NCBI GenBank assembly: GCA_019245115.1
Contig: JAFARZ010000287.1
Coordinates: 19,853-83,852, forward strand
DNA length: 64,000 nt
From: Streptosporangiaceae bacterium
GTDB taxonomy: Bacteria > Actinomycetota > Actinomycetes > Streptosporangiales > Streptosporangiaceae
Direction of reading: 5' to 3'
The notes under the pieces were generated by a model. It was not told where the DNA came from and searched no databases. It saw only the letters and a list, made by a program, of their open reading frames with translations. The translations under genes and the position numbers were made by a program. Of the stretch, positions 1-64,000 are shown piece after piece; position 1 is the first letter of the stretch; each line of letters starts with the position of its first letter.

Positions 1-861
1 CTTCGAGCGCGGCCTGCTGCCGCGGCCATAGGCCTGCCGCGGCTGCGGACTTATGATAACAGCAAGAAGCGTGGTCGCAGTCGCAGCACAACGCTGATAA
101 CAGCAAGAGGCGCGAGCGCTCAGCGGAAGCACCGACGTCGTTCCGGATAATCGGGCTTTATAGCGGCACAGCAGGAAGCCCGCGTCTTCCAGGGTGTGGA
201 CCAGGGTGAGGGGCAGCGCTTCGGGCATCGGCGCTCCGGCCAGTATGCGGGGGGCACCGGGGCCGGCCAGCAGCGGGGCGATGGTCAGGCACAGCTCGCC
301 GAGCAGGCCGGCGTCGACCAGCTGGGACAGCAGGCCCGGGCCGCCTTCGGTCAGGATGTGCTGGTGGCCCCGGTCGTACAGCGCCGCGACCACCGCCTTC
401 GGGTCGACGGCCACCTCCCCGGCGATGACCACGTCGGCGTGCCTGCCCACCGCGGCCCGCACATCCTCGGGGGCCCGCGAGGTGGTGATGACGATCGTGC
501 GGGCCATCGGGGGAGCATCGACGATCAGCGGACTCGTCGGGTCCAGGTCCAGGCGGGCGGTGACGACCGCTACTGGCGGTGTCGCTGACCTGCCTTCGCG
601 CAGGTGCCGCCACGATTCGCTGGGGCGGGCCGGGCCGTAGTGCTCGACGCGCGCGGTGTTCGCGCCCACCAGGATCACGTCGGCGAGCGCCCGGTTCAGC
701 ATGAACACGCGCCGATCGGCGGCGCAGGACAGGCCGGCCGAGGCCCCGGCCAGCGTCGCCGCGCCATCCGCGCTGGCCACCATGTTCGCGCGCACCACGC
801 GGCCATCGGGAAACGCGTACAAACCGGCCAGCTCGGCGTCGCTCAGCTCGCTGTATCTCAC
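1..861 (-). CDS. Pyrimidine/riboflavin reductase family protein (RibD C-terminal domain), 3' end open at window edge
   Basis: Manual minus-strand reading from GTG at 861: VRYSELSDAELAGLYAFPDGRVVRANMVASADGAATLAGASAGLSCAADRRVFMLNRALADVILVGANTARVEHYGPARP...ILTEGGPGLLSQLVDAGLLGELCLTIAPLLAG. Frame stays open to base 1, so it is absent from the ORF track. Confidence 0.8.
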   Translation of the reverse strand, partial: MRYSELSDAELAGLYAFPDGRVVRANMVASADGAATLAGASAGLSCAADRRVFMLNRALADVILVGANTARVEHYGPARPSESWRHLREGRSATPPVAVVTARLDLDPTSPLIVDAPPMARTIVITTSRAPEDVRAAVGRHADVVIAGEVAVDPKAVVAALYDRGHQHILTEGGPGLLSQLVDAGLLGELCLTIAPLLAGPGAPRILAGAPMPEALPLTLVHTLEDAGFLLCRYKARLSGTTSVLPLSARASCCYQRCAATATTLLAVIISPQPRQAYGRGSRPRSK

Positions 862-866
862 GCTCG

Positions 867-3026
<2,160 letters not shown>

Positions 3027-3062
3027 GGCCGGCCGGCGCTGGGGCGTCGCACCACCAGTCCG

Positions 3063-3875
3063 TTACGCGGCCCTCCGGCGGCGGGCGCTGGCCACGGCCT
3101 GGCGCTCCAGCACGATGTCCGCCAGCTCGGGCGCCGCGCCGAGCGCGCCGGACACGGCGGCCGCTCCCGCAGTCAGCGAGTCGTGGCGGATGCGGTCCGC
3201 GAAAAGGCCCGGAGCCAGCAGGTACGTGGCGACTACCACCCGGCGGACTGCCCAGCGGGATGCCCTGGGGGTTCCGCTTCGCAGCAGCGTCGCCACCGCC
3301 TCGGCGGGGGTTGGGGCGGCGGCGGAGGCGAACGCGGGGAGGACGGTGTGCCAGCCGCCGTCCGCATGCCACTGGGCAGCCAGCCGGGCCACCGTGGCGT
3401 TCGCGTCCGGGTCCGAGGATCCCGCCGCGGCCAGCACGACCGCGGTGCCCGCGCGATCCGCCATCGCCGCGGTCCCGCCTTCTGCTTCGGCGAGGCGGCG
3501 CTCGAGCGCGCGCGGCAGCAGGGGATGCGGCCCGAGCGTGGCGCCGTAGGTCACGTCCAGCGCGGACCGCGCCAGGATCCGCGGGATGTCGGTCTTGCTG
3601 TGGTACGCCGCGGTCAGCAGGAGGGGCAGCACGCAGACCCGCTGGTCGTCGCCGATCGTGCCGAGCACCTGCGGCAGCGAAGGGACGCTATGCCCGAGGT
3701 AAGCGGTCCGCACGTCCAGCCCGGGCCCGGCGTCCGCGGCGTGCGCGCCGGCTCCGGCGCGTGACCGGACCAGCGACATCAGCGCCTCGATGGTCGCGGC
3801 CGCGCGCGGGTCCTCGCTGCCGTGCGCCACCGCGACCAGAACCTCCCCGGCGGGGGACGGCGCCTCCTCAGGCAT
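3063..3875 (-). CDS. Sirohydrochlorin chelatase (CbiX/SirB-like)
   Basis: 270 aa; VLVAVAHGSEDPRAAATIEAL, tandem chelatase-like halves; last gene of the sulfate-reduction operon. Confidence 0.85.
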   Translation of the reverse strand: MPEEAPSPAGEVLVAVAHGSEDPRAAATIEALMSLVRSRAGAGAHAADAGPGLDVRTAYLGHSVPSLPQVLGTIGDDQRVCVLPLLLTAAYHSKTDIPRILARSALDVTYGATLGPHPLLPRALERRLAEAEGGTAAMADRAGTAVVLAAAGSSDPDANATVARLAAQWHADGGWHTVLPAFASAAAPTPAEAVATLLRSGTPRASRWAVRRVVVATYLLAPGLFADRIRHDSLTAGAAAVSGALGAAPELADIVLERQAVASARRRRAA

Positions 3876-4596
3876 GAATGCCGCATTCGGTCTTGCCGGT
3901 CCCGGCCCAGCGCCCGCTGCGCGGGTCCGCGCCCGGCTCGACCCGCAGGGTGCAGGTGGCGCATCCGATGGACGGGTATCCGTCGTAGACCAGCGGGTTC
4001 ACCAGCACGCTGTTCTCAGCGATGAAGTCATCGACCTCCTTGGAGGTCCAGCCGGCGATCGGGTTGACCTTGACCATTTCCCGCCGGTCGTCCCACTCCA
4101 CGACGCGGGACTCCCGCCGCGAATTGGTCTCGTCCCGGCGCACCCCGGTGATCCACGCGTCATAGTTCTTCAGCGCCCGTTCGAGCGGTTCCACCTTACG
4201 CAGGTAGCAGCACAGGTCGGGGTTGCGTCCATACAGCCGGGGCCCGAGTTCGGCGTCCTGTTCGGCTACGGTGCGTGATGGCGTGATGTTCAGCATCCGC
4301 ACCGGGTACACCACGTCGACCGCGTCCCTGGTTCCGATGGTCTCCGCGAAGTGGTAGCCGGTGTCGAGGAACACCACGTCAATGCCGGGCTTGATCGCCG
4401 AGGCCAGGTGGATGATCACGGCGTCGGTCATCGACGAGGTCACGCATATCCGGTCACCGAACGTGTCCGTCGCCCAGCGGATGACCTCTTCGGCTGGCGC
4501 GTCCGCCAGATCGGCCGCTGCCCGCTCGACGAGGGTTCGCATCTGCTCGGCATCCTCCGTGCGCGGTTGGGCACCCAGGTCCAGGGCGACGGTCAC
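3868..4596 (-). CDS. cysH: Phosphoadenylyl/adenylyl-sulfate reductase CysH
   Basis: C-terminal CATCTLRVEPGADPRSGRWAGTGKTECGIHA and internal CCYLRKVEPLERAL. Start proposed at GTG 4596 (VTVALDLGAQ), giving a GTGA overlap with the upstream small ORF. Confidence 0.92.
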   Translation of the reverse strand: MTVALDLGAQPRTEDAEQMRTLVERAAADLADAPAEEVIRWATDTFGDRICVTSSMTDAVIIHLASAIKPGIDVVFLDTGYHFAETIGTRDAVDVVYPVRMLNITPSRTVAEQDAELGPRLYGRNPDLCCYLRKVEPLERALKNYDAWITGVRRDETNSRRESRVVEWDDRREMVKVNPIAGWTSKEVDDFIAENSVLVNPLVYDGYPSIGCATCTLRVEPGADPRSGRWAGTGKTECGIHA

Positions 4597-4739
4597 AGCG
4601 TTACTCCTATTCCGGCAAAGCGTAGCTGGAAACTCCTGGTACAGCTGCGGCAATGCCATTCGCCATCCTTGGAGCCGGCCGGCTCAAGGTCTTCCTCGCC
4701 GCAGTAAGGGCAGTAGAACGGCACAGCCCGCGAGCTCAT
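4593..4739 (-). CDS. Small zinc-ribbon protein, 48 aa
   Basis: Not in ORF track (too short): MSSRAVPFYCPYCGEEDLEPAGSKDGEWHCRSCTRSFQLRFAGIGVTL. Two CxxC pairs; ATGA overlap with sulfite reductase stop and GTGA overlap with cysH start. Confidence 0.8.
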   Translation of the reverse strand: MSSRAVPFYCPYCGEEDLEPAGSKDGEWHCRSCTRSFQLRFAGIGVTL

Positions 4740-6415
4740 TTCAGGTCTCCTTCGTTGGCGCGGGCGGCCCAGGCCGCGAACGTCTCATCGGGCTGGCGGC
4801 CCGCGGCGAACCGGCGCAGCACCCGCTCCAGGTAGTCCGGCAGCTCGGCCGCGGTGGTCTTCAGGCCACGGACCTTCCGCCCGAACCCGGAGCCGCTCGC
4901 GTCCCCGCCGCTGAGCGTGCCGCCCAGGTGGATCTGGAAGCCTTCGACCTGCGCGCCGGTGGCCGGATCGGTGACGAGCGACCCCTTGAGCCCGATGTCG
5001 CCGGTCTGGATGCGGGCGCAGGAGTTCGGGCAGCCGTTCACGTTGATCGTCACCGGCGTCTGGAAGTCAGGCAGCCGGCGTTCGAGCTCGGCGATCGCCT
5101 CGGCGGCCCGCTGCTTGGTCTCCACGATGGCCAGCTTGCAGAACTCGATGCCGGTGCAGGCCATGGTGTGCCGCCGGAACACGCTCGGCCGGGCCGGAAG
5201 CCCCGCCGCGTCCAGCTCGGCGACCAGGTCGTCCACATCGGCCTGCCCGACGTCCAGGATGACCATCTTCTGCTCGGTGGTGGTGCTGACCCGGCCGCTG
5301 CCGTACCGCTCCGCGAGCTCCGCGATGGTCTGCAGCGCGTCGGCGTTCAGACGGCCCACCGTGGGCGCGAAGCCGACATAGAACCGCCCGTCGCGCTGCT
5401 GGTGCACGCCCACGTGGTCGCGGACCCCGTCGCGCGGCGGCGGGGGCGGCGGCCCGTCCGGAAGCGCGTACCCGAGGTACTCCTTTTCCAGCACTTCGCG
5501 GAACTTCTCCGCCCCCCAGTCGGCGACCAGGAACTTGATCCGGGCCCGGTGCCGCAGCCGGCGGTACCCGTAGTCACGGAAGAGGGAGGTGACTCCCGCC
5601 CACACCTCCGGAACCTGCCCGGGCCGGACGAAGGCACCGAGCCGCTGGCCGATCATCGGGTTGGTGGACAGCCCCCCGCCGACCCACAGGTCGTAACCTG
5701 GTTCCCCGTCATTCACGACTCCGACGAACGCCACGTCGTTGATCTCGTGGATGGCGCACTGCGCCGAGCAGCCGCTGATGCTGGTCTTGTATTTCCGCGG
5801 CAGGTTGGAGAACGCCGGATCGCCGATGTGCTCCGCGCGGATAACTTCGATCTCCGGCGAGGCGTCGATCACCTCGTCGGCGTCGACCCCCGCCAGCGGG
5901 CAGCCGAGGATCACCCGCGGGGTGTCGCCACAGGCCTCGGTCGTGGACAGGCCGACCGCGTCGAGGGCATCCCAGATGGCCGGGACGTTCTCGATCTCGA
6001 TCCAGTGCAGCTGGATGTTCTGCCGGTCGGTGACATCGGCCGTGCCGCGCGCGTACCGGCGGGAGATGTCGGCGATGGTCCGCACCTGGGCGTTGGAAAG
6101 CTGCCCGCCATCGATGCGGATCCGCATCATGAAATAGCGGTCGTCGAGTTCCTCCGGCTCGAGCACCGCGGTCTTGCCGCCGTCGATGCCCGGCCGGCGC
6201 TGCGTGTACAGCCCGTACCAGCGGAACCGGCCGCGGAGGTCCGCGGGGTCGATGGAATCGAACCCGTATCTGGAGTAGATGTCGATAATGCGCTGACGGA
6301 CGTTCAGGCCGTCGTCGTTCTTCTTACTTTCTTCGTTCTTGTTCAGTGGCTCGTGATATCCGAGCGCCCACTGTCCTTCGCCGCGCTTTCGTCGAGTGGC
6401 AGTTGCGATTGGCAT
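4736..6415 (-). CDS. Ferredoxin-type sulfite/nitrite reductase
   Basis: About 559 aa from MPIATATRRKRGEGQWALGYHEPLNKNEESKKNDDGLNVRQRI; TADVTDRQNIQLHWIEIENVP, GCSAQCAIHEINDVAF, NVNGCPNSCARIQTGDIGLKG. Confidence 0.93.
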   Translation of the reverse strand: MPIATATRRKRGEGQWALGYHEPLNKNEESKKNDDGLNVRQRIIDIYSRYGFDSIDPADLRGRFRWYGLYTQRRPGIDGGKTAVLEPEELDDRYFMMRIRIDGGQLSNAQVRTIADISRRYARGTADVTDRQNIQLHWIEIENVPAIWDALDAVGLSTTEACGDTPRVILGCPLAGVDADEVIDASPEIEVIRAEHIGDPAFSNLPRKYKTSISGCSAQCAIHEINDVAFVGVVNDGEPGYDLWVGGGLSTNPMIGQRLGAFVRPGQVPEVWAGVTSLFRDYGYRRLRHRARIKFLVADWGAEKFREVLEKEYLGYALPDGPPPPPPRDGVRDHVGVHQQRDGRFYVGFAPTVGRLNADALQTIAELAERYGSGRVSTTTEQKMVILDVGQADVDDLVAELDAAGLPARPSVFRRHTMACTGIEFCKLAIVETKQRAAEAIAELERRLPDFQTPVTINVNGCPNSCARIQTGDIGLKGSLVTDPATGAQVEGFQIHLGGTLSGGDASGSGFGRKVRGLKTTAAELPDYLERVLRRFAAGRQPDETFAAWAARANEGDLK

Positions 6416-6527
6416 CCGCGGATCCTCCGGGGTTCGGCGGGTGCACGTACGCAAGGGCGGTCAGGCCCGGCTAGGGCGGCACACAAAAAAGCGCCGGCCT
6501 CGCACGCGCACCCGAAAGGGCAGACGG

Positions 6528-6614
6528 TTAGCGAGCGGCGCGACACATGGCGCTGCGGACGCGCAGGAAGTCGACGTGCCTACGCACGACGAGCAGGGGG
6601 TCCGCAACGGGCAT
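6528..6614 (-). CDS. Putative sulfur-operon leader peptide, 28 aa
   Basis: MPVADPLLVVRRHVDFLRVRSAMCRAAR, ATG at 6614, stop at 6528, upstream of sulfite reductase. Matches the R-H-V-D-[FL]-x-R-x-x-S-x-x-C-R pattern of actinobacterial putative leader peptides. Confidence 0.8.
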   Translation of the reverse strand: MPVADPLLVVRRHVDFLRVRSAMCRAAR

Positions 6615-6973
6615 AACAATAGGATCACACGCTGTCCACCGCGCTGTCCAGGCAGCGTCCGCTATGTGGACGCGGCGGTCAGTTCGCGGAGTCATGCATT
6701 GGCGAACCCTGGAACCAGCGCGGGTATTCCCGCTGCGGCGGGAGAACTTTCCGGGTCTCATTTCCGGGTTTTCCGATAGGTTTTATTTTACCCTTGCCTG
6801 ATCCAGCTCAGCACCGGTTCCGTACCCGTTCCCTTATCGGAGGTGACCGGCGGCTGATGCTGGCAGTCACACCAGGTGCCGCCCGGGCAGTCCTCATGGT
6901 GCCGCTTGCGGCACGCGTGGCAGATCATCTGTATATTCTGAGGGTTTTTCCGTACCGGGGGTACATCGGTGGC

Positions 6974-7909
6974 ATGCTGCCGTTCGCTGATCGCCGTACC
7001 GCTGGCCGACTGCTCGCCGAAGAGCTTAAAGGCCTTTCCAACGAACGTACGGTGGTGCTTGGCCTGCCACGTGGCGGCGTAGCCGTGGCCCGTGAGGTCA
7101 CGAGGGTGCTCGATGTCCCGCTGGACGTCATCGTCACCAGGAAGATCGGCTACCCGGTCCAGCCCGAACTGGGGGTGGGCGCCATCGCGGAGGGCGGCGC
7201 GGGCCCGGTGTTCGACGACGGGCTGCTCAAGCGGCTCGGCTTGACGCCCGAGGACCTCGCCGACGTGGTGGCGGCCGAGGAAGCCGAACTGGCCAGGCGG
7301 GTCCGGGTGTACCGCGGCGACCGCCCGCCGCCCGATGTCACCGGGCGCGGCGTGATCGTGGTGGACGATGGCCTGGCGACCGGGGTGACCGCCCGCGCCG
7401 CCCTTCGTTCGCTGCGTGCCGCCGGAGCGGGATCTGTTGTTCTCGCTGTTCCGGTGGCGCCGCCATCCGCGGCGCAGGCCATGCGGGACGAGGCGGATCA
7501 GGTCGTGTTCCTGGTCACGCCGCCGCTGTTCTCCTCCGTGGGGGAGTGGTACACCTCGTTCGGCCAGCTCAGCGACGCCGACGTCCTGGCTCTGCTTACG
7601 CCCGAACGGTTATTTCCTCCGCGCCGCTCGCATTCCCTCCGCGCCAAGGCTTCGCTGCGCTCAGCCGGCTTGGGGCCGCGGCGGGAATTGCCGCCCCTGC
7701 GGGACGGCAACCGCCGCGGCAGCTCGCTCACGCTCGCTGTGTTCCCTCCGCGCCAACGCCTCGCTCGCTGTGCTCGGCCGCCGCGGCGCTCGCTTACGCT
7801 CGCTCAGGCGGCGTTCGCGCGGCGCATGCGCCGACGGCGCTCGGCTGAGCGCTCCTCCTCGTTCAGGCCGCCCCACACGCCGTACTTCTCAGGCCGGGAG
7901 ATGGCGTAG
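6974..7909 (+). CDS. Phosphoribosyltransferase family protein with repeat-derived C-terminal extension
   Basis: MLPFADRRTAGRLLAEELKGLSNERTVVLGLPRGGVAVAREV ... VIVVDDGLATGVTARAALRSLRAAGA (PRPP loop); Arg/Ser-rich tail after LTPERLF. Confidence 0.85.
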   Translation: MLPFADRRTAGRLLAEELKGLSNERTVVLGLPRGGVAVAREVTRVLDVPLDVIVTRKIGYPVQPELGVGAIAEGGAGPVFDDGLLKRLGLTPEDLADVVAAEEAELARRVRVYRGDRPPPDVTGRGVIVVDDGLATGVTARAALRSLRAAGAGSVVLAVPVAPPSAAQAMRDEADQVVFLVTPPLFSSVGEWYTSFGQLSDADVLALLTPERLFPPRRSHSLRAKASLRSAGLGPRRELPPLRDGNRRGSSLTLAVFPPRQRLARCARPPRRSLTLAQAAFARRMRRRRSAERSSSFRPPHTPYFSGREMA

Positions 7910-8103
7910 TTCAGGCACTCCAGCCGCACCGGGCAGGACTGGCAGATCGCCTTGGCCTTCCGCTCCCTGATCTCCCGCTCCGGCTGACGCTCCCCGTCGG
8001 GGCCGAAGAACAGCAGCAGGTCCTCTCCACGGCACGCCGCAGCATCTTGCCACCCCCAGTGAGGGCGGGGAAGCACAGCCGACTGCCGACGTACCTGGGA
8101 CAT
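7804..8103 (-). CDS. WhiB family transcriptional regulator
   Basis: 99 aa; AACRGEDLLLFF, AICQSCPVRLECLNYAI, GVWGGLNEEERSAERRRR. Confidence 0.95.
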   Translation of the reverse strand: MSQVRRQSAVLPRPHWGWQDAAACRGEDLLLFFGPDGERQPEREIRERKAKAICQSCPVRLECLNYAISRPEKYGVWGGLNEEERSAERRRRMRRANAA

Positions 8104-8517
8104 AGATCAATCACCTCAACCAAGCTGGTCAATTCGTGCGTTACAGTAGCTATATAGGACGGAGTTCAGACAGGCGGGGCTAGCTTGACCGTGTCCGGAA
8201 AGCTCCATTGCAAGATGTAACGCGTGTAGATCGCGTTGTGTTCCCGCTCAGGATCGTGTTCCCGCACGTGGCCATCGCGACCGCGGAGGAGAGCGGTCAC
8301 TGTACCAGACGGCTGGCGCCAGCGTTTCGGTTCACCCGTCCTGTTCACCGTAGCGCCGGCCGCTGCATTGCCCGCGGACTATGATGCCACCAGGTGCCAG
8401 CGTCGCGCAGGCGGGGTGGCGAATTCGCCGCGCTATTTCTTACAGCCGTGTCATCTTGGCGAAATCCATAGGGCAAAGCTCGTGACGAACTGGACAAAGC
8501 CCAGAGAGCACGCCACC

Positions 8518-10626
8518 ATGAACAGCATGTCAGCTTCGGACGCGGCTCCTCTGCCCCGGCTCGGCGAAGTGTTCTTCGACGTCCGCGGCAGCTCGAGAAG
8601 TATGCGCCTGAGCTGGTATTCCGATACCGGCATCGCGGTGTTCAGCATCTGGCAGGGCGGTACCTGCACCGGTACGTTCCGGCTTCCCATAGAGGAGCTG
8701 CCGCGCCTGATCGGCGCCCTCCAGCGTGGTCCGGCCGATGGGCCGGACCTCCGCGGCCAGGGTGACTTCCGTGGCGCCCAGGGCGGTTTCCGCGGGGCCG
8801 CCGATCCGCGCGCCGTGCCGGGCACCGGTGACGTGTACGCGCTGGGAGCCGGCGGCACGTCCCGGCAGATGTCCGGGGCGCCGACCGATCCGCGGCTGCG
8901 CGTTCTGCCAGGTTACGGAAACCCCGGAACCGGACCTTATGAGGGCGACTTCACCGGACCGGTGACGGGTGACTTCCGCGCACTGCGTCCCGATGAGCCC
9001 GCTGGCATGGTTCCCGCTCCTACCTCCGCCCCGGCGAGGCCGGCGCGGGCCGCCCAGCTGGCGCTGCCCGCCCCCACCCAGGTCAGCCCGGCTGGCTACG
9101 GGGATTATTACGCGGCCCAGGGCGACTACAGCGGCCAGGGTGATTACGGGACCCAGGGCGGCTACCCGGCGCAAGGAGACTACGGCGCCCAGGCGGGTTA
9201 TCAGGGCCCCGGTTACCAGGGGCAGGGTGATTACGGCGCCCAGGCCGGTTACGCCGATCAGTACCAGGGCCAGGCGCAGTACCCCGGTCGCTTCGATTAC
9301 CCGGCCCAGGACCAGTACGGCGCGCCGAATGAGTATCCGGGCCAGTTCGACTATCCCGAACCGGCTCAGGGCGAGTATGGCGCCCAGGCCGGTTACCAGG
9401 AGCAGAGCCAGTACACCGGGCTCGGCGGGTACGCCCAGGGTTCCTACGCCAGCCAGGGTTCTTACGCGGAGGCCGGCGAGTACCAGAACCCGGGCGCGTA
9501 CGCGAGCCAGGACCAGTACAACGGCCAGGCCGGCTACAACGGCCAGGCCGGCTACAACGGCCAGGCCGGGTATAACGGCCAGGCCGGGTATAGCGGCCAG
9601 GCTGGCTACAACGGTCAGGCCGGGTATAACGGTCAGGCCGGCTACAACGGCCAGGCCAGTTATGAGGAGCAGGCCGGCTTCAACGGCCAGGATCGGTACC
9701 CGGGCCAGGGTGACTATCAGGCCCAGGCCGATTACCAGGGCCGGCCGGAATATCCAGGCCAGACCGACTACCCGGCGCAGGCCGGTTACCCCAGCCCGGA
9801 CCAGTACGCGGGTCAGGCCCAGTACCCCAGTCAAGGCGAGTACCCCAGTCAGGGCGAGTACGCGGGTCAGGCAGAGTACGCTGGCCAGGCTCAGTATCCG
9901 GGCCAGTACCAGGAGCAGCCGGAATATCCGCCCCGCGGGCAGGGCCAGTACGCGGACCAGGCTGGATACCCCGCCCAGGGCGAGTACCCGCGGCAGGCAG
10001 AATACGGCAGGTCAGGCGAATACCAGACGCAGCCCGACCACCGTGAACAAGGCCAGTACGAGCAGGGTCAGTACGAACAAGGGCAGTACGAGCAGGGCCA
10101 GTACGAGCAGGGCCAGTACGAGCAGCAGCAGGCCTACTCCGGCTATGGCTATGACCAGCAGGGGTATGGCACGCAGGGCTATCCCGAGGACCGGTACGCC
10201 AACCGCGCGTACCCTGACCGTCCGGACCCAGCCCCCCGGACCTCGCGGGACCGGGAAGCCCCCGCCGCCGAGCAGAACCGCGGCCCGTCGACGGGACCGG
10301 TGCCCTATCAGCAGCAGTCCGGTTACACCCAAGGGTACGAAGGCCAGGGGTACCAGGGCTACGACCGCGATGGCTACCAGGCCCAGCCCCCGGCCCAGGC
10401 GTACGACGACCGGGGATATCCGGGCGCGGACCCGGCCTACCCCAACCAGGGTTACGAAGGCCAGGGCTATGATGGTCAGGGCTATAACGGTCAGGGGACC
10501 ACGGCGCGCTGGGACTCGGAGGCGACCGCGCTCCAGCCAGTGACGTCGTTTCCCTACGGCGGATCGCCACCCGAGAATCGCGATCAGGATCGGGAACAGA
10601 GGCGGGGACGCCGGCGTTATCAATGA
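8518..10626 (+). CDS. Tyr/Gln/Gly-rich low-complexity protein with short folded N-terminal domain
   Basis: In-frame ATG at 8518 (MNSMSASDAAPLPRLGEVFFDVRGSSRSMRLSWYSDTGIAVFSIWQGGTCTGTFRLPIEELPRLIGAL), then about 550 residues of YxxQGxY-type repeats. Confidence 0.8.
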   Translation: MNSMSASDAAPLPRLGEVFFDVRGSSRSMRLSWYSDTGIAVFSIWQGGTCTGTFRLPIEELPRLIGALQRGPADGPDLRGQGDFRGAQGGFRGAADPRAVPGTGDVYALGAGGTSRQMSGAPTDPRLRVLPGYGNPGTGPYEGDFTGPVTGDFRALRPDEPAGMVPAPTSAPARPARAAQLALPAPTQVSPAGYGDYYAAQGDYSGQGDYGTQGGYPAQGDYGAQAGYQGPGYQGQGDYGAQAGYADQYQGQAQYPGRFDYPAQDQYGAPNEYPGQFDYPEPAQGEYGAQAGYQEQSQYTGLGGYAQGSYASQGSYAEAGEYQNPGAYASQDQYNGQAGYNGQAGYNGQAGYNGQAGYSGQAGYNGQAGYNGQAGYNGQASYEEQAGFNGQDRYPGQGDYQAQADYQGRPEYPGQTDYPAQAGYPSPDQYAGQAQYPSQGEYPSQGEYAGQAEYAGQAQYPGQYQEQPEYPPRGQGQYADQAGYPAQGEYPRQAEYGRSGEYQTQPDHREQGQYEQGQYEQGQYEQGQYEQGQYEQQQAYSGYGYDQQGYGTQGYPEDRYANRAYPDRPDPAPRTSRDREAPAAEQNRGPSTGPVPYQQQSGYTQGYEGQGYQGYDRDGYQAQPPAQAYDDRGYPGADPAYPNQGYEGQGYDGQGYNGQGTTARWDSEATALQPVTSFPYGGSPPENRDQDREQRRGRRRYQ
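9520..9663 (+). repeat. Eight 18-bp tandem repeats encoding [NS]GQA[GS]Y
   Basis: AACGGCCAGGCCGGCTAC-type units read directly, in frame with the surrounding gene. Confidence 0.95.
10045..10119 (+). repeat. Five 15-bp tandem repeats encoding EQGQY
   Basis: GAGCAGGGCCAGTAC-type units read directly. Confidence 0.95.
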
Positions 10627-11156
10627 ACGGCCGGTGCGGCTGTGTCCCCCGGGCCGCACCTACTGCCTTCGCGGAATACCGTTTGGCTGGAGCCGCGTTG
10701 CGCCTTTCGCCGAGAGGCGGACACCGCACCGGTTAGCGTGACGAAGGGTCGGCGTTGGTGAGCTGTGTGCTCACCGCGCCGGCCCTTCGGCGTACCCGGC
10801 CGAATCCGCGGCGCCAAGGACGCGTAGACCGCGCCGTCAACACACCAGACCAGCCAGACCCCTGCCCACCCCGGTGGCGACACCCCCGGGCCGCCCGCCG
10901 CCCCGCAGTGACGCCACCTCGGCCCGCCCCCGCGGTGGCGCCACCTCGGCCCGCCCCGCGGTGGCGCCCGCCACCCCGGCCCCGCCCACCCCGCAGTGCT
11001 GGCACAAGGCCCCGCCCGCAGCGGCGGCAACCCCGACCCCCGCGCCGCCGAACAGGGTTGGGGAACGTATCACTGAAAATCGCCGCATAGCGGACACATG
11101 GGCCGACGCCTCCTGGAAGTCAGGAGCCCCCTGGGTGGAAGTTAAGAGCCCTCTGG

Positions 11157-11237
11157 GTGGAAGTTAGGAGCCCTCTGGAAGGAAAGGCGCCGGTTTCCGG
11201 CGCCTAAGGTTCCATGACGCTCTTTTCTTCCGCGTCG
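11157..11237. repeat. Dispersed hairpin element, copy A
   Basis: GTGGAAGTTAGGAGCCCTCTGGAAGGAAAGGCGCCGGTTTCCGGCGCCTAAGGTTCCATGACGCTCTTTTCTTCCGCGTCG; left arm preceded by further tandem GTGGAAGTTAAGAGCCCTCTGG-like units. Confidence 0.85.
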
Positions 11238-11359
11238 TCCAGCGTGGCCGCTGGGTACATAAGGGTCATAGCCGGTTAAACCGGCGGTCGTTCACGACGG
11301 CGGAAGCTCTGCCTGCCCCGGGCGACGTACATAACGTAACGGATCAACCGCGGAGAGGC

Positions 11360-12148
11360 TCAGGAGGGGCCGGGTGGGTGGGCGCCTTGCTTTTCCGGGC
11401 CGCCGGGGTTGACCGCCTTGCCGTCGTTGGTCGCGGCCGGGGGCGGGGGAGCGTCGTCTTCGGCGGGCGGCACCGGACCTACCACGGCGTTCAGCACCTG
11501 GGAGTTGGGCACCGCCATGACGCTGCCTCCGGTATCGAGGCGGACGTAAGTGATGCCGATATCGGTCACGATGCCGTCCAGCTGGCCGCCGAGCGCGCCG
11601 GCCCGCAGCCTGATCTTGTCGCCGACCCGGAACGGCCTGGCGAACAGCAGCACCAGCCCGGCGAACACGTTCGACAGCGCCTGCTGCGCCGCGATGCCAA
11701 CGAACACGCTGGTCAATGCTCCGCCGAGCACCAGCTGGCCGATCGGCACGCCGAACAGCTGCAGCGTCACCACGAGGGTGGTGAACGCGCCGACGATCAG
11801 CAGCAGATAGCGGACGATCGCCGCGTGCGATGTTCCCGCCCGCGGCTCGAGCAGATGCCTCGTCTTGCCGGCCAGCCCGTAGGTCGCCATGGAGCCGAAC
11901 GCGGCGAAGGCCACCGAGGCGCCGATCCAGATGAGGAATGTGCCCAGGTCGGTCAGGTGGAACAGGTTCGCCTTGGGGTCGCGGTGAGCCTGCCGGCCCT
12001 GGCCCGCGATGATCCCGGCCGCGATGGCGAGCACCAGCGCGATGATCGACTTCCATGGGCGGGTCTTCCGGCGCACCGTCTGTACCTTCGCGGTGAGGTC
12101 GATCTGCTCGAACGACTGCACTCGCCGTTTCCTCCCTCCGTTGGCCAC
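11360..12148 (-). CDS. MscS-family mechanosensitive ion channel
   Basis: 262 aa; VFVGIAAQQALSNVFAGLVLLFARPFRVGDKIRLRAGALGGQLDGIVTDIGITYVRLDTGGSVMAVPNSQVLN. Confidence 0.9.
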   Translation of the reverse strand: MANGGRKRRVQSFEQIDLTAKVQTVRRKTRPWKSIIALVLAIAAGIIAGQGRQAHRDPKANLFHLTDLGTFLIWIGASVAFAAFGSMATYGLAGKTRHLLEPRAGTSHAAIVRYLLLIVGAFTTLVVTLQLFGVPIGQLVLGGALTSVFVGIAAQQALSNVFAGLVLLFARPFRVGDKIRLRAGALGGQLDGIVTDIGITYVRLDTGGSVMAVPNSQVLNAVVGPVPPAEDDAPPPPAATNDGKAVNPGGPEKQGAHPPGPS

Positions 12149-12249
12149 TTGGACAACGGTATCGGCTGGACGGCGAGTGACTGGTTATGGGTGCGAATCT
12201 GCCCGGTACCCCGTGGAGGCACCGGGCAGAATGCGTGGACGCGGGAGCG

Positions 12250-12885
12250 CTAGACGATGAAAGGCCTTCCGACCGGCAGCCTGATCCGGCCGCCGATGCC
12301 GTTGGCCACGCCGGCGGCCGACGTGTACCAGGCGACGACCGCGGTGATCAGCCCGAGGTAGCCGGCGAACTGGATGAGCCCGGTGGTGGGCGCCGCCCCG
12401 GCTGAGAAGAAGCCGATGGCCAGGAAGAGCAGCGTCAGTTCCAGGGTGAAGAAGACCCCGAACACGGCCGCGTTCACCTGAGTACTCATGATCAGCATGT
12501 AGGTGTTGAAGACGAGGAAGGCGAGATTGATCCAGGCCACGTCGTGATTGAACTGTGCGGCCGTGTCGTGAACGCCGGCGAGCTCGATCCACAGGCCCGC
12601 GCCGATCCAGAAGCCGCCGTAGCTGGAGAACGCGGTCGAGCCGAACACGTTCCGGTTGCGGAATTCCCACATGCCCGCCAGCAGCTGACACAACCCGCCG
12701 TAGGCGAAGGCGTAGCCCAGGAAGGTGAGCCCGCCAGCATGGGTCATCCAGTTGGCGTTCTTGGCCGAGAAGAGGAAGGTGGTGAGGGCGAACGCCGCCA
12801 GCCCGAGCGGGGCTGGGTCGGCGATCCCCGAGGTTGGAACAGCGGCTGCTCTTGGCTGTACTGCTTGGTCTTCACCGACGCTCAT
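12250..12885 (-). CDS. Acetate uptake transporter (GPR1/FUN34/YaaH/SatP family)
   Basis: 211 aa; ADPAPLGLAAFALTTFLFSAKNA, GGLCQLLAGMWEFRNRNVFGSTAFSSYGGFWIGAG. Confidence 0.92.
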   Translation of the reverse strand: MSVGEDQAVQPRAAAVPTSGIADPAPLGLAAFALTTFLFSAKNANWMTHAGGLTFLGYAFAYGGLCQLLAGMWEFRNRNVFGSTAFSSYGGFWIGAGLWIELAGVHDTAAQFNHDVAWINLAFLVFNTYMLIMSTQVNAAVFGVFFTLELTLLFLAIGFFSAGAAPTTGLIQFAGYLGLITAVVAWYTSAAGVANGIGGRIRLPVGRPFIV

Positions 12886-13107
12886 GGGGATCCCTCCTAG
12901 TGAAGGATTGACTCGTCAGGCCATGTGTCACATCTGGCCCACTACAAACCAGATGCTAGATTCCGCCCTCAGCGTAACTCCACGGTTCTGTGCGAGCGAG
13001 ACCTAAAGCGTGCCTTTCGTAATCTTTCGTAATCGACGGGGTACCCAGTGGGCTAGGTAAGATCGATCAAGGCAGGAGGGTGAATATGGCTTTGGGGACC
13101 CTGGCCG

Positions 13108-13530
13108 GTGACTGACCGGGCTATCCGCGCGTCCGACATGGACCGGGAGAGCGTGGTTACGATCTTGCGAGACGCGTTTACCGAGGGCCGCTTGACCCTG
13201 GATGAGTTCGATGAGCGGAGTTCCGCGGCCTATGCGGCCCGGACCTGGGGCGACCTGGTGGATCTGACCGCTGATCTGCCAGCGCAGCCGGTATTTGACA
13301 GAACGCCCTCGGCGTCCAGTGCGCACCCGGGCATGCCGCCAGTGCGCCCCGAGGCGATCCCGCCGGCCCTGCGGCCGCGCGGCGCGCGCCGGGGCCTGGA
13401 CAGCCGCCTGCTGCCCGCGTTGTTCATCTGGGCGGTGATCGCGGCGGGCGCCGGCAACCCGTTGGTGGCGGGGATCCTCACCGTGTTCGTCATCGGGCTA
13501 CTGGCCAACCGCTGGGCCACTCGTCACTGA
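13108..13530 (+). CDS. DUF1707 (SHOCT-like) domain membrane protein
   Basis: IRASDMDRESVVTILRDAFTEGRLTLDEFDERSSAAYAARTWGDLVDLTADLP plus C-terminal TM segments. Confidence 0.88.
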   Translation: MTDRAIRASDMDRESVVTILRDAFTEGRLTLDEFDERSSAAYAARTWGDLVDLTADLPAQPVFDRTPSASSAHPGMPPVRPEAIPPALRPRGARRGLDSRLLPALFIWAVIAAGAGNPLVAGILTVFVIGLLANRWATRH

Positions 13531-13693
13531 ACGCGACACGTCCAGGAAGAATAACGGGTTACGGCATCGTCCCGCGGGAGCGGAAGGCTACACTGAGTCA
13601 GCCCCCGTCCGAGGCCTGCGGCGATCGCGGCTAACCGAGTGTGGAAGGGTCCATGTCATTCAGCTGAGGCCCGGAGAGTCTGAGAGGCACACG

Positions 13694-15313
13694 TTGGCTG
13701 ACACGAGCACGCGCGGCCAGCAAGACCCGACGGCGGGAACCGGAAACCCGGCAGATGCGGGTATCGCTGCTTCGGGCCGGGCGGCCGCCAGGCTCACCAC
13801 TCTGCCCGCGCGCATGGGACGCGGTATCCGGACACACTGGCAATTCAGCCTGCTGATCCTGGCCGCGGTAATCATGCGGGTGGTGGTCGTCGCCGGCTAC
13901 CCGCCGATCATGTGGTTCAACGACTCGTTCAACTACTTCAGCGACGCGGTAACCCATATCCCCGACAGCGCCCGGCCGAACGGCTATCCGTTCTTCCTCT
14001 CCCTGGTGCTGCTGCCGCTGCACAACTTGTACCCGGTCGCCATCCTTCAGGCGGCGATGGGCGTCGCCATGGGCATCGCGATCTACGCGCTGCTGCGCCA
14101 CCGCGGACTGCCCTGGTGGGGGGCGGCCTTGCCCGCGCTCCCGGTTCTCTTCGACGTGTTCGAGCTCCAGGTGGAGCATCTGATAACCGCCGACACGCTG
14201 TTCATCTTCCTGGTGACGATCGCCCTGGTCATCTGCTGCTGGCGCGATCGGCCCTCGGTCCCGGCCATGGCGGTGAGCGGCCTGATGATCGGTTACGCGA
14301 CCGTCGTCCGCTCCGTGGGGGAGCCGCTGCTGGTCGTGTTCATCCTCGGCATGCTGCTCCGCTGGGTGGGCTGGCGGCGGCTGGCCGCTCTGGCCGTGGC
14401 CGGCGTGGTGCCGATCGTGGCGTACATGGCCTGGTTCCATCACACCACCGGGAAGTACGCGATCACCGAGTCCTCGGGCACGTTCCTGTACAGCCGCGTG
14501 AGCACGTTCGCTGAGTGCTCCAAGATCGACCCGCCCGCCGACCTGCGCGTGCTGTGCGATCACACTCCCGTCTGGGCTCGCCCGGCATCCGGCGAGTACC
14601 TGTGGGCCAACTACGAGATGCCGCCATACAACAACCGGGAAACGCCGCTGGCCAGCCTGACCGGAACTGACAACAGCAAGCGGTTCACCCCCCAGATCGA
14701 GAGCCTGACCCAGAAGTTCGCGGAACAAGCGATCATCGCTCAGCCGCTCGACTACGTCAGGGTGGTGACCAAGGACACCCTGCACACGTTCGGCTGGAAC
14801 CGACAGCCCGACCCGGGGGACATCTACGGGAACGGGCCGCCGTTCCGGTTCGGCAACTCGTCCCAGCCGGTGCCGTGGTGGGCCCTGCCGACCCAGAGTG
14901 ATGCGCAGGCCAACGCCCTGAACGCCTCGCTGCACAAGTACCTGGAGGGCAGCCTGGGCCAGCCAGAGGTCGTGCATCCGTGGGCCGGGTTCATCCAGGG
15001 TTACCAGAACGTGGTCTGGCTGCGGGGGCCTTTCCTGGCGGTGATCGTCCTGATCGGCGCGGCCGGGGTAATAACACGCTGGCGTAGCTGGGGCGGGCTT
15101 GTCCTGCTGCCCTGGCTGGTCGGGGCGGCACTGATCGTGCTCCCTCCGCTGACCGCCGGGTTCAGCTACCGGTACGTGCTCGCAGCCGTGCCAGCGGCCT
15201 GCCTCGGCGCCGGGCTTGTCTTCGCCACACATACCGGAGAGAAATCAGTACGGGCCCTGGCGGCCGATCTCGGGCGGTACTTTGGCCGCCGCGTCCCGGT
15301 CCAGCAGGAATAG
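13694..15313 (+). CDS. Polytopic membrane protein, glycosyltransferase-like
   Basis: 539 aa, TTG start, many hydrophobic segments, large loop between TM blocks; GT-C-like layout. Confidence 0.6.
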   Translation: MADTSTRGQQDPTAGTGNPADAGIAASGRAAARLTTLPARMGRGIRTHWQFSLLILAAVIMRVVVVAGYPPIMWFNDSFNYFSDAVTHIPDSARPNGYPFFLSLVLLPLHNLYPVAILQAAMGVAMGIAIYALLRHRGLPWWGAALPALPVLFDVFELQVEHLITADTLFIFLVTIALVICCWRDRPSVPAMAVSGLMIGYATVVRSVGEPLLVVFILGMLLRWVGWRRLAALAVAGVVPIVAYMAWFHHTTGKYAITESSGTFLYSRVSTFAECSKIDPPADLRVLCDHTPVWARPASGEYLWANYEMPPYNNRETPLASLTGTDNSKRFTPQIESLTQKFAEQAIIAQPLDYVRVVTKDTLHTFGWNRQPDPGDIYGNGPPFRFGNSSQPVPWWALPTQSDAQANALNASLHKYLEGSLGQPEVVHPWAGFIQGYQNVVWLRGPFLAVIVLIGAAGVITRWRSWGGLVLLPWLVGAALIVLPPLTAGFSYRYVLAAVPAACLGAGLVFATHTGEKSVRALAADLGRYFGRRVPVQQE

Positions 15314-16024
15314 CGTCCGCTGCCTGCCGCGGGCGCCGGCCGCGGGCACCTGGACCGGCCCGGCGTCCGACAGCGCCATGGCCACCGCGTCGGCCTTCTC
15401 GGCGCCAGATGCGAGGATCCACACCTCGCGAGCGGCCCTGATCGACGGCATCGTAAGGGACAGCCGGGTCGGCGGCGGCTTGGGCGCGCCGCGGACCGCC
15501 ACCACCGGGCGCTCGTCATACAGGGCCGGCATGCCCGGGAACAGCGACGCCACGTGAGCCTCGGGACCGATGCCGAGCAGCAGTACGTCGAACGAAGGCA
15601 CCCGTCCGTGATCCTCGGGACGGGTGGCGGCGGCCAGCCAGGTCGCGTACCTGGCGGCGGCCGCCTCCGGGTCGTCCCCGTCTGGGCCGTCGGGTCCCGG
15701 CATCGCGTGGACCTGTGCCGGGGCGATGTCCACGTGATCGAGCAGCGCTGACCGGGCACCGGTCTCGTTGCGGTCCGGGTGGCCGGTCGGCAGGAACCGC
15801 TCGTCTCCCCACCAGATGTCCAGGTGCCGCCAGTCGACCGCGTCTCTGGCCGGCTCGGCGGCCAGGGACGCGAGGACCGATGTGCCTATCCCGCCGCCGG
15901 TCAGCACCACCGAGGCACTGCCGGGCACGGCGACGGAATCCACCAGCGCGGTGATCAGGCGGGCCGCCACCGCCTTGGCCAGCAGCGGACCGTCCCGGTG
16001 AACCAGTACTTCGGGGACGCTCAT
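15245..16024 (-). CDS. pgl: 6-phosphogluconolactonase
   Basis: 259 aa; VVLTGGGIGTSVLASLA, WRHLDIWWGDERFLPTGHPDRNETGARSALL, LLLGIGPEAHVASLFPG; 3' end overlaps the convergent membrane gene. Confidence 0.93.
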   Translation of the reverse strand: MSVPEVLVHRDGPLLAKAVAARLITALVDSVAVPGSASVVLTGGGIGTSVLASLAAEPARDAVDWRHLDIWWGDERFLPTGHPDRNETGARSALLDHVDIAPAQVHAMPGPDGPDGDDPEAAAARYATWLAAATRPEDHGRVPSFDVLLLGIGPEAHVASLFPGMPALYDERPVVAVRGAPKPPPTRLSLTMPSIRAAREVWILASGAEKADAVAMALSDAGPVQVPAAGARGRQRTLFLLDRDAAAKVPPEIGRQGPY

Positions 16025-16941
16025 CAGGCAGCCACCGGTTCCCGGAGCAGCTCACGCAGCGTCTCGCCGTACAGTTCGTCGGGCTCGAGCCTGCGCAGTT
16101 CCTCGGCGATCAGGTCGGCGACGTCACGACGGTGCAGCGCGACCCGGCGATCTGGCCGCCCGGGCCAGGACAGCGTGGCGGTACGGCCATCCGGGCGGCA
16201 GATCATGATCTCTCCGTCCGGGGTCTCGAAGCTGACCGAGGTTATCCCGGGACCGGTGGACTCGGAGCGCGAGACCGGGATGCCGAGACGTAGCCGGAGC
16301 CAGGCCGCGATGAGGTCGGCGGTCGGATTGGCTGCCTCGGCCTCCACCCGCCCGCTGAGCAGGGGCGGATACGGCTGGTCCAGCGTCGCGGCGAGCAGCG
16401 ACCGCCATGGCGTGGCCCTGGTCCAGCTCAGGTCCGTGTCACCGGGCCGGTGGTCCTCGGCCAGGCGCAGCAGCATGTCCTGTGGAGACTGGGACTCGGT
16501 TGCCGCCGCGTCCGTCACCCGGCGCTGCGCGACGGCGCCGAGCGCGTTGGTCACCGGTGAGGCTGCCACCTCGTCCGGCCACCAGGTCACCACCGGGACG
16601 TCCGGTACCAGCAGCGGCGCGACCACGGAGTCGGCGTGCTGGGCGAGGGGCCCGTACAGGCGCAGCAGGGCGGTTTCACCCGGCCCCGTCTCGCCGACCC
16701 GGATCTCCGCGTCCAGCCTGGACTCAGCCTTCGGCTTGCGCGGGATAACCGCGAGCACCCGGCTCGGATGCTCGCGCCCAGCCTGTGCCGCGGCCCGGAC
16801 CGCGTCGTACTGCGCCTCCTCGTTGGTGACGATGATCAGCGTGAGGACCATGCCGGAGGCCGGTCCACCCATCCGCCGCCGCGCCTGGGTCAGCGCGTCG
16901 TGGATCGCCCCGGCCGTCGTGTCCGTGAGGTCTATCGTCAC
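16024..16941 (-). CDS. opcA: Glucose-6-phosphate dehydrogenase assembly protein OpcA
   Basis: 305 aa; MTIDLTDTTAGAIHDALTQARRRMGG, VVTWWPDEVA; between pgl and zwf. Confidence 0.93.
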   Translation of the reverse strand: MTIDLTDTTAGAIHDALTQARRRMGGPASGMVLTLIIVTNEEAQYDAVRAAAQAGREHPSRVLAVIPRKPKAESRLDAEIRVGETGPGETALLRLYGPLAQHADSVVAPLLVPDVPVVTWWPDEVAASPVTNALGAVAQRRVTDAAATESQSPQDMLLRLAEDHRPGDTDLSWTRATPWRSLLAATLDQPYPPLLSGRVEAEAANPTADLIAAWLRLRLGIPVSRSESTGPGITSVSFETPDGEIMICRPDGRTATLSWPGRPDRRVALHRRDVADLIAEELRRLEPDELYGETLRELLREPVAA

Positions 16942-18551
16942 AGTCGCCTCCAGGCGCGTCCGTCACGAGCCATCAGCGCATCGGCCGATGGCGGCCCGGC
17001 GGTGCCGGCCGGGTACGGTTCCGGCTTCATGTTCTCGGCCCAGAACTCCTCGATCGGATCGAGGATGCGCCAGCTCAGCTCCACTTCCTGCTGGCGCGGG
17101 AACAGCGGCGGGTCGCCGATGAGGACGTCGATCAGCAGCCGTTCGTATGCCTCGGGCGATGACTCGGTGAACGATTCTCCGTACGCGAAATCCATGTTCA
17201 CGTCCCGCACTTCCATGGCCGTGCCAGGCACCTTGGAACCGAACCGCACGGTGATCCCCTCATCGGGCTGGATCCTGATCACCAAGGCGTTCTGTCCTAG
17301 TTCCTTGGTATCTGTCGCGGCGAACGGGAGATGCGGCGCGCGCTGGAACATCAGCGCGATCTCGGTCATCCGGCGCGGTAGCCGCTTTCCGGCCCGCAGG
17401 TAGAACGGGACCCCGGCCCAGCGCCGGGTGTCCACCCCCAGCCGGATCGCGGCGTAGGTCTCGGTGCGGGAATCGGGCGGGATCGCCTCCTCTTCCAGGT
17501 AACCGGGCACCGGCATACCGCCCTGCCAGCCAGCCGTGTACTGACCGCGCGCAGAGCCGGTCACCATATCGGTCGGCAGCCGGACCGCGGACAGCACCTT
17601 CTCCTTCTCGGTGCGCAGCGAGTCCGCGTCGAACGCCACCGGCTCTTCCATCGCGGTCAAGGCGAGCAGTTGCAGCAGGTGGTTCTGGATGACGTCGCGG
17701 GCCGCCCCGATGCCGTCGTAGTATCCCGCACGGCCGCCGATACCGATGTCCTCCGCCATCGTGATCTGGACATGGTCGACGTAGCCGCGGTTCCAGATCG
17801 GCTCGTACATCTCGTTGGCGAAACGCAGCGCGAGGATGTTCTGCACCGTCTCCTTGCCGAGGTAGTGGTCGATACGGAACACCGACTCCGGCGGGAACAC
17901 GCCGTCCAGCGTCGCGTTCAGCTCCCGTGCGCTGGCCAGGTCATGGCCGAACGGTTTCTCGATCACCACCCGGCGCCACGGACGGCGTCCGCCGGTCGCT
18001 TCGGACGACACCGGGTCGGCCAGGCCCGAACGCTTGAGCTGCTGCACCACCACCGGGAAGAATTTAGGCGGGATGGAGAGGTAGAACGCGTAGTTGCCGC
18101 CGGTACCGCGTTCTTCATCCAGCTCGCGGACGCAGTTCGCCAGCCGGTCGAACGCGGCGTCGTCATCGAAGTCGCCCTGTACGAACCGGACTCCCTCGGA
18201 CAACTGCTGCCACACGGTGTCACGGAACGGCGTGCGCGCGTACTGCTTGACCGACTCGTAGGTGAGCTGGGCGAAATCCTCATCCTCCCAGTCCCGGCGG
18301 GCGTAGCCGACAAGCGAGAACCCGGGCGGGAGCAGGCCGCGGTTGGCCAGGTCGTAGACCGCCGGCATGAGCTTCTTACGGGCCAGGTCGCCGGTGACCC
18401 CGAACATCACCAGCACGCACGGTCCTGCTACCCGCGGGATCCGGCGATCCCGCGGGTCACGTAGCGGGTTAGCCTTGGGCTCCGCCGAGTCCGCCTGACC
18501 GGCGATGACTCCCGGATTGGCCGGTGCGAGCCCCGCTGTTTCGGCCGTCAA
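16938..18551 (-). CDS. zwf: Glucose-6-phosphate 1-dehydrogenase
   Basis: 537 aa; VMFGVTGDLARKKLMPAVYDLANRGLLPPGF, RIDHYLGKETVQNILALRFAN. Confidence 0.97.
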   Translation of the reverse strand: MTAETAGLAPANPGVIAGQADSAEPKANPLRDPRDRRIPRVAGPCVLVMFGVTGDLARKKLMPAVYDLANRGLLPPGFSLVGYARRDWEDEDFAQLTYESVKQYARTPFRDTVWQQLSEGVRFVQGDFDDDAAFDRLANCVRELDEERGTGGNYAFYLSIPPKFFPVVVQQLKRSGLADPVSSEATGGRRPWRRVVIEKPFGHDLASARELNATLDGVFPPESVFRIDHYLGKETVQNILALRFANEMYEPIWNRGYVDHVQITMAEDIGIGGRAGYYDGIGAARDVIQNHLLQLLALTAMEEPVAFDADSLRTEKEKVLSAVRLPTDMVTGSARGQYTAGWQGGMPVPGYLEEEAIPPDSRTETYAAIRLGVDTRRWAGVPFYLRAGKRLPRRMTEIALMFQRAPHLPFAATDTKELGQNALVIRIQPDEGITVRFGSKVPGTAMEVRDVNMDFAYGESFTESSPEAYERLLIDVLIGDPPLFPRQQEVELSWRILDPIEEFWAENMKPEPYPAGTAGPPSADALMARDGRAWRRL

Positions 18552-18554
18552 GGC

Positions 18555-19664
18555 TCAGTATCCCATCTCTTTCTTGATCGTCTCGAGCAGCTCGCTCCAC
18601 GAGGCCGCGAACTTCGAGACGCCCTCCTCTTCGAGCACCTGTACCACATCGTCGTAGGAGATGCCGAGCTTCTCGAGGTCGGCGAACACCTGACGGGATT
18701 CGTCGTATGTGCCGTGCACGGTGTCGCCGCGGAGCTGGCCGTGATCGGCCGTGGCCTTGATGGTGCCCTCGGGCATGGTGTTGACGGTGTCCTTCACCAC
18801 TAGATCCACCACGTACATGGTGTCCGGAAACGCCGGATCCTTCGTCGAGGTGGAGGCCCACAGCGGCCGCTGTACCTTGGCGCCCTGCGCCCGCAGCGCG
18901 GCCCAGCGCGGATTGTCCGCGCTGAAGCGCTGCTCGAACAGCTCATAAGCCAGCCGTGCGTTGGCGATCGCGGCTTTGCCGCGCAGCGCCGTCGCCTCCG
19001 GCGCCCCGATCTTGTCCAGCCGGCGGTCCACCTCGCTGTCCACCCGGCTGACGAAGAACGACGCTACCGAGGTGATCTTCGACAGGTCGTGCCCGTTGGC
19101 AGCGGCCTGCTCCAGGCCCGCCATGTAGGCGTCGATGACATCGCCGTAGCGCTGTAGCGAGAAGATCAGCGTCACGTTGATGTTGATGCCCTCGGACAGC
19201 GCCTGCGTGATCGCCGGAACCCCCTCGGCCGTGGCCGGGATCTTGACGAAGGCGTTCGGCCGGTCAACCAGCCACCACAGCGCGCGGGCCTCGGCGGCGG
19301 TCTTCTTGGTGTCCCGGGCGAGCCGCGGGTCCACCTCGATCGACACGCGGCCGTCGACTCCGTCGGTCGCGTCGTAGACCGGGCGGAGCACATCGCTGGC
19401 CCACCTGATGTCGTAAGTGGTGATCGCGCGGGACGCCTCTTCGATGGTCACGCCGCGAGCCGTGAGGTCGGCGATCTGCTCGTCGTACGCCGACCCCTTG
19501 GACAGCGCGTTCGCGAAAATCGTCGGGTTGGACGTGACACCGGTCACGTGATAGTCGTCGATGAGAGATTGCAGGTTGCCGGTGCGGAGCCGGTCACGGC
19601 TGATGTCGTCCAGCCAGATCGATACCCCTGCGGCCGACAGCCGCGCAAGTGTGTCCTCAGCCAC
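18555..19664 (-). CDS. tal: Transaldolase
   Basis: 369 aa; [51 protein letters not shown]. Confidence 0.97.
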
Positions 19665-19666
19665 TG

Positions 19667-21745
19667 TTACTCCCTTCCAAGCACATCATGGGCGACGGCG
19701 GCCACCCGGTCAGCAGTGAGACCGAATTCGGCGTAGATTCGCCGGTAATCCGCTGAGGCGCCGAAGTGGTCGACGCCCACCGATGCACCGCTATCTCCCA
19801 CAAACATCCGCCAGGGCGGTGTAATGCCCGCTTCCACCGAAACACGTGCCCGGATGTCCGGCGGCAACACCTCGTTGCGGTAGACGGAGTCCTGCTTTTC
19901 GAACCACTCGACGCATGGCATCGACACGACCCGCGCGGAGACGCCCTCGCTGGCCAGTTGCTCTCGCGCGTCGAGGGCGATCGCGACCTCGCTGCCGGTG
20001 GCGATCAGGATGACGTCGGACCCTTCGGCGAGCACGTATGCCCCGCGAGCCACGCCCTCGGCCGAGGCCAGGCCCGAGCCCTCGGACCGGTCGAATACCG
20101 GCAGAGCCTGCCTGGTCAGGCACAGGCCGGCTGGCTCAGCCCGCTCCAGTATGGTGCGCCAGGCGACTACCGTCTCGTTCGCGTCGCCGGGCCGGACCAC
20201 GTTGAAGCCCGGGATGGCGCGCAGCGCCCACACGTGCTCGACCGGCTGGTGGGTCGGGCCGTCCTCGCCGAGACCGATCGAGTCATGTGTCCATACGAAC
20301 GTGACCGGCAGTTCCATCAGCGAGGCGAGCCGCACCGCGGGCCGCATGTAGTCGCTGAACACCAGGAACGTCCCGCCGTACGGCCGGGTGCCGCCGTGCA
20401 GCGCGATTCCGTTGCAGATCGCGCCCATGGCGTGTTCGCGGATGCCGAAGTGCAGCGTGCGGCCGTACTTGCCGCCCGGCCACATGGCGGTCTGGTGTTC
20501 TTCGGGGATGAAGGACGGCTCGCCCTCCATCGTGGTCAGGTTGCTCTCGGCCAGGTCCGCCGAACCGCCCCACAGCTCCGGCAGCGACTTGGCCAGCGCG
20601 GTCAGGACCTGCCCGGAGGCCTTCCTGGTGGCCATGCCCTTCGGGTCGGGGGAGAAATGCGGCAGCGCGTCTGTCCAGCCGGCCGGCAGGGTCCGCGTGG
20701 TCAGCCGGTCGAACAGCGCCTTACGTTCGGTATTGGCGGTGGCCCAGGCGCTGAACTGGACTTCCCACTCGGCATGCAATTGCTTGCCGCGCTCGGCGGC
20801 CTGCCGGGCGTGAGCCAGCACCTCGTCCTCGGCCGGGAAGTCGACCGCGGGGTCGAAGCCCAGGATCTCCTTGGTGGCCGCGACCTCATCCGCGCCCAGT
20901 GCCGCGCCGTGCGCCGCGCCGGTGTCCTGCTTATTCGGCGCCGGCCAGCCGATGATCGTCCGCAGCGCGATCAAGCTCGGTTTGCCGGTCTGCGCGCGCG
21001 CGGCGCGGAACGCGTCGTACAGCGCCTGCACGTCTTCGTGGTAGTGGCCGCCCGCCCTCCAGTCCACCCGCTGCACGTGCCAGCCGTAGGCCTCGTACCG
21101 CGCGCCGACGTCCTCGGACTTGGCGATGTTCGTGTTGTCCTCGATCGAGATGTTGTTGTCGTCGTACAACACGATGAGGTTGCCCAGCTCCTGGTGACCG
21201 GCCAGCGAGGACGCCTCGTGGCTGATGCCTTCCTCGACGTCGCCGTCCGACACGAAGCAGTAGATGTGGTGGTCGAACGGGCTCTGGCCGGCGGGCGCGT
21301 CCGGGTCCAGCAGGCCGCGCTCGCGCCGGGACGCCATCGCCATGCCGACCGCGTTCGCGATGCCCTGGCCCAGCGGCCCGGTGGTCGTCTCCACTCCGGG
21401 GGTCAGCCCGTGCTCCGGGTGTCCCGGGGTCAGGCTGCCCCAGGTGCGGAGTGATCTGAGGTCATCCAGGCTCAGCCCGTACCCGGACAGGTAAAGCTGG
21501 ATGTACAGGGTCAGGCTGGAGTGTCCGCAAGATAGTACGAAACGGTCACGGCCCGGCCAGGCCGGGTCGGCTGGATCGTGGCGCATGATGCGCTGGTAGA
21601 GAAGATAGGCCGCGGGCGCCAGGCTCATGGCCGTGCCAGGGTGCCCGTTTCCTGCCTTCTGAACGGCGTCCATCGCGAGGACTCGGATGAGGTCGACCGC
21701 CCGCTTGTCGGTTGCCGACCAGTCAAGCTGGGACTGATTGCTCAC
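19667..21745 (-). CDS. tkt: Transketolase
   Basis: 692 aa; [64 protein letters not shown]. Confidence 0.97.
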
Positions 21746-21754
21746 GGTCCGAGC

Positions 21755-22729
21755 CTATCGGTCCACAGGCTCCCTGCTCTCGTGGGGTAGTGGAGTGACC
21801 AGGGCCGATGCCTCACGTAGCGGCCGGACCCCAGCACTGAGCGTGAAGAACAGCCAGAGGACCGCGACCCATAGCATGACCGCGGTGGTCACATGCACCC
21901 ATACCAGCCCGGCGGGCAGATGGCTGAAGTACTGCACGTAGCCGAGCGTGCCCTGGACGCCAAGCCCGGCTACCACCACCCAGCCTGCTCGCGTCGCCCG
22001 CGGACCGGCTCCGGACAGCCGGATCCCCAGCACCAGGGCGACCGCCAGGCCCGCCATCAGCCAGCCGATATCGGCGTGCAACTGAGTGACGCCCTCCAGT
22101 GGCAGGTGGTACCGGGGCGTATCGGCGTGTCCGGCCAGCGGGCCGGTGCCGGTGACCAAGGTTCCGGCGGCGAGCATCACCACGGTGACCGCCACCAGCA
22201 GCGCCGACAGCGCCCGCAGGTCACGCCGGGCCGGCGGAGAGTCCCATTCCGTGCACCGGGCATACAGCAAAACGGCCGCGGCCACGATGCTGACCGACAG
22301 CAGGAAATGGACGGTCACCAGAGCCGGGTTCAGCCTGGCCAGCACCAGGATGCCGCCGACGATTGCCTGGGCGATCACACCGAGCGGCTGTATCGCGGCC
22401 AGCCAGATCAGGTCTCGCCGCCGGGGCACGTAGCGCCAGGCCGCGATCAGGATGAGGGCGGCGATGACGACCAGCGGGAAGTTCAGCAGGCGGTTACCGA
22501 ATTCGATCCAGGTGTTCAGCAGGGTCTGTCCGGCGTTGCGGCTGGCGACGACGTCCGCCTGGCTGCACCTCGGCCAGTCCGGGCAGCCAAGCCCGGAGGA
22601 GCTGAGCCGCACCGCGGCGCCGGTCGACATGATCACCGTGTTGGCGACGATCCCGGCCAGCGCGAGCCGCCGTAGCTGCGGGAGCGTAGGGGACAGCACA
22701 GGCTGCAGAAGGTCACGCACGTCGGGCAC
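21755..22729 (-). CDS. ctaA: COX15/CtaA-type heme A synthase
   Basis: LALAGIVANTVIMSTGAAVRLSSSGLGCPDWPRC; GTG start proposed at 22729. Confidence 0.88.
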   Translation of the reverse strand: MPDVRDLLQPVLSPTLPQLRRLALAGIVANTVIMSTGAAVRLSSSGLGCPDWPRCSQADVVASRNAGQTLLNTWIEFGNRLLNFPLVVIAALILIAAWRYVPRRRDLIWLAAIQPLGVIAQAIVGGILVLARLNPALVTVHFLLSVSIVAAAVLLYARCTEWDSPPARRDLRALSALLVAVTVVMLAAGTLVTGTGPLAGHADTPRYHLPLEGVTQLHADIGWLMAGLAVALVLGIRLSGAGPRATRAGWVVVAGLGVQGTLGYVQYFSHLPAGLVWVHVTTAVMLWVAVLWLFFTLSAGVRPLREASALVTPLPHESREPVDR

Positions 22730-22779
22730 GCACCCATGGTAGGCCCCCCGCCCGCAGGTCCGCCCCTCGCCTGGCGCGG

Positions 22780-23442
22780 GTGCAAGCGGTGCAGGGGACG
22801 GGGCCATGGGAGGGTGAGGCTGTGGCGGAACTCGTGATGACGCTGGAGTGGCTGGCCGGACAGGTCCGGGCGCGCCCGAGCCAGCACCCGGCCCGGCTTG
22901 TCGCGGTGGACGGGCGTGGTGGAGCCGGCAAGTCAACCGTGGCCCGTGGCCTGGCCGCGGCCTGCGGCGGCGCGCCTATCGTCGAGGTGGACGACTTCCT
23001 GTACTGGCGGGATATCGAAGGCTGGTGGCCTCGGCTGGAACACGAAGCGCTCCGGCCGCTGCTGGCCGGCCGCGCGGCCCGGTACCGCGTTCGGGACTGG
23101 GCCGGTGACCCGCTTGGTCAAGGCCTGGACGGCTGGACAGAGGTACCCCCGGCCGACGTGGTCATCGTCGAAGGCATCGGCTCATCCCGCCGCGCCATCG
23201 CCGATGACCTTACCCTCGCGCTGTGGGTCGAGACCCCGCGGCAGGAGCGACTGCGTCGTGGTATCGCCAGGGACGGCGAGGAGCGGCGAGATCTGTGGCT
23301 GGACTACATGAGGCTGGAGGACGAATTCTTCGGCCGCGACGGCGCGCCGGAGCGGGCCGCCTACGTTGTCAGCGGCAAGCCCGGCGTCCCGCACGATCCA
23401 GCCACCGAGGTGGTGCTCATCGACCCGGACGGGACGAGGTAA
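22780..23442 (+). CDS. Uridine kinase-like P-loop protein
   Basis: VAVDGRGGAGKSTVARGLAA (Walker A), VEVDDFLYWRDIEGWW; exact start uncertain. Confidence 0.75.
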   Translation: MQAVQGTGPWEGEAVAELVMTLEWLAGQVRARPSQHPARLVAVDGRGGAGKSTVARGLAAACGGAPIVEVDDFLYWRDIEGWWPRLEHEALRPLLAGRAARYRVRDWAGDPLGQGLDGWTEVPPADVVIVEGIGSSRRAIADDLTLALWVETPRQERLRRGIARDGEERRDLWLDYMRLEDEFFGRDGAPERAAYVVSGKPGVPHDPATEVVLIDPDGTR

Positions 23443-23449
23443 TGGATCC

Positions 23450-24007
23450 TCAGAGCTGGTTCAGGAGGATCGTCATCAGGGCGCGCTCGCTGGCCAGCGA
23501 GGCCGGCGAGGTGACGAAGATCGCGACCGTGCCCTTGCGCGCGGCGAGGGTGAGGGTGGCCGGCGAACCCGTGCGCAGGGTGGCGGAGAACGCGCTGTCG
23601 CCCAGGCCCGTTATCGTCGCCACGGTCTGGTGCAGGCTGGTCATCGACTTCTTGTCCTGGCTGAACTGGGCGGCGTTCTCGTTCACCTGATACCGGACCA
23701 GTACCTCGTACCTGCCGGTGTACGCGCACACCGCCACCGGACCTTCGATGACCGGCTGCTGCTTGCCGACCGCCAGCCCGAGGGTGCTCTGGATCAGCGA
23801 CGGGGGCACGCGGGAGCAATACGTGGTCGACGCCGTGATCGTGCGGGGATTCGAGCTGGATGCCGGGTTGCCGCCGGTGACGCTGGTGGCGGGCTGTGGC
23901 TTCGACGATGAGTAAGCGGGCGCCCCGCTACAGGCCGCCAGGGTGCCGACCGCGATACCGGCCAGGACGACGGACAGGCCGGGCAGTTGCATCCTCGTCT
24001 TACGCAC
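23450..24007 (-). CDS. DUF3558-like lipoprotein
   Basis: 185 aa with lipobox VGTLAACSG; Cys-containing Ser/Pro-rich N terminus. Confidence 0.65.
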   Translation of the reverse strand: MRKTRMQLPGLSVVLAGIAVGTLAACSGAPAYSSSKPQPATSVTGGNPASSSNPRTITASTTYCSRVPPSLIQSTLGLAVGKQQPVIEGPVAVCAYTGRYEVLVRYQVNENAAQFSQDKKSMTSLHQTVATITGLGDSAFSATLRTGSPATLTLAARKGTVAIFVTSPASLASERALMTILLNQL

Positions 24008-24142
24008 AGGCCATCCTCCAGCTCACATGGCAGATAACGCCGGATCGTATGGCCGGGATAACCAGCAGTCACGTGCGCGCCGGATCGCCGCGGCGGCTCC
24101 GCAGGTCACGGTCGGAAGCCGGGTCTCACCTCCCGGAAACTT

Positions 24143-25039
24143 TCATGCGCTCCGGGCCGACCCGGCGCACGCGACGATCACGCAGACGATCGCGAACCAT
24201 TCGACCACGCTCAGGTGCTGGCCCAGCATGACCAGGCCGATCAGCGCCGCCACCGCGGGCTCGAGGCTCATCCACACCCCGAATACCCGGGCCGGTATCC
24301 GCCGAAGCACCTCGAGTTCGAGCCAGTACGGCACGACCGAGGACAGCACGCCGATCGCGGCGCCCTCGGCCAGCACTGGCGCCCGGAACATCGACCGGCT
24401 GCCCACGCCGGCCGTTACCCCGGGCGGGGTGACCACCAGCGCCGCGACCACCATGGCCATGACCAGCCCGGCCGGTCCGGGAAACCGCCGCCCGTTCGCT
24501 CGGGACAGCAGGATGTAGGCGGCCCAGCAGGCGCCGGCCAGCGCCGCCCAGCCCACGCCGGCCAGGCTGACATGGCGGCCGGTCGCGCCGGTCAGCAGTA
24601 CCACCCCCAGCGCGCCGAGCGCCGCCCACAACAGGTCCCAGCGATGCCGCGAGCTCGCCACGCTCACCGTCAGCGGCCCGAGGAACTCGATGGTGACCGC
24701 CACCCCGAGCGGGATTCTGGCAAAGGCCTGGTAGATCGAGAAATTCATGACCCCCAGGGTCACACCGAACGAAATTGTGGTGGCAGCATCCAGCCACGCC
24801 TTCCGCCGCGCGATATCGGCGGCGCTCCGGACGGCGCTTCGCCCTCCGAAGATCAGCATCACCAGGGCGGCCGACCACAGCCGCAACGTCGTCACCGACG
24901 CGGGGGATACCGTGCCGAACAGCTTGTCCGCGACCCCGGCCCCGAACTGGACCGACACCACGCCGGTGAGCACCAGCGCCGCGGGCAGCGTGGTGGGGGC
25001 CATCCATCGCGATCGTGCGGTTTCGGGAGCTACTCCCAT
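24143..25039 (-). CDS. EamA/DMT family transporter (RhtA-like)
   Basis: 298 aa, about 10 TM; VTIEFLGPLTVSVA, VPYWLELEVLRRIPARVFGVWMSLEPAVAALIGL. Confidence 0.88.
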   Translation of the reverse strand: MGVAPETARSRWMAPTTLPAALVLTGVVSVQFGAGVADKLFGTVSPASVTTLRLWSAALVMLIFGGRSAVRSAADIARRKAWLDAATTISFGVTLGVMNFSIYQAFARIPLGVAVTIEFLGPLTVSVASSRHRWDLLWAALGALGVVLLTGATGRHVSLAGVGWAALAGACWAAYILLSRANGRRFPGPAGLVMAMVVAALVVTPPGVTAGVGSRSMFRAPVLAEGAAIGVLSSVVPYWLELEVLRRIPARVFGVWMSLEPAVAALIGLVMLGQHLSVVEWFAIVCVIVACAGSARSA

Positions 25040-25812
25040 CTGAAGACGCGTGCCGCTACCGCGATCATGGCAACCGCCCAGACCAGCAGCGTGACGGCGT
25101 TGCCCACCGGGAACTGCACGTGATACGCCAGCACACTGCGCAGGCCGGTGGACAGTGCCCCGGTGGGCAGCAGCTCGAAGAAGTGCCGGGCGCCGGCCGG
25201 GAACTTGGTCAGCGGGAAGATCACCCCGCCCACGCCGAGCAGCACGATGTAGACCAGGTTGGCCGCGGCCAGCGTCGCCTCGGCCCGCAGCGCGCCCGCC
25301 ATGGCCAGCGCCAGGCCGCTGAACGCGGCGGTGCCCAGCGCGATCAGCAGCGGGACGACGACGATCGCGGCCAGGCTGGCGTGCGGCCGCCAGCCGATGA
25401 TCAGCCCGACCACCACGATCAGGACGACCTGGAGCAGCTCCACCGCGATGACCGTCGTGGTCTTGGCGGTGATCAGGCCGCCGCGGGACAGGGGAGTGGC
25501 GCCGAGCCGCTTCAGCACTCCGTACCTGCGCTCGAAGCCGGTGGCGATCGCCTGGCTGGTGAACGCGGTCGACATCACCGCGAGCGCCATGACACCGGGA
25601 GTCATGAAGTCGATACGGCTGATACCGCCGCCGAAGCTCACCAGCGGTTCGAGGCTGAACGCGGCCAGCAGCAGCAGCGGGATGATGAGCGTGAGCAGGA
25701 GCTGTTCGCCGTTGCGGAGCAGGCTCCTCGTCTCCGCTGCCGCCTGGGCCGCGATCATCCGCGAGACCGGCGCGGCGCCCGGGGCTGGCTGTAGTTCCAG
25801 AGCGGGGGTCAC
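25030..25812 (-). CDS. ABC transporter permease (ABC-2/DrrB-like)
   Basis: GTG 25812 overlapping the ATPase stop; LLTLIIPLLLLAAFSLEPLV, TSQAIATGFERRYGVLKRLGATPLSRGGL. Confidence 0.85.
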   Translation of the reverse strand: MTPALELQPAPGAAPVSRMIAAQAAAETRSLLRNGEQLLLTLIIPLLLLAAFSLEPLVSFGGGISRIDFMTPGVMALAVMSTAFTSQAIATGFERRYGVLKRLGATPLSRGGLITAKTTTVIAVELLQVVLIVVVGLIIGWRPHASLAAIVVVPLLIALGTAAFSGLALAMAGALRAEATLAAANLVYIVLLGVGGVIFPLTKFPAGARHFFELLPTGALSTGLRSVLAYHVQFPVGNAVTLLVWAVAMIAVAARVFRWE

Positions 25813-26729
25813 GTGCGCAGCTCCCGTCCGGTGAGTTCGAGGAAGACGTCTTCCAGGGTGCGGCTCTCGATGCGCAGGCTGTTGGCCAGCACGCCCCGCT
25901 CGGCGCACCAGGCCGTCACGGTCGCGAGCAGGGTGGGATCCACGCCGCCGCGGATGACCTCTATCACATAATGTCCGGCCGGCGACTCCTTGGCGGCGCT
26001 GCCGGGCGGCAGCGCGGCCACAAGCCCGTCCAGATCCAGCCCCGGATCGGCCCGGAACCGGAGCTGACCGGCGCTCCCGGTCAGTTCACCGGGGGTTCCT
26101 TCGGCCACCATGCGGCCGTGATCGATGATGGCCACGTGATCGGACAGCCGTTCGGCTTCATCCATGAAGTGGGTAGTCAGGATGACGCTGACCCCGGCCG
26201 CGCGCAGAGCGGTGATGAGCTCCCAGGTGGCGTGCCTGGCCTGCGGATCCATGCCGGCCGTGGGTTCGTCGAGGAAGACCAGCTCCGGCCGGCCGACAAT
26301 GGCCGCGGCCAGCGACAGCCGCTGCTGCTGGCCCCCGGACAGTCGCTTGTACGGGGTGCGGGCCACCGGCGTGAGGCCGACCATGTCCAGCAGCGCGACC
26401 GGGTCCATCGGGTGGGCATGAAAACGGCTGAGCAGGGTGAGGAACTCCGCCGCGGGCACGGCGGGCGGGATGCCGCCGGACTGGAGCATGACGCCGACCC
26501 TGGGCCGCAGCGCACCGCTGCCCGGTTCCATGCCGAGCACGCGTATCGTGCCGAGATCCGGCCTGCGGTAGCCCTCACAGATTTCGATGGTGGAGGTCTT
26601 GCCGGCGCCGTTGGGACCGAGGATGGCGGTGACCGCGCCGCGGGCCGCGGTCAGCGTCAGCCCGTCCACCGCCGTTATCTGGCCGTACCGCTTGATGAGT
26701 CCGGAGATCTCGACGGCCGGGATGTTCAC
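25809..26729 (-). CDS. ABC transporter ATP-binding protein
   Basis: 306 aa; AILGPNGAGKTSTIEICEGYRRPD, YKRLSGGQQQRLSLAAAIVGRPELVFLDEPTAGMDPQ. Confidence 0.93.
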   Translation of the reverse strand: MNIPAVEISGLIKRYGQITAVDGLTLTAARGAVTAILGPNGAGKTSTIEICEGYRRPDLGTIRVLGMEPGSGALRPRVGVMLQSGGIPPAVPAAEFLTLLSRFHAHPMDPVALLDMVGLTPVARTPYKRLSGGQQQRLSLAAAIVGRPELVFLDEPTAGMDPQARHATWELITALRAAGVSVILTTHFMDEAERLSDHVAIIDHGRMVAEGTPGELTGSAGQLRFRADPGLDLDGLVAALPPGSAAKESPAGHYVIEVIRGGVDPTLLATVTAWCAERGVLANSLRIESRTLEDVFLELTGRELRT

Positions 26730-26752
26730 CCTCGCGAGTCTAGCCGCGAGGA

Positions 26753-29263
26753 TCAGCCGGTAACATCGAAGGCCAGCTGACCGCCGGACGCGTCGACCCG
26801 GACTTCCTGGCCGCGCTGGATGGCGCCATCGAGAAGCATCCGGGAAAGCCTGTTGTCCACCTCGCGCTGGATGGTGCGGCGCATCGGGCGAGCGCCGAAC
26901 TCTGGCTGGTAGCCGCGCTCGGCGACCCAGCCCACCGCGGCGGGGCTGAACTCCAGCTTCACCCCCTGGGCATGCAGCTTGCGGCGGGTCTCGTCCAGTA
27001 GCAGCTCGGTGATCTGGCGGAGCTGCTCACGGCCGAGCTGACGGAAGATGATGATCTCGTCTATCCGGTTGAGGAACTCGGGCCGGAAGGACTCCCGCAG
27101 CCGTCGCATGAGCTGCTCCTGGATCGCGCCGCCCTGGCGGGAGGCGGAGGCGGTGCCGGTGAACCCGAAGCTGTCGCCAGACCGCGCGATGAGGTCTGAG
27201 CCGATGTTGCTGGTCATGATCAGGACCGTGTTCCGGAAGTCCACGGTCCGGCCCTGGCCGTCGGTCAGGCGGCCATCCTCGAGGACCTGGAGCAGGATGT
27301 TGAACACATCCGGATGCGCCTTCTCGATCTCGTCCAGCAGGACGACCGAGTACGGACGCCGGCGGACCGCCTCGGTAAGCTGCCCGGCCTCCTCGTAGCC
27401 GACGTATCCGGGCGGCGCGCCGACCATGCGGCTCACCGTGTGGCGCTCGGAGAACTCGCTCATGTCCAGCCGGATCATCCGGCTCTCGTCGCCGAACAGA
27501 GCCTCGGCCAGGGTGCGGGCCAGTTCGGTCTTGCCGACGCCGGTGGGGCCGAGAAACAGGAAGCTTCCGGTCGGCCGGCCGGGATCGCCGAGTCCGGAGC
27601 GGGCCCGCCGTACCGCCTCGGCGACCGCGGCAACCGCCTCATCCTGGCCGATGACCCGCTGGTGGAGGTGCTCCTCCAGGCGCAGCAGCCGGTCCTTTTC
27701 TTCCTCGGTGAGCTGGCTGACAGGTATTCCGGTAGCCCGCGACACCACGTCGGCGATGTCGTTCACGGTGACCTCGGGAACCTCGGACGTCCCGCCGCTG
27801 AAGCTGGCGATCCGTTCCCGGAGCTGGTTGACGCGCTCCTTGAGCTGCGCCGCGCGCTCGTAATCCTCGCTCGCGACCGCCTGATCCTTGTCCCGCTGCA
27901 GCTGGTCGGCCTCCCGCTCCAGGTTGCGCAGGTCGGTGCCGGGGGTCTTGGTGCGGAGCCGGACCCGGGCGCCGGCCTGGTCGATCAGGTCGATCGCCTT
28001 GTCGGGAAGGTACCGGTCGGTGATGTAGCGGTCGGACAGTTCGGCTGCCGCGACCAGCGCCTCGTCGGTGTACCGCACCTGGTGATGAGCCTCGTAGCGG
28101 TCGCGCAGCCCGCGCAGGATCTCGACCGTGTCCGCCACGGCCGGCTCGGGCACGATGATCGGCTGGAACCGCCGGGCCAGCGCGGCGTCCTTCTCGATGT
28201 TCTTGCGGTATTCATCCAGCGTGGTAGCGCCGATGATGTGCAGCTCGCCGCGGGCCAGCGCCGGCTTGAGCATGTTGGATGCGTCCATCCCGCCTTCGCC
28301 GCTGCCGCCCGCACCCATCACGGTGTGCAGCTCGTCGATGAAGATCACCAGATCGTCCGCGTGGTCGCCGATCTCGTCGATGATCCGCTTCATCCGCTCC
28401 TCGAAGTCGCCCCGGTACCTGGTGCCGGCCACCACGCCGGACAGGTCCACCTGGATGACCCGCTTGCCCGCCAGGGTCGCCGGCACGTCGTCGTCCACGA
28501 TCCGCTGCGCGATGCCCTCCACGATCGCCGTCTTGCCCACTCCGGCCTCACCGATCAGCACCGGGTTGTTCTTCGTCCGCCGCGACAGCACCTCGACCGT
28601 CTGCTCGATCTGCTCGTTCCGGCCGATGACCGGGTCGATCCGGCCTTCCCTGGCCAGTGCGGTGAGGTCGCGGCCGAAGCTGTCCAGCGTGGGAGTGCTC
28701 GGCGGCCGCTGCTGGCCGGGAGGCGCGCCGCGCCCGGGAGGCGCGCCCTGGCCGGCGAGGGCGCGCTGAAATGCCTCGGGCGTGAGCCGCGCGCCGGACA
28801 TCATCCGGCCGGCGCCGGACTCGGGGTTGACCGCGAGCGCCAGCAGGATGTGCTCGGGACCGATGTAGGAGGAACCGAGCGCGCGCGAGATCCGGTGTGA
28901 GTCCAGCAGGGCGCGCTTCGCGGCCGGCGTGAGCGCCGGCGGCTCGGTGCGGCTCTGCTCGTGGGGGACCTGCTGCTCGATCTCGCGGGCCAGCGCGTCC
29001 GGGTCGGCTCCGGCGCGGGCAAGCAGCTGGCGGGTGGGTTCCAGCTTGGCGGCGGCCCACAGCAGGTGCTCGGTATCCAGATCGGCTCCGCCCCATTCGG
29101 CGGCCTGCGTCGCCGCGGCCGCCACCAGTTCCCGGGCCGGCCCGCTCATCAGCCGGGTGATATCGATCCGCTGGCCGGCCCGACGCGGCGCGCCCGTGCC
29201 GAAGAAATGGCCGAGGAAGTCGTCGAATGGGCTGGGCTCGCCAGGCCCGAAGTAGCCGGTCAT
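26753..29263 (-). CDS. Clp AAA+ unfoldase (ClpC/ClpB-like)
   Basis: 836 aa, two AAA modules ([38 protein letters not shown]), UVR-like middle region. Confidence 0.92.
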
Positions 29264-29404
29264 CAGTCACCCTCCTGCGCGGCGGTTCCCGGGAGTGTGA
29301 CCCGCCCTACCCGCCGGGCGAACGGCTGAACCACCCGCCCGGGGATGGATCAACCGCTGATGGGCATATGGTGACGGGTGACACGACAGGGGAGGCTGAC
29401 CGGA

Positions 29405-29743
29405 ATGGACGAGCAACGAGCCCGCGCCTTGCTGGAGGCAGAACGCGCTGAAGTGCAGAGCCTCCTGAGCCAGACGCAGGAAGCCGCTGAAGAAGACCGC
29501 GAGCAGGAAGGCGTGACGGGTGACATCGCTGACGTGGCGCAGCCCCTGACCGCCGAGGGAATGGACGACGCCATCGCCGAGAACCTGCGGGACCGGCTGG
29601 ACGCCATCGAACGGGCCCTGGACCGGATCGCCAAGGGCACCTACGGCAAGTCGGTCCGCAGCGGCACGCCAATCCCGGACGAGCGCCTCGAAGCCGACCC
29701 GGCCGCCGAACTGACCGTGGAAGAGGCCGCCGCGGAGCGATAA
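29405..29743 (+). CDS. TraR/DksA-like protein lacking zinc-finger cysteines
   Basis: MDEQRARALLEAERAEVQSLL ... LDAIERALDRIAKGTYGKSVRSGTPIPDERLEADPAAELTVEEAAAER. Confidence 0.82.
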   Translation: MDEQRARALLEAERAEVQSLLSQTQEAAEEDREQEGVTGDIADVAQPLTAEGMDDAIAENLRDRLDAIERALDRIAKGTYGKSVRSGTPIPDERLEADPAAELTVEEAAAER

Positions 29744-29801
29744 CTTGCCGCCGCCGGGCCGGCGCTGAGCGACAGCCCCCAGGGCCGGCGCTCTGCGATA
29801 G

Positions 29802-29821
29802 CCCCAGGGCCGGCCCTGGGG
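29802..29821. terminator. 20-bp perfect palindrome downstream of the DksA-like gene
   Basis: CCCCAGGGCCGGCCCTGGGG read directly; terminator role is inferred. Confidence 0.45.
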
Positions 29822-29980
29822 CCCGGCGATAACAGCAAGAAGCGTTGGCCGCCATGGGTGAGCCGTTGATAACAGCAAGAAGCGGCGGGCCGCGGGGTCC
29901 GGTAGCTCGCTGAAATGCTCTGGTCGGTCTTGGCGAATTGCGCGTATCGCCACATAACAGGCACATGCCACCGCCAGCTC

Positions 29981-30061
29981 GTGGAACATAAGAGCCTCCC
30001 GGAGGAAAGGGCGCCGGAAACCGGCGCCCAAGCTTCCGGGAGGCTCTTTCCTTCCGCGTCG
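29981..30061. repeat. Dispersed hairpin element, copy B
   Basis: GTGGAACATAAGAGCCTCCCGGAGGAAAGGGCGCCGGAAACCGGCGCCCAAGCTTCCGGGAGGCTCTTTCCTTCCGCGTCG; outer AAGAGCCTCCCGGA / TCCGGGAGGCTCTT arms pair perfectly. Confidence 0.9.
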
Positions 30062-30238
30062 CCAGGCAGCCGCCGTAGACATAACCGCTATACCGCTGAT
30101 AACAGCAAGAAGCGCCAAGCGCCTGGTGCGTGGCAACTGGTGCCTGGTGCCTGGTGCCTGGTTGTGGGTGGTCTGGGCGATCATCGGTGTCGCGCCGTGT
30201 TGGCGCCGGCTACGCGCTGGGCGGCGGCTTTCTCGCCG

Positions 30239-31570
30239 TCAGCCTGGCCGGGACCCTGTACCAGGAACGGAAGCTGCTGGCCCGGCGTCGCTAGCGCGGC
30301 GGGACGGTTTCTCCGGGGGCGGCCAGTCGGTGCCGGACGGCCACCAGCCGACCCGTTGCGGCAGCTGGGCATGCGGATTCCGGCCGCGAGCGGCGAACCG
30401 CTCCATCCGGGTCGCGCCCGGCAGTTCGACCCGCGCCGACATCAGGCTGACCCCGGTACCGGTCAGTTCCACCCAGCAGATCTGCTGGGTCCGCACGTAC
30501 GCCGGGGGTAGCCCGAGCCGGCCGCCCAGCGCCTCCACCACCGATGTGCACGACCCCGAGTTCGCGTAGAAACCGGACCCGGTGGCCCGCAGCTCGGGAT
30601 GGTGCGTGTGCCCGGACACGAAGCCCTGGTAGCCGTCGCTCACGAGATCAACGGCCCGCTGCCGGGCCGCCTTGTTCTGCCCGTACCCCCGCTCGTCCAG
30701 CGCCAGCGCCGAGATGGACAGCCACGCCCGCCGGGCCATGATCGCCACCAGCGCGACGACCACCACCAGGTCGACCAGCGCCCCGTAGCCGAGGATCACC
30801 CCGCCGTGGATCCACACCCCGGTGTCCGGGTACCGCGACCGGACATCGGAGTACCAGGGGATCCGCACCAGGATCAGCAGCGCGAGCGGGATGACGATGA
30901 GCCACCACAGGTGCCGTATCAGCTTGCGGTACACCAGCCGTGACCCGACGAAGGACGGGAAGTCCGTCGGATCGGCCATCTCGTGCGCCCCGTCGACCCA
31001 GCCACGCCCCAGCCACTCGATCCGCGGGATCACCTCCCGTACGATGTGATGCCCGATCGGCGTGTCGAGTGAGTTCCGCGCGTCGTGGAAGCAGTTGTAC
31101 GGGTCGAGCTGGTGGCCGTGCTCGACGCGCACCTTGCGGCCGCCGGGCAGCACCAGGTCCGCCTCCAGGCACAGCCGGGCGCCGGTCAGCTCCCAGATCG
31201 CGTCGGCCGCCTTCACATCCCAGGCCAGATCGCCGTCATGGTTGCCGATCACGTAGATGACCTGGCCGCCGCGCTGGGTCACCGCGAGCAGCGCGGCGCA
31301 CAGATCCTCGTGCGCGCGCAGGATGTCGGTGGCCGTCGCCTCGCTGAAGCCGAGCAACTCGACCACGTCGCCGGCCAGGACCACGGTCAGCGGCTCGGCG
31401 CCCGCGGACTCTGTCTCCGATGTCAGGCGCTCCACCAGCGTGGCGCATGACCGCCCGGACACGTCGGTCCGCACCGGTGGCAGGTGCAGGTCGCTGGCGA
31501 CAATGACCGTGCCGCCGGATGGCACGGTCACGTCGAGCAGGTCAGCGACCTCAGGTCTCGGCGACGGCAT
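30239..31570 (-). CDS. Metallophosphoesterase with transmembrane segments
   Basis: VIVASDLHLPP, VVLAGDVVELLGFS, VIYVIGNHDGDLAWD, FVSGHTHHPEL; start at MPSPRPEVADLL. Confidence 0.85.
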   Translation of the reverse strand: MPSPRPEVADLLDVTVPSGGTVIVASDLHLPPVRTDVSGRSCATLVERLTSETESAGAEPLTVVLAGDVVELLGFSEATATDILRAHEDLCAALLAVTQRGGQVIYVIGNHDGDLAWDVKAADAIWELTGARLCLEADLVLPGGRKVRVEHGHQLDPYNCFHDARNSLDTPIGHHIVREVIPRIEWLGRGWVDGAHEMADPTDFPSFVGSRLVYRKLIRHLWWLIVIPLALLILVRIPWYSDVRSRYPDTGVWIHGGVILGYGALVDLVVVVALVAIMARRAWLSISALALDERGYGQNKAARQRAVDLVSDGYQGFVSGHTHHPELRATGSGFYANSGSCTSVVEALGGRLGLPPAYVRTQQICWVELTGTGVSLMSARVELPGATRMERFAARGRNPHAQLPQRVGWWPSGTDWPPPEKPSRRASDAGPAASVPGTGSRPG

Positions 31571-31709
31571 AGCTGACAGCGTTCCTTCCCACTGGGAGAT
31601 ACCCAGCCCGCTAAGACTAAGACGCCGCGGCTCCCCCCATGGTTCGGGTTGGCATTTAACCAATGGTTGAGCCACCGTCCGTTCGTGAAAAATGGGTTCC
31701 ATGGAGTCC

Positions 31710-34091
31710 GCGAGTTACGACCACCTGAGCGTGGAAGCGGCGGCCCGGGAACTCTGGGAATCCGCCGACGTGTACCGGTACGTGCCCGGCGATGGCCAGG
31801 CTTTCAGCGTCGACACGCCGCCGGCCTATGTATCCGCGGACCACCTGCACGTCGGGCACGCGATGAGCTACTCGCAGCCGGACTTCATCGTGCGCTACCG
31901 CCGCATGCGCGGCGAGCGGGTGTTCTACCCGATGGGCTTCGACGACAACGGCCTGCCCACCGAGCGGTTCGTCGAGCAGGCGCATGGGGTCAGTGCCGCC
32001 GGCATGCCGCGTGCGGAGTTCGTCGAGCTGTGCCTGGCCGAGACCCGGCGGGTCGGCGCGGTGTACGAGGAGCTGTGGCGCCGCCTCGGCCTGTCGGTCG
32101 ACTGGTCGCTGCGCTACTCGACGATCGACGCGCGCTGCCAGCGGACCGCCCAGGCCGCCTTCATCAAGCATCACGAGCTGGGAAACATGCGGCGGGCCGA
32201 GGATCCGGTGCTGTGGTGCCCGCAGGACAGGACGGCGCTGGCTCAGGCAGACCTAGAAGATAACGAACGTACTGGATTGCTCTACCCGGTAACCTTCACC
32301 GGCCCGGGTGGTGAGTCGCTGCCCATCGCCACCACCCGTCCTGAGCTGCTGCCCGCCTGCGTCGCGCTGTACCACCACCCGGACGACGCGCGGTACACCG
32401 GGCTGTCCAGCGCGCGGGTGCCGCTGTTCGGCTACCAGGTGCCGGTGCTCGCCGACGACATGGTGGACCCGGAGTACGGGACCGGGCTGATGATGATGTG
32501 CACGTTCGGGGACAGCGAGGACGTGCTGCGCTGGCGGCGCGACCGGCTGGCCCATGGGCTGGCGCTGCGGATGGTGGTGACGCCGGACGGCCGGATGGGG
32601 GAGCCGGCCGGGCCGTTCGCCGGGCTGACGCTGGCCGATGCGCGCAAGGCCATCGTGGTTGCTCTTGAATCGGCGATCGGCGCCAGACAGATCCGGCACG
32701 TGGTGAGCGTCCACGAGCGGTGCCAGACGCCCGTGGAGTTCCAGATCAGGCCGCAGTGGTTCATCGCGATCCGGGAGAACGCCGACCGGTTCCGGGCCAG
32801 GGCGGCGGAGCTCGAGTGGATCCCGCCGTTCATGCGGCACCGGCTCGAGGACTGGATCGACGGGCTGAAATGGGACTGGAACATCTCCCGGCAGCGGCGT
32901 TACGGCGTGCCGTTCCCGGTGTGGTTCTGCTCCTCATGCGGAGAGGCGGTGCTGGCCAGCCTCGAGGACCTTCCGGTGGATCCGCTGGTGGACAAGCCAA
33001 GGGCGCCGTGTGCCTCGTGCGGGTCGCCTGAATTCACGCCGGACGAGGACGTGATGGACACATGGATGACGTCCTCGCTGAGCCCGCAGATCAACTGCGG
33101 CTGGGACGGCGATCCGATGTCCGTGCGGGTACAGGGGTTCGAGATCATCCGGACGTGGCTGTTCTACACGATCGTGCAGTCGGAACTGCTGCTGGGGCGG
33201 CTGCCCTGGCGTGCGGCGATGATCGCCGGCTGGGGGCTGAACGAGCAGGGCCGCAAACTGTCCAAGCGAGACGTTTCGGCGGCGCGGTACTCGCCTTCGG
33301 ATGTGATGGAGCGGTACGGCGCGGACGCGCTGCGGCTGTGGGCGGCCAGGGCGCGCAGCGGCACCGACCTGCGCTACAACGAGAAGGACGTCAGGACCGG
33401 GCGCAAGTTCGCGGTGAAGCTGTGGAACGTGGGCCGGTTCGTGGCGATGAACCTCGGGGAGGGGCGCCTCCACGGCGGCCCGCCCCCGGTCCATGAGCGC
33501 GCCCTGGTCGACCGCTGGGTGCTGTCGCACCTGGCCGCCACGGTGGCCGAGGCGACCGCGGCGTTCGAGTCGTATGAGTACGCCCAGGCGTATCAGGCGG
33601 CGTCGCGGATGTTCTGGTCGGTGTACTGCGACAGGTACCTGGAGATGATCAAGGACCAGGTGGCGTCGGATCCGGGTACCCGCTGGACGCTGTGGGAGAC
33701 GTACCGGGTGCTGCTGGGGCTGTTCGCGCCCTTCGCTCCGTTCGTCACCGAGGAGATGTACCAGCGGTTCTACCGGCGCCACGAGGGCGCGCCGTCGCTG
33801 CACGTGACTTCGTGGCCGGCGGCCGATCCGGCCTGGGTGTCCGACGTGTCCGCCGCCGACCAGCTCGCCGTGATCCTGGACGCCACCCGGGTGCTACGCA
33901 GCCGGGAGAAACTCGGCAACTCCGCGCGGCTGCGCGCGCTGACGCTGCAGGCCCACCATCCCGCGGCGTCGGCGCTGCTGGACGTCATCGCCGAGCCGCT
34001 GCGGGTGGCCGCCCGCGCCGACGCGGTGGTCTTCGGCGAGGCGGCCCACCCCAGCGGCGTCGACGGCATTACGGTAGCCATCGCCGCCTGA
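31710..34091 (+). CDS. Valyl-tRNA synthetase-like class Ia aaRS (archaeal type)
   Basis: From MESASYDHLS; HVGHA (HIGH), PMGFDDNGLPTERFVE, IATTRPELLPACVALY, GRKLSKRD (KMSKS). Confidence 0.82.
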   Translation, partial: ASYDHLSVEAAARELWESADVYRYVPGDGQAFSVDTPPAYVSADHLHVGHAMSYSQPDFIVRYRRMRGERVFYPMGFDDNGLPTERFVEQAHGVSAAGMPRAEFVELCLAETRRVGAVYEELWRRLGLSVDWSLRYSTIDARCQRTAQAAFIKHHELGNMRRAEDPVLWCPQDRTALAQADLEDNERTGLLYPVTFTGPGGESLPIATTRPELLPACVALYHHPDDARYTGLSSARVPLFGYQVPVLADDMVDPEYGTGLMMMCTFGDSEDVLRWRRDRLAHGLALRMVVTPDGRMGEPAGPFAGLTLADARKAIVVALESAIGARQIRHVVSVHERCQTPVEFQIRPQWFIAIRENADRFRARAAELEWIPPFMRHRLEDWIDGLKWDWNISRQRRYGVPFPVWFCSSCGEAVLASLEDLPVDPLVDKPRAPCASCGSPEFTPDEDVMDTWMTSSLSPQINCGWDGDPMSVRVQGFEIIRTWLFYTIVQSELLLGRLPWRAAMIAGWGLNEQGRKLSKRDVSAARYSPSDVMERYGADALRLWAARARSGTDLRYNEKDVRTGRKFAVKLWNVGRFVAMNLGEGRLHGGPPPVHERALVDRWVLSHLAATVAEATAAFESYEYAQAYQAASRMFWSVYCDRYLEMIKDQVASDPGTRWTLWETYRVLLGLFAPFAPFVTEEMYQRFYRRHEGAPSLHVTSWPAADPAWVSDVSAADQLAVILDATRVLRSREKLGNSARLRALTLQAHHPAASALLDVIAEPLRVAARADAVVFGEAAHPSGVDGITVAIAA

Positions 34092-34096
34092 GCCCG

Positions 34097-34786
34097 TTAC
34101 TTCTGCGACAGGGCGGCCAGGACGTCGTGGGCTATGGCGATCAAGCCGAACTGCCGGGCGGCGTCAGCCGGGGGAACGTGGATGAACGCGGCCGGTATGG
34201 CGGCCGTGCTCAGGAAGATATCGGCGTTGCCGGACACGACGTCGAGGCTCACCCCGTCGAGCCGGGGGTGGCCGGATCCGGCCGGGGTCACGATCATGAG
34301 CATCGCCTTCGCGCTGTCCCCGAGACCGGCAACCGGGCCTTCGACGGTGCTGAGCCTGGCGCCTTCCTTGATCGCCTGGGGATCGGTCCACATAGTCCCG
34401 AACACCGACACTGACCGGGGCTGGATGGAAGAGACCGCCTGGCCGTTGCTGGGAATAGTGACGGGGGCGGACGCGAAGGTGGTCATCGTCATCGAGAGCG
34501 TGCGAGGCTGGCCGCCGTTGAGCCGGTGCCACTGGCACCGGGCCGTACGGAGGGACTTGAGCGCCGGCCCGCCGGACGATTCGCCTATCGCACCGGGCAG
34601 GTACTTGTCCAGGGTGGTCGGCCTGACCAGCGCGCACGCTCCGGACAGCGCCACGTACTGCCGTGACTGGGCAGGGCTCACCGCGGCCGTCACGGCGACC
34701 GCGGCTGCCGTCGCGCCTGTTATGAGAATCACGCCGGCCGCGGCCAGCAGGCCGATCCGGATCCATCGTGTGGGCTGGTCAGGCAT
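34097..34786 (-). CDS. DUF3558-like membrane-anchored secreted protein
   Basis: 229 aa, N-terminal TM (IGLLAAAGVILITGATAAAVAVTAAV), extracytoplasmic domain resembling 23450..24007. Confidence 0.6.
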   Translation of the reverse strand: MPDQPTRWIRIGLLAAAGVILITGATAAAVAVTAAVSPAQSRQYVALSGACALVRPTTLDKYLPGAIGESSGGPALKSLRTARCQWHRLNGGQPRTLSMTMTTFASAPVTIPSNGQAVSSIQPRSVSVFGTMWTDPQAIKEGARLSTVEGPVAGLGDSAKAMLMIVTPAGSGHPRLDGVSLDVVSGNADIFLSTAAIPAAFIHVPPADAARQFGLIAIAHDVLAALSQK

Positions 34787-34853
34787 CGCATCACATCCCC
34801 GGCCCCCCGAGGCTTATCAGAGGTGGTACCACCGCCGTTCGTTAGTGTGGATT

Positions 34854-35837
34854 TTATTCGTAGAGCGCGGCGGTGGCACGGGCCGCGGCGGCCAGCCGGT
34901 CGCGTAGCTCCGCCGGTTCGAGTACCTCGATCTCGGGGCCCAGGGCCAGGAACTCACGGCAGGCGTGCTCGACCGACTCGATCGGTAGGACCGCGCGGGT
35001 CCGGCCGTCGGTATCGGGGACACCGGTCCGGGCCGCCGCCTCGGCGGCGGTGGCGGACAGGCGGGCGATGGCTGTTCCGGTGAGACGGACGGTGGCGTCC
35101 GCGCGGTGAAGCTGGTCCAGGAACTCGGTCGTGCTGGTCTTCCAGTAAGCGGCCAGGTCGAACGAGCCGGGGATGGCGAACTCTTCGTCCAGGACCTCCA
35201 GGGCGAGGATCTGATCGACGCGGTAGGTGCGCGGTCGCGGGCCGGTGTGCCGGGCGACCAGGTACCAGCGGCCGGCCTTGAGCACCAGGCCATAGGGTTC
35301 CAGGCGGCGGTCGACATCGGTCGGCGCCTTCCAGCGGCGGTAGCGCAGCCGGAGCGCGCGCCCGCGCCAGACCGCGTCCGCGACGGCCGGCAGGAACGGC
35401 GTCTCATCCGCGGTGGCGTACCAGCCAGTGGCATCCAGGTGGAAGCGGGACTGGACCTGGCCGACCTGCTCGGCCAGGGCCGGCGGGAGCGCGGCGCGGA
35501 CCTTGAGCTGAGCGGCCGCGAGCACCGAGCCGAGCCCCAGTTCGGCGGCGGGGCCGGGCAGCCCGGACAAGGACAGCGCCCGGGCCTCGTCCGGGCTGAG
35601 CCCGGTCAGCCTGGTCCGGTAGCCATCCAGCAGCCGGTAGCCGCCGCGGTGCCCGGCGTCGCCATACAACGGAATGCCCGCCGCGTGCAGCGACTCCACG
35701 TCGCGGTAGATGGTCCGGACGGAAACCTCCAGCTCCTCGGCGAGCTGGGTGGCCGTCAGCCGGCCGCGGCTCTGCAGCAGCAGAAGAATGGTCACCAGCC
35801 GGCTCGCGCGCATGTGGCTTATTGTGATGCACTCCAC
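34854..35837 (-). CDS. WYL-domain (YafY-like) transcriptional regulator
   Basis: 327 aa; RLTATQLAEELEVSVRTIYRDVESLHAAGIPLYGDAGHRGGYRLLDGYRTRLTGLSPDEA. Confidence 0.93.
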   Translation of the reverse strand: MECITISHMRASRLVTILLLLQSRGRLTATQLAEELEVSVRTIYRDVESLHAAGIPLYGDAGHRGGYRLLDGYRTRLTGLSPDEARALSLSGLPGPAAELGLGSVLAAAQLKVRAALPPALAEQVGQVQSRFHLDATGWYATADETPFLPAVADAVWRGRALRLRYRRWKAPTDVDRRLEPYGLVLKAGRWYLVARHTGPRPRTYRVDQILALEVLDEEFAIPGSFDLAAYWKTSTTEFLDQLHRADATVRLTGTAIARLSATAAEAAARTGVPDTDGRTRAVLPIESVEHACREFLALGPEIEVLEPAELRDRLAAAARATAALYE

Positions 35838-35876
35838 TGACAGAAGATGTCAGGGAAGTGCCTCTAGCCTTCCGGC

Positions 35877-36347
35877 ATGCCATTCACGGAGAAGCTGCTG
35901 ACCAGCCTGCCGCCGATAGCGGCGGGCGGGCGGCAATTCAAGCGTTATTACGTCACATCCGAGACCGCCTCGATCTCCCCGGAGATCGAAGCGGCGGCGT
36001 TCGAGACCTTGCCCAAGCTGCTGCCGGAGGCGGACGGCACGCCGGCGGCTGGCTTCGTCGTCCTGCACCGGGGCGGGGATGGCGCGGCCTACCTGAACGC
36101 CTACACGTGGGTATGGGACAACGTGTTGCACATGCGCGCGGCGGCGGCAGCGCAGCCGGTGCTGGGGTGCCCGGACGATGATCCGACGCATTTCCTGGTT
36201 GTGGACCGGCCGTGGATCGGCTGTGTGTGGGAGCTTCCGCCGATCCAGCACGAGCGGGACGCCTGGGTCCGGCACATGCTGGTGCCGGACGTGGCGGACC
36301 TGGACGGATACCTGGCCGACGCGATTCCGGACGGGTGGACCGGATGA
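35877..36347 (+). CDS. Conserved hypothetical protein, 156 aa
   Basis: Intact ORF divergent from the WYL regulator; Trp-rich central region. Confidence 0.7.
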   Translation: MPFTEKLLTSLPPIAAGGRQFKRYYVTSETASISPEIEAAAFETLPKLLPEADGTPAAGFVVLHRGGDGAAYLNAYTWVWDNVLHMRAAAAAQPVLGCPDDDPTHFLVVDRPWIGCVWELPPIQHERDAWVRHMLVPDVADLDGYLADAIPDGWTG

Positions 36348-36799
36348 GCGCGCGAGACTTCGACTTCTTTCACGGGAGCTGGCAGGTCGCGCACCGGTAT
36401 CTGAGGACGCGGCTGGCGGGTGACGATGAATGGGGGGAGTTCACCACCCGGACGACGTGCCGGCCGATCCTCGGCGGGGCCGGCAACATAGACGAGGGCG
36501 AGTTCGCCGAGCACGGATACCACGCCATGTCGCTGCGGCTGTACAACCCGGAGGAGGATTCCTGGGCCATCTACTGGATCACCAGTCGCAGCACCGTGAT
36601 GGATCCGCCGATGGCTGGCCGGTTTGCTGATGGGGCGGGCGAGTTCTTCGGTGCGGACACGCTCGACGGGGTCCAGGTGCCGTGCCGGTTCCTGTGGTCG
36701 GTGTTCGGGCCGGACCGGTGCCGGTGGGAGCAGGCCTACTCCGACGACGACGGCAGGACGTGGGAGACGAACTGGTATATGGACTTCACGCGGATCTGA
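36344..36799 (+). CDS. DUF1579-like protein
   Basis: MSARDFDFFHGSWQVAHRYLRTRLAGDDEWGEFTTRTTCRPILGGAGNIDEG; ATGA overlap with upstream gene. Confidence 0.75.
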   Translation: MSARDFDFFHGSWQVAHRYLRTRLAGDDEWGEFTTRTTCRPILGGAGNIDEGEFAEHGYHAMSLRLYNPEEDSWAIYWITSRSTVMDPPMAGRFADGAGEFFGADTLDGVQVPCRFLWSVFGPDRCRWEQAYSDDDGRTWETNWYMDFTRI

Positions 36800-36863
36800 C
36801 CGTGCGGGCGGCAGCCGTCGCGCGGGCGGCAGCCGTCGCGCGGCGGCGCGGGACAATGTCTGG

Positions 36864-37820
36864 ATGCGGATCATCGCCCTCGAAGAGCATTTCTGGACCC
36901 CCGCCCTGGCCCCGGCGCCCGGCACCGGCACGCTGGCGTTCTGGGGGCCGCAGACCGATCACGACCTGCGCGACCTCGGTTTGAAACGGCTCGCCGACAT
37001 GGACGCCTGCGGGATCGACTTCCAGGTCGTCTCGCATGTCGCGCCGGCCGCGCAGGGACTCGCGGGGGAGTCCGCGCTGGCCCGGGCGCGCGAGGCCAAC
37101 GACATGCTCGCGGCGGCGGTGCGTTCGCATCCGGACCGGTTCGGCGGCTTCGCGACGCTGCCGACCGGGGACGCCTCGGCGGCCGCGGACGAACTCGAAC
37201 GCGCCTGCACCGAGCTGGGTTTCCTCGGCGCGATGGTGAACAGCACGCTCGGCTCCAATGACGCGTTCCTCGATGACACGCGTTTCGAAGTTCTCCTGTC
37301 CCGGTTCGAGCGGCTCGACGTGCCGCTGTACCTGCATCCCGCGCCGCCGCCGGCGGCGTTGCGTTCGGTGCTCTATAGCGGGCTGCCTTCGGCGGTGGCG
37401 GGGCGGCTCGCCACCGGCGCGTGGGGCTGGCACGCGGAAGCCGGCCTGCACGTGCTACGGATGATCGCCACGGGCGTATTCGACCGGCATCCGAGGCTGC
37501 GCCTGATCGTCGGCCACTGCGGCGAGATGCTGCCGTTCATGCTGGCCCGCATCGACGCGATGCTGCCGTTGCCGCAGGCCAGGCTTTCGCCGTCCGAATA
37601 CTTCCTGCGCCACGTGTGGGTGACCACCAGCGGGCTGTTCACGCTGCCGCCGGTCATGTGCGCCATCGAGGTGCTCGGCGTCGACCGGGTGATGTTCAGC
37701 GTGGACTACCCGTTCGGCTCCAACACCGAAGGCCGCGCCCTGCTTGACGCCCTCCCCCTCGACCCGGCCGACGTCGCCAAGATCGCCTCCGGCAACGCCG
37801 AGCAAGTCCTCCACCTGTGA
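36864..37820 (+). CDS. Amidohydrolase (metal-dependent decarboxylase-like)
   Basis: MRIIALEEHFWTPA, LRLIVGHCGEMLPFMLARID, VMFSVDYPFGSN. Confidence 0.88.
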   Translation: MRIIALEEHFWTPALAPAPGTGTLAFWGPQTDHDLRDLGLKRLADMDACGIDFQVVSHVAPAAQGLAGESALARAREANDMLAAAVRSHPDRFGGFATLPTGDASAAADELERACTELGFLGAMVNSTLGSNDAFLDDTRFEVLLSRFERLDVPLYLHPAPPPAALRSVLYSGLPSAVAGRLATGAWGWHAEAGLHVLRMIATGVFDRHPRLRLIVGHCGEMLPFMLARIDAMLPLPQARLSPSEYFLRHVWVTTSGLFTLPPVMCAIEVLGVDRVMFSVDYPFGSNTEGRALLDALPLDPADVAKIASGNAEQVLHL

Positions 37821-37982
37821 GGTTAACCCGTCCCAACTCCCGCCCAGCGCCCCGCGTCTGTGCTCCGGCGTTCGTGCTCCGGCGTTCGTGCCCGGGCGGC
37901 GCCTGCGCGTTTTACGGTCCCCGAAATATGCGCATTTATGCGTATATGTCAGCGGTCGTACATGTGGAACTGGCCCGATACC

Positions 37983-38065
37983 GTGGAAGATTGGGGCTTT
38001 GCGGAAGGTTAGGCGCCGGTTTCCGGCGCCTAACCTTCCGCGGGACCCTTTGTTTCCAACGGATC
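37983..38065. repeat. Dispersed hairpin element, copy C
   Basis: GTGGAAGATTGGGGCTTTGCGGAAGGTTAGGCGCCGGTTTCCGGCGCCTAACCTTCCGCGGGACCCTTTGTTTCC; perfect 17-bp arms with TTT loop. Confidence 0.88.
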
Positions 38066-38568
38066 GCCGGTTGCAACGGAACATTCCGGACATGAGGCGC
38101 TGCCGATCGTCCCGGGTCGCCGTATGCGCCTGGTAGAAGCGGCAATCGGCGGCTGAGCTCTGCACATATAGAGCTTGAAGATGCAGGGCCCTCAGCGTGC
38201 CAATGGCACCAGTCGAGCCCGCCAGGGTGTGCCACTGGTGCCGTCGCTCGGGCGCAGGTCGGCTCAGATCTTTGCCTTCGCCTCCATATAGCACGGAAAT
38301 TGTGTGCTACACGGAAATTTATCGGCCGTATTCGTACACTGAATTTCCGCGCAGCACCGATTTTCCCTCTTAATCCGCTTCCCGTTCGGGAGTTTGCCGG
38401 ACATTCAGGGCAATCCGGCAACGGCGCGACTACGCGCCCCTGATCTGCAGACTTGCCACGTGCCTCCCCGCAGGTGACAGACCCTAGCCTTCACGCTCAG
38501 TACCGGATATGTCAGGATATGTGCCACGCAATCGGCGGCAGCGGCGGGGCGAGCTGCGGCAGAAGGCG

Positions 38569-38765
38569 GGTGCGAGCGGGGGCAGAGGGCGCGTGCGAGC
38601 GGGCGAGCGGGGGCAGAGGGCGCGTGCGAGCGGGGGCAGAGGGCGGGTGCGAGCGGCGGCAGAGGGCGGGGGCAGAGGGCGGGTGCGAGCGGGGCGAGCT
38701 GGGGGCAGAAGGCGGGTGTCAGTGGGGCAGAAGGCGAGGTGCGAGCGGGGGCAGGCGGCGGGTGA
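38569..38765. repeat. Degenerate G-rich minisatellite
   Basis: Repeated GTGCGAGCGGGGGCAGAGGGCG units with variable length, upstream of suf operon. Confidence 0.8.
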
Positions 38766-39095
38766 GCGCGGGCGGCCTGCGCGCGGTTTCGGGGTGTGGG
38801 ACGGGGCTGAGGGGGATGGTTGGCGCAACGTGCCCCACCTGGGGGGATGGTTGGCGCAACCTACCCCTTCCGTCCGCAGCCCGCAGTCCGGCCCGTACGC
38901 CGCGCAGGCCGCCCCGGCCCGGTCCTCAGGCCGCCCGCCCCGCCCCGGCCCGGCAGGCCGCCCCGCCCGCCGCCCATGCAGTCCGCTCGCCGCGGCGGCC
39001 GCGGCGGGCCCGGGCCTGCCGACCGTCGGCCGCCCGGGGGGTGATTTAGGTCACGGTGATCTTGCGGAAATTTGCGGTGGCCGGCGAATTTACGG

Positions 39096-39110
39096 CACAA
39101 TAGTGTTGTG
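39096..39110. promoter_or_regulatory. Candidate SufR operator
   Basis: Perfect inverted repeat CACAA-TAGTG-TTGTG overlapping the sufR GTG start. Confidence 0.5.
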
Positions 39111-39956
39111 AAAAACGTACGGGCGACGGTCCCCCGGGCGAAGGGGGTCCGAGCCGATGGTCCCCGGGCTGGTGGCGCCGACGCGGGCGCCGAGCGCGGC
39201 ACGCGCGGTCAGGTCGCCCGGCTGATCCTGGAGCTGGGGCCGTCGACGGCCGCCACGCTGGGCGGCCGGCTGGGGCTCACCCCGGCGGCGATCCGGCGTC
39301 ACCTCGACACGCTCATCGCCGAGGGGATGATCGAGACCAGGACCGCGCGGACATACGGCAACCGCGGTCGCGGGCGACCGGCGAAGGTCTTCGTCATCAC
39401 CGACGCGGGCCGCAGCGCGTTCGAGCACTCCTACGACGACCTGGCCAGCAACGCGCTCCGGTTCATCGCCGAGACGATGGGTCCGGAGTCGGTGGCCGAG
39501 TTCGCCCGGCGGCAGGTGGCGGACCTGGAGCACAGGTACGCCCCTACGCTGGCAACCAGCACATCGCTGGCCGAGCGGGTCGAGGCGCTGGCCGAGGCGC
39601 TGTCCGCGGACGGGTACGCCGCCTCGGCGGGCCCGGCGCCGGCCATCGGCGCGGGATGGCTGGGCAGCGGCGCGCAGCTGTGCCAGCACCACTGCCCGGT
39701 CGCGCACGTCGCCGCCGAATTCCCCCAGCTGTGCGAGGCCGAGACCGAGGCGTTCGGGAGGTTGCTGGGCGTGCCGGTGCAGCGACTCGCTACGATCGCC
39801 CACGGCGACGGGATCTGCACGACGCATGTAACGGGCCTGGCGGGGAAGCCCGGCACGCACACGGTAGTTGTAAACACCGGCAGAGCAATAACAGAAGCAA
39901 TAACAGAAGCGATAACAACAGCGACACCAACAGAGTCCGGAGGGCTCTCGATATGA
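39108..39956 (+). CDS. sufR: SufR-like Fe-S cluster transcriptional regulator
   Basis: [43 protein letters not shown]; Cys cluster [21 protein letters not shown]; first gene of suf operon. Confidence 0.9.
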
Positions 39957-41365
39957 CGACCACCGCGCACGACCAGCTCGAGGGGCTCGGCACCTACAAG
40001 TTTGGCTGGGCCGACCCGGACGTGGCGGGCGCGTCCGCGCGCCGCGGCCTTTCCGAAGAGGTGGTCCGCGACATATCGGCCCGCAAGGGGGAGCCGGAGT
40101 GGATGCTCGACCTCCGGCTGAAGGGACTCAGGTACTTCGGCCGTAAGCCGCTGCCCGCCTGGGGCGCCGACCTTACCGAGATCGACTTCGACAACATCAA
40201 GTACTTCGTCCGCTCGACCGAGAAGCAGGCGGCGAGCTGGGACGAGCTGCCCGCGGACATCAAGAACACCTACGACAAGCTGGGCATCCCCGAGGCGGAG
40301 AAGCAGCGGCTCATCGCCGGAGTGGCCGCCCAGTACGAGTCCGAGGTCGTCTACCACAAGATCCGCGAGGACCTCGAGGAGAAGGGCGTAATCTTCCTCG
40401 ACACGGATACCGCGCTGAAGGAGCATCCGGACCTGTTCCGGGAGTACTACGGCACGGTCATCCCGCCGGGGGACAACAAGTTCGCCGCCCTCAATACGGC
40501 CGTCTGGTCCGGCGGTAGCTTCATCTACGTGCCGAAGGGCGTGCACGTGGAGATCCCGCTGCAGGCCTACTTCCGGATCAACACCGAGAACATGGGCCAG
40601 TTCGAGCGGACCCTGATCATCGTCGACGAGGGCGCCTATGTGCACTACGTCGAGGGTTGCACCGCGCCGATCTACAAGTCGGACAGCCTGCACTCCGCGG
40701 TGGTCGAGATCATCGTGAAGAAGGACGCGCGCTGCCGGTACACCACCATCCAGAACTGGTCGGCCAACGTCTACAACCTGGTGACCAAGCGCGCCGTCGC
40801 GCAGGCGGGCGCCACCATGGAGTGGATCGACGGGAACATCGGATCCAAGGTCACGATGAAGTACCCGGCGGTCTACCTGATGGGAGAGCACGCCCGGGGC
40901 GAGACGCTGTCGGTGGCCTTCGCCGGTCCCGGCCAGCACCAGGACGCGGGGGCCAAGATGGTGCACTGCGCGCCGCACACGAGTTCCACGATCGTGTCCA
41001 AGTCGGTGGCCAGGGCGGGCGGCCGGACGTCGTACCGGGGCCTGGTCAACGTGCAGGAAGGCGCCGCGCAGTCCAAGTCGACGGTGAAGTGCGACGCGCT
41101 GCTCGTCGACACCGTGAGCCGCTCGGACACCTACCCCTACGTGGACGTGCGTGAGGACGACGTGGAGATGGGCCATGAGGCCACCGTCTCCAAGATCTCC
41201 GAAGATCAGCTGTTCTACCTGATGAGCCGCGGCATGACCGAGGACGAGGCGATGGCGACGATCGTCCGCGGCTTAGTCGAGCCGATCGCACGCGAGCTGC
41301 CGATGGAATACGCGCTCGAGCTGAACCGCCTGATCGAGCTGCAGATGGAGGGGGCGGTCGGCTAA
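39953..41365 (+). CDS. sufB: Fe-S cluster assembly protein SufB
   Basis: [69 protein letters not shown]. Confidence 0.97.
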
Positions 41366-42498
41366 TGCCGTCGTTGCTGACGGGGGAGACATCCCCCGTG
41401 ACGAGGCTGCACGAGCAGCGGTCGCTCGATCCCGCCGACTTCGGGGTCCCGGACGGGCGCGAGGAAGAGTGGCGGTTCACGCCGTTGCGCCGCCTCCGCG
41501 GGCTACATTCCGACGCTCCGGCTGGTGCCGGCGCGGTCAGCGTGGAAGTAGCCCCCGCACCCGAGATCAACGTCCATTTGAACGAACGGGCGGTGGTGCG
41601 CGGTTCGGCCAGCTTCATCCCCGCGGACCGGGTGAGCGCACGGGCGTTCGACGCATTCGAGCAGGCGACGGTCATCGAGGTGCCGAAGGAGGCAGAGGCT
41701 TCGGCGCCCAGCGTGATCACGGTGACCGGTACCGATTCCAGCGCAGCCGCGTACGGCCACCTCGTGGTGAGGGCCGGTCCGCTGTCGCGCGCCGTCGTGG
41801 TGCTGGACCACCGCGGCAGCGCGACGTACGCGGACAACGTTGAGCTGGTGGTCGGCGATGGCGCCTCGCTGTCGGTGATCAGCGTGCAGGACTGGGCGTC
41901 CGACACGGTGCACGTGTCGCACCATTACGCCACGCTCGGCCGGGATGCCACGCTGACCCATGCCGCGGTCACGCTGGGCGGGAACCTGGTGCGCCTGGCT
42001 CCGTCGGTCCGCTATACCGGCCCGGGCGGCGACGCCACGCTGAACGGCATCTACTTCGCGGATGCGGGCCAGCACCTGGAGCACCGGCTGTTCGTCGACC
42101 ACGACGTGCCGAACTGCCGCAGCCGGGTCACCTACAAGGGAGCGCTTCAGGGCGAGGACGCGCACGCGGTGTGGATCGGCGATGTGCTGATCCGGCCGGA
42201 CGCGGTGGGCACCGACACCTACGAGTACAACCGTAACCTGGTCCTCACCGACGGCACCCGGGTTGACTCGGTGCCGAACCTGGAGATCCTCACCGGTGAG
42301 ATAATCGGCGCCGGGCACGCCAGCGCGAGCGGGCGGCTGGAAGACCACCATCTGTTCTATCTGATGGCCCGGGGCATTCCCTTCGATGAGGCGCGCAGGC
42401 TGGTCATCCGCGGCTTCTTCGCGCAGCAGATCGCCACGATCGAGGTACCCGGGATCCGCGAGCGGATTACCGCGGCGATCGAGAAGGAGCTCTCATGA
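41365..42498 (+). CDS. sufD: Fe-S cluster assembly protein SufD
   Basis: 377 aa; EEWRFTPLRRL, SRVTYKGALQGEDAHAVWIGDVLI. Confidence 0.95.
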   Translation: MPSLLTGETSPVTRLHEQRSLDPADFGVPDGREEEWRFTPLRRLRGLHSDAPAGAGAVSVEVAPAPEINVHLNERAVVRGSASFIPADRVSARAFDAFEQATVIEVPKEAEASAPSVITVTGTDSSAAAYGHLVVRAGPLSRAVVVLDHRGSATYADNVELVVGDGASLSVISVQDWASDTVHVSHHYATLGRDATLTHAAVTLGGNLVRLAPSVRYTGPGGDATLNGIYFADAGQHLEHRLFVDHDVPNCRSRVTYKGALQGEDAHAVWIGDVLIRPDAVGTDTYEYNRNLVLTDGTRVDSVPNLEILTGEIIGAGHASASGRLEDHHLFYLMARGIPFDEARRLVIRGFFAQQIATIEVPGIRERITAAIEKELS

Positions 42499-42829
42499 GC
42501 GAGACCCCCACCTACACCCGCGCCGCGCATATATCCGACATCCCGGATGACGGGACGTTCGGTGTTGAGATAGACGGCGAGCCGGTATGCCTGATCCGGA
42601 CCGGCGGCGAGGTGTTCGCGCTGCGGGACGTGTGCTCGCACGCCGAGGTGCCGCTGTCCGAGGGTGAGATCTACGACCACACGGTGGAGTGCTGGCTGCA
42701 CGGATCCTGCTTCGACGTGCGCACCGGCCAGCCCACCGGGCCGCCGGCCACCGAGCCGGTGGCGGTTTACCCAGTCAAGATCGAAGGTGACGACGTCTAC
42801 GTGTCGCTCACCGCTGAGAAGGAGTCATA

Positions 42830-42830
<1 letters not shown>
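42495..42830 (+). CDS. Rieske-type ferredoxin (non-heme oxygenase ferredoxin-like)
   Basis: 111 aa; CSHAEVPLSEGEIYDHTVECWLHGSCFDVRTG. Confidence 0.93.
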
Positions 42831-44886
<2,056 letters not shown>

Positions 44887-44905
44887 GCGTCTGGAAGGAT
44901 CGCAC

Positions 44906-45361
44906 ATGCAACTCGAGTCGATGTACCAGGAGATCATCCTGGACCACTACCGCAACCCCCACCACCGGGGCCTGCGGGAGCCGTTCGACGCCGAGGTGCA
45001 TCACGTCAACCCGGTCTGCGGTGACGAAGTGACGCTCCGCGTACTGCTGAAAGACGCGGGCGGCCACCCGGTGGTCGAGGACGTGTCGTACGAGAATCTC
45101 GGCTGCTCGATCAGCCAGGCCAGCGCCTCGGTGCTCTCCGACCTGGTGATCGGCAAGCCGGTGGACGAGGCGATGCGGATCAACCAGGCGTTCCTGGAAT
45201 TGATGCAGTCCAAGGGCGAGGGGGAGCCCGACGAGGACGTGCTGGAGGACGCGGTGGCGTTCGCCGGGGTGTCCAAGTACCCGGCCAGGATCAAGTGCGC
45301 GCTGCTCGGCTGGATGGCGTGGAAGGACGCGACGGCGCGAGCGCTGGAGGAGGGACGATGA
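44906..45361 (+). CDS. sufU: Fe-S cluster assembly scaffold/sulfurtransferase SufU
   Basis: MYQEIILDHYRNPHHRGLREPFDAEVHHVNPVCGDEVTL. Confidence 0.96.
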   Translation: MQLESMYQEIILDHYRNPHHRGLREPFDAEVHHVNPVCGDEVTLRVLLKDAGGHPVVEDVSYENLGCSISQASASVLSDLVIGKPVDEAMRINQAFLELMQSKGEGEPDEDVLEDAVAFAGVSKYPARIKCALLGWMAWKDATARALEEGR

Positions 45362-45708
45362 CCGAGCACGACGTTCAAGACGTGGAAGACGCGCCGCCGA
45401 CGCATGAGCATGAGGACGTCCTGGAGGCGCTCCGCGATGTCGTCGACCCCGAACTGGGCATCAACGTCGTCGACCTCGGCCTTGTCTACGGTGTCGACGT
45501 CGACGAGAGCCGGATCGCGACCATCGACATGACGCTGACCAGCGCGGCCTGCCCGCTCACCGACGTGATCGAGGACCAGGCCCGCGAGGCGCTCGACGGC
45601 GTGGTGTCCGACTTCCGGATCAACTGGGTGTGGATGCCGCCGTGGGGTCCGGAGCACATCACCGAGGACGGCCGCGAACAGCTCCGCGCCCTCGGCTTCA
45701 ACATCTGA
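45358..45708 (+). CDS. SufT-like metal-sulfur cluster assembly factor (DUF59/MIP18)
   Basis: LRDVVDPELGINVVDLGLVYGVDVDESRIATIDMTLTSAACPLTDVI; ATGA overlap with sufU. Confidence 0.93.
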   Translation: MTEHDVQDVEDAPPTHEHEDVLEALRDVVDPELGINVVDLGLVYGVDVDESRIATIDMTLTSAACPLTDVIEDQAREALDGVVSDFRINWVWMPPWGPEHITEDGREQLRALGFNI

Positions 45709-45729
45709 CCGCGGCGGGTCGCGCGTGAC

Positions 45730-48700
45730 TCAGGGCTGCGCGGTGTCATAGTGGATGCCTTCCTGTGGGGCGTCGCACCGGTAGACGCTGTTGCCTAGCT
45801 CGCCCGGAGCGGTCAGCAGGGACAGGGCGAACGGGTTGCCGTCGCGGCGCGAGATGAACACCGGAGCGTTGTCGATGTAACAGCCGTTCCACGGGCTGTT
45901 CTGGCTGATCGGGCTCTTCGCGCCGTCCCATGGTGGCGCGGAGAACGTCTTCCAGTCACCGGTGCTGATCGGGCCGGTGGCCAGGTTCCCGCTCGCGTCG
46001 CGGAGGTTGCCGTCGACATACAGGTAGAGGTCGGGCATGTAGGAGTTGTCAGCGGTGGTCTGCACCCCGGACGGATCGGCGTTGCCGTCGGGCTCCACCA
46101 ATGTGGTGCCGGTGCACAGCTCGAGATGAGTCTCCGCCCAGATGGTGGGGGCGAAGGTGAGCATGGAGCCACCCAGGTCGAACGGGGCCTGCGGCGCGGA
46201 GGTGAAGGCGGCCCACTGGTCCAGTGGGTTCTTGTCGATCGGCTTGAAGAACTCCGTGACGATGGTTTTGACAGTGTCCCGCACAACAGCGGGTACCAGG
46301 CCTTGCTGATACAGCGAGTCGACCGCGTTGGACCATCCCTGTACCTGGCTTCCGATGCCGGAGTCGTTGAGTATCGGCACGTACCCGTCGGCGCCCCCGG
46401 TGATCGCGGCCAGTGACAGGCAGGTCCGGGAACTGTCCAGCGCCGGCGGGTCGATCCACGGCATGTAGCTGCGGCCCGGGGCCTGGCCGGTCACGCTCAG
46501 GTTGACCGTAGTGGTCACATCGTTGTAGCTGCCGAGGTTGGCACCGGAATAGGTCAGGTCCGGGACGGGGATGCCGTAGTCGGTGGCGATCGCGTTCATC
46601 AGCGGCAGGATGAACGGTGCGAGCGCGGTGGTGCCGATCCGGTTGTAGCCGGTGACGTCGATCGAGCCGGGGTCGATGGTGCCGTCCGGGCGGACCAGGT
46701 AGTCGGCGTCGAGATGGGTCAGCGTCTTGTAGTGGGTCGGATCGTCCAGCCAGCCCGAGGTGAGGGGGTTGGGCAGGGCCGGGTTGGCGAAGCCGATCCA
46801 CTGCGCGGCCGGTTCGGACAGCGTCCGCGCCCAGGCGGCGAAGGCAGCCGAGACCGTCGGAGGCAGACAGGAGGTAGTGAGCACACCCGCGGAACAGGCA
46901 GGAAGCTGCGCGGCGCCGAGCGTCTCTTGACTTGCCCACTGGTTGAGGACCTGGCCGCTGGCCAGCTTCGCGCTGATGCAGCACTCCAGGCCGCTGTCCA
47001 GGTTCTGGTTCACGGCGAACGTGGTGACGGTGTCGACGGTGTGGTGAACGAGCGTGCCGGAGACGGGGACGAACGCCGCCGCGTTGAACGCGATATCGGT
47101 GTCGTCGTTGCCGTTGGCGTCCGCGGCGACGCTGGACAGCGTGAGTGTGGCGCCTGGGTACAGGGTGAAGTCGCCGAGCCCCACCCAGACGTCGGACGCA
47201 GCGAACTGGTCGATGGTCCGCTGGACGCTCGGGTGGCCGTTGCCCGGGCTGATCGTGTACGTGGCCTGGGCGGCCGCCGCCCCGGTGTCCGGCACGAAGA
47301 CCTTTACGTTATAGACGCCTCCGGAAGTCAGCCCGGACGGGGTCCAGGTTCCGGTGTCTGCGGTAAGCTCGCCCGCCTGCCGGGTATGCGTGAACCAGAA
47401 GTGGCCGCCGAAGCCGGCGCCGAGCTGGTGCCAGTCCACCGCGCCGACCGGCTCTCCGGCGCCGTCGGTGCCATATGCGATGGTGAAGGTACCGGAGTTG
47501 TGCCAGTTGGTGTTTCCGCAGCCCTGCTGGTTAGCATCGCTGGCCTCGTCGTCGACGATGATCGCATTGGCGGGCAATGTGGAGTTGCACACCGGCGGGT
47601 GCGGGTCGGCGGGTGGCGCCGGTTCGCTCGCCGTCGTGGCCACCTGGAACGAGGTCGGGGTGCAGTCCGCCGAGGTGCAGCTACTGACATAGGTTACCGG
47701 GGCGTGCCACCAGCATTCAGAGTTGCTCAGCTCGCAGAATCCGTTTGCCGAGTCGGCGGGATCGCAGTTGTCAACGCTCAGGCTGCAGAATGCGCTTTCC
47801 GCGGGGAGCTTCGGGTATGCGACAGCGGGCGCATAGTCTGGGGTATCGCCGCCCAGCGGCACTCTCATCCAGCCGAACACCCTCTCCTGGTAGGGCCAGT
47901 CCGCGGGGTGGCTGGCGTCGGCGTATGTGTCCTGCAGGAACGGTGGGCGGTTTGGCGGGTAGACGGGGTTGATCGGGTTGTTCAGCCAGCCCAGACCCCA
48001 CGGCCCGGAGCCGGTGCCGGGGTGCAGCCCGGTGTTGTAGGCCCAGATCGTGAAGTACCAGTTCTCCAGCTCCTCGGGGTTGCCGTCGTTTATCTTGAGC
48101 CCGGCCGTGGTGACCTGATTCCAGAGATGCGCTAGGTAGTAGGCGGTCGCCGCGGCGTTTTCCGCGTAGTCCATGGCGACCTTGTCCTGTAGCGGCTGCG
48201 GCACGCTGGCGCCGGTGAACGGGTCGGTCGCGCCCGCCGTCATGATCGAGGTGATCTGGCCCATGCCATAGCCGCAGTCGGCCTGACTGTAGTTAATGGT
48301 GCCGCTGGAGTTGTAGCCGTAATAGTCGGCTACCAGCGGATCGCCCGCGATGCCGGGCAGCGCGTGCCAGGACGCCTGCCACCAGTTGGACTCCTGGGCC
48401 ATCACCGCCTCGACTACCTCACGGGGCACGGGCGTGGCAGAGCCGAACGGCGCTGGCAGCGGGAAATCTGATGACGGCGCTGATGCCGTGAGCCCCCACC
48501 TGGAGTCGGGCCGGTTCGCGGTCAGCATTCCCCGCGCGGCCTGCTGGGCGGCCCAGTCCACCTGGGCGGCATCTGGCTGCGGTACCTGTAGCGCCGTGCT
48601 CAGCCGCGGCACCGCGCATTTCGGCGTCTGAGCGGTGGCGGCCGCCATCCGCCCGCCCACATAGGCCGGCGACGAGCGGGTGACCAGCGGACCGGGAAAC

Positions 48701-49611
48701 GGGACCGTACTGGCCAGGACCCGGCCGGGAGCGCCGCGGCCGGCGAAAAGCTGTGCTCCGGTCAGCGGTCCGGAGCCGAGGCGCTGTGCCGCGCCCGCGG
48801 CGCTCACCCGCCACAGTCCAGCCGTTCGCGAGTTCTCCTTGACCAGCGCCTCGACAGCGCCGTCGGCGGCAGGCCGCAGGTCGAACGGCGCTCCCGGGAG
48901 GGTGGCCAGCAGCCGCTGCGCCGGCCGGCTGGTACTGCCGCTGACCAGGCTGTCGCCCCGGACCGCCACGATTCCCCCCGGCACCGGTACCGCCGAGGTG
49001 AGTTCCCCGGCGACCGGTGCCGCGGCGCGCACGGTGGCGGTCCGCGTGTCGACCGTCAGCAGTTGGGTCGCGCCCTCGTCGGCGCGGGTATAGCGAGTCA
49101 GCACCGCCTGTCCGGACGCGCCGCATCCAGGGTTGAAGTAAGCCAGCGAAACGCCGGCGGTAAGCGGACGGACCCGGCCGTCGTGCGCGTCGACCAGGTA
49201 GGCGTAGCCGCCCGTGTCCATCCCGGCTGCGCTGTTGGACGCGTGCCAGGGTGCTACCACGGCGATCACCGACCGGCCGTCGCCGGTCAGGCACTGGCGG
49301 CCGGTCCAGCGCTCATCCGAGTAGCCACCGGGCTGGAGCGTCGCCAGGGGAATCCAGGACGAGCCGCCGCCGGCGCTTGCCGCGTAGATGTGGTAGCCGC
49401 CGGTGTCGCCGGTGCCCGTCACCACCTCGTCGCCCGCTGCTATATGGGCAGGTGACGCGGCCGGACCGGTCCCATCGGCCGCCGTGTGGTGTGATCTGGC
49501 GGCCAGCGGGGGCTGAGCGGCCGCCAGTCCCGCTCCGGCCGCCATGATCAGCCCGCTGGTCACTGCCGCAAGGACGCCCGCGATGCGCCGCCGCGCGGAG
49601 GCTGGTCTCAT
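45730..49611 (-). CDS. Large secreted multidomain protein: beta-propeller-like N terminus, lytic-transglycosylase-like domain, golvesin-like domain
   Basis: 1293 aa, signal peptide (ITSGLIMAAGAGLAAAQP); VMAQESNWWQASWHALPGIAG...ADCGYGMGQITSIM; YNVKVFVPDTGAAAAQATYTISPGNGHPSVQRTIDQFAASDVWVGLGDFTLYPGATLTLSS. Confidence 0.72.
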   Translation of the reverse strand: MRPASARRRIAGVLAAVTSGLIMAAGAGLAAAQPPLAARSHHTAADGTGPAASPAHIAAGDEVVTGTGDTGGYHIYAASAGGGSSWIPLATLQPGGYSDERWTGRQCLTGDGRSVIAVVAPWHASNSAAGMDTGGYAYLVDAHDGRVRPLTAGVSLAYFNPGCGASGQAVLTRYTRADEGATQLLTVDTRTATVRAAAPVAGELTSAVPVPGGIVAVRGDSLVSGSTSRPAQRLLATLPGAPFDLRPAADGAVEALVKENSRTAGLWRVSAAGAAQRLGSGPLTGAQLFAGRGAPGRVLASTVPFPGPLVTRSSPAYVGGRMAAATAQTPKCAVPRLSTALQVPQPDAAQVDWAAQQAARGMLTANRPDSRWGLTASAPSSDFPLPAPFGSATPVPREVVEAVMAQESNWWQASWHALPGIAGDPLVADYYGYNSSGTINYSQADCGYGMGQITSIMTAGATDPFTGASVPQPLQDKVAMDYAENAAATAYYLAHLWNQVTTAGLKINDGNPEELENWYFTIWAYNTGLHPGTGSGPWGLGWLNNPINPVYPPNRPPFLQDTYADASHPADWPYQERVFGWMRVPLGGDTPDYAPAVAYPKLPAESAFCSLSVDNCDPADSANGFCELSNSECWWHAPVTYVSSCTSADCTPTSFQVATTASEPAPPADPHPPVCNSTLPANAIIVDDEASDANQQGCGNTNWHNSGTFTIAYGTDGAGEPVGAVDWHQLGAGFGGHFWFTHTRQAGELTADTGTWTPSGLTSGGVYNVKVFVPDTGAAAAQATYTISPGNGHPSVQRTIDQFAASDVWVGLGDFTLYPGATLTLSSVAADANGNDDTDIAFNAAAFVPVSGTLVHHTVDTVTTFAVNQNLDSGLECCISAKLASGQVLNQWASQETLGAAQLPACSAGVLTTSCLPPTVSAAFAAWARTLSEPAAQWIGFANPALPNPLTSGWLDDPTHYKTLTHLDADYLVRPDGTIDPGSIDVTGYNRIGTTALAPFILPLMNAIATDYGIPVPDLTYSGANLGSYNDVTTTVNLSVTGQAPGRSYMPWIDPPALDSSRTCLSLAAITGGADGYVPILNDSGIGSQVQGWSNAVDSLYQQGLVPAVVRDTVKTIVTEFFKPIDKNPLDQWAAFTSAPQAPFDLGGSMLTFAPTIWAETHLELCTGTTLVEPDGNADPSGVQTTADNSYMPDLYLYVDGNLRDASGNLATGPISTGDWKTFSAPPWDGAKSPISQNSPWNGCYIDNAPVFISRRDGNPFALSLLTAPGELGNSVYRCDAPQEGIHYDTAQP

Positions 49612-49619
49612 CGTCAGGC

Positions 49620-50501
49620 CTATGACTGAGCGATGTTGAGCGCCCCGTCGGTCTCGCCGCCCCAGATCATCCAGACGGCGCCATTGCTGGGGCTCAGTCC
49701 CGCGGTGGTCTGGGACTCATAGGCGTCTCCGAGCTTGCCTTCGGTGTCTGGGAACGCGCAGCCGTTCGTGGCCGTCGTGTCGGCGATCAGATTGATATGG
49801 CTGAAGACGTCTTCCCCGATCCAGCTCAGGTAAGGCCGGCCGTTCAAGGTGGTGAGCCCGGGAGTCATGACGCTGGATTGGGCGAAGGTTTCCTTGCAGG
49901 TCTCCGACAGCGCGGCCGATAGTGCGGCCACGTTCAGGTGGATGTTGGTGCTGCCCACCCAGGCGATCTCCAGATAGCCGGGGCCGCCGGTAAGCGCGGG
50001 CGCATGCGAACTGGCCTCGAACGTGGCCTGTTGCACCGTGGTCAGGTCACGGACGTTGAGCCGTCCGTCGGTTCCGGTCCATGCGATGTAGAGGTTGTTG
50101 TTCCACGCCGCGAGCGATGGCGCAAAGGGTGAGAAGACATTTTCCGGCCGGATGATCCCGTTGAGGACACCGGTGCTGAAATCCATGGTCGCGTACGCGA
50201 CCTGACGGGTCGACGGGTCGGTCCAGGCCACGTACATGTTGCCGTTGAAGCCCGCCACCGAGCACCCGCCGAGTGCGCCAAATCCGCTCGGGCCGCCCGC
50301 GCTGGTGTCGAGGGTGCCGTTGTTGTCGACGAAACAGTCCTCGAGGGAGCCGTTGAGCGAGGCGATGGCAGGAACGGTACCCGCGCCGACGGTCGGTCCG
50401 GCGGCGGATGCGCCGGGTGCCGTGACCGCCGCAAGTATGCCGGCCAGTGTCCCGGCCACACAAGCACAGATCGCCTTCCGGCGATGCCTGGACAAGTTCA
50501 T
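49620..50501 (-). CDS. Secreted beta-propeller-like protein
   Basis: MNLSRHRRKAICACVAGTLAGILAAVTAPGASA signal; recurrent NMYVAWTD / NLYIAWTG / YLEIAWVG / PYLSWIG / VWMIWGG. Confidence 0.65.
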   Translation of the reverse strand: MNLSRHRRKAICACVAGTLAGILAAVTAPGASAAGPTVGAGTVPAIASLNGSLEDCFVDNNGTLDTSAGGPSGFGALGGCSVAGFNGNMYVAWTDPSTRQVAYATMDFSTGVLNGIIRPENVFSPFAPSLAAWNNNLYIAWTGTDGRLNVRDLTTVQQATFEASSHAPALTGGPGYLEIAWVGSTNIHLNVAALSAALSETCKETFAQSSVMTPGLTTLNGRPYLSWIGEDVFSHINLIADTTATNGCAFPDTEGKLGDAYESQTTAGLSPSNGAVWMIWGGETDGALNIAQS

Positions 50502-50570
50502 GGACGTCTCCTCCCGAAAGCAAGGGTCTCGAACCGCGCATGTTGCCGTCACGATTGTGATAGCGGCGTG

Positions 50571-50681
50571 GTTGTTGTCCGGCAACCCATGGCTGGCATC
50601 GGACAACAACAATGGACAATCATCTGCGCTGGATTGTCCGAATTTTGTTGTCCGGCGCAATTCCGGATTGCCAGACAACGG
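50571..50681. promoter_or_regulatory. Nested GGACAA/TTGTCC inverted-repeat array in divergent intergenic region
   Basis: TTGTTGTCCGGCAA (50572), GGACAACAACAATGGACAATC (50601), GATTGTCCGAATTTTGTTGTCC (50632), TTGCCAGACAACGG (50668). Confidence 0.65.
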
Positions 50682-50730
50682 AACACGTCCTAGACCTGTG
50701 CCTGGCAGATAACTTCACGGGAGGAGCCTC

Positions 50731-51303
50731 ATGATCTGGCAACGAATACGTCCACCACATTCGATTCAGATTCCCCGGCCACCGGGCAGGCTCGCTCTCG
50801 CGGCGTTCGCCGTAGGTCTCCTCGTCTCCCTCGGCCTGCTCAGCACGGGTTCCATGGCCACAGCGAGTCCCGCGGCGGGCCAGCATGCAGCGCTCGCTGT
50901 GGCCAAGGCCAGGTCGGTTGCTCCGGCGGCTGGCAATGAGTGCGGCTTGCCTACTGGCGCCGGACCAGGCAGTCTCTATCGGCAAAGCTTCAACATCTGC
51001 CCGAGTTGTATACTCGACGCATCCAACAGGAACCTCGGCAATCCCGCTAACCCCTATTGGTGGTATTGCACCTACAACCCATCGACCGGAGCCACCGACG
51101 AGCACTTCGGCGACGGCAGCCAGAATTGTCATCTGCCCACGAGCGCAGGTCCGAATAGCTCCTACCGCACCAGCTTCACCTTCTGCAGCGACTGCCTCAT
51201 CGACGCCTCTAACAGGAACCTCGGCAACCCAGCCAATAACGACTTCTGGTACTGCACCTACAATCCGGCCCGCAACGCCAGCGACGAGCACTACGTCCCC
51301 TGA
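50731..51303 (+). CDS. Secreted protein with two tandem Cys-rich repeats
   Basis: Signal-like N terminus; C[GH]LPT.AGP.S.YR.SF..C..C..DASNRNLGNPAN..WYCTYNP....DEH twice. Confidence 0.75.
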   Translation: MIWQRIRPPHSIQIPRPPGRLALAAFAVGLLVSLGLLSTGSMATASPAAGQHAALAVAKARSVAPAAGNECGLPTGAGPGSLYRQSFNICPSCILDASNRNLGNPANPYWWYCTYNPSTGATDEHFGDGSQNCHLPTSAGPNSSYRTSFTFCSDCLIDASNRNLGNPANNDFWYCTYNPARNASDEHYVP

Positions 51304-52484
51304 GTAAGCGGACCCCACAGTTCGATGCAGGTGCCGGTGCCGGGCGTGGATTCGATCGCGGCCCGGCCGCCGGCGACGGTCATCCTGGCCTTGATCGATT
51401 CGCGGATGCCGAGCCTGTCGGCAAGTCCTGGGGTGAATCCTCGGCCGTGGTCGACGACGCTGACCTGGATTCCCCGGCCCGATGCGCTGGCGTGGACGGT
51501 GGCCGCGTTGACTCCGGCGTGCTTCGCGACGTTGGTCAGCGCCTCATCGACCGCACCGGCAAGGGCGTCCAGGAGAACATCAGGAAGCCCCGGCCGCGCC
51601 TGGTCGAGCTGCGCGGTGTTCAGTTCCACCTGCAGCCCGAGCGCACGGTGCGTGTCCACGACGGCCCGCAGCGCGGACGCGAGGTCGCTGGACCGGTCCG
51701 GCTGCTGACCCTCGACGAAGCGGCGCAGCCAGGTCGCCTCCCGGGCGACGTGCTGACGCAGTCGCGTATCGGGGATCCACTGGTCGCGGGCCAGGGTTTC
51801 CATCGTCTGCAGCACCCGGTCGTGGAGCAAGCGCGCTTGCCGCGCGTGCTCCCGCTGGCGGTCCAGGTCGACCGCCTGGGCCACCGCCTCCTCACGGCTG
51901 CGGTCCAGGTCACGGCCGAAGCGCCGGAACTGGCCGGCGATCGTCCAGATGATCAGGATGGTCCCCAGGTAGCTCGAACTGTTCGGGAGGATGTTCCAGG
52001 CTGGCCCGCCGCCGACAGCGACGGCGGCGAGTATGTAACTGCCGGCCAGGGTGAGCGCCGTCGCCAGCACGGCTGTCAGCCGGATGAGCACCGCACCGGC
52101 AGCGATGGACGCGATCACCGTGTAGGGGTACATGAAGTTCGCCCACGACGCGAAGTCCGCCGTCCCCGTCAACTCCGCTCCCGCGATCAGCCCGGCTACA
52201 TTGAACACGACATCGGCGCTCACCCATGCGGGACGGAAGCGTCCGGCCCGCCAGGCCGTCAGCAGCAGCGTCAGGCTCTCGGCCCATACGGCAGCCGCGA
52301 GCAGGATCACCGGCACGAGGTGCGGATACCTGTCCCGGGCTGCGATCACCGCGCCCGCCACCTGGGCGAGTGCCGCGAGCCGGCTCAGCACCACGAGCAC
52401 CACGATGATGTGCTGGCTGCGCGTCACACCACTGTCGTCGCCCGCGCGCGTGGTGCGGCGCGGCGGCCCCTGCTGGCCCGTCAC
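51291..52484 (-). CDS. NarL-family sensor histidine kinase
   Basis: 397 aa, N-terminal TM segments, LLHDRVLQTMETLARDQW, ALTNVAKHAGVNAATVHA, SVVDHGRGFTPG. Confidence 0.9.
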   Translation of the reverse strand: MTGQQGPPRRTTRAGDDSGVTRSQHIIVVLVVLSRLAALAQVAGAVIAARDRYPHLVPVILLAAAVWAESLTLLLTAWRAGRFRPAWVSADVVFNVAGLIAGAELTGTADFASWANFMYPYTVIASIAAGAVLIRLTAVLATALTLAGSYILAAVAVGGGPAWNILPNSSSYLGTILIIWTIAGQFRRFGRDLDRSREEAVAQAVDLDRQREHARQARLLHDRVLQTMETLARDQWIPDTRLRQHVAREATWLRRFVEGQQPDRSSDLASALRAVVDTHRALGLQVELNTAQLDQARPGLPDVLLDALAGAVDEALTNVAKHAGVNAATVHASASGRGIQVSVVDHGRGFTPGLADRLGIRESIKARMTVAGGRAAIESTPGTGTCIELWGPLTQGT

Positions 52485-52491
52485 CGGGGTA

Positions 52492-53184
52492 TTAGCGGTT
52501 GTCCGGCGTGATCAGCCGCAGGTCGATGGCCACCCGGGCCAGTTCGGCCTTGTTCCCCACCTGCAGCTTACGGCGGACTCGTTCGATGAACGTGTTCACG
52601 GTGCCGGGGGTGACTCCCATCCGGGTCGCGGCCTGGGCGTGGGTGAACCCGCGTGCGATAAGTCCTAGCGCCTCGAGTTCACGCGGTGTCAGCGCCGGGA
52701 CGCCGTCGGGCGCGTCCGGCCGCTGCTGGCGGCGGCCAGGCCGGTCCACTTCGGCCCTGAGGATGTCAGCAAGCTGGGCGGACAACGCGAAGCCGCCGGC
52801 TGCCGCCGTTCGGAGGGCCGCCAGGAACACCGAAGGAGTAGCGTCCTTGGCGATGTAACCGCTCGCCCCGGCGCTGATGGCGCCGAGCACGTCCCCGGGT
52901 CGGCGGGACGCGGACATCGCGAGCACATGCGCGCGGGACGTGAACCGGGCGATCGTCTCGAATGCCGGCTGGCCGTCGTCCAGGTACAGGTCCAGCACAA
53001 CCACCAGCGGGCCGGCTTCGCCGCTCCCAGCCGGGCAGTCATCCGCCTGACGGCCAAGGAGCACCGCCAGTTCCGGCTCCGTTGAAACCGCCCCAGCCAG
53101 GCGCATGTCGTCCGCGCCGGCCACTATGTGCTCCACGCCAAGGCGTGCCACAGGGTGATCATCCACCACCACTACCCGAATCAT
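52492..53184 (-). CDS. NarL/LuxR-family response regulator
   Basis: MIRVVVVDDHPVARLGVEHIV ... LVVVLDLYLDDG ... LTPRELEALGLIARGFTHAQAATRMGVTPGTVNTFIERVRRKL. Confidence 0.93.
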   Translation of the reverse strand: MIRVVVVDDHPVARLGVEHIVAGADDMRLAGAVSTEPELAVLLGRQADDCPAGSGEAGPLVVVLDLYLDDGQPAFETIARFTSRAHVLAMSASRRPGDVLGAISAGASGYIAKDATPSVFLAALRTAAAGGFALSAQLADILRAEVDRPGRRQQRPDAPDGVPALTPRELEALGLIARGFTHAQAATRMGVTPGTVNTFIERVRRKLQVGNKAELARVAIDLRLITPDNR

Positions 53185-53280
53185 TGTGTCATCCAGCGTA
53201 TGTATATCTGGGGACAGACAGGAGCACCGTGAAGACCGCACCATAGATGGGGGCAAACGTCGGGGAGGGGGCAGCGGGAG

Positions 53281-54237
53281 GTGACGGTTATGGCTCGGGC
53301 TGAGAAATCGATTGACGCCACCGCCGGGCCACTGGAGAGTTTCGCGCTCGGCCTGCGTGAGCTGCGGCGTGCGGCGGGGAGTCCGCCCTATCGCGTGCTC
53401 AGCCGACAGGCCAGGTACTCGCCGTCCACCCTGGCCGCGGCGGCCAGCGGCCAGCGGCTGCCCTCGCTTGAGGTCACCCGCGCGTACGTAGCCGCCTGCG
53501 ACGGGGACGTGCGTGACTGGGAACGGCGGTGGCGAACTGTCGCCGCGGCGCTGGCCGCGGTGTCCCCTCAGGAGGCGGCACCGGTCCGCCCGCAGCGCAC
53601 CGCGCGCCGGGTAATTCTCGCCGCGATCGCAATCCCGATCGCGATCGCCGTCATCACCGCCGGGATCGTCATTCCGGATGCGCTCGGGGGAAACCAGCCG
53701 CTTCGGCCGGACCCGGCGCACCGAGCGGCGGCGCGGCCGGCTTTGCCGTCGGCCGGCGGCGGGTTCACCGCGGTCACCGGTCCGGGCTGCGACGAGACCC
53801 TCACGCACAACACCGACCAGTACGTCCCGGCGGACCGGCATCCCTGGCGTCAGGGCAACGGCAGCGGGTGGACAGAGGACGGCTGCTCCGGTGCGTTCGT
53901 CTACGCCGATACGACCGGGTACGCCGACACGTGGGGCAACACCTTCACATGGTCGTTCCGGCCGGCTCCGGACGGTCAGGTTCGCTGCACGCTCCAGATT
54001 TTCGTCCCCGATTCGCCCGGACTAGGTTTCGCGCAGTACTTCGTCTACGACCGGAACATGAATGAGGATGACCGGATCGGCAGCTTCTCCATCGACCAGA
54101 GCCGCGACCGCGGGCGCTGGATGACCGAAGGTCCCTACACCTCCCCCGATGGAACCGTTCAGCTCAATCTCACCGACCTCGGGCTCGGGCACCACAACGT
54201 CGCGGCGGGTCCGGTCAAGGTCAGCTGTGCTCCCTGA
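53281..54237 (+). CDS. Membrane-anchored HTH protein with extracytoplasmic domain
   Basis: XRE-like LRELRRAAGSPPYRVLSRQARYSPSTLAAAASGQRLPSLEVTRAYVAACDGDVRDWERRW; TM VILAAIAIPIAIAVITAGIVIP; ectodomain LQIFVPDSPGLGFAQYFVYD...GSFSIDQSRDRGRWMTEGPY. Confidence 0.78.
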   Translation: MTVMARAEKSIDATAGPLESFALGLRELRRAAGSPPYRVLSRQARYSPSTLAAAASGQRLPSLEVTRAYVAACDGDVRDWERRWRTVAAALAAVSPQEAAPVRPQRTARRVILAAIAIPIAIAVITAGIVIPDALGGNQPLRPDPAHRAAARPALPSAGGGFTAVTGPGCDETLTHNTDQYVPADRHPWRQGNGSGWTEDGCSGAFVYADTTGYADTWGNTFTWSFRPAPDGQVRCTLQIFVPDSPGLGFAQYFVYDRNMNEDDRIGSFSIDQSRDRGRWMTEGPYTSPDGTVQLNLTDLGLGHHNVAAGPVKVSCAP

Positions 54238-55075
54238 GGTAAAACGGTTCCGCATGGGCGGCGATCCACTCGTCTATCTCGTCCGCGGCGTATTCGCCCG
54301 GAAACGTGACATCGATCGGGAACCGGTGGGGCACGGCCGCGGCGGCCTGCTCGATCGCCTCGATGACCGCGCGCTGCGCTACCTCGCTGGCCGGATCGCG
54401 CAACGTGACCGAGAGGATGAGGCCCTCGCCGCGCCCGGCCACGGACAGCCAGGCGCGCGACGCGTGGCGGACGGCCGCGACCAGCGCCAGCCTGGCGCGG
54501 ACCTCGCCGAGCAGCGCCAGCGGATCCGCGGGCGGATGGCCGAGAAGGATCTCGGCGGTGCCCAGTCCGGCGAGGTACCCGATGCCCTCGGGATAAATCG
54601 GCACGCTGGCCTCGGCGCCCGGGTTGAGCGCGATGCCCGTTCCCGCCGGGAGTCGCCGGGCCAGCTCCGCGGCCGCCACCACGATGTGCGGCACGGGCAC
54701 CGCCTGAGCCGGTCTGCCCTGGGGCGGCACAAGGTTGCCCAGAGGCCACGCCACCAGCCGTTCGTGGGAAGTAAAAGCGGGAACGAACTCGGCGCCGAGG
54801 TAAGTAACGGTCGGTAGGTGCACGGCGGAACCGTCGGTGACCGGGCCGTCGGCGGGCAGCGGCAGCCACAGCCTGGCCTGGCGGAGCTGGTCGAGCAGGT
54901 CCGTCACCCGGCCGGGGTCCTTGACCGCCGTGGCCAGGGCCTCCTCCACGATCGCGGCGTCGCGGGCGGGCGCGGCGGCGTCCGGGCGGCCCCAGGCGAG
55001 GGCGCCGGGGCGGACGAAGGTTCCGCCGTGCGCCATGGTCGGCGTAGGGTCGGCCGGGACCCCTGATGACTTCAT
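54221..55075 (-). CDS. SseB-like (enhanced serine sensitivity) family protein
   Basis: From MKSSGVPADPTPTMAHGGTF; LTYLGAEFVPAFTSHERLVAW-like SseB pattern (TVTYLGAEFVPAFTSHERL). Confidence 0.75.
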   Translation of the reverse strand: MKSSGVPADPTPTMAHGGTFVRPGALAWGRPDAAAPARDAAIVEEALATAVKDPGRVTDLLDQLRQARLWLPLPADGPVTDGSAVHLPTVTYLGAEFVPAFTSHERLVAWPLGNLVPPQGRPAQAVPVPHIVVAAAELARRLPAGTGIALNPGAEASVPIYPEGIGYLAGLGTAEILLGHPPADPLALLGEVRARLALVAAVRHASRAWLSVAGRGEGLILSVTLRDPASEVAQRAVIEAIEQAAAAVPHRFPIDVTFPGEYAADEIDEWIAAHAEPFYLREHS

Positions 55076-55118
55076 GTGGTCAATGATACTGAGAGTTAAC
55101 AGTGCTAGGCGGTCTGTA

Positions 55119-55796
55119 GTGAAGAATCCAGCCGCGGGCGGCGGCCGCTGGGTGGACGTCGCACCGGGGCGTTTTCCCGCGTGGATGGAGGAATTCACGC
55201 GCCGGCACGGGGATATCGGCCCGGTGTCGCGCGACCCGGCGGCCGGCGTGTTCACCTTCACCGCGGCGGATGGCGCGGTCGCGGAGTGCCATCCGCCCTT
55301 CCCCGCGGTGGAAGCCGAGGTTTCAGACCCAGCCGGGGCGGCGCGGGACATAGCGGCGCACGCTGTTGCGGATCGCACCGTGGGCGTGCTGCTGGTGCGC
55401 CTGGGCGGCTACGCCGTCGGCGTGTTCGCTGGTTCGCCGCCTGTCCTGGCCGGCGCCAAGACCGGGAGCCGTCCGGTGCACGGCCGCAGCGCGGCCGGCG
55501 GATGGTCGCAGCACCGCTTCGCCCGCCGTCGCGAGAAGCAGGCCAGCGAGGCGCTGGAAGCGGCGGCCAGTGCCGCCGTAGCGGTACTGGCTCAGCACGC
55601 CCGCCTAGACGCGCTTGTGCTCGGCGGCGACCGCCGGGCCGTCGCGGGCCTGCGGGATGATCCGCGGCTGATGCCCTACCTGGACCTGGCCGTGGACCGG
55701 TTCCTGACCGTGCCCGATCCTCGCCTGGCCGTGCTGCGTGAAACCCCGCGCGCCTTCCAGGCCATCCGTATCCGCCTGGCGGAGCCGGCGGGATAA
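55119..55796 (+). CDS. acVLRF1-type peptidyl-tRNA hydrolase/release factor
   Basis: VLLVRLGGYAVGVFAGSPPVLAGAKTGSRPVHGRSAAGGWSQHRFARRREKQASEALEAAA. Confidence 0.8.
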   Translation: MKNPAAGGGRWVDVAPGRFPAWMEEFTRRHGDIGPVSRDPAAGVFTFTAADGAVAECHPPFPAVEAEVSDPAGAARDIAAHAVADRTVGVLLVRLGGYAVGVFAGSPPVLAGAKTGSRPVHGRSAAGGWSQHRFARRREKQASEALEAAASAAVAVLAQHARLDALVLGGDRRAVAGLRDDPRLMPYLDLAVDRFLTVPDPRLAVLRETPRAFQAIRIRLAEPAG

Positions 55797-55915
55797 CCGG
55801 AGGCGGTAACCGCACCTGGCCCGTATACTGATTCCGTGCCACTGCTCACGGACTAGAGGACGACGCGTCACGGGAGGGGTCTGTCCGTTTCGTCCGTTCA
55901 TAGGAGCAGCTAATC

Positions 55916-57553
55916 ATGATCGTCGCGAGCGAAATCGAACTGCGGGCTGGTGCGCGCCTGCTGCTCGAAGGCGCGTCCTTCCAGGTCGGACCGGGCGACC
56001 GTATCGGCCTGGTCGGCCGCAACGGCGCCGGCAAGACCACCCTGGCCAAGGTGCTGGCCGGCGAGGCCCAGCCAGCGGCCGGAGCGGTGCGCCGGTCCGG
56101 CGCCGTGGGCTACCTGCCGCAAGACCCGCGCACCGGAGACCTCGGCACGCTGGCGATCGACCGCGTGCTGTCCGCGCGGGGCCTGGACGCGCTGCGCGCC
56201 GAGATGCGCGAGGCAGAGCTTCAGATGGCGGAGGCCGCCGCGGGGCCGGGGAAGCCGGACGCCAACGCCGCCATCCGCAAGTACGGCGCGCTGTCCGACC
56301 GGCTGGCCGTGCTGGGCGGCTACGCCGCGGAGTCTCAGGCGGCCGCGTTGACCGCGAGCCTGGGGCTGCCCGACCGCATCCTGCACCAGCCGCTGCGGAC
56401 CTTGTCCGGCGGTCAGCGCCGTCGCGTCGAACTGGCCAGGATCCTGTTCGGCGCCGGCAGCGACGAGGTCGGCTCGGAACAGACCCAGACGATGCTCCTC
56501 GACGAGCCGACCAACCACCTGGACGCGGACTCCATCGTCTGGCTGCGCGACCATCTGAAGAACTACCGCGGCGGCCTGGTGGTGATCAGCCACGACGTGG
56601 ACCTGCTGGCCGACGTGGTCAACAAGGTGTTCCATCTGGACGCGCAGCGGCAGGTGCTGGACATCTACAACCTCGGCTGGCGCGCCTACCTCCAGCAGCG
56701 CGAGACCGACGAGCGGCGGCGGCGCCGCGAGCGGGTGAACGCGGGGCGGCAGGCGACCGCGCTGATGGCGCAGGCGGACCGGATGCGGGCCAAGGCGACG
56801 AAGGCGCAGGCCGCGAAGAACATGCAGCGACGAGCGGAGCGCCTGCTGGCCGACGTCGAGGCCGAGCGCCGGTCGGACCGGGTGGCCAAGCTCCGGTTCC
56901 CCACCCCGAAGCCGTGCGGGCGGACGCCGCTCTCGGCCACCGGCCTGTCCAAGTCCTACGGTTCGCTGGAAGTGTTCACCGATGTCGACATTGCGGTCGA
57001 CCGCGGCAGCCGGGTGGTGGTGCTCGGCCTGAACGGTGCGGGAAAGACCACCTTGTTGCGCCTGCTCGGAGGTATCGAGACGCCAGATACCGGAAAAGTC
57101 ACGCCGGGACACGGCCTTAGCCTCGGATATTACGCGCAGGAGCATGAAACGCTGCAAACTGACCAAACGGTTCTCGCTCACATGCGCTCAGCTGCGCCGG
57201 AACTCACCGAATCGGAGCAGCGTAAGGTGCTCGGCTCATTCCTCTTCTCCGGAGACGATGTAGAAAAGCCGGCCGGCGTTCTTTCAGGTGGTGAGAAAAC
57301 GCGTCTCGCGCTCGCCCTTCTCGTGGTGTCGGGAGCAAACGTGCTGCTGCTGGACGAGCCCACGAACAACCTCGACCCGGCCAGCCGGGAGGAGATCCTC
57401 GCGGCGCTGCGGAACTTCAAGGGCGCGATAGTTCTTGTGACTCATGATGAAGGTGCGGTGGAAGCGCTTTCCCCAGAGCGGGTAATCGTGCTGCCGGATG
57501 GCGTGGAAGACGCATGGAGCGAAGATTTCGCTGACCTAGTTGCACTTGCATAA
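55916..57553 (+). CDS. ABC-F family ATP-binding protein
   Basis: 545 aa, two ABC domains, no TM: GLVGRNGAGKTTLAKVLAG, TLSGGQRRRVELARILFG, VLGLNGAGKTTLLRLLGG, VLSGGEKTRLALALLVV. Confidence 0.93.
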   Translation: MIVASEIELRAGARLLLEGASFQVGPGDRIGLVGRNGAGKTTLAKVLAGEAQPAAGAVRRSGAVGYLPQDPRTGDLGTLAIDRVLSARGLDALRAEMREAELQMAEAAAGPGKPDANAAIRKYGALSDRLAVLGGYAAESQAAALTASLGLPDRILHQPLRTLSGGQRRRVELARILFGAGSDEVGSEQTQTMLLDEPTNHLDADSIVWLRDHLKNYRGGLVVISHDVDLLADVVNKVFHLDAQRQVLDIYNLGWRAYLQQRETDERRRRRERVNAGRQATALMAQADRMRAKATKAQAAKNMQRRAERLLADVEAERRSDRVAKLRFPTPKPCGRTPLSATGLSKSYGSLEVFTDVDIAVDRGSRVVVLGLNGAGKTTLLRLLGGIETPDTGKVTPGHGLSLGYYAQEHETLQTDQTVLAHMRSAAPELTESEQRKVLGSFLFSGDDVEKPAGVLSGGEKTRLALALLVVSGANVLLLDEPTNNLDPASREEILAALRNFKGAIVLVTHDEGAVEALSPERVIVLPDGVEDAWSEDFADLVALA

Positions 57554-57706
57554 CCAAAATGCACTTGCATATGGGATAGCAGCGAGCCGTTGATAAAGAA
57601 ACCCGATCAATTGTTGTGATCTGGGTAGCCAGTGCTGCGGTCCATGGTTGATCATTGCGGTGGGGAGGTAACCCAATGGTGGCTCCGTATCTAACGGGAG
57701 GTACAT

Positions 57707-57952
57707 GTGGCCCAGACCCTCAAGAAAGGCACGCGTGTGATCGGCGTGGATCGTAGCAGGCTCGGAATGCAACTCAGCAAGAGATATGACTCTGGTGAGA
57801 GCATCCGTTCACTTGCCGCATCCACTGGCCGGTCTTACGGTTTCGTCCACCGGCTTCTCACCGAGTCGGGGGTGGAGCTTCGGCGGCGTGGAGGCGCCAC
57901 GAAGAACCGTGCACCGCGTGCTGCCAGCCGAGGGAAGAAGGTGAACCGCTAG
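57707..57952 (+). CDS. Small actinobacterial helix-turn-helix protein
   Basis: KKGTRVIGVDRSRLGMQLSKRYDSGESIRSLAASTGRSYGFVHRLLTESGVELRRRGGATKN; follows ABC-F. Confidence 0.85.
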   Translation: MAQTLKKGTRVIGVDRSRLGMQLSKRYDSGESIRSLAASTGRSYGFVHRLLTESGVELRRRGGATKNRAPRAASRGKKVNR

Positions 57953-58191
57953 CGGCTATACCAGGGTAGGCGCCGGCCGGCGGCCAAGTCGCTACGAGTA
58001 TCCAGGGGGTGGGGGGAAGTGGCCCCTCTGCTCGAGCATCGCGACACTGCCGCCGGGTACCCCGCCCGGCACGCCACCCTTCGATGCTCGTCCGGCTTTG
58101 ACCGGTCAGTCCCGCCGGAGTTCGCCGTAAGCTGAGAGCCTTTCCGGGCAATCCGGGAACGTTTCCCCGCCGTCGAGAGGTTTCCCAGAGC

Positions 58192-60090
58192 GTGTACGCA
58201 CGGGGCAACATGATGATGGTGAGGGGCTTCCGCATGGACCCCTCCATCACCAAGCAGAAACTCAAGCCCGGCACGATCCGCCGTATAGCGACGTATGCCC
58301 GGCCCTACCGTTGGCATCTCGTCGTGTTCCTGCTGGCCACGGCGATTGACGCGGTAATTACCGTGGTCAACCCGCTGCTGCTGCGGGAGCTTATCGACCA
58401 CGGCATCCTGGCCAGGGACGACGCGGTGGTGATCGGTATCGCGTCGGTGGTGGCCGGTGTCGCGCTGTTCGACGCCGCGCTGAGCTTCGGCATCAGGTGG
58501 TTCTCCGCCCGGATCGGCGAGGGCCTGATCTACGACCTGCGCACGCAGGTCTTCGATCACGTGCAACGACAACCCCTCGCGTTCTTCACCCGGGCGCAGA
58601 CCGGGTCCCTGGTCAGCCGGCTGGACGGCGATGTGGTCGGGGCCCAGCAGGCGATCACGTCGACGCTGTCCGGCGTGGTGTCCAACGTCCTGTCGCTGGT
58701 CGTCATCCTGGTCACGCTGTTCTACCTGTCCTGGCTGGTCAGCGTCATCGCGCTGGCCCTCATCCCGCTGTTCCTGCTGCCCGCCCGGCTGGTCGGCCGC
58801 CGGCTGCAGCGGCTGACCAGGGAGTCCATGCAGCTCAACGCCGAAATGGGCTCGACGATGACCGAGCGGTTCAACGTGGCCGGCGCGATGCTGGTAAAGC
58901 TGTTCGGCCGTCCGGCTGACGAAACCGCGGCGTTCGCCGAGCGGGCGGCGAAGGTCCGCGACATCGGGGTCGTGCAATCCATGTACGGGCAGGTGTTCTT
59001 CGTCGCGCTCACCATGCTGACCGCGCTGGTGACCGCCGTGGTCTACGGCGTGGGCGGCAGCCTGGTGATCCACGGCACGTTCCAGATCGGCACGCTGGTG
59101 GCGCTGACCACCCTGCTCGGCCGCGTGTACGGCCCGATAGCATCGCTATCCAATGTGCAGATCAACGTCATGACCGCGCTGGTCAGCTTCGACCGTGTGT
59201 TCGAGGTGCTCGACCTCAAGCCGCTGATCGAGGAGAAGCCCGGCGCCGCCACGCTGCCGCGGACCGAGGATGACGGCGGCACCGCGCCGGACATCACGTT
59301 CGACAACGTCTCGTTCCGTTACCCGACGGCCAGCGAGGTCTCGCTCGCCTCGCTGGAGTCCATCGCGTTGCAGGTCCCCGAGCGGGCCGACGCGGCGGCG
59401 GGTGTGCTGCACGACGTCACGTTCCGCGCGCCGCCCGGGCAGCTCACCGCCCTGGTCGGCCCGTCCGGCGCGGGTAAGACGACGATCACCCACCTGGTCG
59501 CCCGGCTGTATGACCCGAACGACGGCGCGGTACGCATCGGCGGTTTCGATCTGCGTGACGTGACGCTCGGCTCGCTGCACGACGTGGTCGGCGTCGTCAC
59601 CCAGGACGCGCATCTGTTCCACGACACGATCAGGTCGAACCTGCTGTACGCCCGGCCCGGCGCGACCGAGCGGGAACTGATCGAAGCGTGCGAGGCGGCG
59701 CAGATCTGGGACCTGATCTCGGTGCTCCCCGACGGGCTGGACACCATCGTCGGGGACAGGGGCTACCGGCTGTCCGGCGGCGAGAAGCAGCGGGTCGCGC
59801 TGGCCCGCCTGCTGCTCAAGGCGCCGTCGGTGGTGGTACTCGACGAGGCCACGGCGCACCTGGATTCGGAGTCGGAGGTGGCGGTACAGCGGGCGCTGAA
59901 GATGGCGCTGACCGGCCGCACGTCACTGGTGATCGCGCACCGGCTGTCCACCGTCCGGGAAGCCGACCAGATCCTGGTCATCGACAGCGGCCAGGTGGTC
60001 GAGCGCGGCAGGCACGAGGAACTGCTCGAGGCCGACGGCCTGTACGCCGACCTGTACCTGACCCAGTTCGCGGGCCAGGAAGCACGGTAG
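58192..60090 (+). CDS. ABC exporter (fused TMD-NBD)
   Basis: 632 aa; ABC-type TM domain, GPSGAGKTTITHLVARLYDP, RLSGGEKQRVALARLLLKAPSVVVLDEATAHLD. Confidence 0.93.
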   Translation: MYARGNMMMVRGFRMDPSITKQKLKPGTIRRIATYARPYRWHLVVFLLATAIDAVITVVNPLLLRELIDHGILARDDAVVIGIASVVAGVALFDAALSFGIRWFSARIGEGLIYDLRTQVFDHVQRQPLAFFTRAQTGSLVSRLDGDVVGAQQAITSTLSGVVSNVLSLVVILVTLFYLSWLVSVIALALIPLFLLPARLVGRRLQRLTRESMQLNAEMGSTMTERFNVAGAMLVKLFGRPADETAAFAERAAKVRDIGVVQSMYGQVFFVALTMLTALVTAVVYGVGGSLVIHGTFQIGTLVALTTLLGRVYGPIASLSNVQINVMTALVSFDRVFEVLDLKPLIEEKPGAATLPRTEDDGGTAPDITFDNVSFRYPTASEVSLASLESIALQVPERADAAAGVLHDVTFRAPPGQLTALVGPSGAGKTTITHLVARLYDPNDGAVRIGGFDLRDVTLGSLHDVVGVVTQDAHLFHDTIRSNLLYARPGATERELIEACEAAQIWDLISVLPDGLDTIVGDRGYRLSGGEKQRVALARLLLKAPSVVVLDEATAHLDSESEVAVQRALKMALTGRTSLVIAHRLSTVREADQILVIDSGQVVERGRHEELLEADGLYADLYLTQFAGQEAR

Positions 60091-60138
60091 CCCGGATAAC
60101 CATTCGCGGCCTGAGCTGCTGCGTGCTAGTCATGGACC

Positions 60139-61386
60139 ATGCCGACTGACGACTTGGTGCTACGCCGCCTCACCCCGGCCGACATGCCGCAGGTCGAGGA
60201 GCTCGACACGCTCGTGTTCCTCGAGGAGGCGAGTTCGGAGGCCGAACGCGTCCTGTACGAGGAGATAACGGGGCTGGACCTCGGCCGCGGGATCGGCGTG
60301 TTCGACGGCACCGAGCTCGCCGGGGTCGGCACCATCGCGGCCCTGGAGATGAGCGTGCCCGGCGGCCTGCTACCCATGGCCGGGGTGCTGATCATCGGGG
60401 TCAAGCCAACCCACCGGCGCCGCGGCATCATGACCCGGATGATCCGGCATCAGCTGCGCGAGCTGCACGAGGAGGGGCTGGAGCCGGTCGCCGGGCTGAC
60501 CGCTTCCGAGTCCGTCATCTACGGCCGGTTCGGTTACGGCCAGGCGTCTTACGGCGGGTACTTCGCGGTGCCGAGGGAGCGCTCAGCGCTACGCCCGGTC
60601 GCGGGTATCGACGATGTCCGGATCCGGCTCGTCCCGACCGCGGACAGCGTAGCGGTCTGCGAGCAGATCCACGCCCGTCAGGTCGGCAAGCGGCCGGGCA
60701 TGCTGGTCCGCCCGGAGCCATGGGGACGCTGGTACGCGGCGGACTTCGACCGGCGGCGCGCGGGCCGGTCTGCCAAGCGGACCGTGCTCGCCGAACGCGG
60801 GGGAGAGCGGGTGGGTTATGCCAGGTACCGGACCAGGGATGAGACGGGCGCCAACGGTGTCGCGACCGGCTACACCGACATCGAGGAGATCCACGCGGAC
60901 GATGCCGCGGCGTTCGCCGCGCTGTCGCGGTACCTGCTCGGCATCGACCTGACCGGCGGCGCGAGGTTCTGGCGCCAGCCGGTCGACTCACCGCTCATGT
61001 ACCTGCTGGAGGATCTGCGAGCGGCCGACATGCGCGTGCGCGAGGTGCTCTACCTGCGCCTGGTCGACGTGGACCGCGCCCTGGCGGGCCGTGTTTACGC
61101 GCACCCGATCGACCTGGTCCTGGAGGTCACCGACGGGCTGTGCCCGTGGAACGCCGGCCGCTGGCGGCTGACCGGCGACGAGAAGACGGCTCAGTGCGTG
61201 CCCACCGACGCGTCCGCTGACCTGGTCATTGACGTGCGCGAGCTGGCCGCGGTCTACCTGGGCGGCACCACGTTCGCGGCGCTGGAGCAGGCTGCGCTGG
61301 TGACCGAGTCGCGCCCCGGCGCGGTACTGGACGCGTCGCGCGCGTTCGCGACGCCGCTCGCGCCGTGGCTGCAGTTCGGCATCTGA
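60139..61386 (+). CDS. GNAT N-acetyltransferase (Eis-like)
   Basis: 415 aa; VLIIGVKPTHRRRGIMTRMIRHQLRELHEEGLEPVAGLTASESVIYGRFGYGQAS; C-terminal sterol-carrier-like domain. Confidence 0.9.
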   Translation: MPTDDLVLRRLTPADMPQVEELDTLVFLEEASSEAERVLYEEITGLDLGRGIGVFDGTELAGVGTIAALEMSVPGGLLPMAGVLIIGVKPTHRRRGIMTRMIRHQLRELHEEGLEPVAGLTASESVIYGRFGYGQASYGGYFAVPRERSALRPVAGIDDVRIRLVPTADSVAVCEQIHARQVGKRPGMLVRPEPWGRWYAADFDRRRAGRSAKRTVLAERGGERVGYARYRTRDETGANGVATGYTDIEEIHADDAAAFAALSRYLLGIDLTGGARFWRQPVDSPLMYLLEDLRAADMRVREVLYLRLVDVDRALAGRVYAHPIDLVLEVTDGLCPWNAGRWRLTGDEKTAQCVPTDASADLVIDVRELAAVYLGGTTFAALEQAALVTESRPGAVLDASRAFATPLAPWLQFGI

Positions 61387-61400
61387 GTTTCGTATCCGGG

Positions 61401-63254
61401 TTAGGAGTAGCCCGCGGCCTGGAGCGTGAACAGTTCGGCGTACACGCCCTGGCAGGCCATCAGCGAGGCGTGGTCACCGGACTCGGCGATCGTCCCCTCG
61501 TCCATGACGATGATCGTGTCCGCCATGTGCACGGTGGAGAACCGGTGCGACACCAGCACGGTGATCGCCCCGTTGGCCTGGCCGAGCCGGCGCGCCGCGT
61601 CCCGGTACCGGTCGAACAGCGCGGCCTCGCTCGGCGCGTCCAGGCTGGCGGTCGGTTCGTCGAGCACGATCAGCAGCGGCCGGTCGCGCATCAGGCCGCG
61701 GGCGAGCGCCAGCCGCTGCCACTGCCCGCCGGACAGGTTGCGGCCGCCGATGTACGGCCCGAGCAGCGTGTCGAGGCCGTCGGGAAGCTCTGCGACCAGG
61801 TCATCGGCGCCGGCCCAGCGGACCGCGCCGAGCACCGCGTCGCGTTCGTCGATTCTCTCCAGGTCACCGGCGCCAACCCCATCGCCAACGGACATGAAGA
61901 ACCTGACATAGTCCTGGAATGCGCCGGTGGTGGCGGTGCGCCACTGCTGCGGCGAGACGTCGGCCAGGTCGTGCCCGTCGACGGTGATCCGCCCTGTCGA
62001 AGGCCGGTACATGCCGGTCAGCAGCTTGATCAATGTCGATTTGCCGGCTCCGTTCTCGCCGACTATGGCCACGGTGCTGCCCGCGCCCAGGTGGACGCTG
62101 AGATCCCGCAGGGTGGCCGCGTCCTGGCCCGGATAGGTGAAGCTGACCCGCTCGAACCGGATACCGTCGCTCAGCCTGGCCGGCACGGTCCCGCTCGGTG
62201 CGCCGGCGGTGGCGGCCACGTAATCCTCCAGCCACAGCAGCCTGGTGGCGGTCGCCGACGCGGTGGCGAACGACCCGGCGCTGGTGCTGGCCCCGGTGAC
62301 CTGCCGCTGCGCACGGCGCAGCAGGCTGACCACCTCTACCACGGCACCGGGCGAGGCGGCGCCGCGGCCGAAGGCCCAGGCAAATTCAACGCCGTGCGCC
62401 GCTCGCAGCACCAGCGCCACGATCGCGATGGCGAACCCCGCCGCGTACACGATCCAGCCCGCTGCCTCCCACACGGCCGCTGTCCGGGCCGCCCGCAGCG
62501 CGCGGGAGCTGATCTCGTCGCCGAGCCTGGCGTGCCGGGCCAGCAACGCGTCGGTTATCCCGAAGGTACGCAGTTCCCGGGCCGGCGCCGCGGTGGACGC
62601 CAGCGAGAACAGTTCGCCGAGCAGCCGCCTGCGATCGGCCAGATCGTCGTCGGACCGCTTCTCCACCTGCGCGCCGCGCCGGTCGGCCCAGGCCGGTACG
62701 GCGGCCAGCAGCGGGACGACGATCAGCGGCGGCCAGACCAGCCCGAGCAGCACGGCGATGCCGATGAACTGGATGGCGGACCTGACCATGCCCAGCGTCT
62801 GGGCCGGCGCTCCGGCCAGCGTCCGGCGGCGTTCCCGCAGGTTGTCGATCTCCGCCAGGTAGTCCGGCCGCTCGAAGTGCTCGAGGTAGGGCGCGGCCGA
62901 CGCGAGCGCGCCGATCCGCATCCCGACCCGGAGATTGGCCAGGTCGGTCAGCTTGGCGTTCAGCGACCCGCCGGTGAGCTGCAACGCCCACGATCCGGGG
63001 AACGTCACCGCGACGACGATAAGGCCGGTGACGATGCGTCCTGGCTGGTGTTCCGCGGCGCCGTCCACGATGTCGCGGAATCCGAGCGGATACCCGAGCA
63101 TCAGCAGCGACGAGCCGAGCGCGACGAGTACACAGGTGGTGGCCAGCAGCGGCGCCGCCCGCCACGCGTTCCCGAACAGCGCGTCGATCCGGCGGATAGG
63201 GCGCTTCAGCCTATTCCTGTTCATGAGGTTCCTGTTCATGAGGTTCCTGTTCAT
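61401..63254 (-). CDS. ABC exporter (fused TMD-NBD)
   Basis: MNRNLMNRNLMNRNRLKRPIRRIDALFGNAW...; GENGAGKSTLIKLLTGMY, NLSGGQWQRLALARGLMRDRPLLIVLDEPTASLD. Confidence 0.9.
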   Translation of the reverse strand: MNRNLMNRNLMNRNRLKRPIRRIDALFGNAWRAAPLLATTCVLVALGSSLLMLGYPLGFRDIVDGAAEHQPGRIVTGLIVVAVTFPGSWALQLTGGSLNAKLTDLANLRVGMRIGALASAAPYLEHFERPDYLAEIDNLRERRRTLAGAPAQTLGMVRSAIQFIGIAVLLGLVWPPLIVVPLLAAVPAWADRRGAQVEKRSDDDLADRRRLLGELFSLASTAAPARELRTFGITDALLARHARLGDEISSRALRAARTAAVWEAAGWIVYAAGFAIAIVALVLRAAHGVEFAWAFGRGAASPGAVVEVVSLLRRAQRQVTGASTSAGSFATASATATRLLWLEDYVAATAGAPSGTVPARLSDGIRFERVSFTYPGQDAATLRDLSVHLGAGSTVAIVGENGAGKSTLIKLLTGMYRPSTGRITVDGHDLADVSPQQWRTATTGAFQDYVRFFMSVGDGVGAGDLERIDERDAVLGAVRWAGADDLVAELPDGLDTLLGPYIGGRNLSGGQWQRLALARGLMRDRPLLIVLDEPTASLDAPSEAALFDRYRDAARRLGQANGAITVLVSHRFSTVHMADTIIVMDEGTIAESGDHASLMACQGVYAELFTLQAAGYS

Positions 63255-63257
63255 GAG
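63222..63257. repeat. 15-bp tandem repeat at ABC gene junction
   Basis: CATGAGGTTCCTGTT repeated, giving three in-frame ATGs at 63254, 63239, 63224. Confidence 0.9.
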
Positions 63258-64000
63258 GCGGCCTGGAACTGGGCGGCCTGTAGCGCGAACATCTCCGCGT
63301 AGCTGCCGCCCGCGGCGACAAGCTCGTCGTGGCCGCCAAGCTCGGTGATCCGGCCGCCGTCGAGCACCGCGATCCGGTCCGCCCTTCGCACTGTGGCGAA
63401 CCGATGCGAGATGACGATCGTGGTCAGCCCGGCGGTGAGGTCGAGGAAGCGGTTGTAGAAGGCCGCCTCGGCCCGGACGTCGAGGTTGGCGGTCGGCTCG
63501 TCCAGCACCAGCACCCGGGCGCCGGCCGCCACCGAGTACAGGGCACGGGCCAGCGCGATCCGCTGCCATTGCCCGCCGGACAGGTCCGTACCGCCCGAGT
63601 AACCGGGGGAGCAGATGGTGTCCCAGCCGTTCGGCAGGCCCTTGATGAAGTCGAGCGCGCCGGCCTGCGCCGCGGCTTCTTCCAGTGCCGTTCGGTCGAT
63701 GCTCTGTGCGCCGAGGTCGCGCAGGGCAATGTTCTCCCGCACGGTCAGCGGGTAGCGGGTGAAGTCCTGGTAGACCACGGCAACCTGCCGCTGCCAGGCC
63801 CGGGCGCCGAACACGCGTACGTCGGCGCCGTCAACGGTTATCCGTCCGCCGGCCGGCTCGCGCAGCCGGGCCAGCAAGGTGATGAGGGTGGTCTTGCCGG
63901 CGCCGTTGATCCCGACCAGGCCGAGCGATTCACCCGCGGTCAGCTCCAGCTCCAGGCCGTCGAATACGGGCCGGTCAGCGCCCGGATACCGGTAAGTCAG
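63251..64000 (-). CDS. ABC exporter NBD portion, 5' end beyond window
   Basis: Frame open to edge: LTYRYPGADRPVFDGLELELTAGESLGLVGINGAGKTTLITLLARL..., DLSGGQWQRIALARALYSVAAGARVLVLDEPTANLD. Confidence 0.88.
   Translation of the reverse strand: MTYRYPGADRPVFDGLELELTAGESLGLVGINGAGKTTLITLLARLREPAGGRITVDGADVRVFGARAWQRQVAVVYQDFTRYPLTVRENIALRDLGAQSIDRTALEEAAAQAGALDFIKGLPNGWDTICSPGYSGGTDLSGGQWQRIALARALYSVAAGARVLVLDEPTANLDVRAEAAFYNRFLDLTAGLTTIVISHRFATVRRADRIAVLDGGRITELGGHDELVAAGGSYAEMFALQAAQFQAAS

Follow-up and report, generated by a model that had tools for sequence, protein, structure and literature searches.

The best-known examples of a folded head joined to a tyrosine-studded disordered tail are proteins that condense with nucleic acids into liquid-like droplets. 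In bacterial SSB, an OB-fold head is followed by a linker that is not tyrosine-periodic, and its tip has a sequence unlike that of the protein described here. To our knowledge, no PUR-repeat protein carries a tyrosine tail of several hundred residues. Condensation has been reported for bacterial SSB (PMC11947617), and Pur-α localizes to RNP granules (PMC11042805). A single bacterial PUR repeat forms an intertwined dimer and binds DNA (PMC2954813).

Here we analyze a gene in a 64,000-nucleotide stretch of a Streptosporangiaceae genome (hereinafter, the window), whose product resembles each of these systems in part. Like PUR-repeat proteins (Pur-α and the Borrelia single-repeat protein, PDB 3N8B), it has a head of about the size of a single repeat, ~65–75 residues, and Pur-α chains are the best structural matches of the head; unlike them, it has no detectable sequence homology to PUR repeats and no Pfam match. 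It shares with bacterial SSB a layout in which a folded head, ssDNA-binding in SSB, is followed by a long low-complexity linker and a conserved C-terminal peptide, but the predicted fold of its head is β-β-β-β-α rather than an OB fold. Similarly, FET/hnRNP proteins such as FUS and EWS combine short, regularly spaced tyrosine stickers in a G/Q/S-type spacer with a nucleic-acid-binding module, whereas the spacer in the window protein is of G/Q/A/P/D type and net acidic, RRM, RGG and zinc finger are absent, and there is no homology. A folded head with a low-complexity tail is a known kind of architecture; what is new is the domain family, its predicted PUR-like fold, the tail motifs and the proposed correction of the start.

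Gene start and candidate promoter

The gene was identified as an ORF at 8518–10626 (+), with an ATG at 8518, a stop codon ending at 10626 and a length of 702 aa; both this ORF and the N-terminal sequence quoted in the original prediction match the translation exactly. GC3 values of the window copy are 0.78 (head) and 0.80 (tail). Met4 is found in nearly every relative while Met1 is missing in many, and the fourth residue stays Met where relatives have lost Met1. Because many relatives lack Met1 and promoter-like boxes are conserved relative to the Met4 ATG, sequence comparison makes a start at Met4 (coding sequence 8527–10626 (+), 699 aa) more likely than a start at Met1 (8518, 702 aa).

The boxes were located in an upstream DNA alignment of 78 non-redundant relatives anchored on the Met4 ATG. 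Specifically, a −35-like box, TGGACA, lies at 8491–8496 (+) (−36 to −31 relative to the Met4 ATG), and a −10-like box, CACCAT with the consensus xAxxAT, lies at 8514–8519 (+) (−13 to −8). T[G/A]GACA occurs at the same distance from the Met4 ATG in nearly all family members; besides the two boxes, the upstream DNA shows little conservation in two of the three clades. The 8518 ATG falls within the −10 box, which includes its A and T, and the xAxxAT box is kept even in relatives in which the Met1 ATG has become ATA or CAT. The spacing of the boxes would fit a housekeeping-type promoter with a transcript starting at the Met4 ATG, and translation would then be leaderless. Because most copies have C instead of T at the start of the −10 box, the promoter is well argued rather than proven. 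About 20% of genes are leaderless in Streptomyces lividans, where the promoter boxes are TGAC and TANNNT (PMC6742748). Since the 8518 ATG probably lies within the −10 box of this region (8491–8527), the annotated starts of the family may be 9 nt early.

The tyrosine tail of the window copy

The low-complexity tail spans residues 75–702 (628 residues; 8740–10623 (+)) and contains 82 Tyr (13.1%). After residue 190, the distance from one Tyr to the next is 6 in 45 of 78 cases and 5 in another 16 (61/78 together), and the CV of the spacing is 0.65, compared with 0.91 ± 0.10 in shuffles, 0/1000 of which are as low (minimum 0.67). Residues 190–640 contain 73 Tyr, 86 Gln, 3 Phe, 1 Leu and 1 Val, with Ile, Met, Cys, Trp and Lys entirely absent. 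The tail is a sticker-and-spacer sequence in the sense that regular aromatics are set in an aliphatic-poor, low-complexity spacer. It is acidic, with a net charge of −37, has a Q+N content of 18%, and ends in an Arg-rich C-terminal tip, RDQDREQRRGRRRYQ (10579–10623 (+), from the translation); the ends of several relatives are Arg-rich too. Motif analysis places one copy of a family tail motif, P.TG[EQD][YF], at 8959–8976 (+) (PVTGDF) and a degenerate copy at 8818–8838 (+) (PGTGDVY). The tail has no paralogue in its own genome at the sensitivity of our search, which returned the self-match only.

Two tandem arrays within the tail were delimited by TRF and codon analysis: an 18-bp array of NGQAGY units at 9506–9691 (+) and a 15-bp array of EQGQY units at 10051–10125 (+). 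The five EQGQY copies first reported are exact. The NGQAGY array does have the eight units claimed for it, but just six are exact copies, the others being SGQAGY and NGQASY. NGQAGY copies differ almost solely at synonymous sites (pN/pS 0.08), and EQGQY copies have a pN of 0 and a pS of 0.81; both arrays evolve under purifying selection at the protein level. The claim of a folded head followed by periodic tyrosines is borne out by the number of tyrosines, the regularity of their spacing and the predicted fold of the head. Likewise, no TM segment or signal peptide is seen, as claimed (maximum 19-residue Kyte–Doolittle value, 0.71), and the suggested cytosolic location holds by sequence.

Predicted structure of the head

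The N-terminal head comprises residues 11–72 (~62 residues; 8548–8733 (+)) and is predicted to adopt a β-β-β-β-α, Pur-α-repeat-like fold. Structure prediction of the N-terminal region, which the original prediction had called for, was carried out with AlphaFold2 and gave this folded head, with a pLDDT of about 80–91 in the core of the window copy; for a relative, L058, modeled as a trimmed core, the overall value is 88.6. When the core model was compared with the PDB using Foldseek, Pur-α repeats ranked top, with TMq of 0.64–0.77 and E of 0.1–0.9. They include 5fgo_D (Drosophila Pur-α repeat III; prob 1.00, TMq 0.65) and 8cht_B (human PURA; TMq 0.77, 1.9 Å over 60 columns). The RNA-binding proteins MRP1/MRP2 are also among the matches of the core model, and no OB-fold protein was recognized among the top matches listed. 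The window copy's own model retrieves the same Pur-α group lower in the list. A 60-residue fold of four strands plus a helix is easily matched, and the E-values of these Foldseek matches are 0.1 or worse. Foldseek against viral models returned mostly uncharacterized phage proteins (best E, 7e-3).

In a comparison of sequence profiles, the hhalign match between the head and PUR repeats, for which the PUR alignment was small (four Pur-α repeats, without strand 1), has an E of 0.16 and a score of 11.1, which is at the level of chance (shuffled columns, 9.0 ± 2.2; maximum 19.4). A Pfam scan of 40 family members gave no PUR-type match, and a search of the genome with PurA (PF04845) and DUF3276 (PF11680) was empty. 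Because the Foldseek E-values are weak and sequence-profile homology is lacking, the models point to a head that folds like a PUR repeat, a likeness of fold and not membership of the PUR family.

From strand alternation, R30, S43, W45 and R55 probably lie on the face of the sheet opposite the helix. On the model, that face would suit binding of ssDNA or RNA, and would equally suit a dimer or protein interface.

Conservation, distribution and gene neighborhood

The head is strongly conserved, with dN of 0.06–0.21 against dS of 0.9–1.7. Mean column identity is 77% among near relatives and 54% across clades, R30, V41, W45 and C50 are invariant, and the net charge is only +1. A homologue search with the head, also proposed at the outset, found the gene in 102 of the 151 genomes of the taxonomic family, in single copy except in one. 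Named relatives come from Streptosporangiaceae, other actinobacterial MAGs and Trebonia kvetii. Other Actinomycetia encode related stand-alone heads of ~75–100 residues, and a small number of diverged ones are found elsewhere in the phylum. Scans of the head against Pfam, NCBIfam, PHROG and PADLOC gave no family above chance, sequence searches of the PDB with the head and with a head profile gave no match, and no account of the head/tail family was found in the literature. The head-plus-tail family from these soil actinobacteria is undescribed, and its head is covered by no curated family.

The head/tail gene stands alone, and its neighbors vary by clade. The divergent neighbor in the window encodes a WhiB-family regulator (7804–8103 (−); Pfam Whib, 2.7e-24), a pairing found in near relatives only, not in all clades. 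In a second clade the gene is divergent from a DinG-like helicase gene, and many stand-alone homologues lie divergently from a gene for an Fpg-type DNA glycosylase. The presence of DNA-maintenance genes as divergent neighbors in two lineages is suggestive of a link to DNA, and only suggestive, because synteny within lineages inflates the counts. Across clades, the compared neighborhoods have no partner common to all and no linked division genes. A conserved operon was considered as an explanation and dropped, since no partner gene is kept in all clades.

Other features of these neighborhoods were noted. Stand-alone heads are divergent from the Fpg-type glycosylase gene in 12 of 20 loci (L118–L137), beside an AAA_16 ATPase gene, and a conserved 54-aa protein (MKPRTGDGPLEVTKEGRGIVLRMPLEGGGRLVVEMTPDEVRALGDAI...) with the look of a strand, hairpin and helix is encoded near the stand-alone heads of L128–L130. 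Elsewhere in the window, adjacent genes of PAPS reductase type and sulfite/nitrite reductase type form an assimilatory sulfur pair at 3868–6454 (−), and the gene for an MscS-type channel beta-domain protein adjoins that for a GPR1/FUN34/YaaH transporter at 11360–12885 (−), a pair kept in several relatives.

Evolution of the tail

Relatives keep the head and replace the tail. Tail lengths range from ~20 to 1128 residues, and the spacer repeats differ (e.g., TDYLADPPGQRAGQ in L015 and NGYAAQNGQ in L045). Tyr is several-fold above the background in most long tails, the background being a mean of 2.06% over 617 ORFs from ~0.6 Mb of related DNA. The tails are acidic, with A/P/D/E/R spacers common. 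Q ranges from under 1% to ~20%, being ~1–5% in many tails, while Tyr stays high. As a family trait, the description 'prion-like' in the Q/N sense therefore fails, and it is best taken as a loose label, because the conserved feature is Tyr, not Q/N. The asserted rarity of such tails is confirmed among neighboring genes: 16 of the 617 ORFs have at least 8 Tyr per 80 residues, and 12 of these 16 belong to the head/tail family. Outside the family, a moderately Tyr-rich ORF of 1231 aa (8 Tyr per 80 residues) lies at 45730–49425 (−) of the window.

Short motifs recur within the tails. In a set of 59 tails, P.TG[EQD][YF] is present in 32 (1.9 expected), [FYP]P.TG[DEQ].?[YF] in 23 (0.1 expected) and TGER in 18 (0.3 expected). 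Others are characteristic of clades: FP.TGEY in clade d, and YPGTGQY, STGER and a C-terminal RDW in clade e; a C-terminal end of the R-[DGE]-W type is found in 18 of the 20 tails of one clade. Conservation of these motifs is suggestive of partner binding or phosphorylation. Condensation cannot be the universal function of the family, because in some lineages the tail is short or absent.

Discussion

We tentatively propose, with a confidence somewhat short of even, that the protein is cytosolic, that its head serves to bind a partner or single-stranded nucleic acid, and that its tail provides condensate-type multivalent association. Specifically, the PUR/PC4-like head would probably dimerize and use its sheet to bind single-stranded RNA or DNA. 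In the disordered tail, the regularly spaced tyrosines would be the stickers, set in a G/Q/A/P/D spacer, through which several molecules may associate in a condensate-type assembly, and the short conserved tail motifs may recruit partners. The head would bring the multivalent Tyr tail to a nucleic-acid or partner target, in a working mode somewhat like that of bacterial SSB, whose short terminal peptide binds partners, or of eukaryotic FET/hnRNP proteins. Dimerization, nucleic-acid binding, condensation and partner recruitment are all steps that we infer. The suggestion in the original prediction of a nucleic-acid-associated factor gains support from the predicted Pur-α-like fold. The barely basic head (+1), the acidic tail (−37) and the orthologues with short tails count against our proposal, and the condensate view is further weakened by the finding that human PURA does not phase-separate in vitro (PMC11042805).

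The near-neutral charge of the head and its lack of a sequence link to PUR would also fit a head that is a protein docking or oligomerization module, with the tail as a flexible hub that displays motifs (e.g., Ser/Thr-kinase sites or FHA-read peptides) and forms no condensates. Actinobacterial Ser/Thr kinases prefer Thr with an aromatic at +3, which the tail motifs would fit, and these motifs are strongly conserved inside otherwise drifting tails. Such a hub, which we consider a serious though rather unlikely alternative, leaves unexplained the density of Tyr over hundreds of residues and its period of 5–6 residues. Tails vary greatly in length (~20 to 1128 residues) and in the make-up of their spacers, and stand-alone heads exist; this could instead mean that the head alone is specific and that the tail is mainly a spacer or a solubilizing bristle, for crowding or desiccation protection, kept for its composition. 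However, an inert tail would need neither conserved motifs nor Tyr enrichment in DNA of ~70% GC, which makes this explanation improbable.

Neutral low-complexity expansion of the tail, by replication slippage at the GC-rich 15/18-bp repeats, would account for the genuine tandem arrays at 9506–9691 and 10051–10125. However, relatives with other repeat units also have Tyr-rich tails, and pN/pS between repeat copies is 0.08; neither chance nor slippage can be the full explanation, because the tandem copies differ almost solely at synonymous sites, and we regard purely neutral expansion as very improbable. Weak matches to Collagen (1.1e-5) and SclB might point to a collagen-like or adhesive protein that is secreted or bound to the cell wall. 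These matches are compositional, arising through Gly periodicity, and fall below the curated cut-offs (25.5 bits against the Pfam cut-off of 27.2 for Collagen, and 24.4 against 325 for SclB). Unlike Collagen and SclB, the window tail has no G-x-y triplets; signal peptide, TM segment and sorting signal are all absent, and the folded head stands at the extreme N-terminus. Secretion or wall attachment, which we consider scarcely credible, was rejected for want of export or anchoring signals in the sequence.

More broadly, it is possible, although doubtful, that our proposal extends to an actinobacterial family of nucleic-acid-binding condensate scaffolds, in which a single PUR-like head is joined, within one large taxonomic family, to fast-evolving Tyr sticker tails and which also has tail-less, stand-alone forms. 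If true, the family would be a bacterial counterpart of the FET/hnRNP architecture, reached independently. New in either case is a conserved, unnamed domain in a phylum rich in natural-product producers. If the proposal is right, the orthologues would form a natural series with the same head, tails of ~20 to more than 1000 residues, and tail-less forms. The series could be used to test directly what a Tyr-rich low-complexity tail adds to a bacterial nucleic-acid-binding protein, and whether the sticker-spacer grammar arose independently in bacteria.
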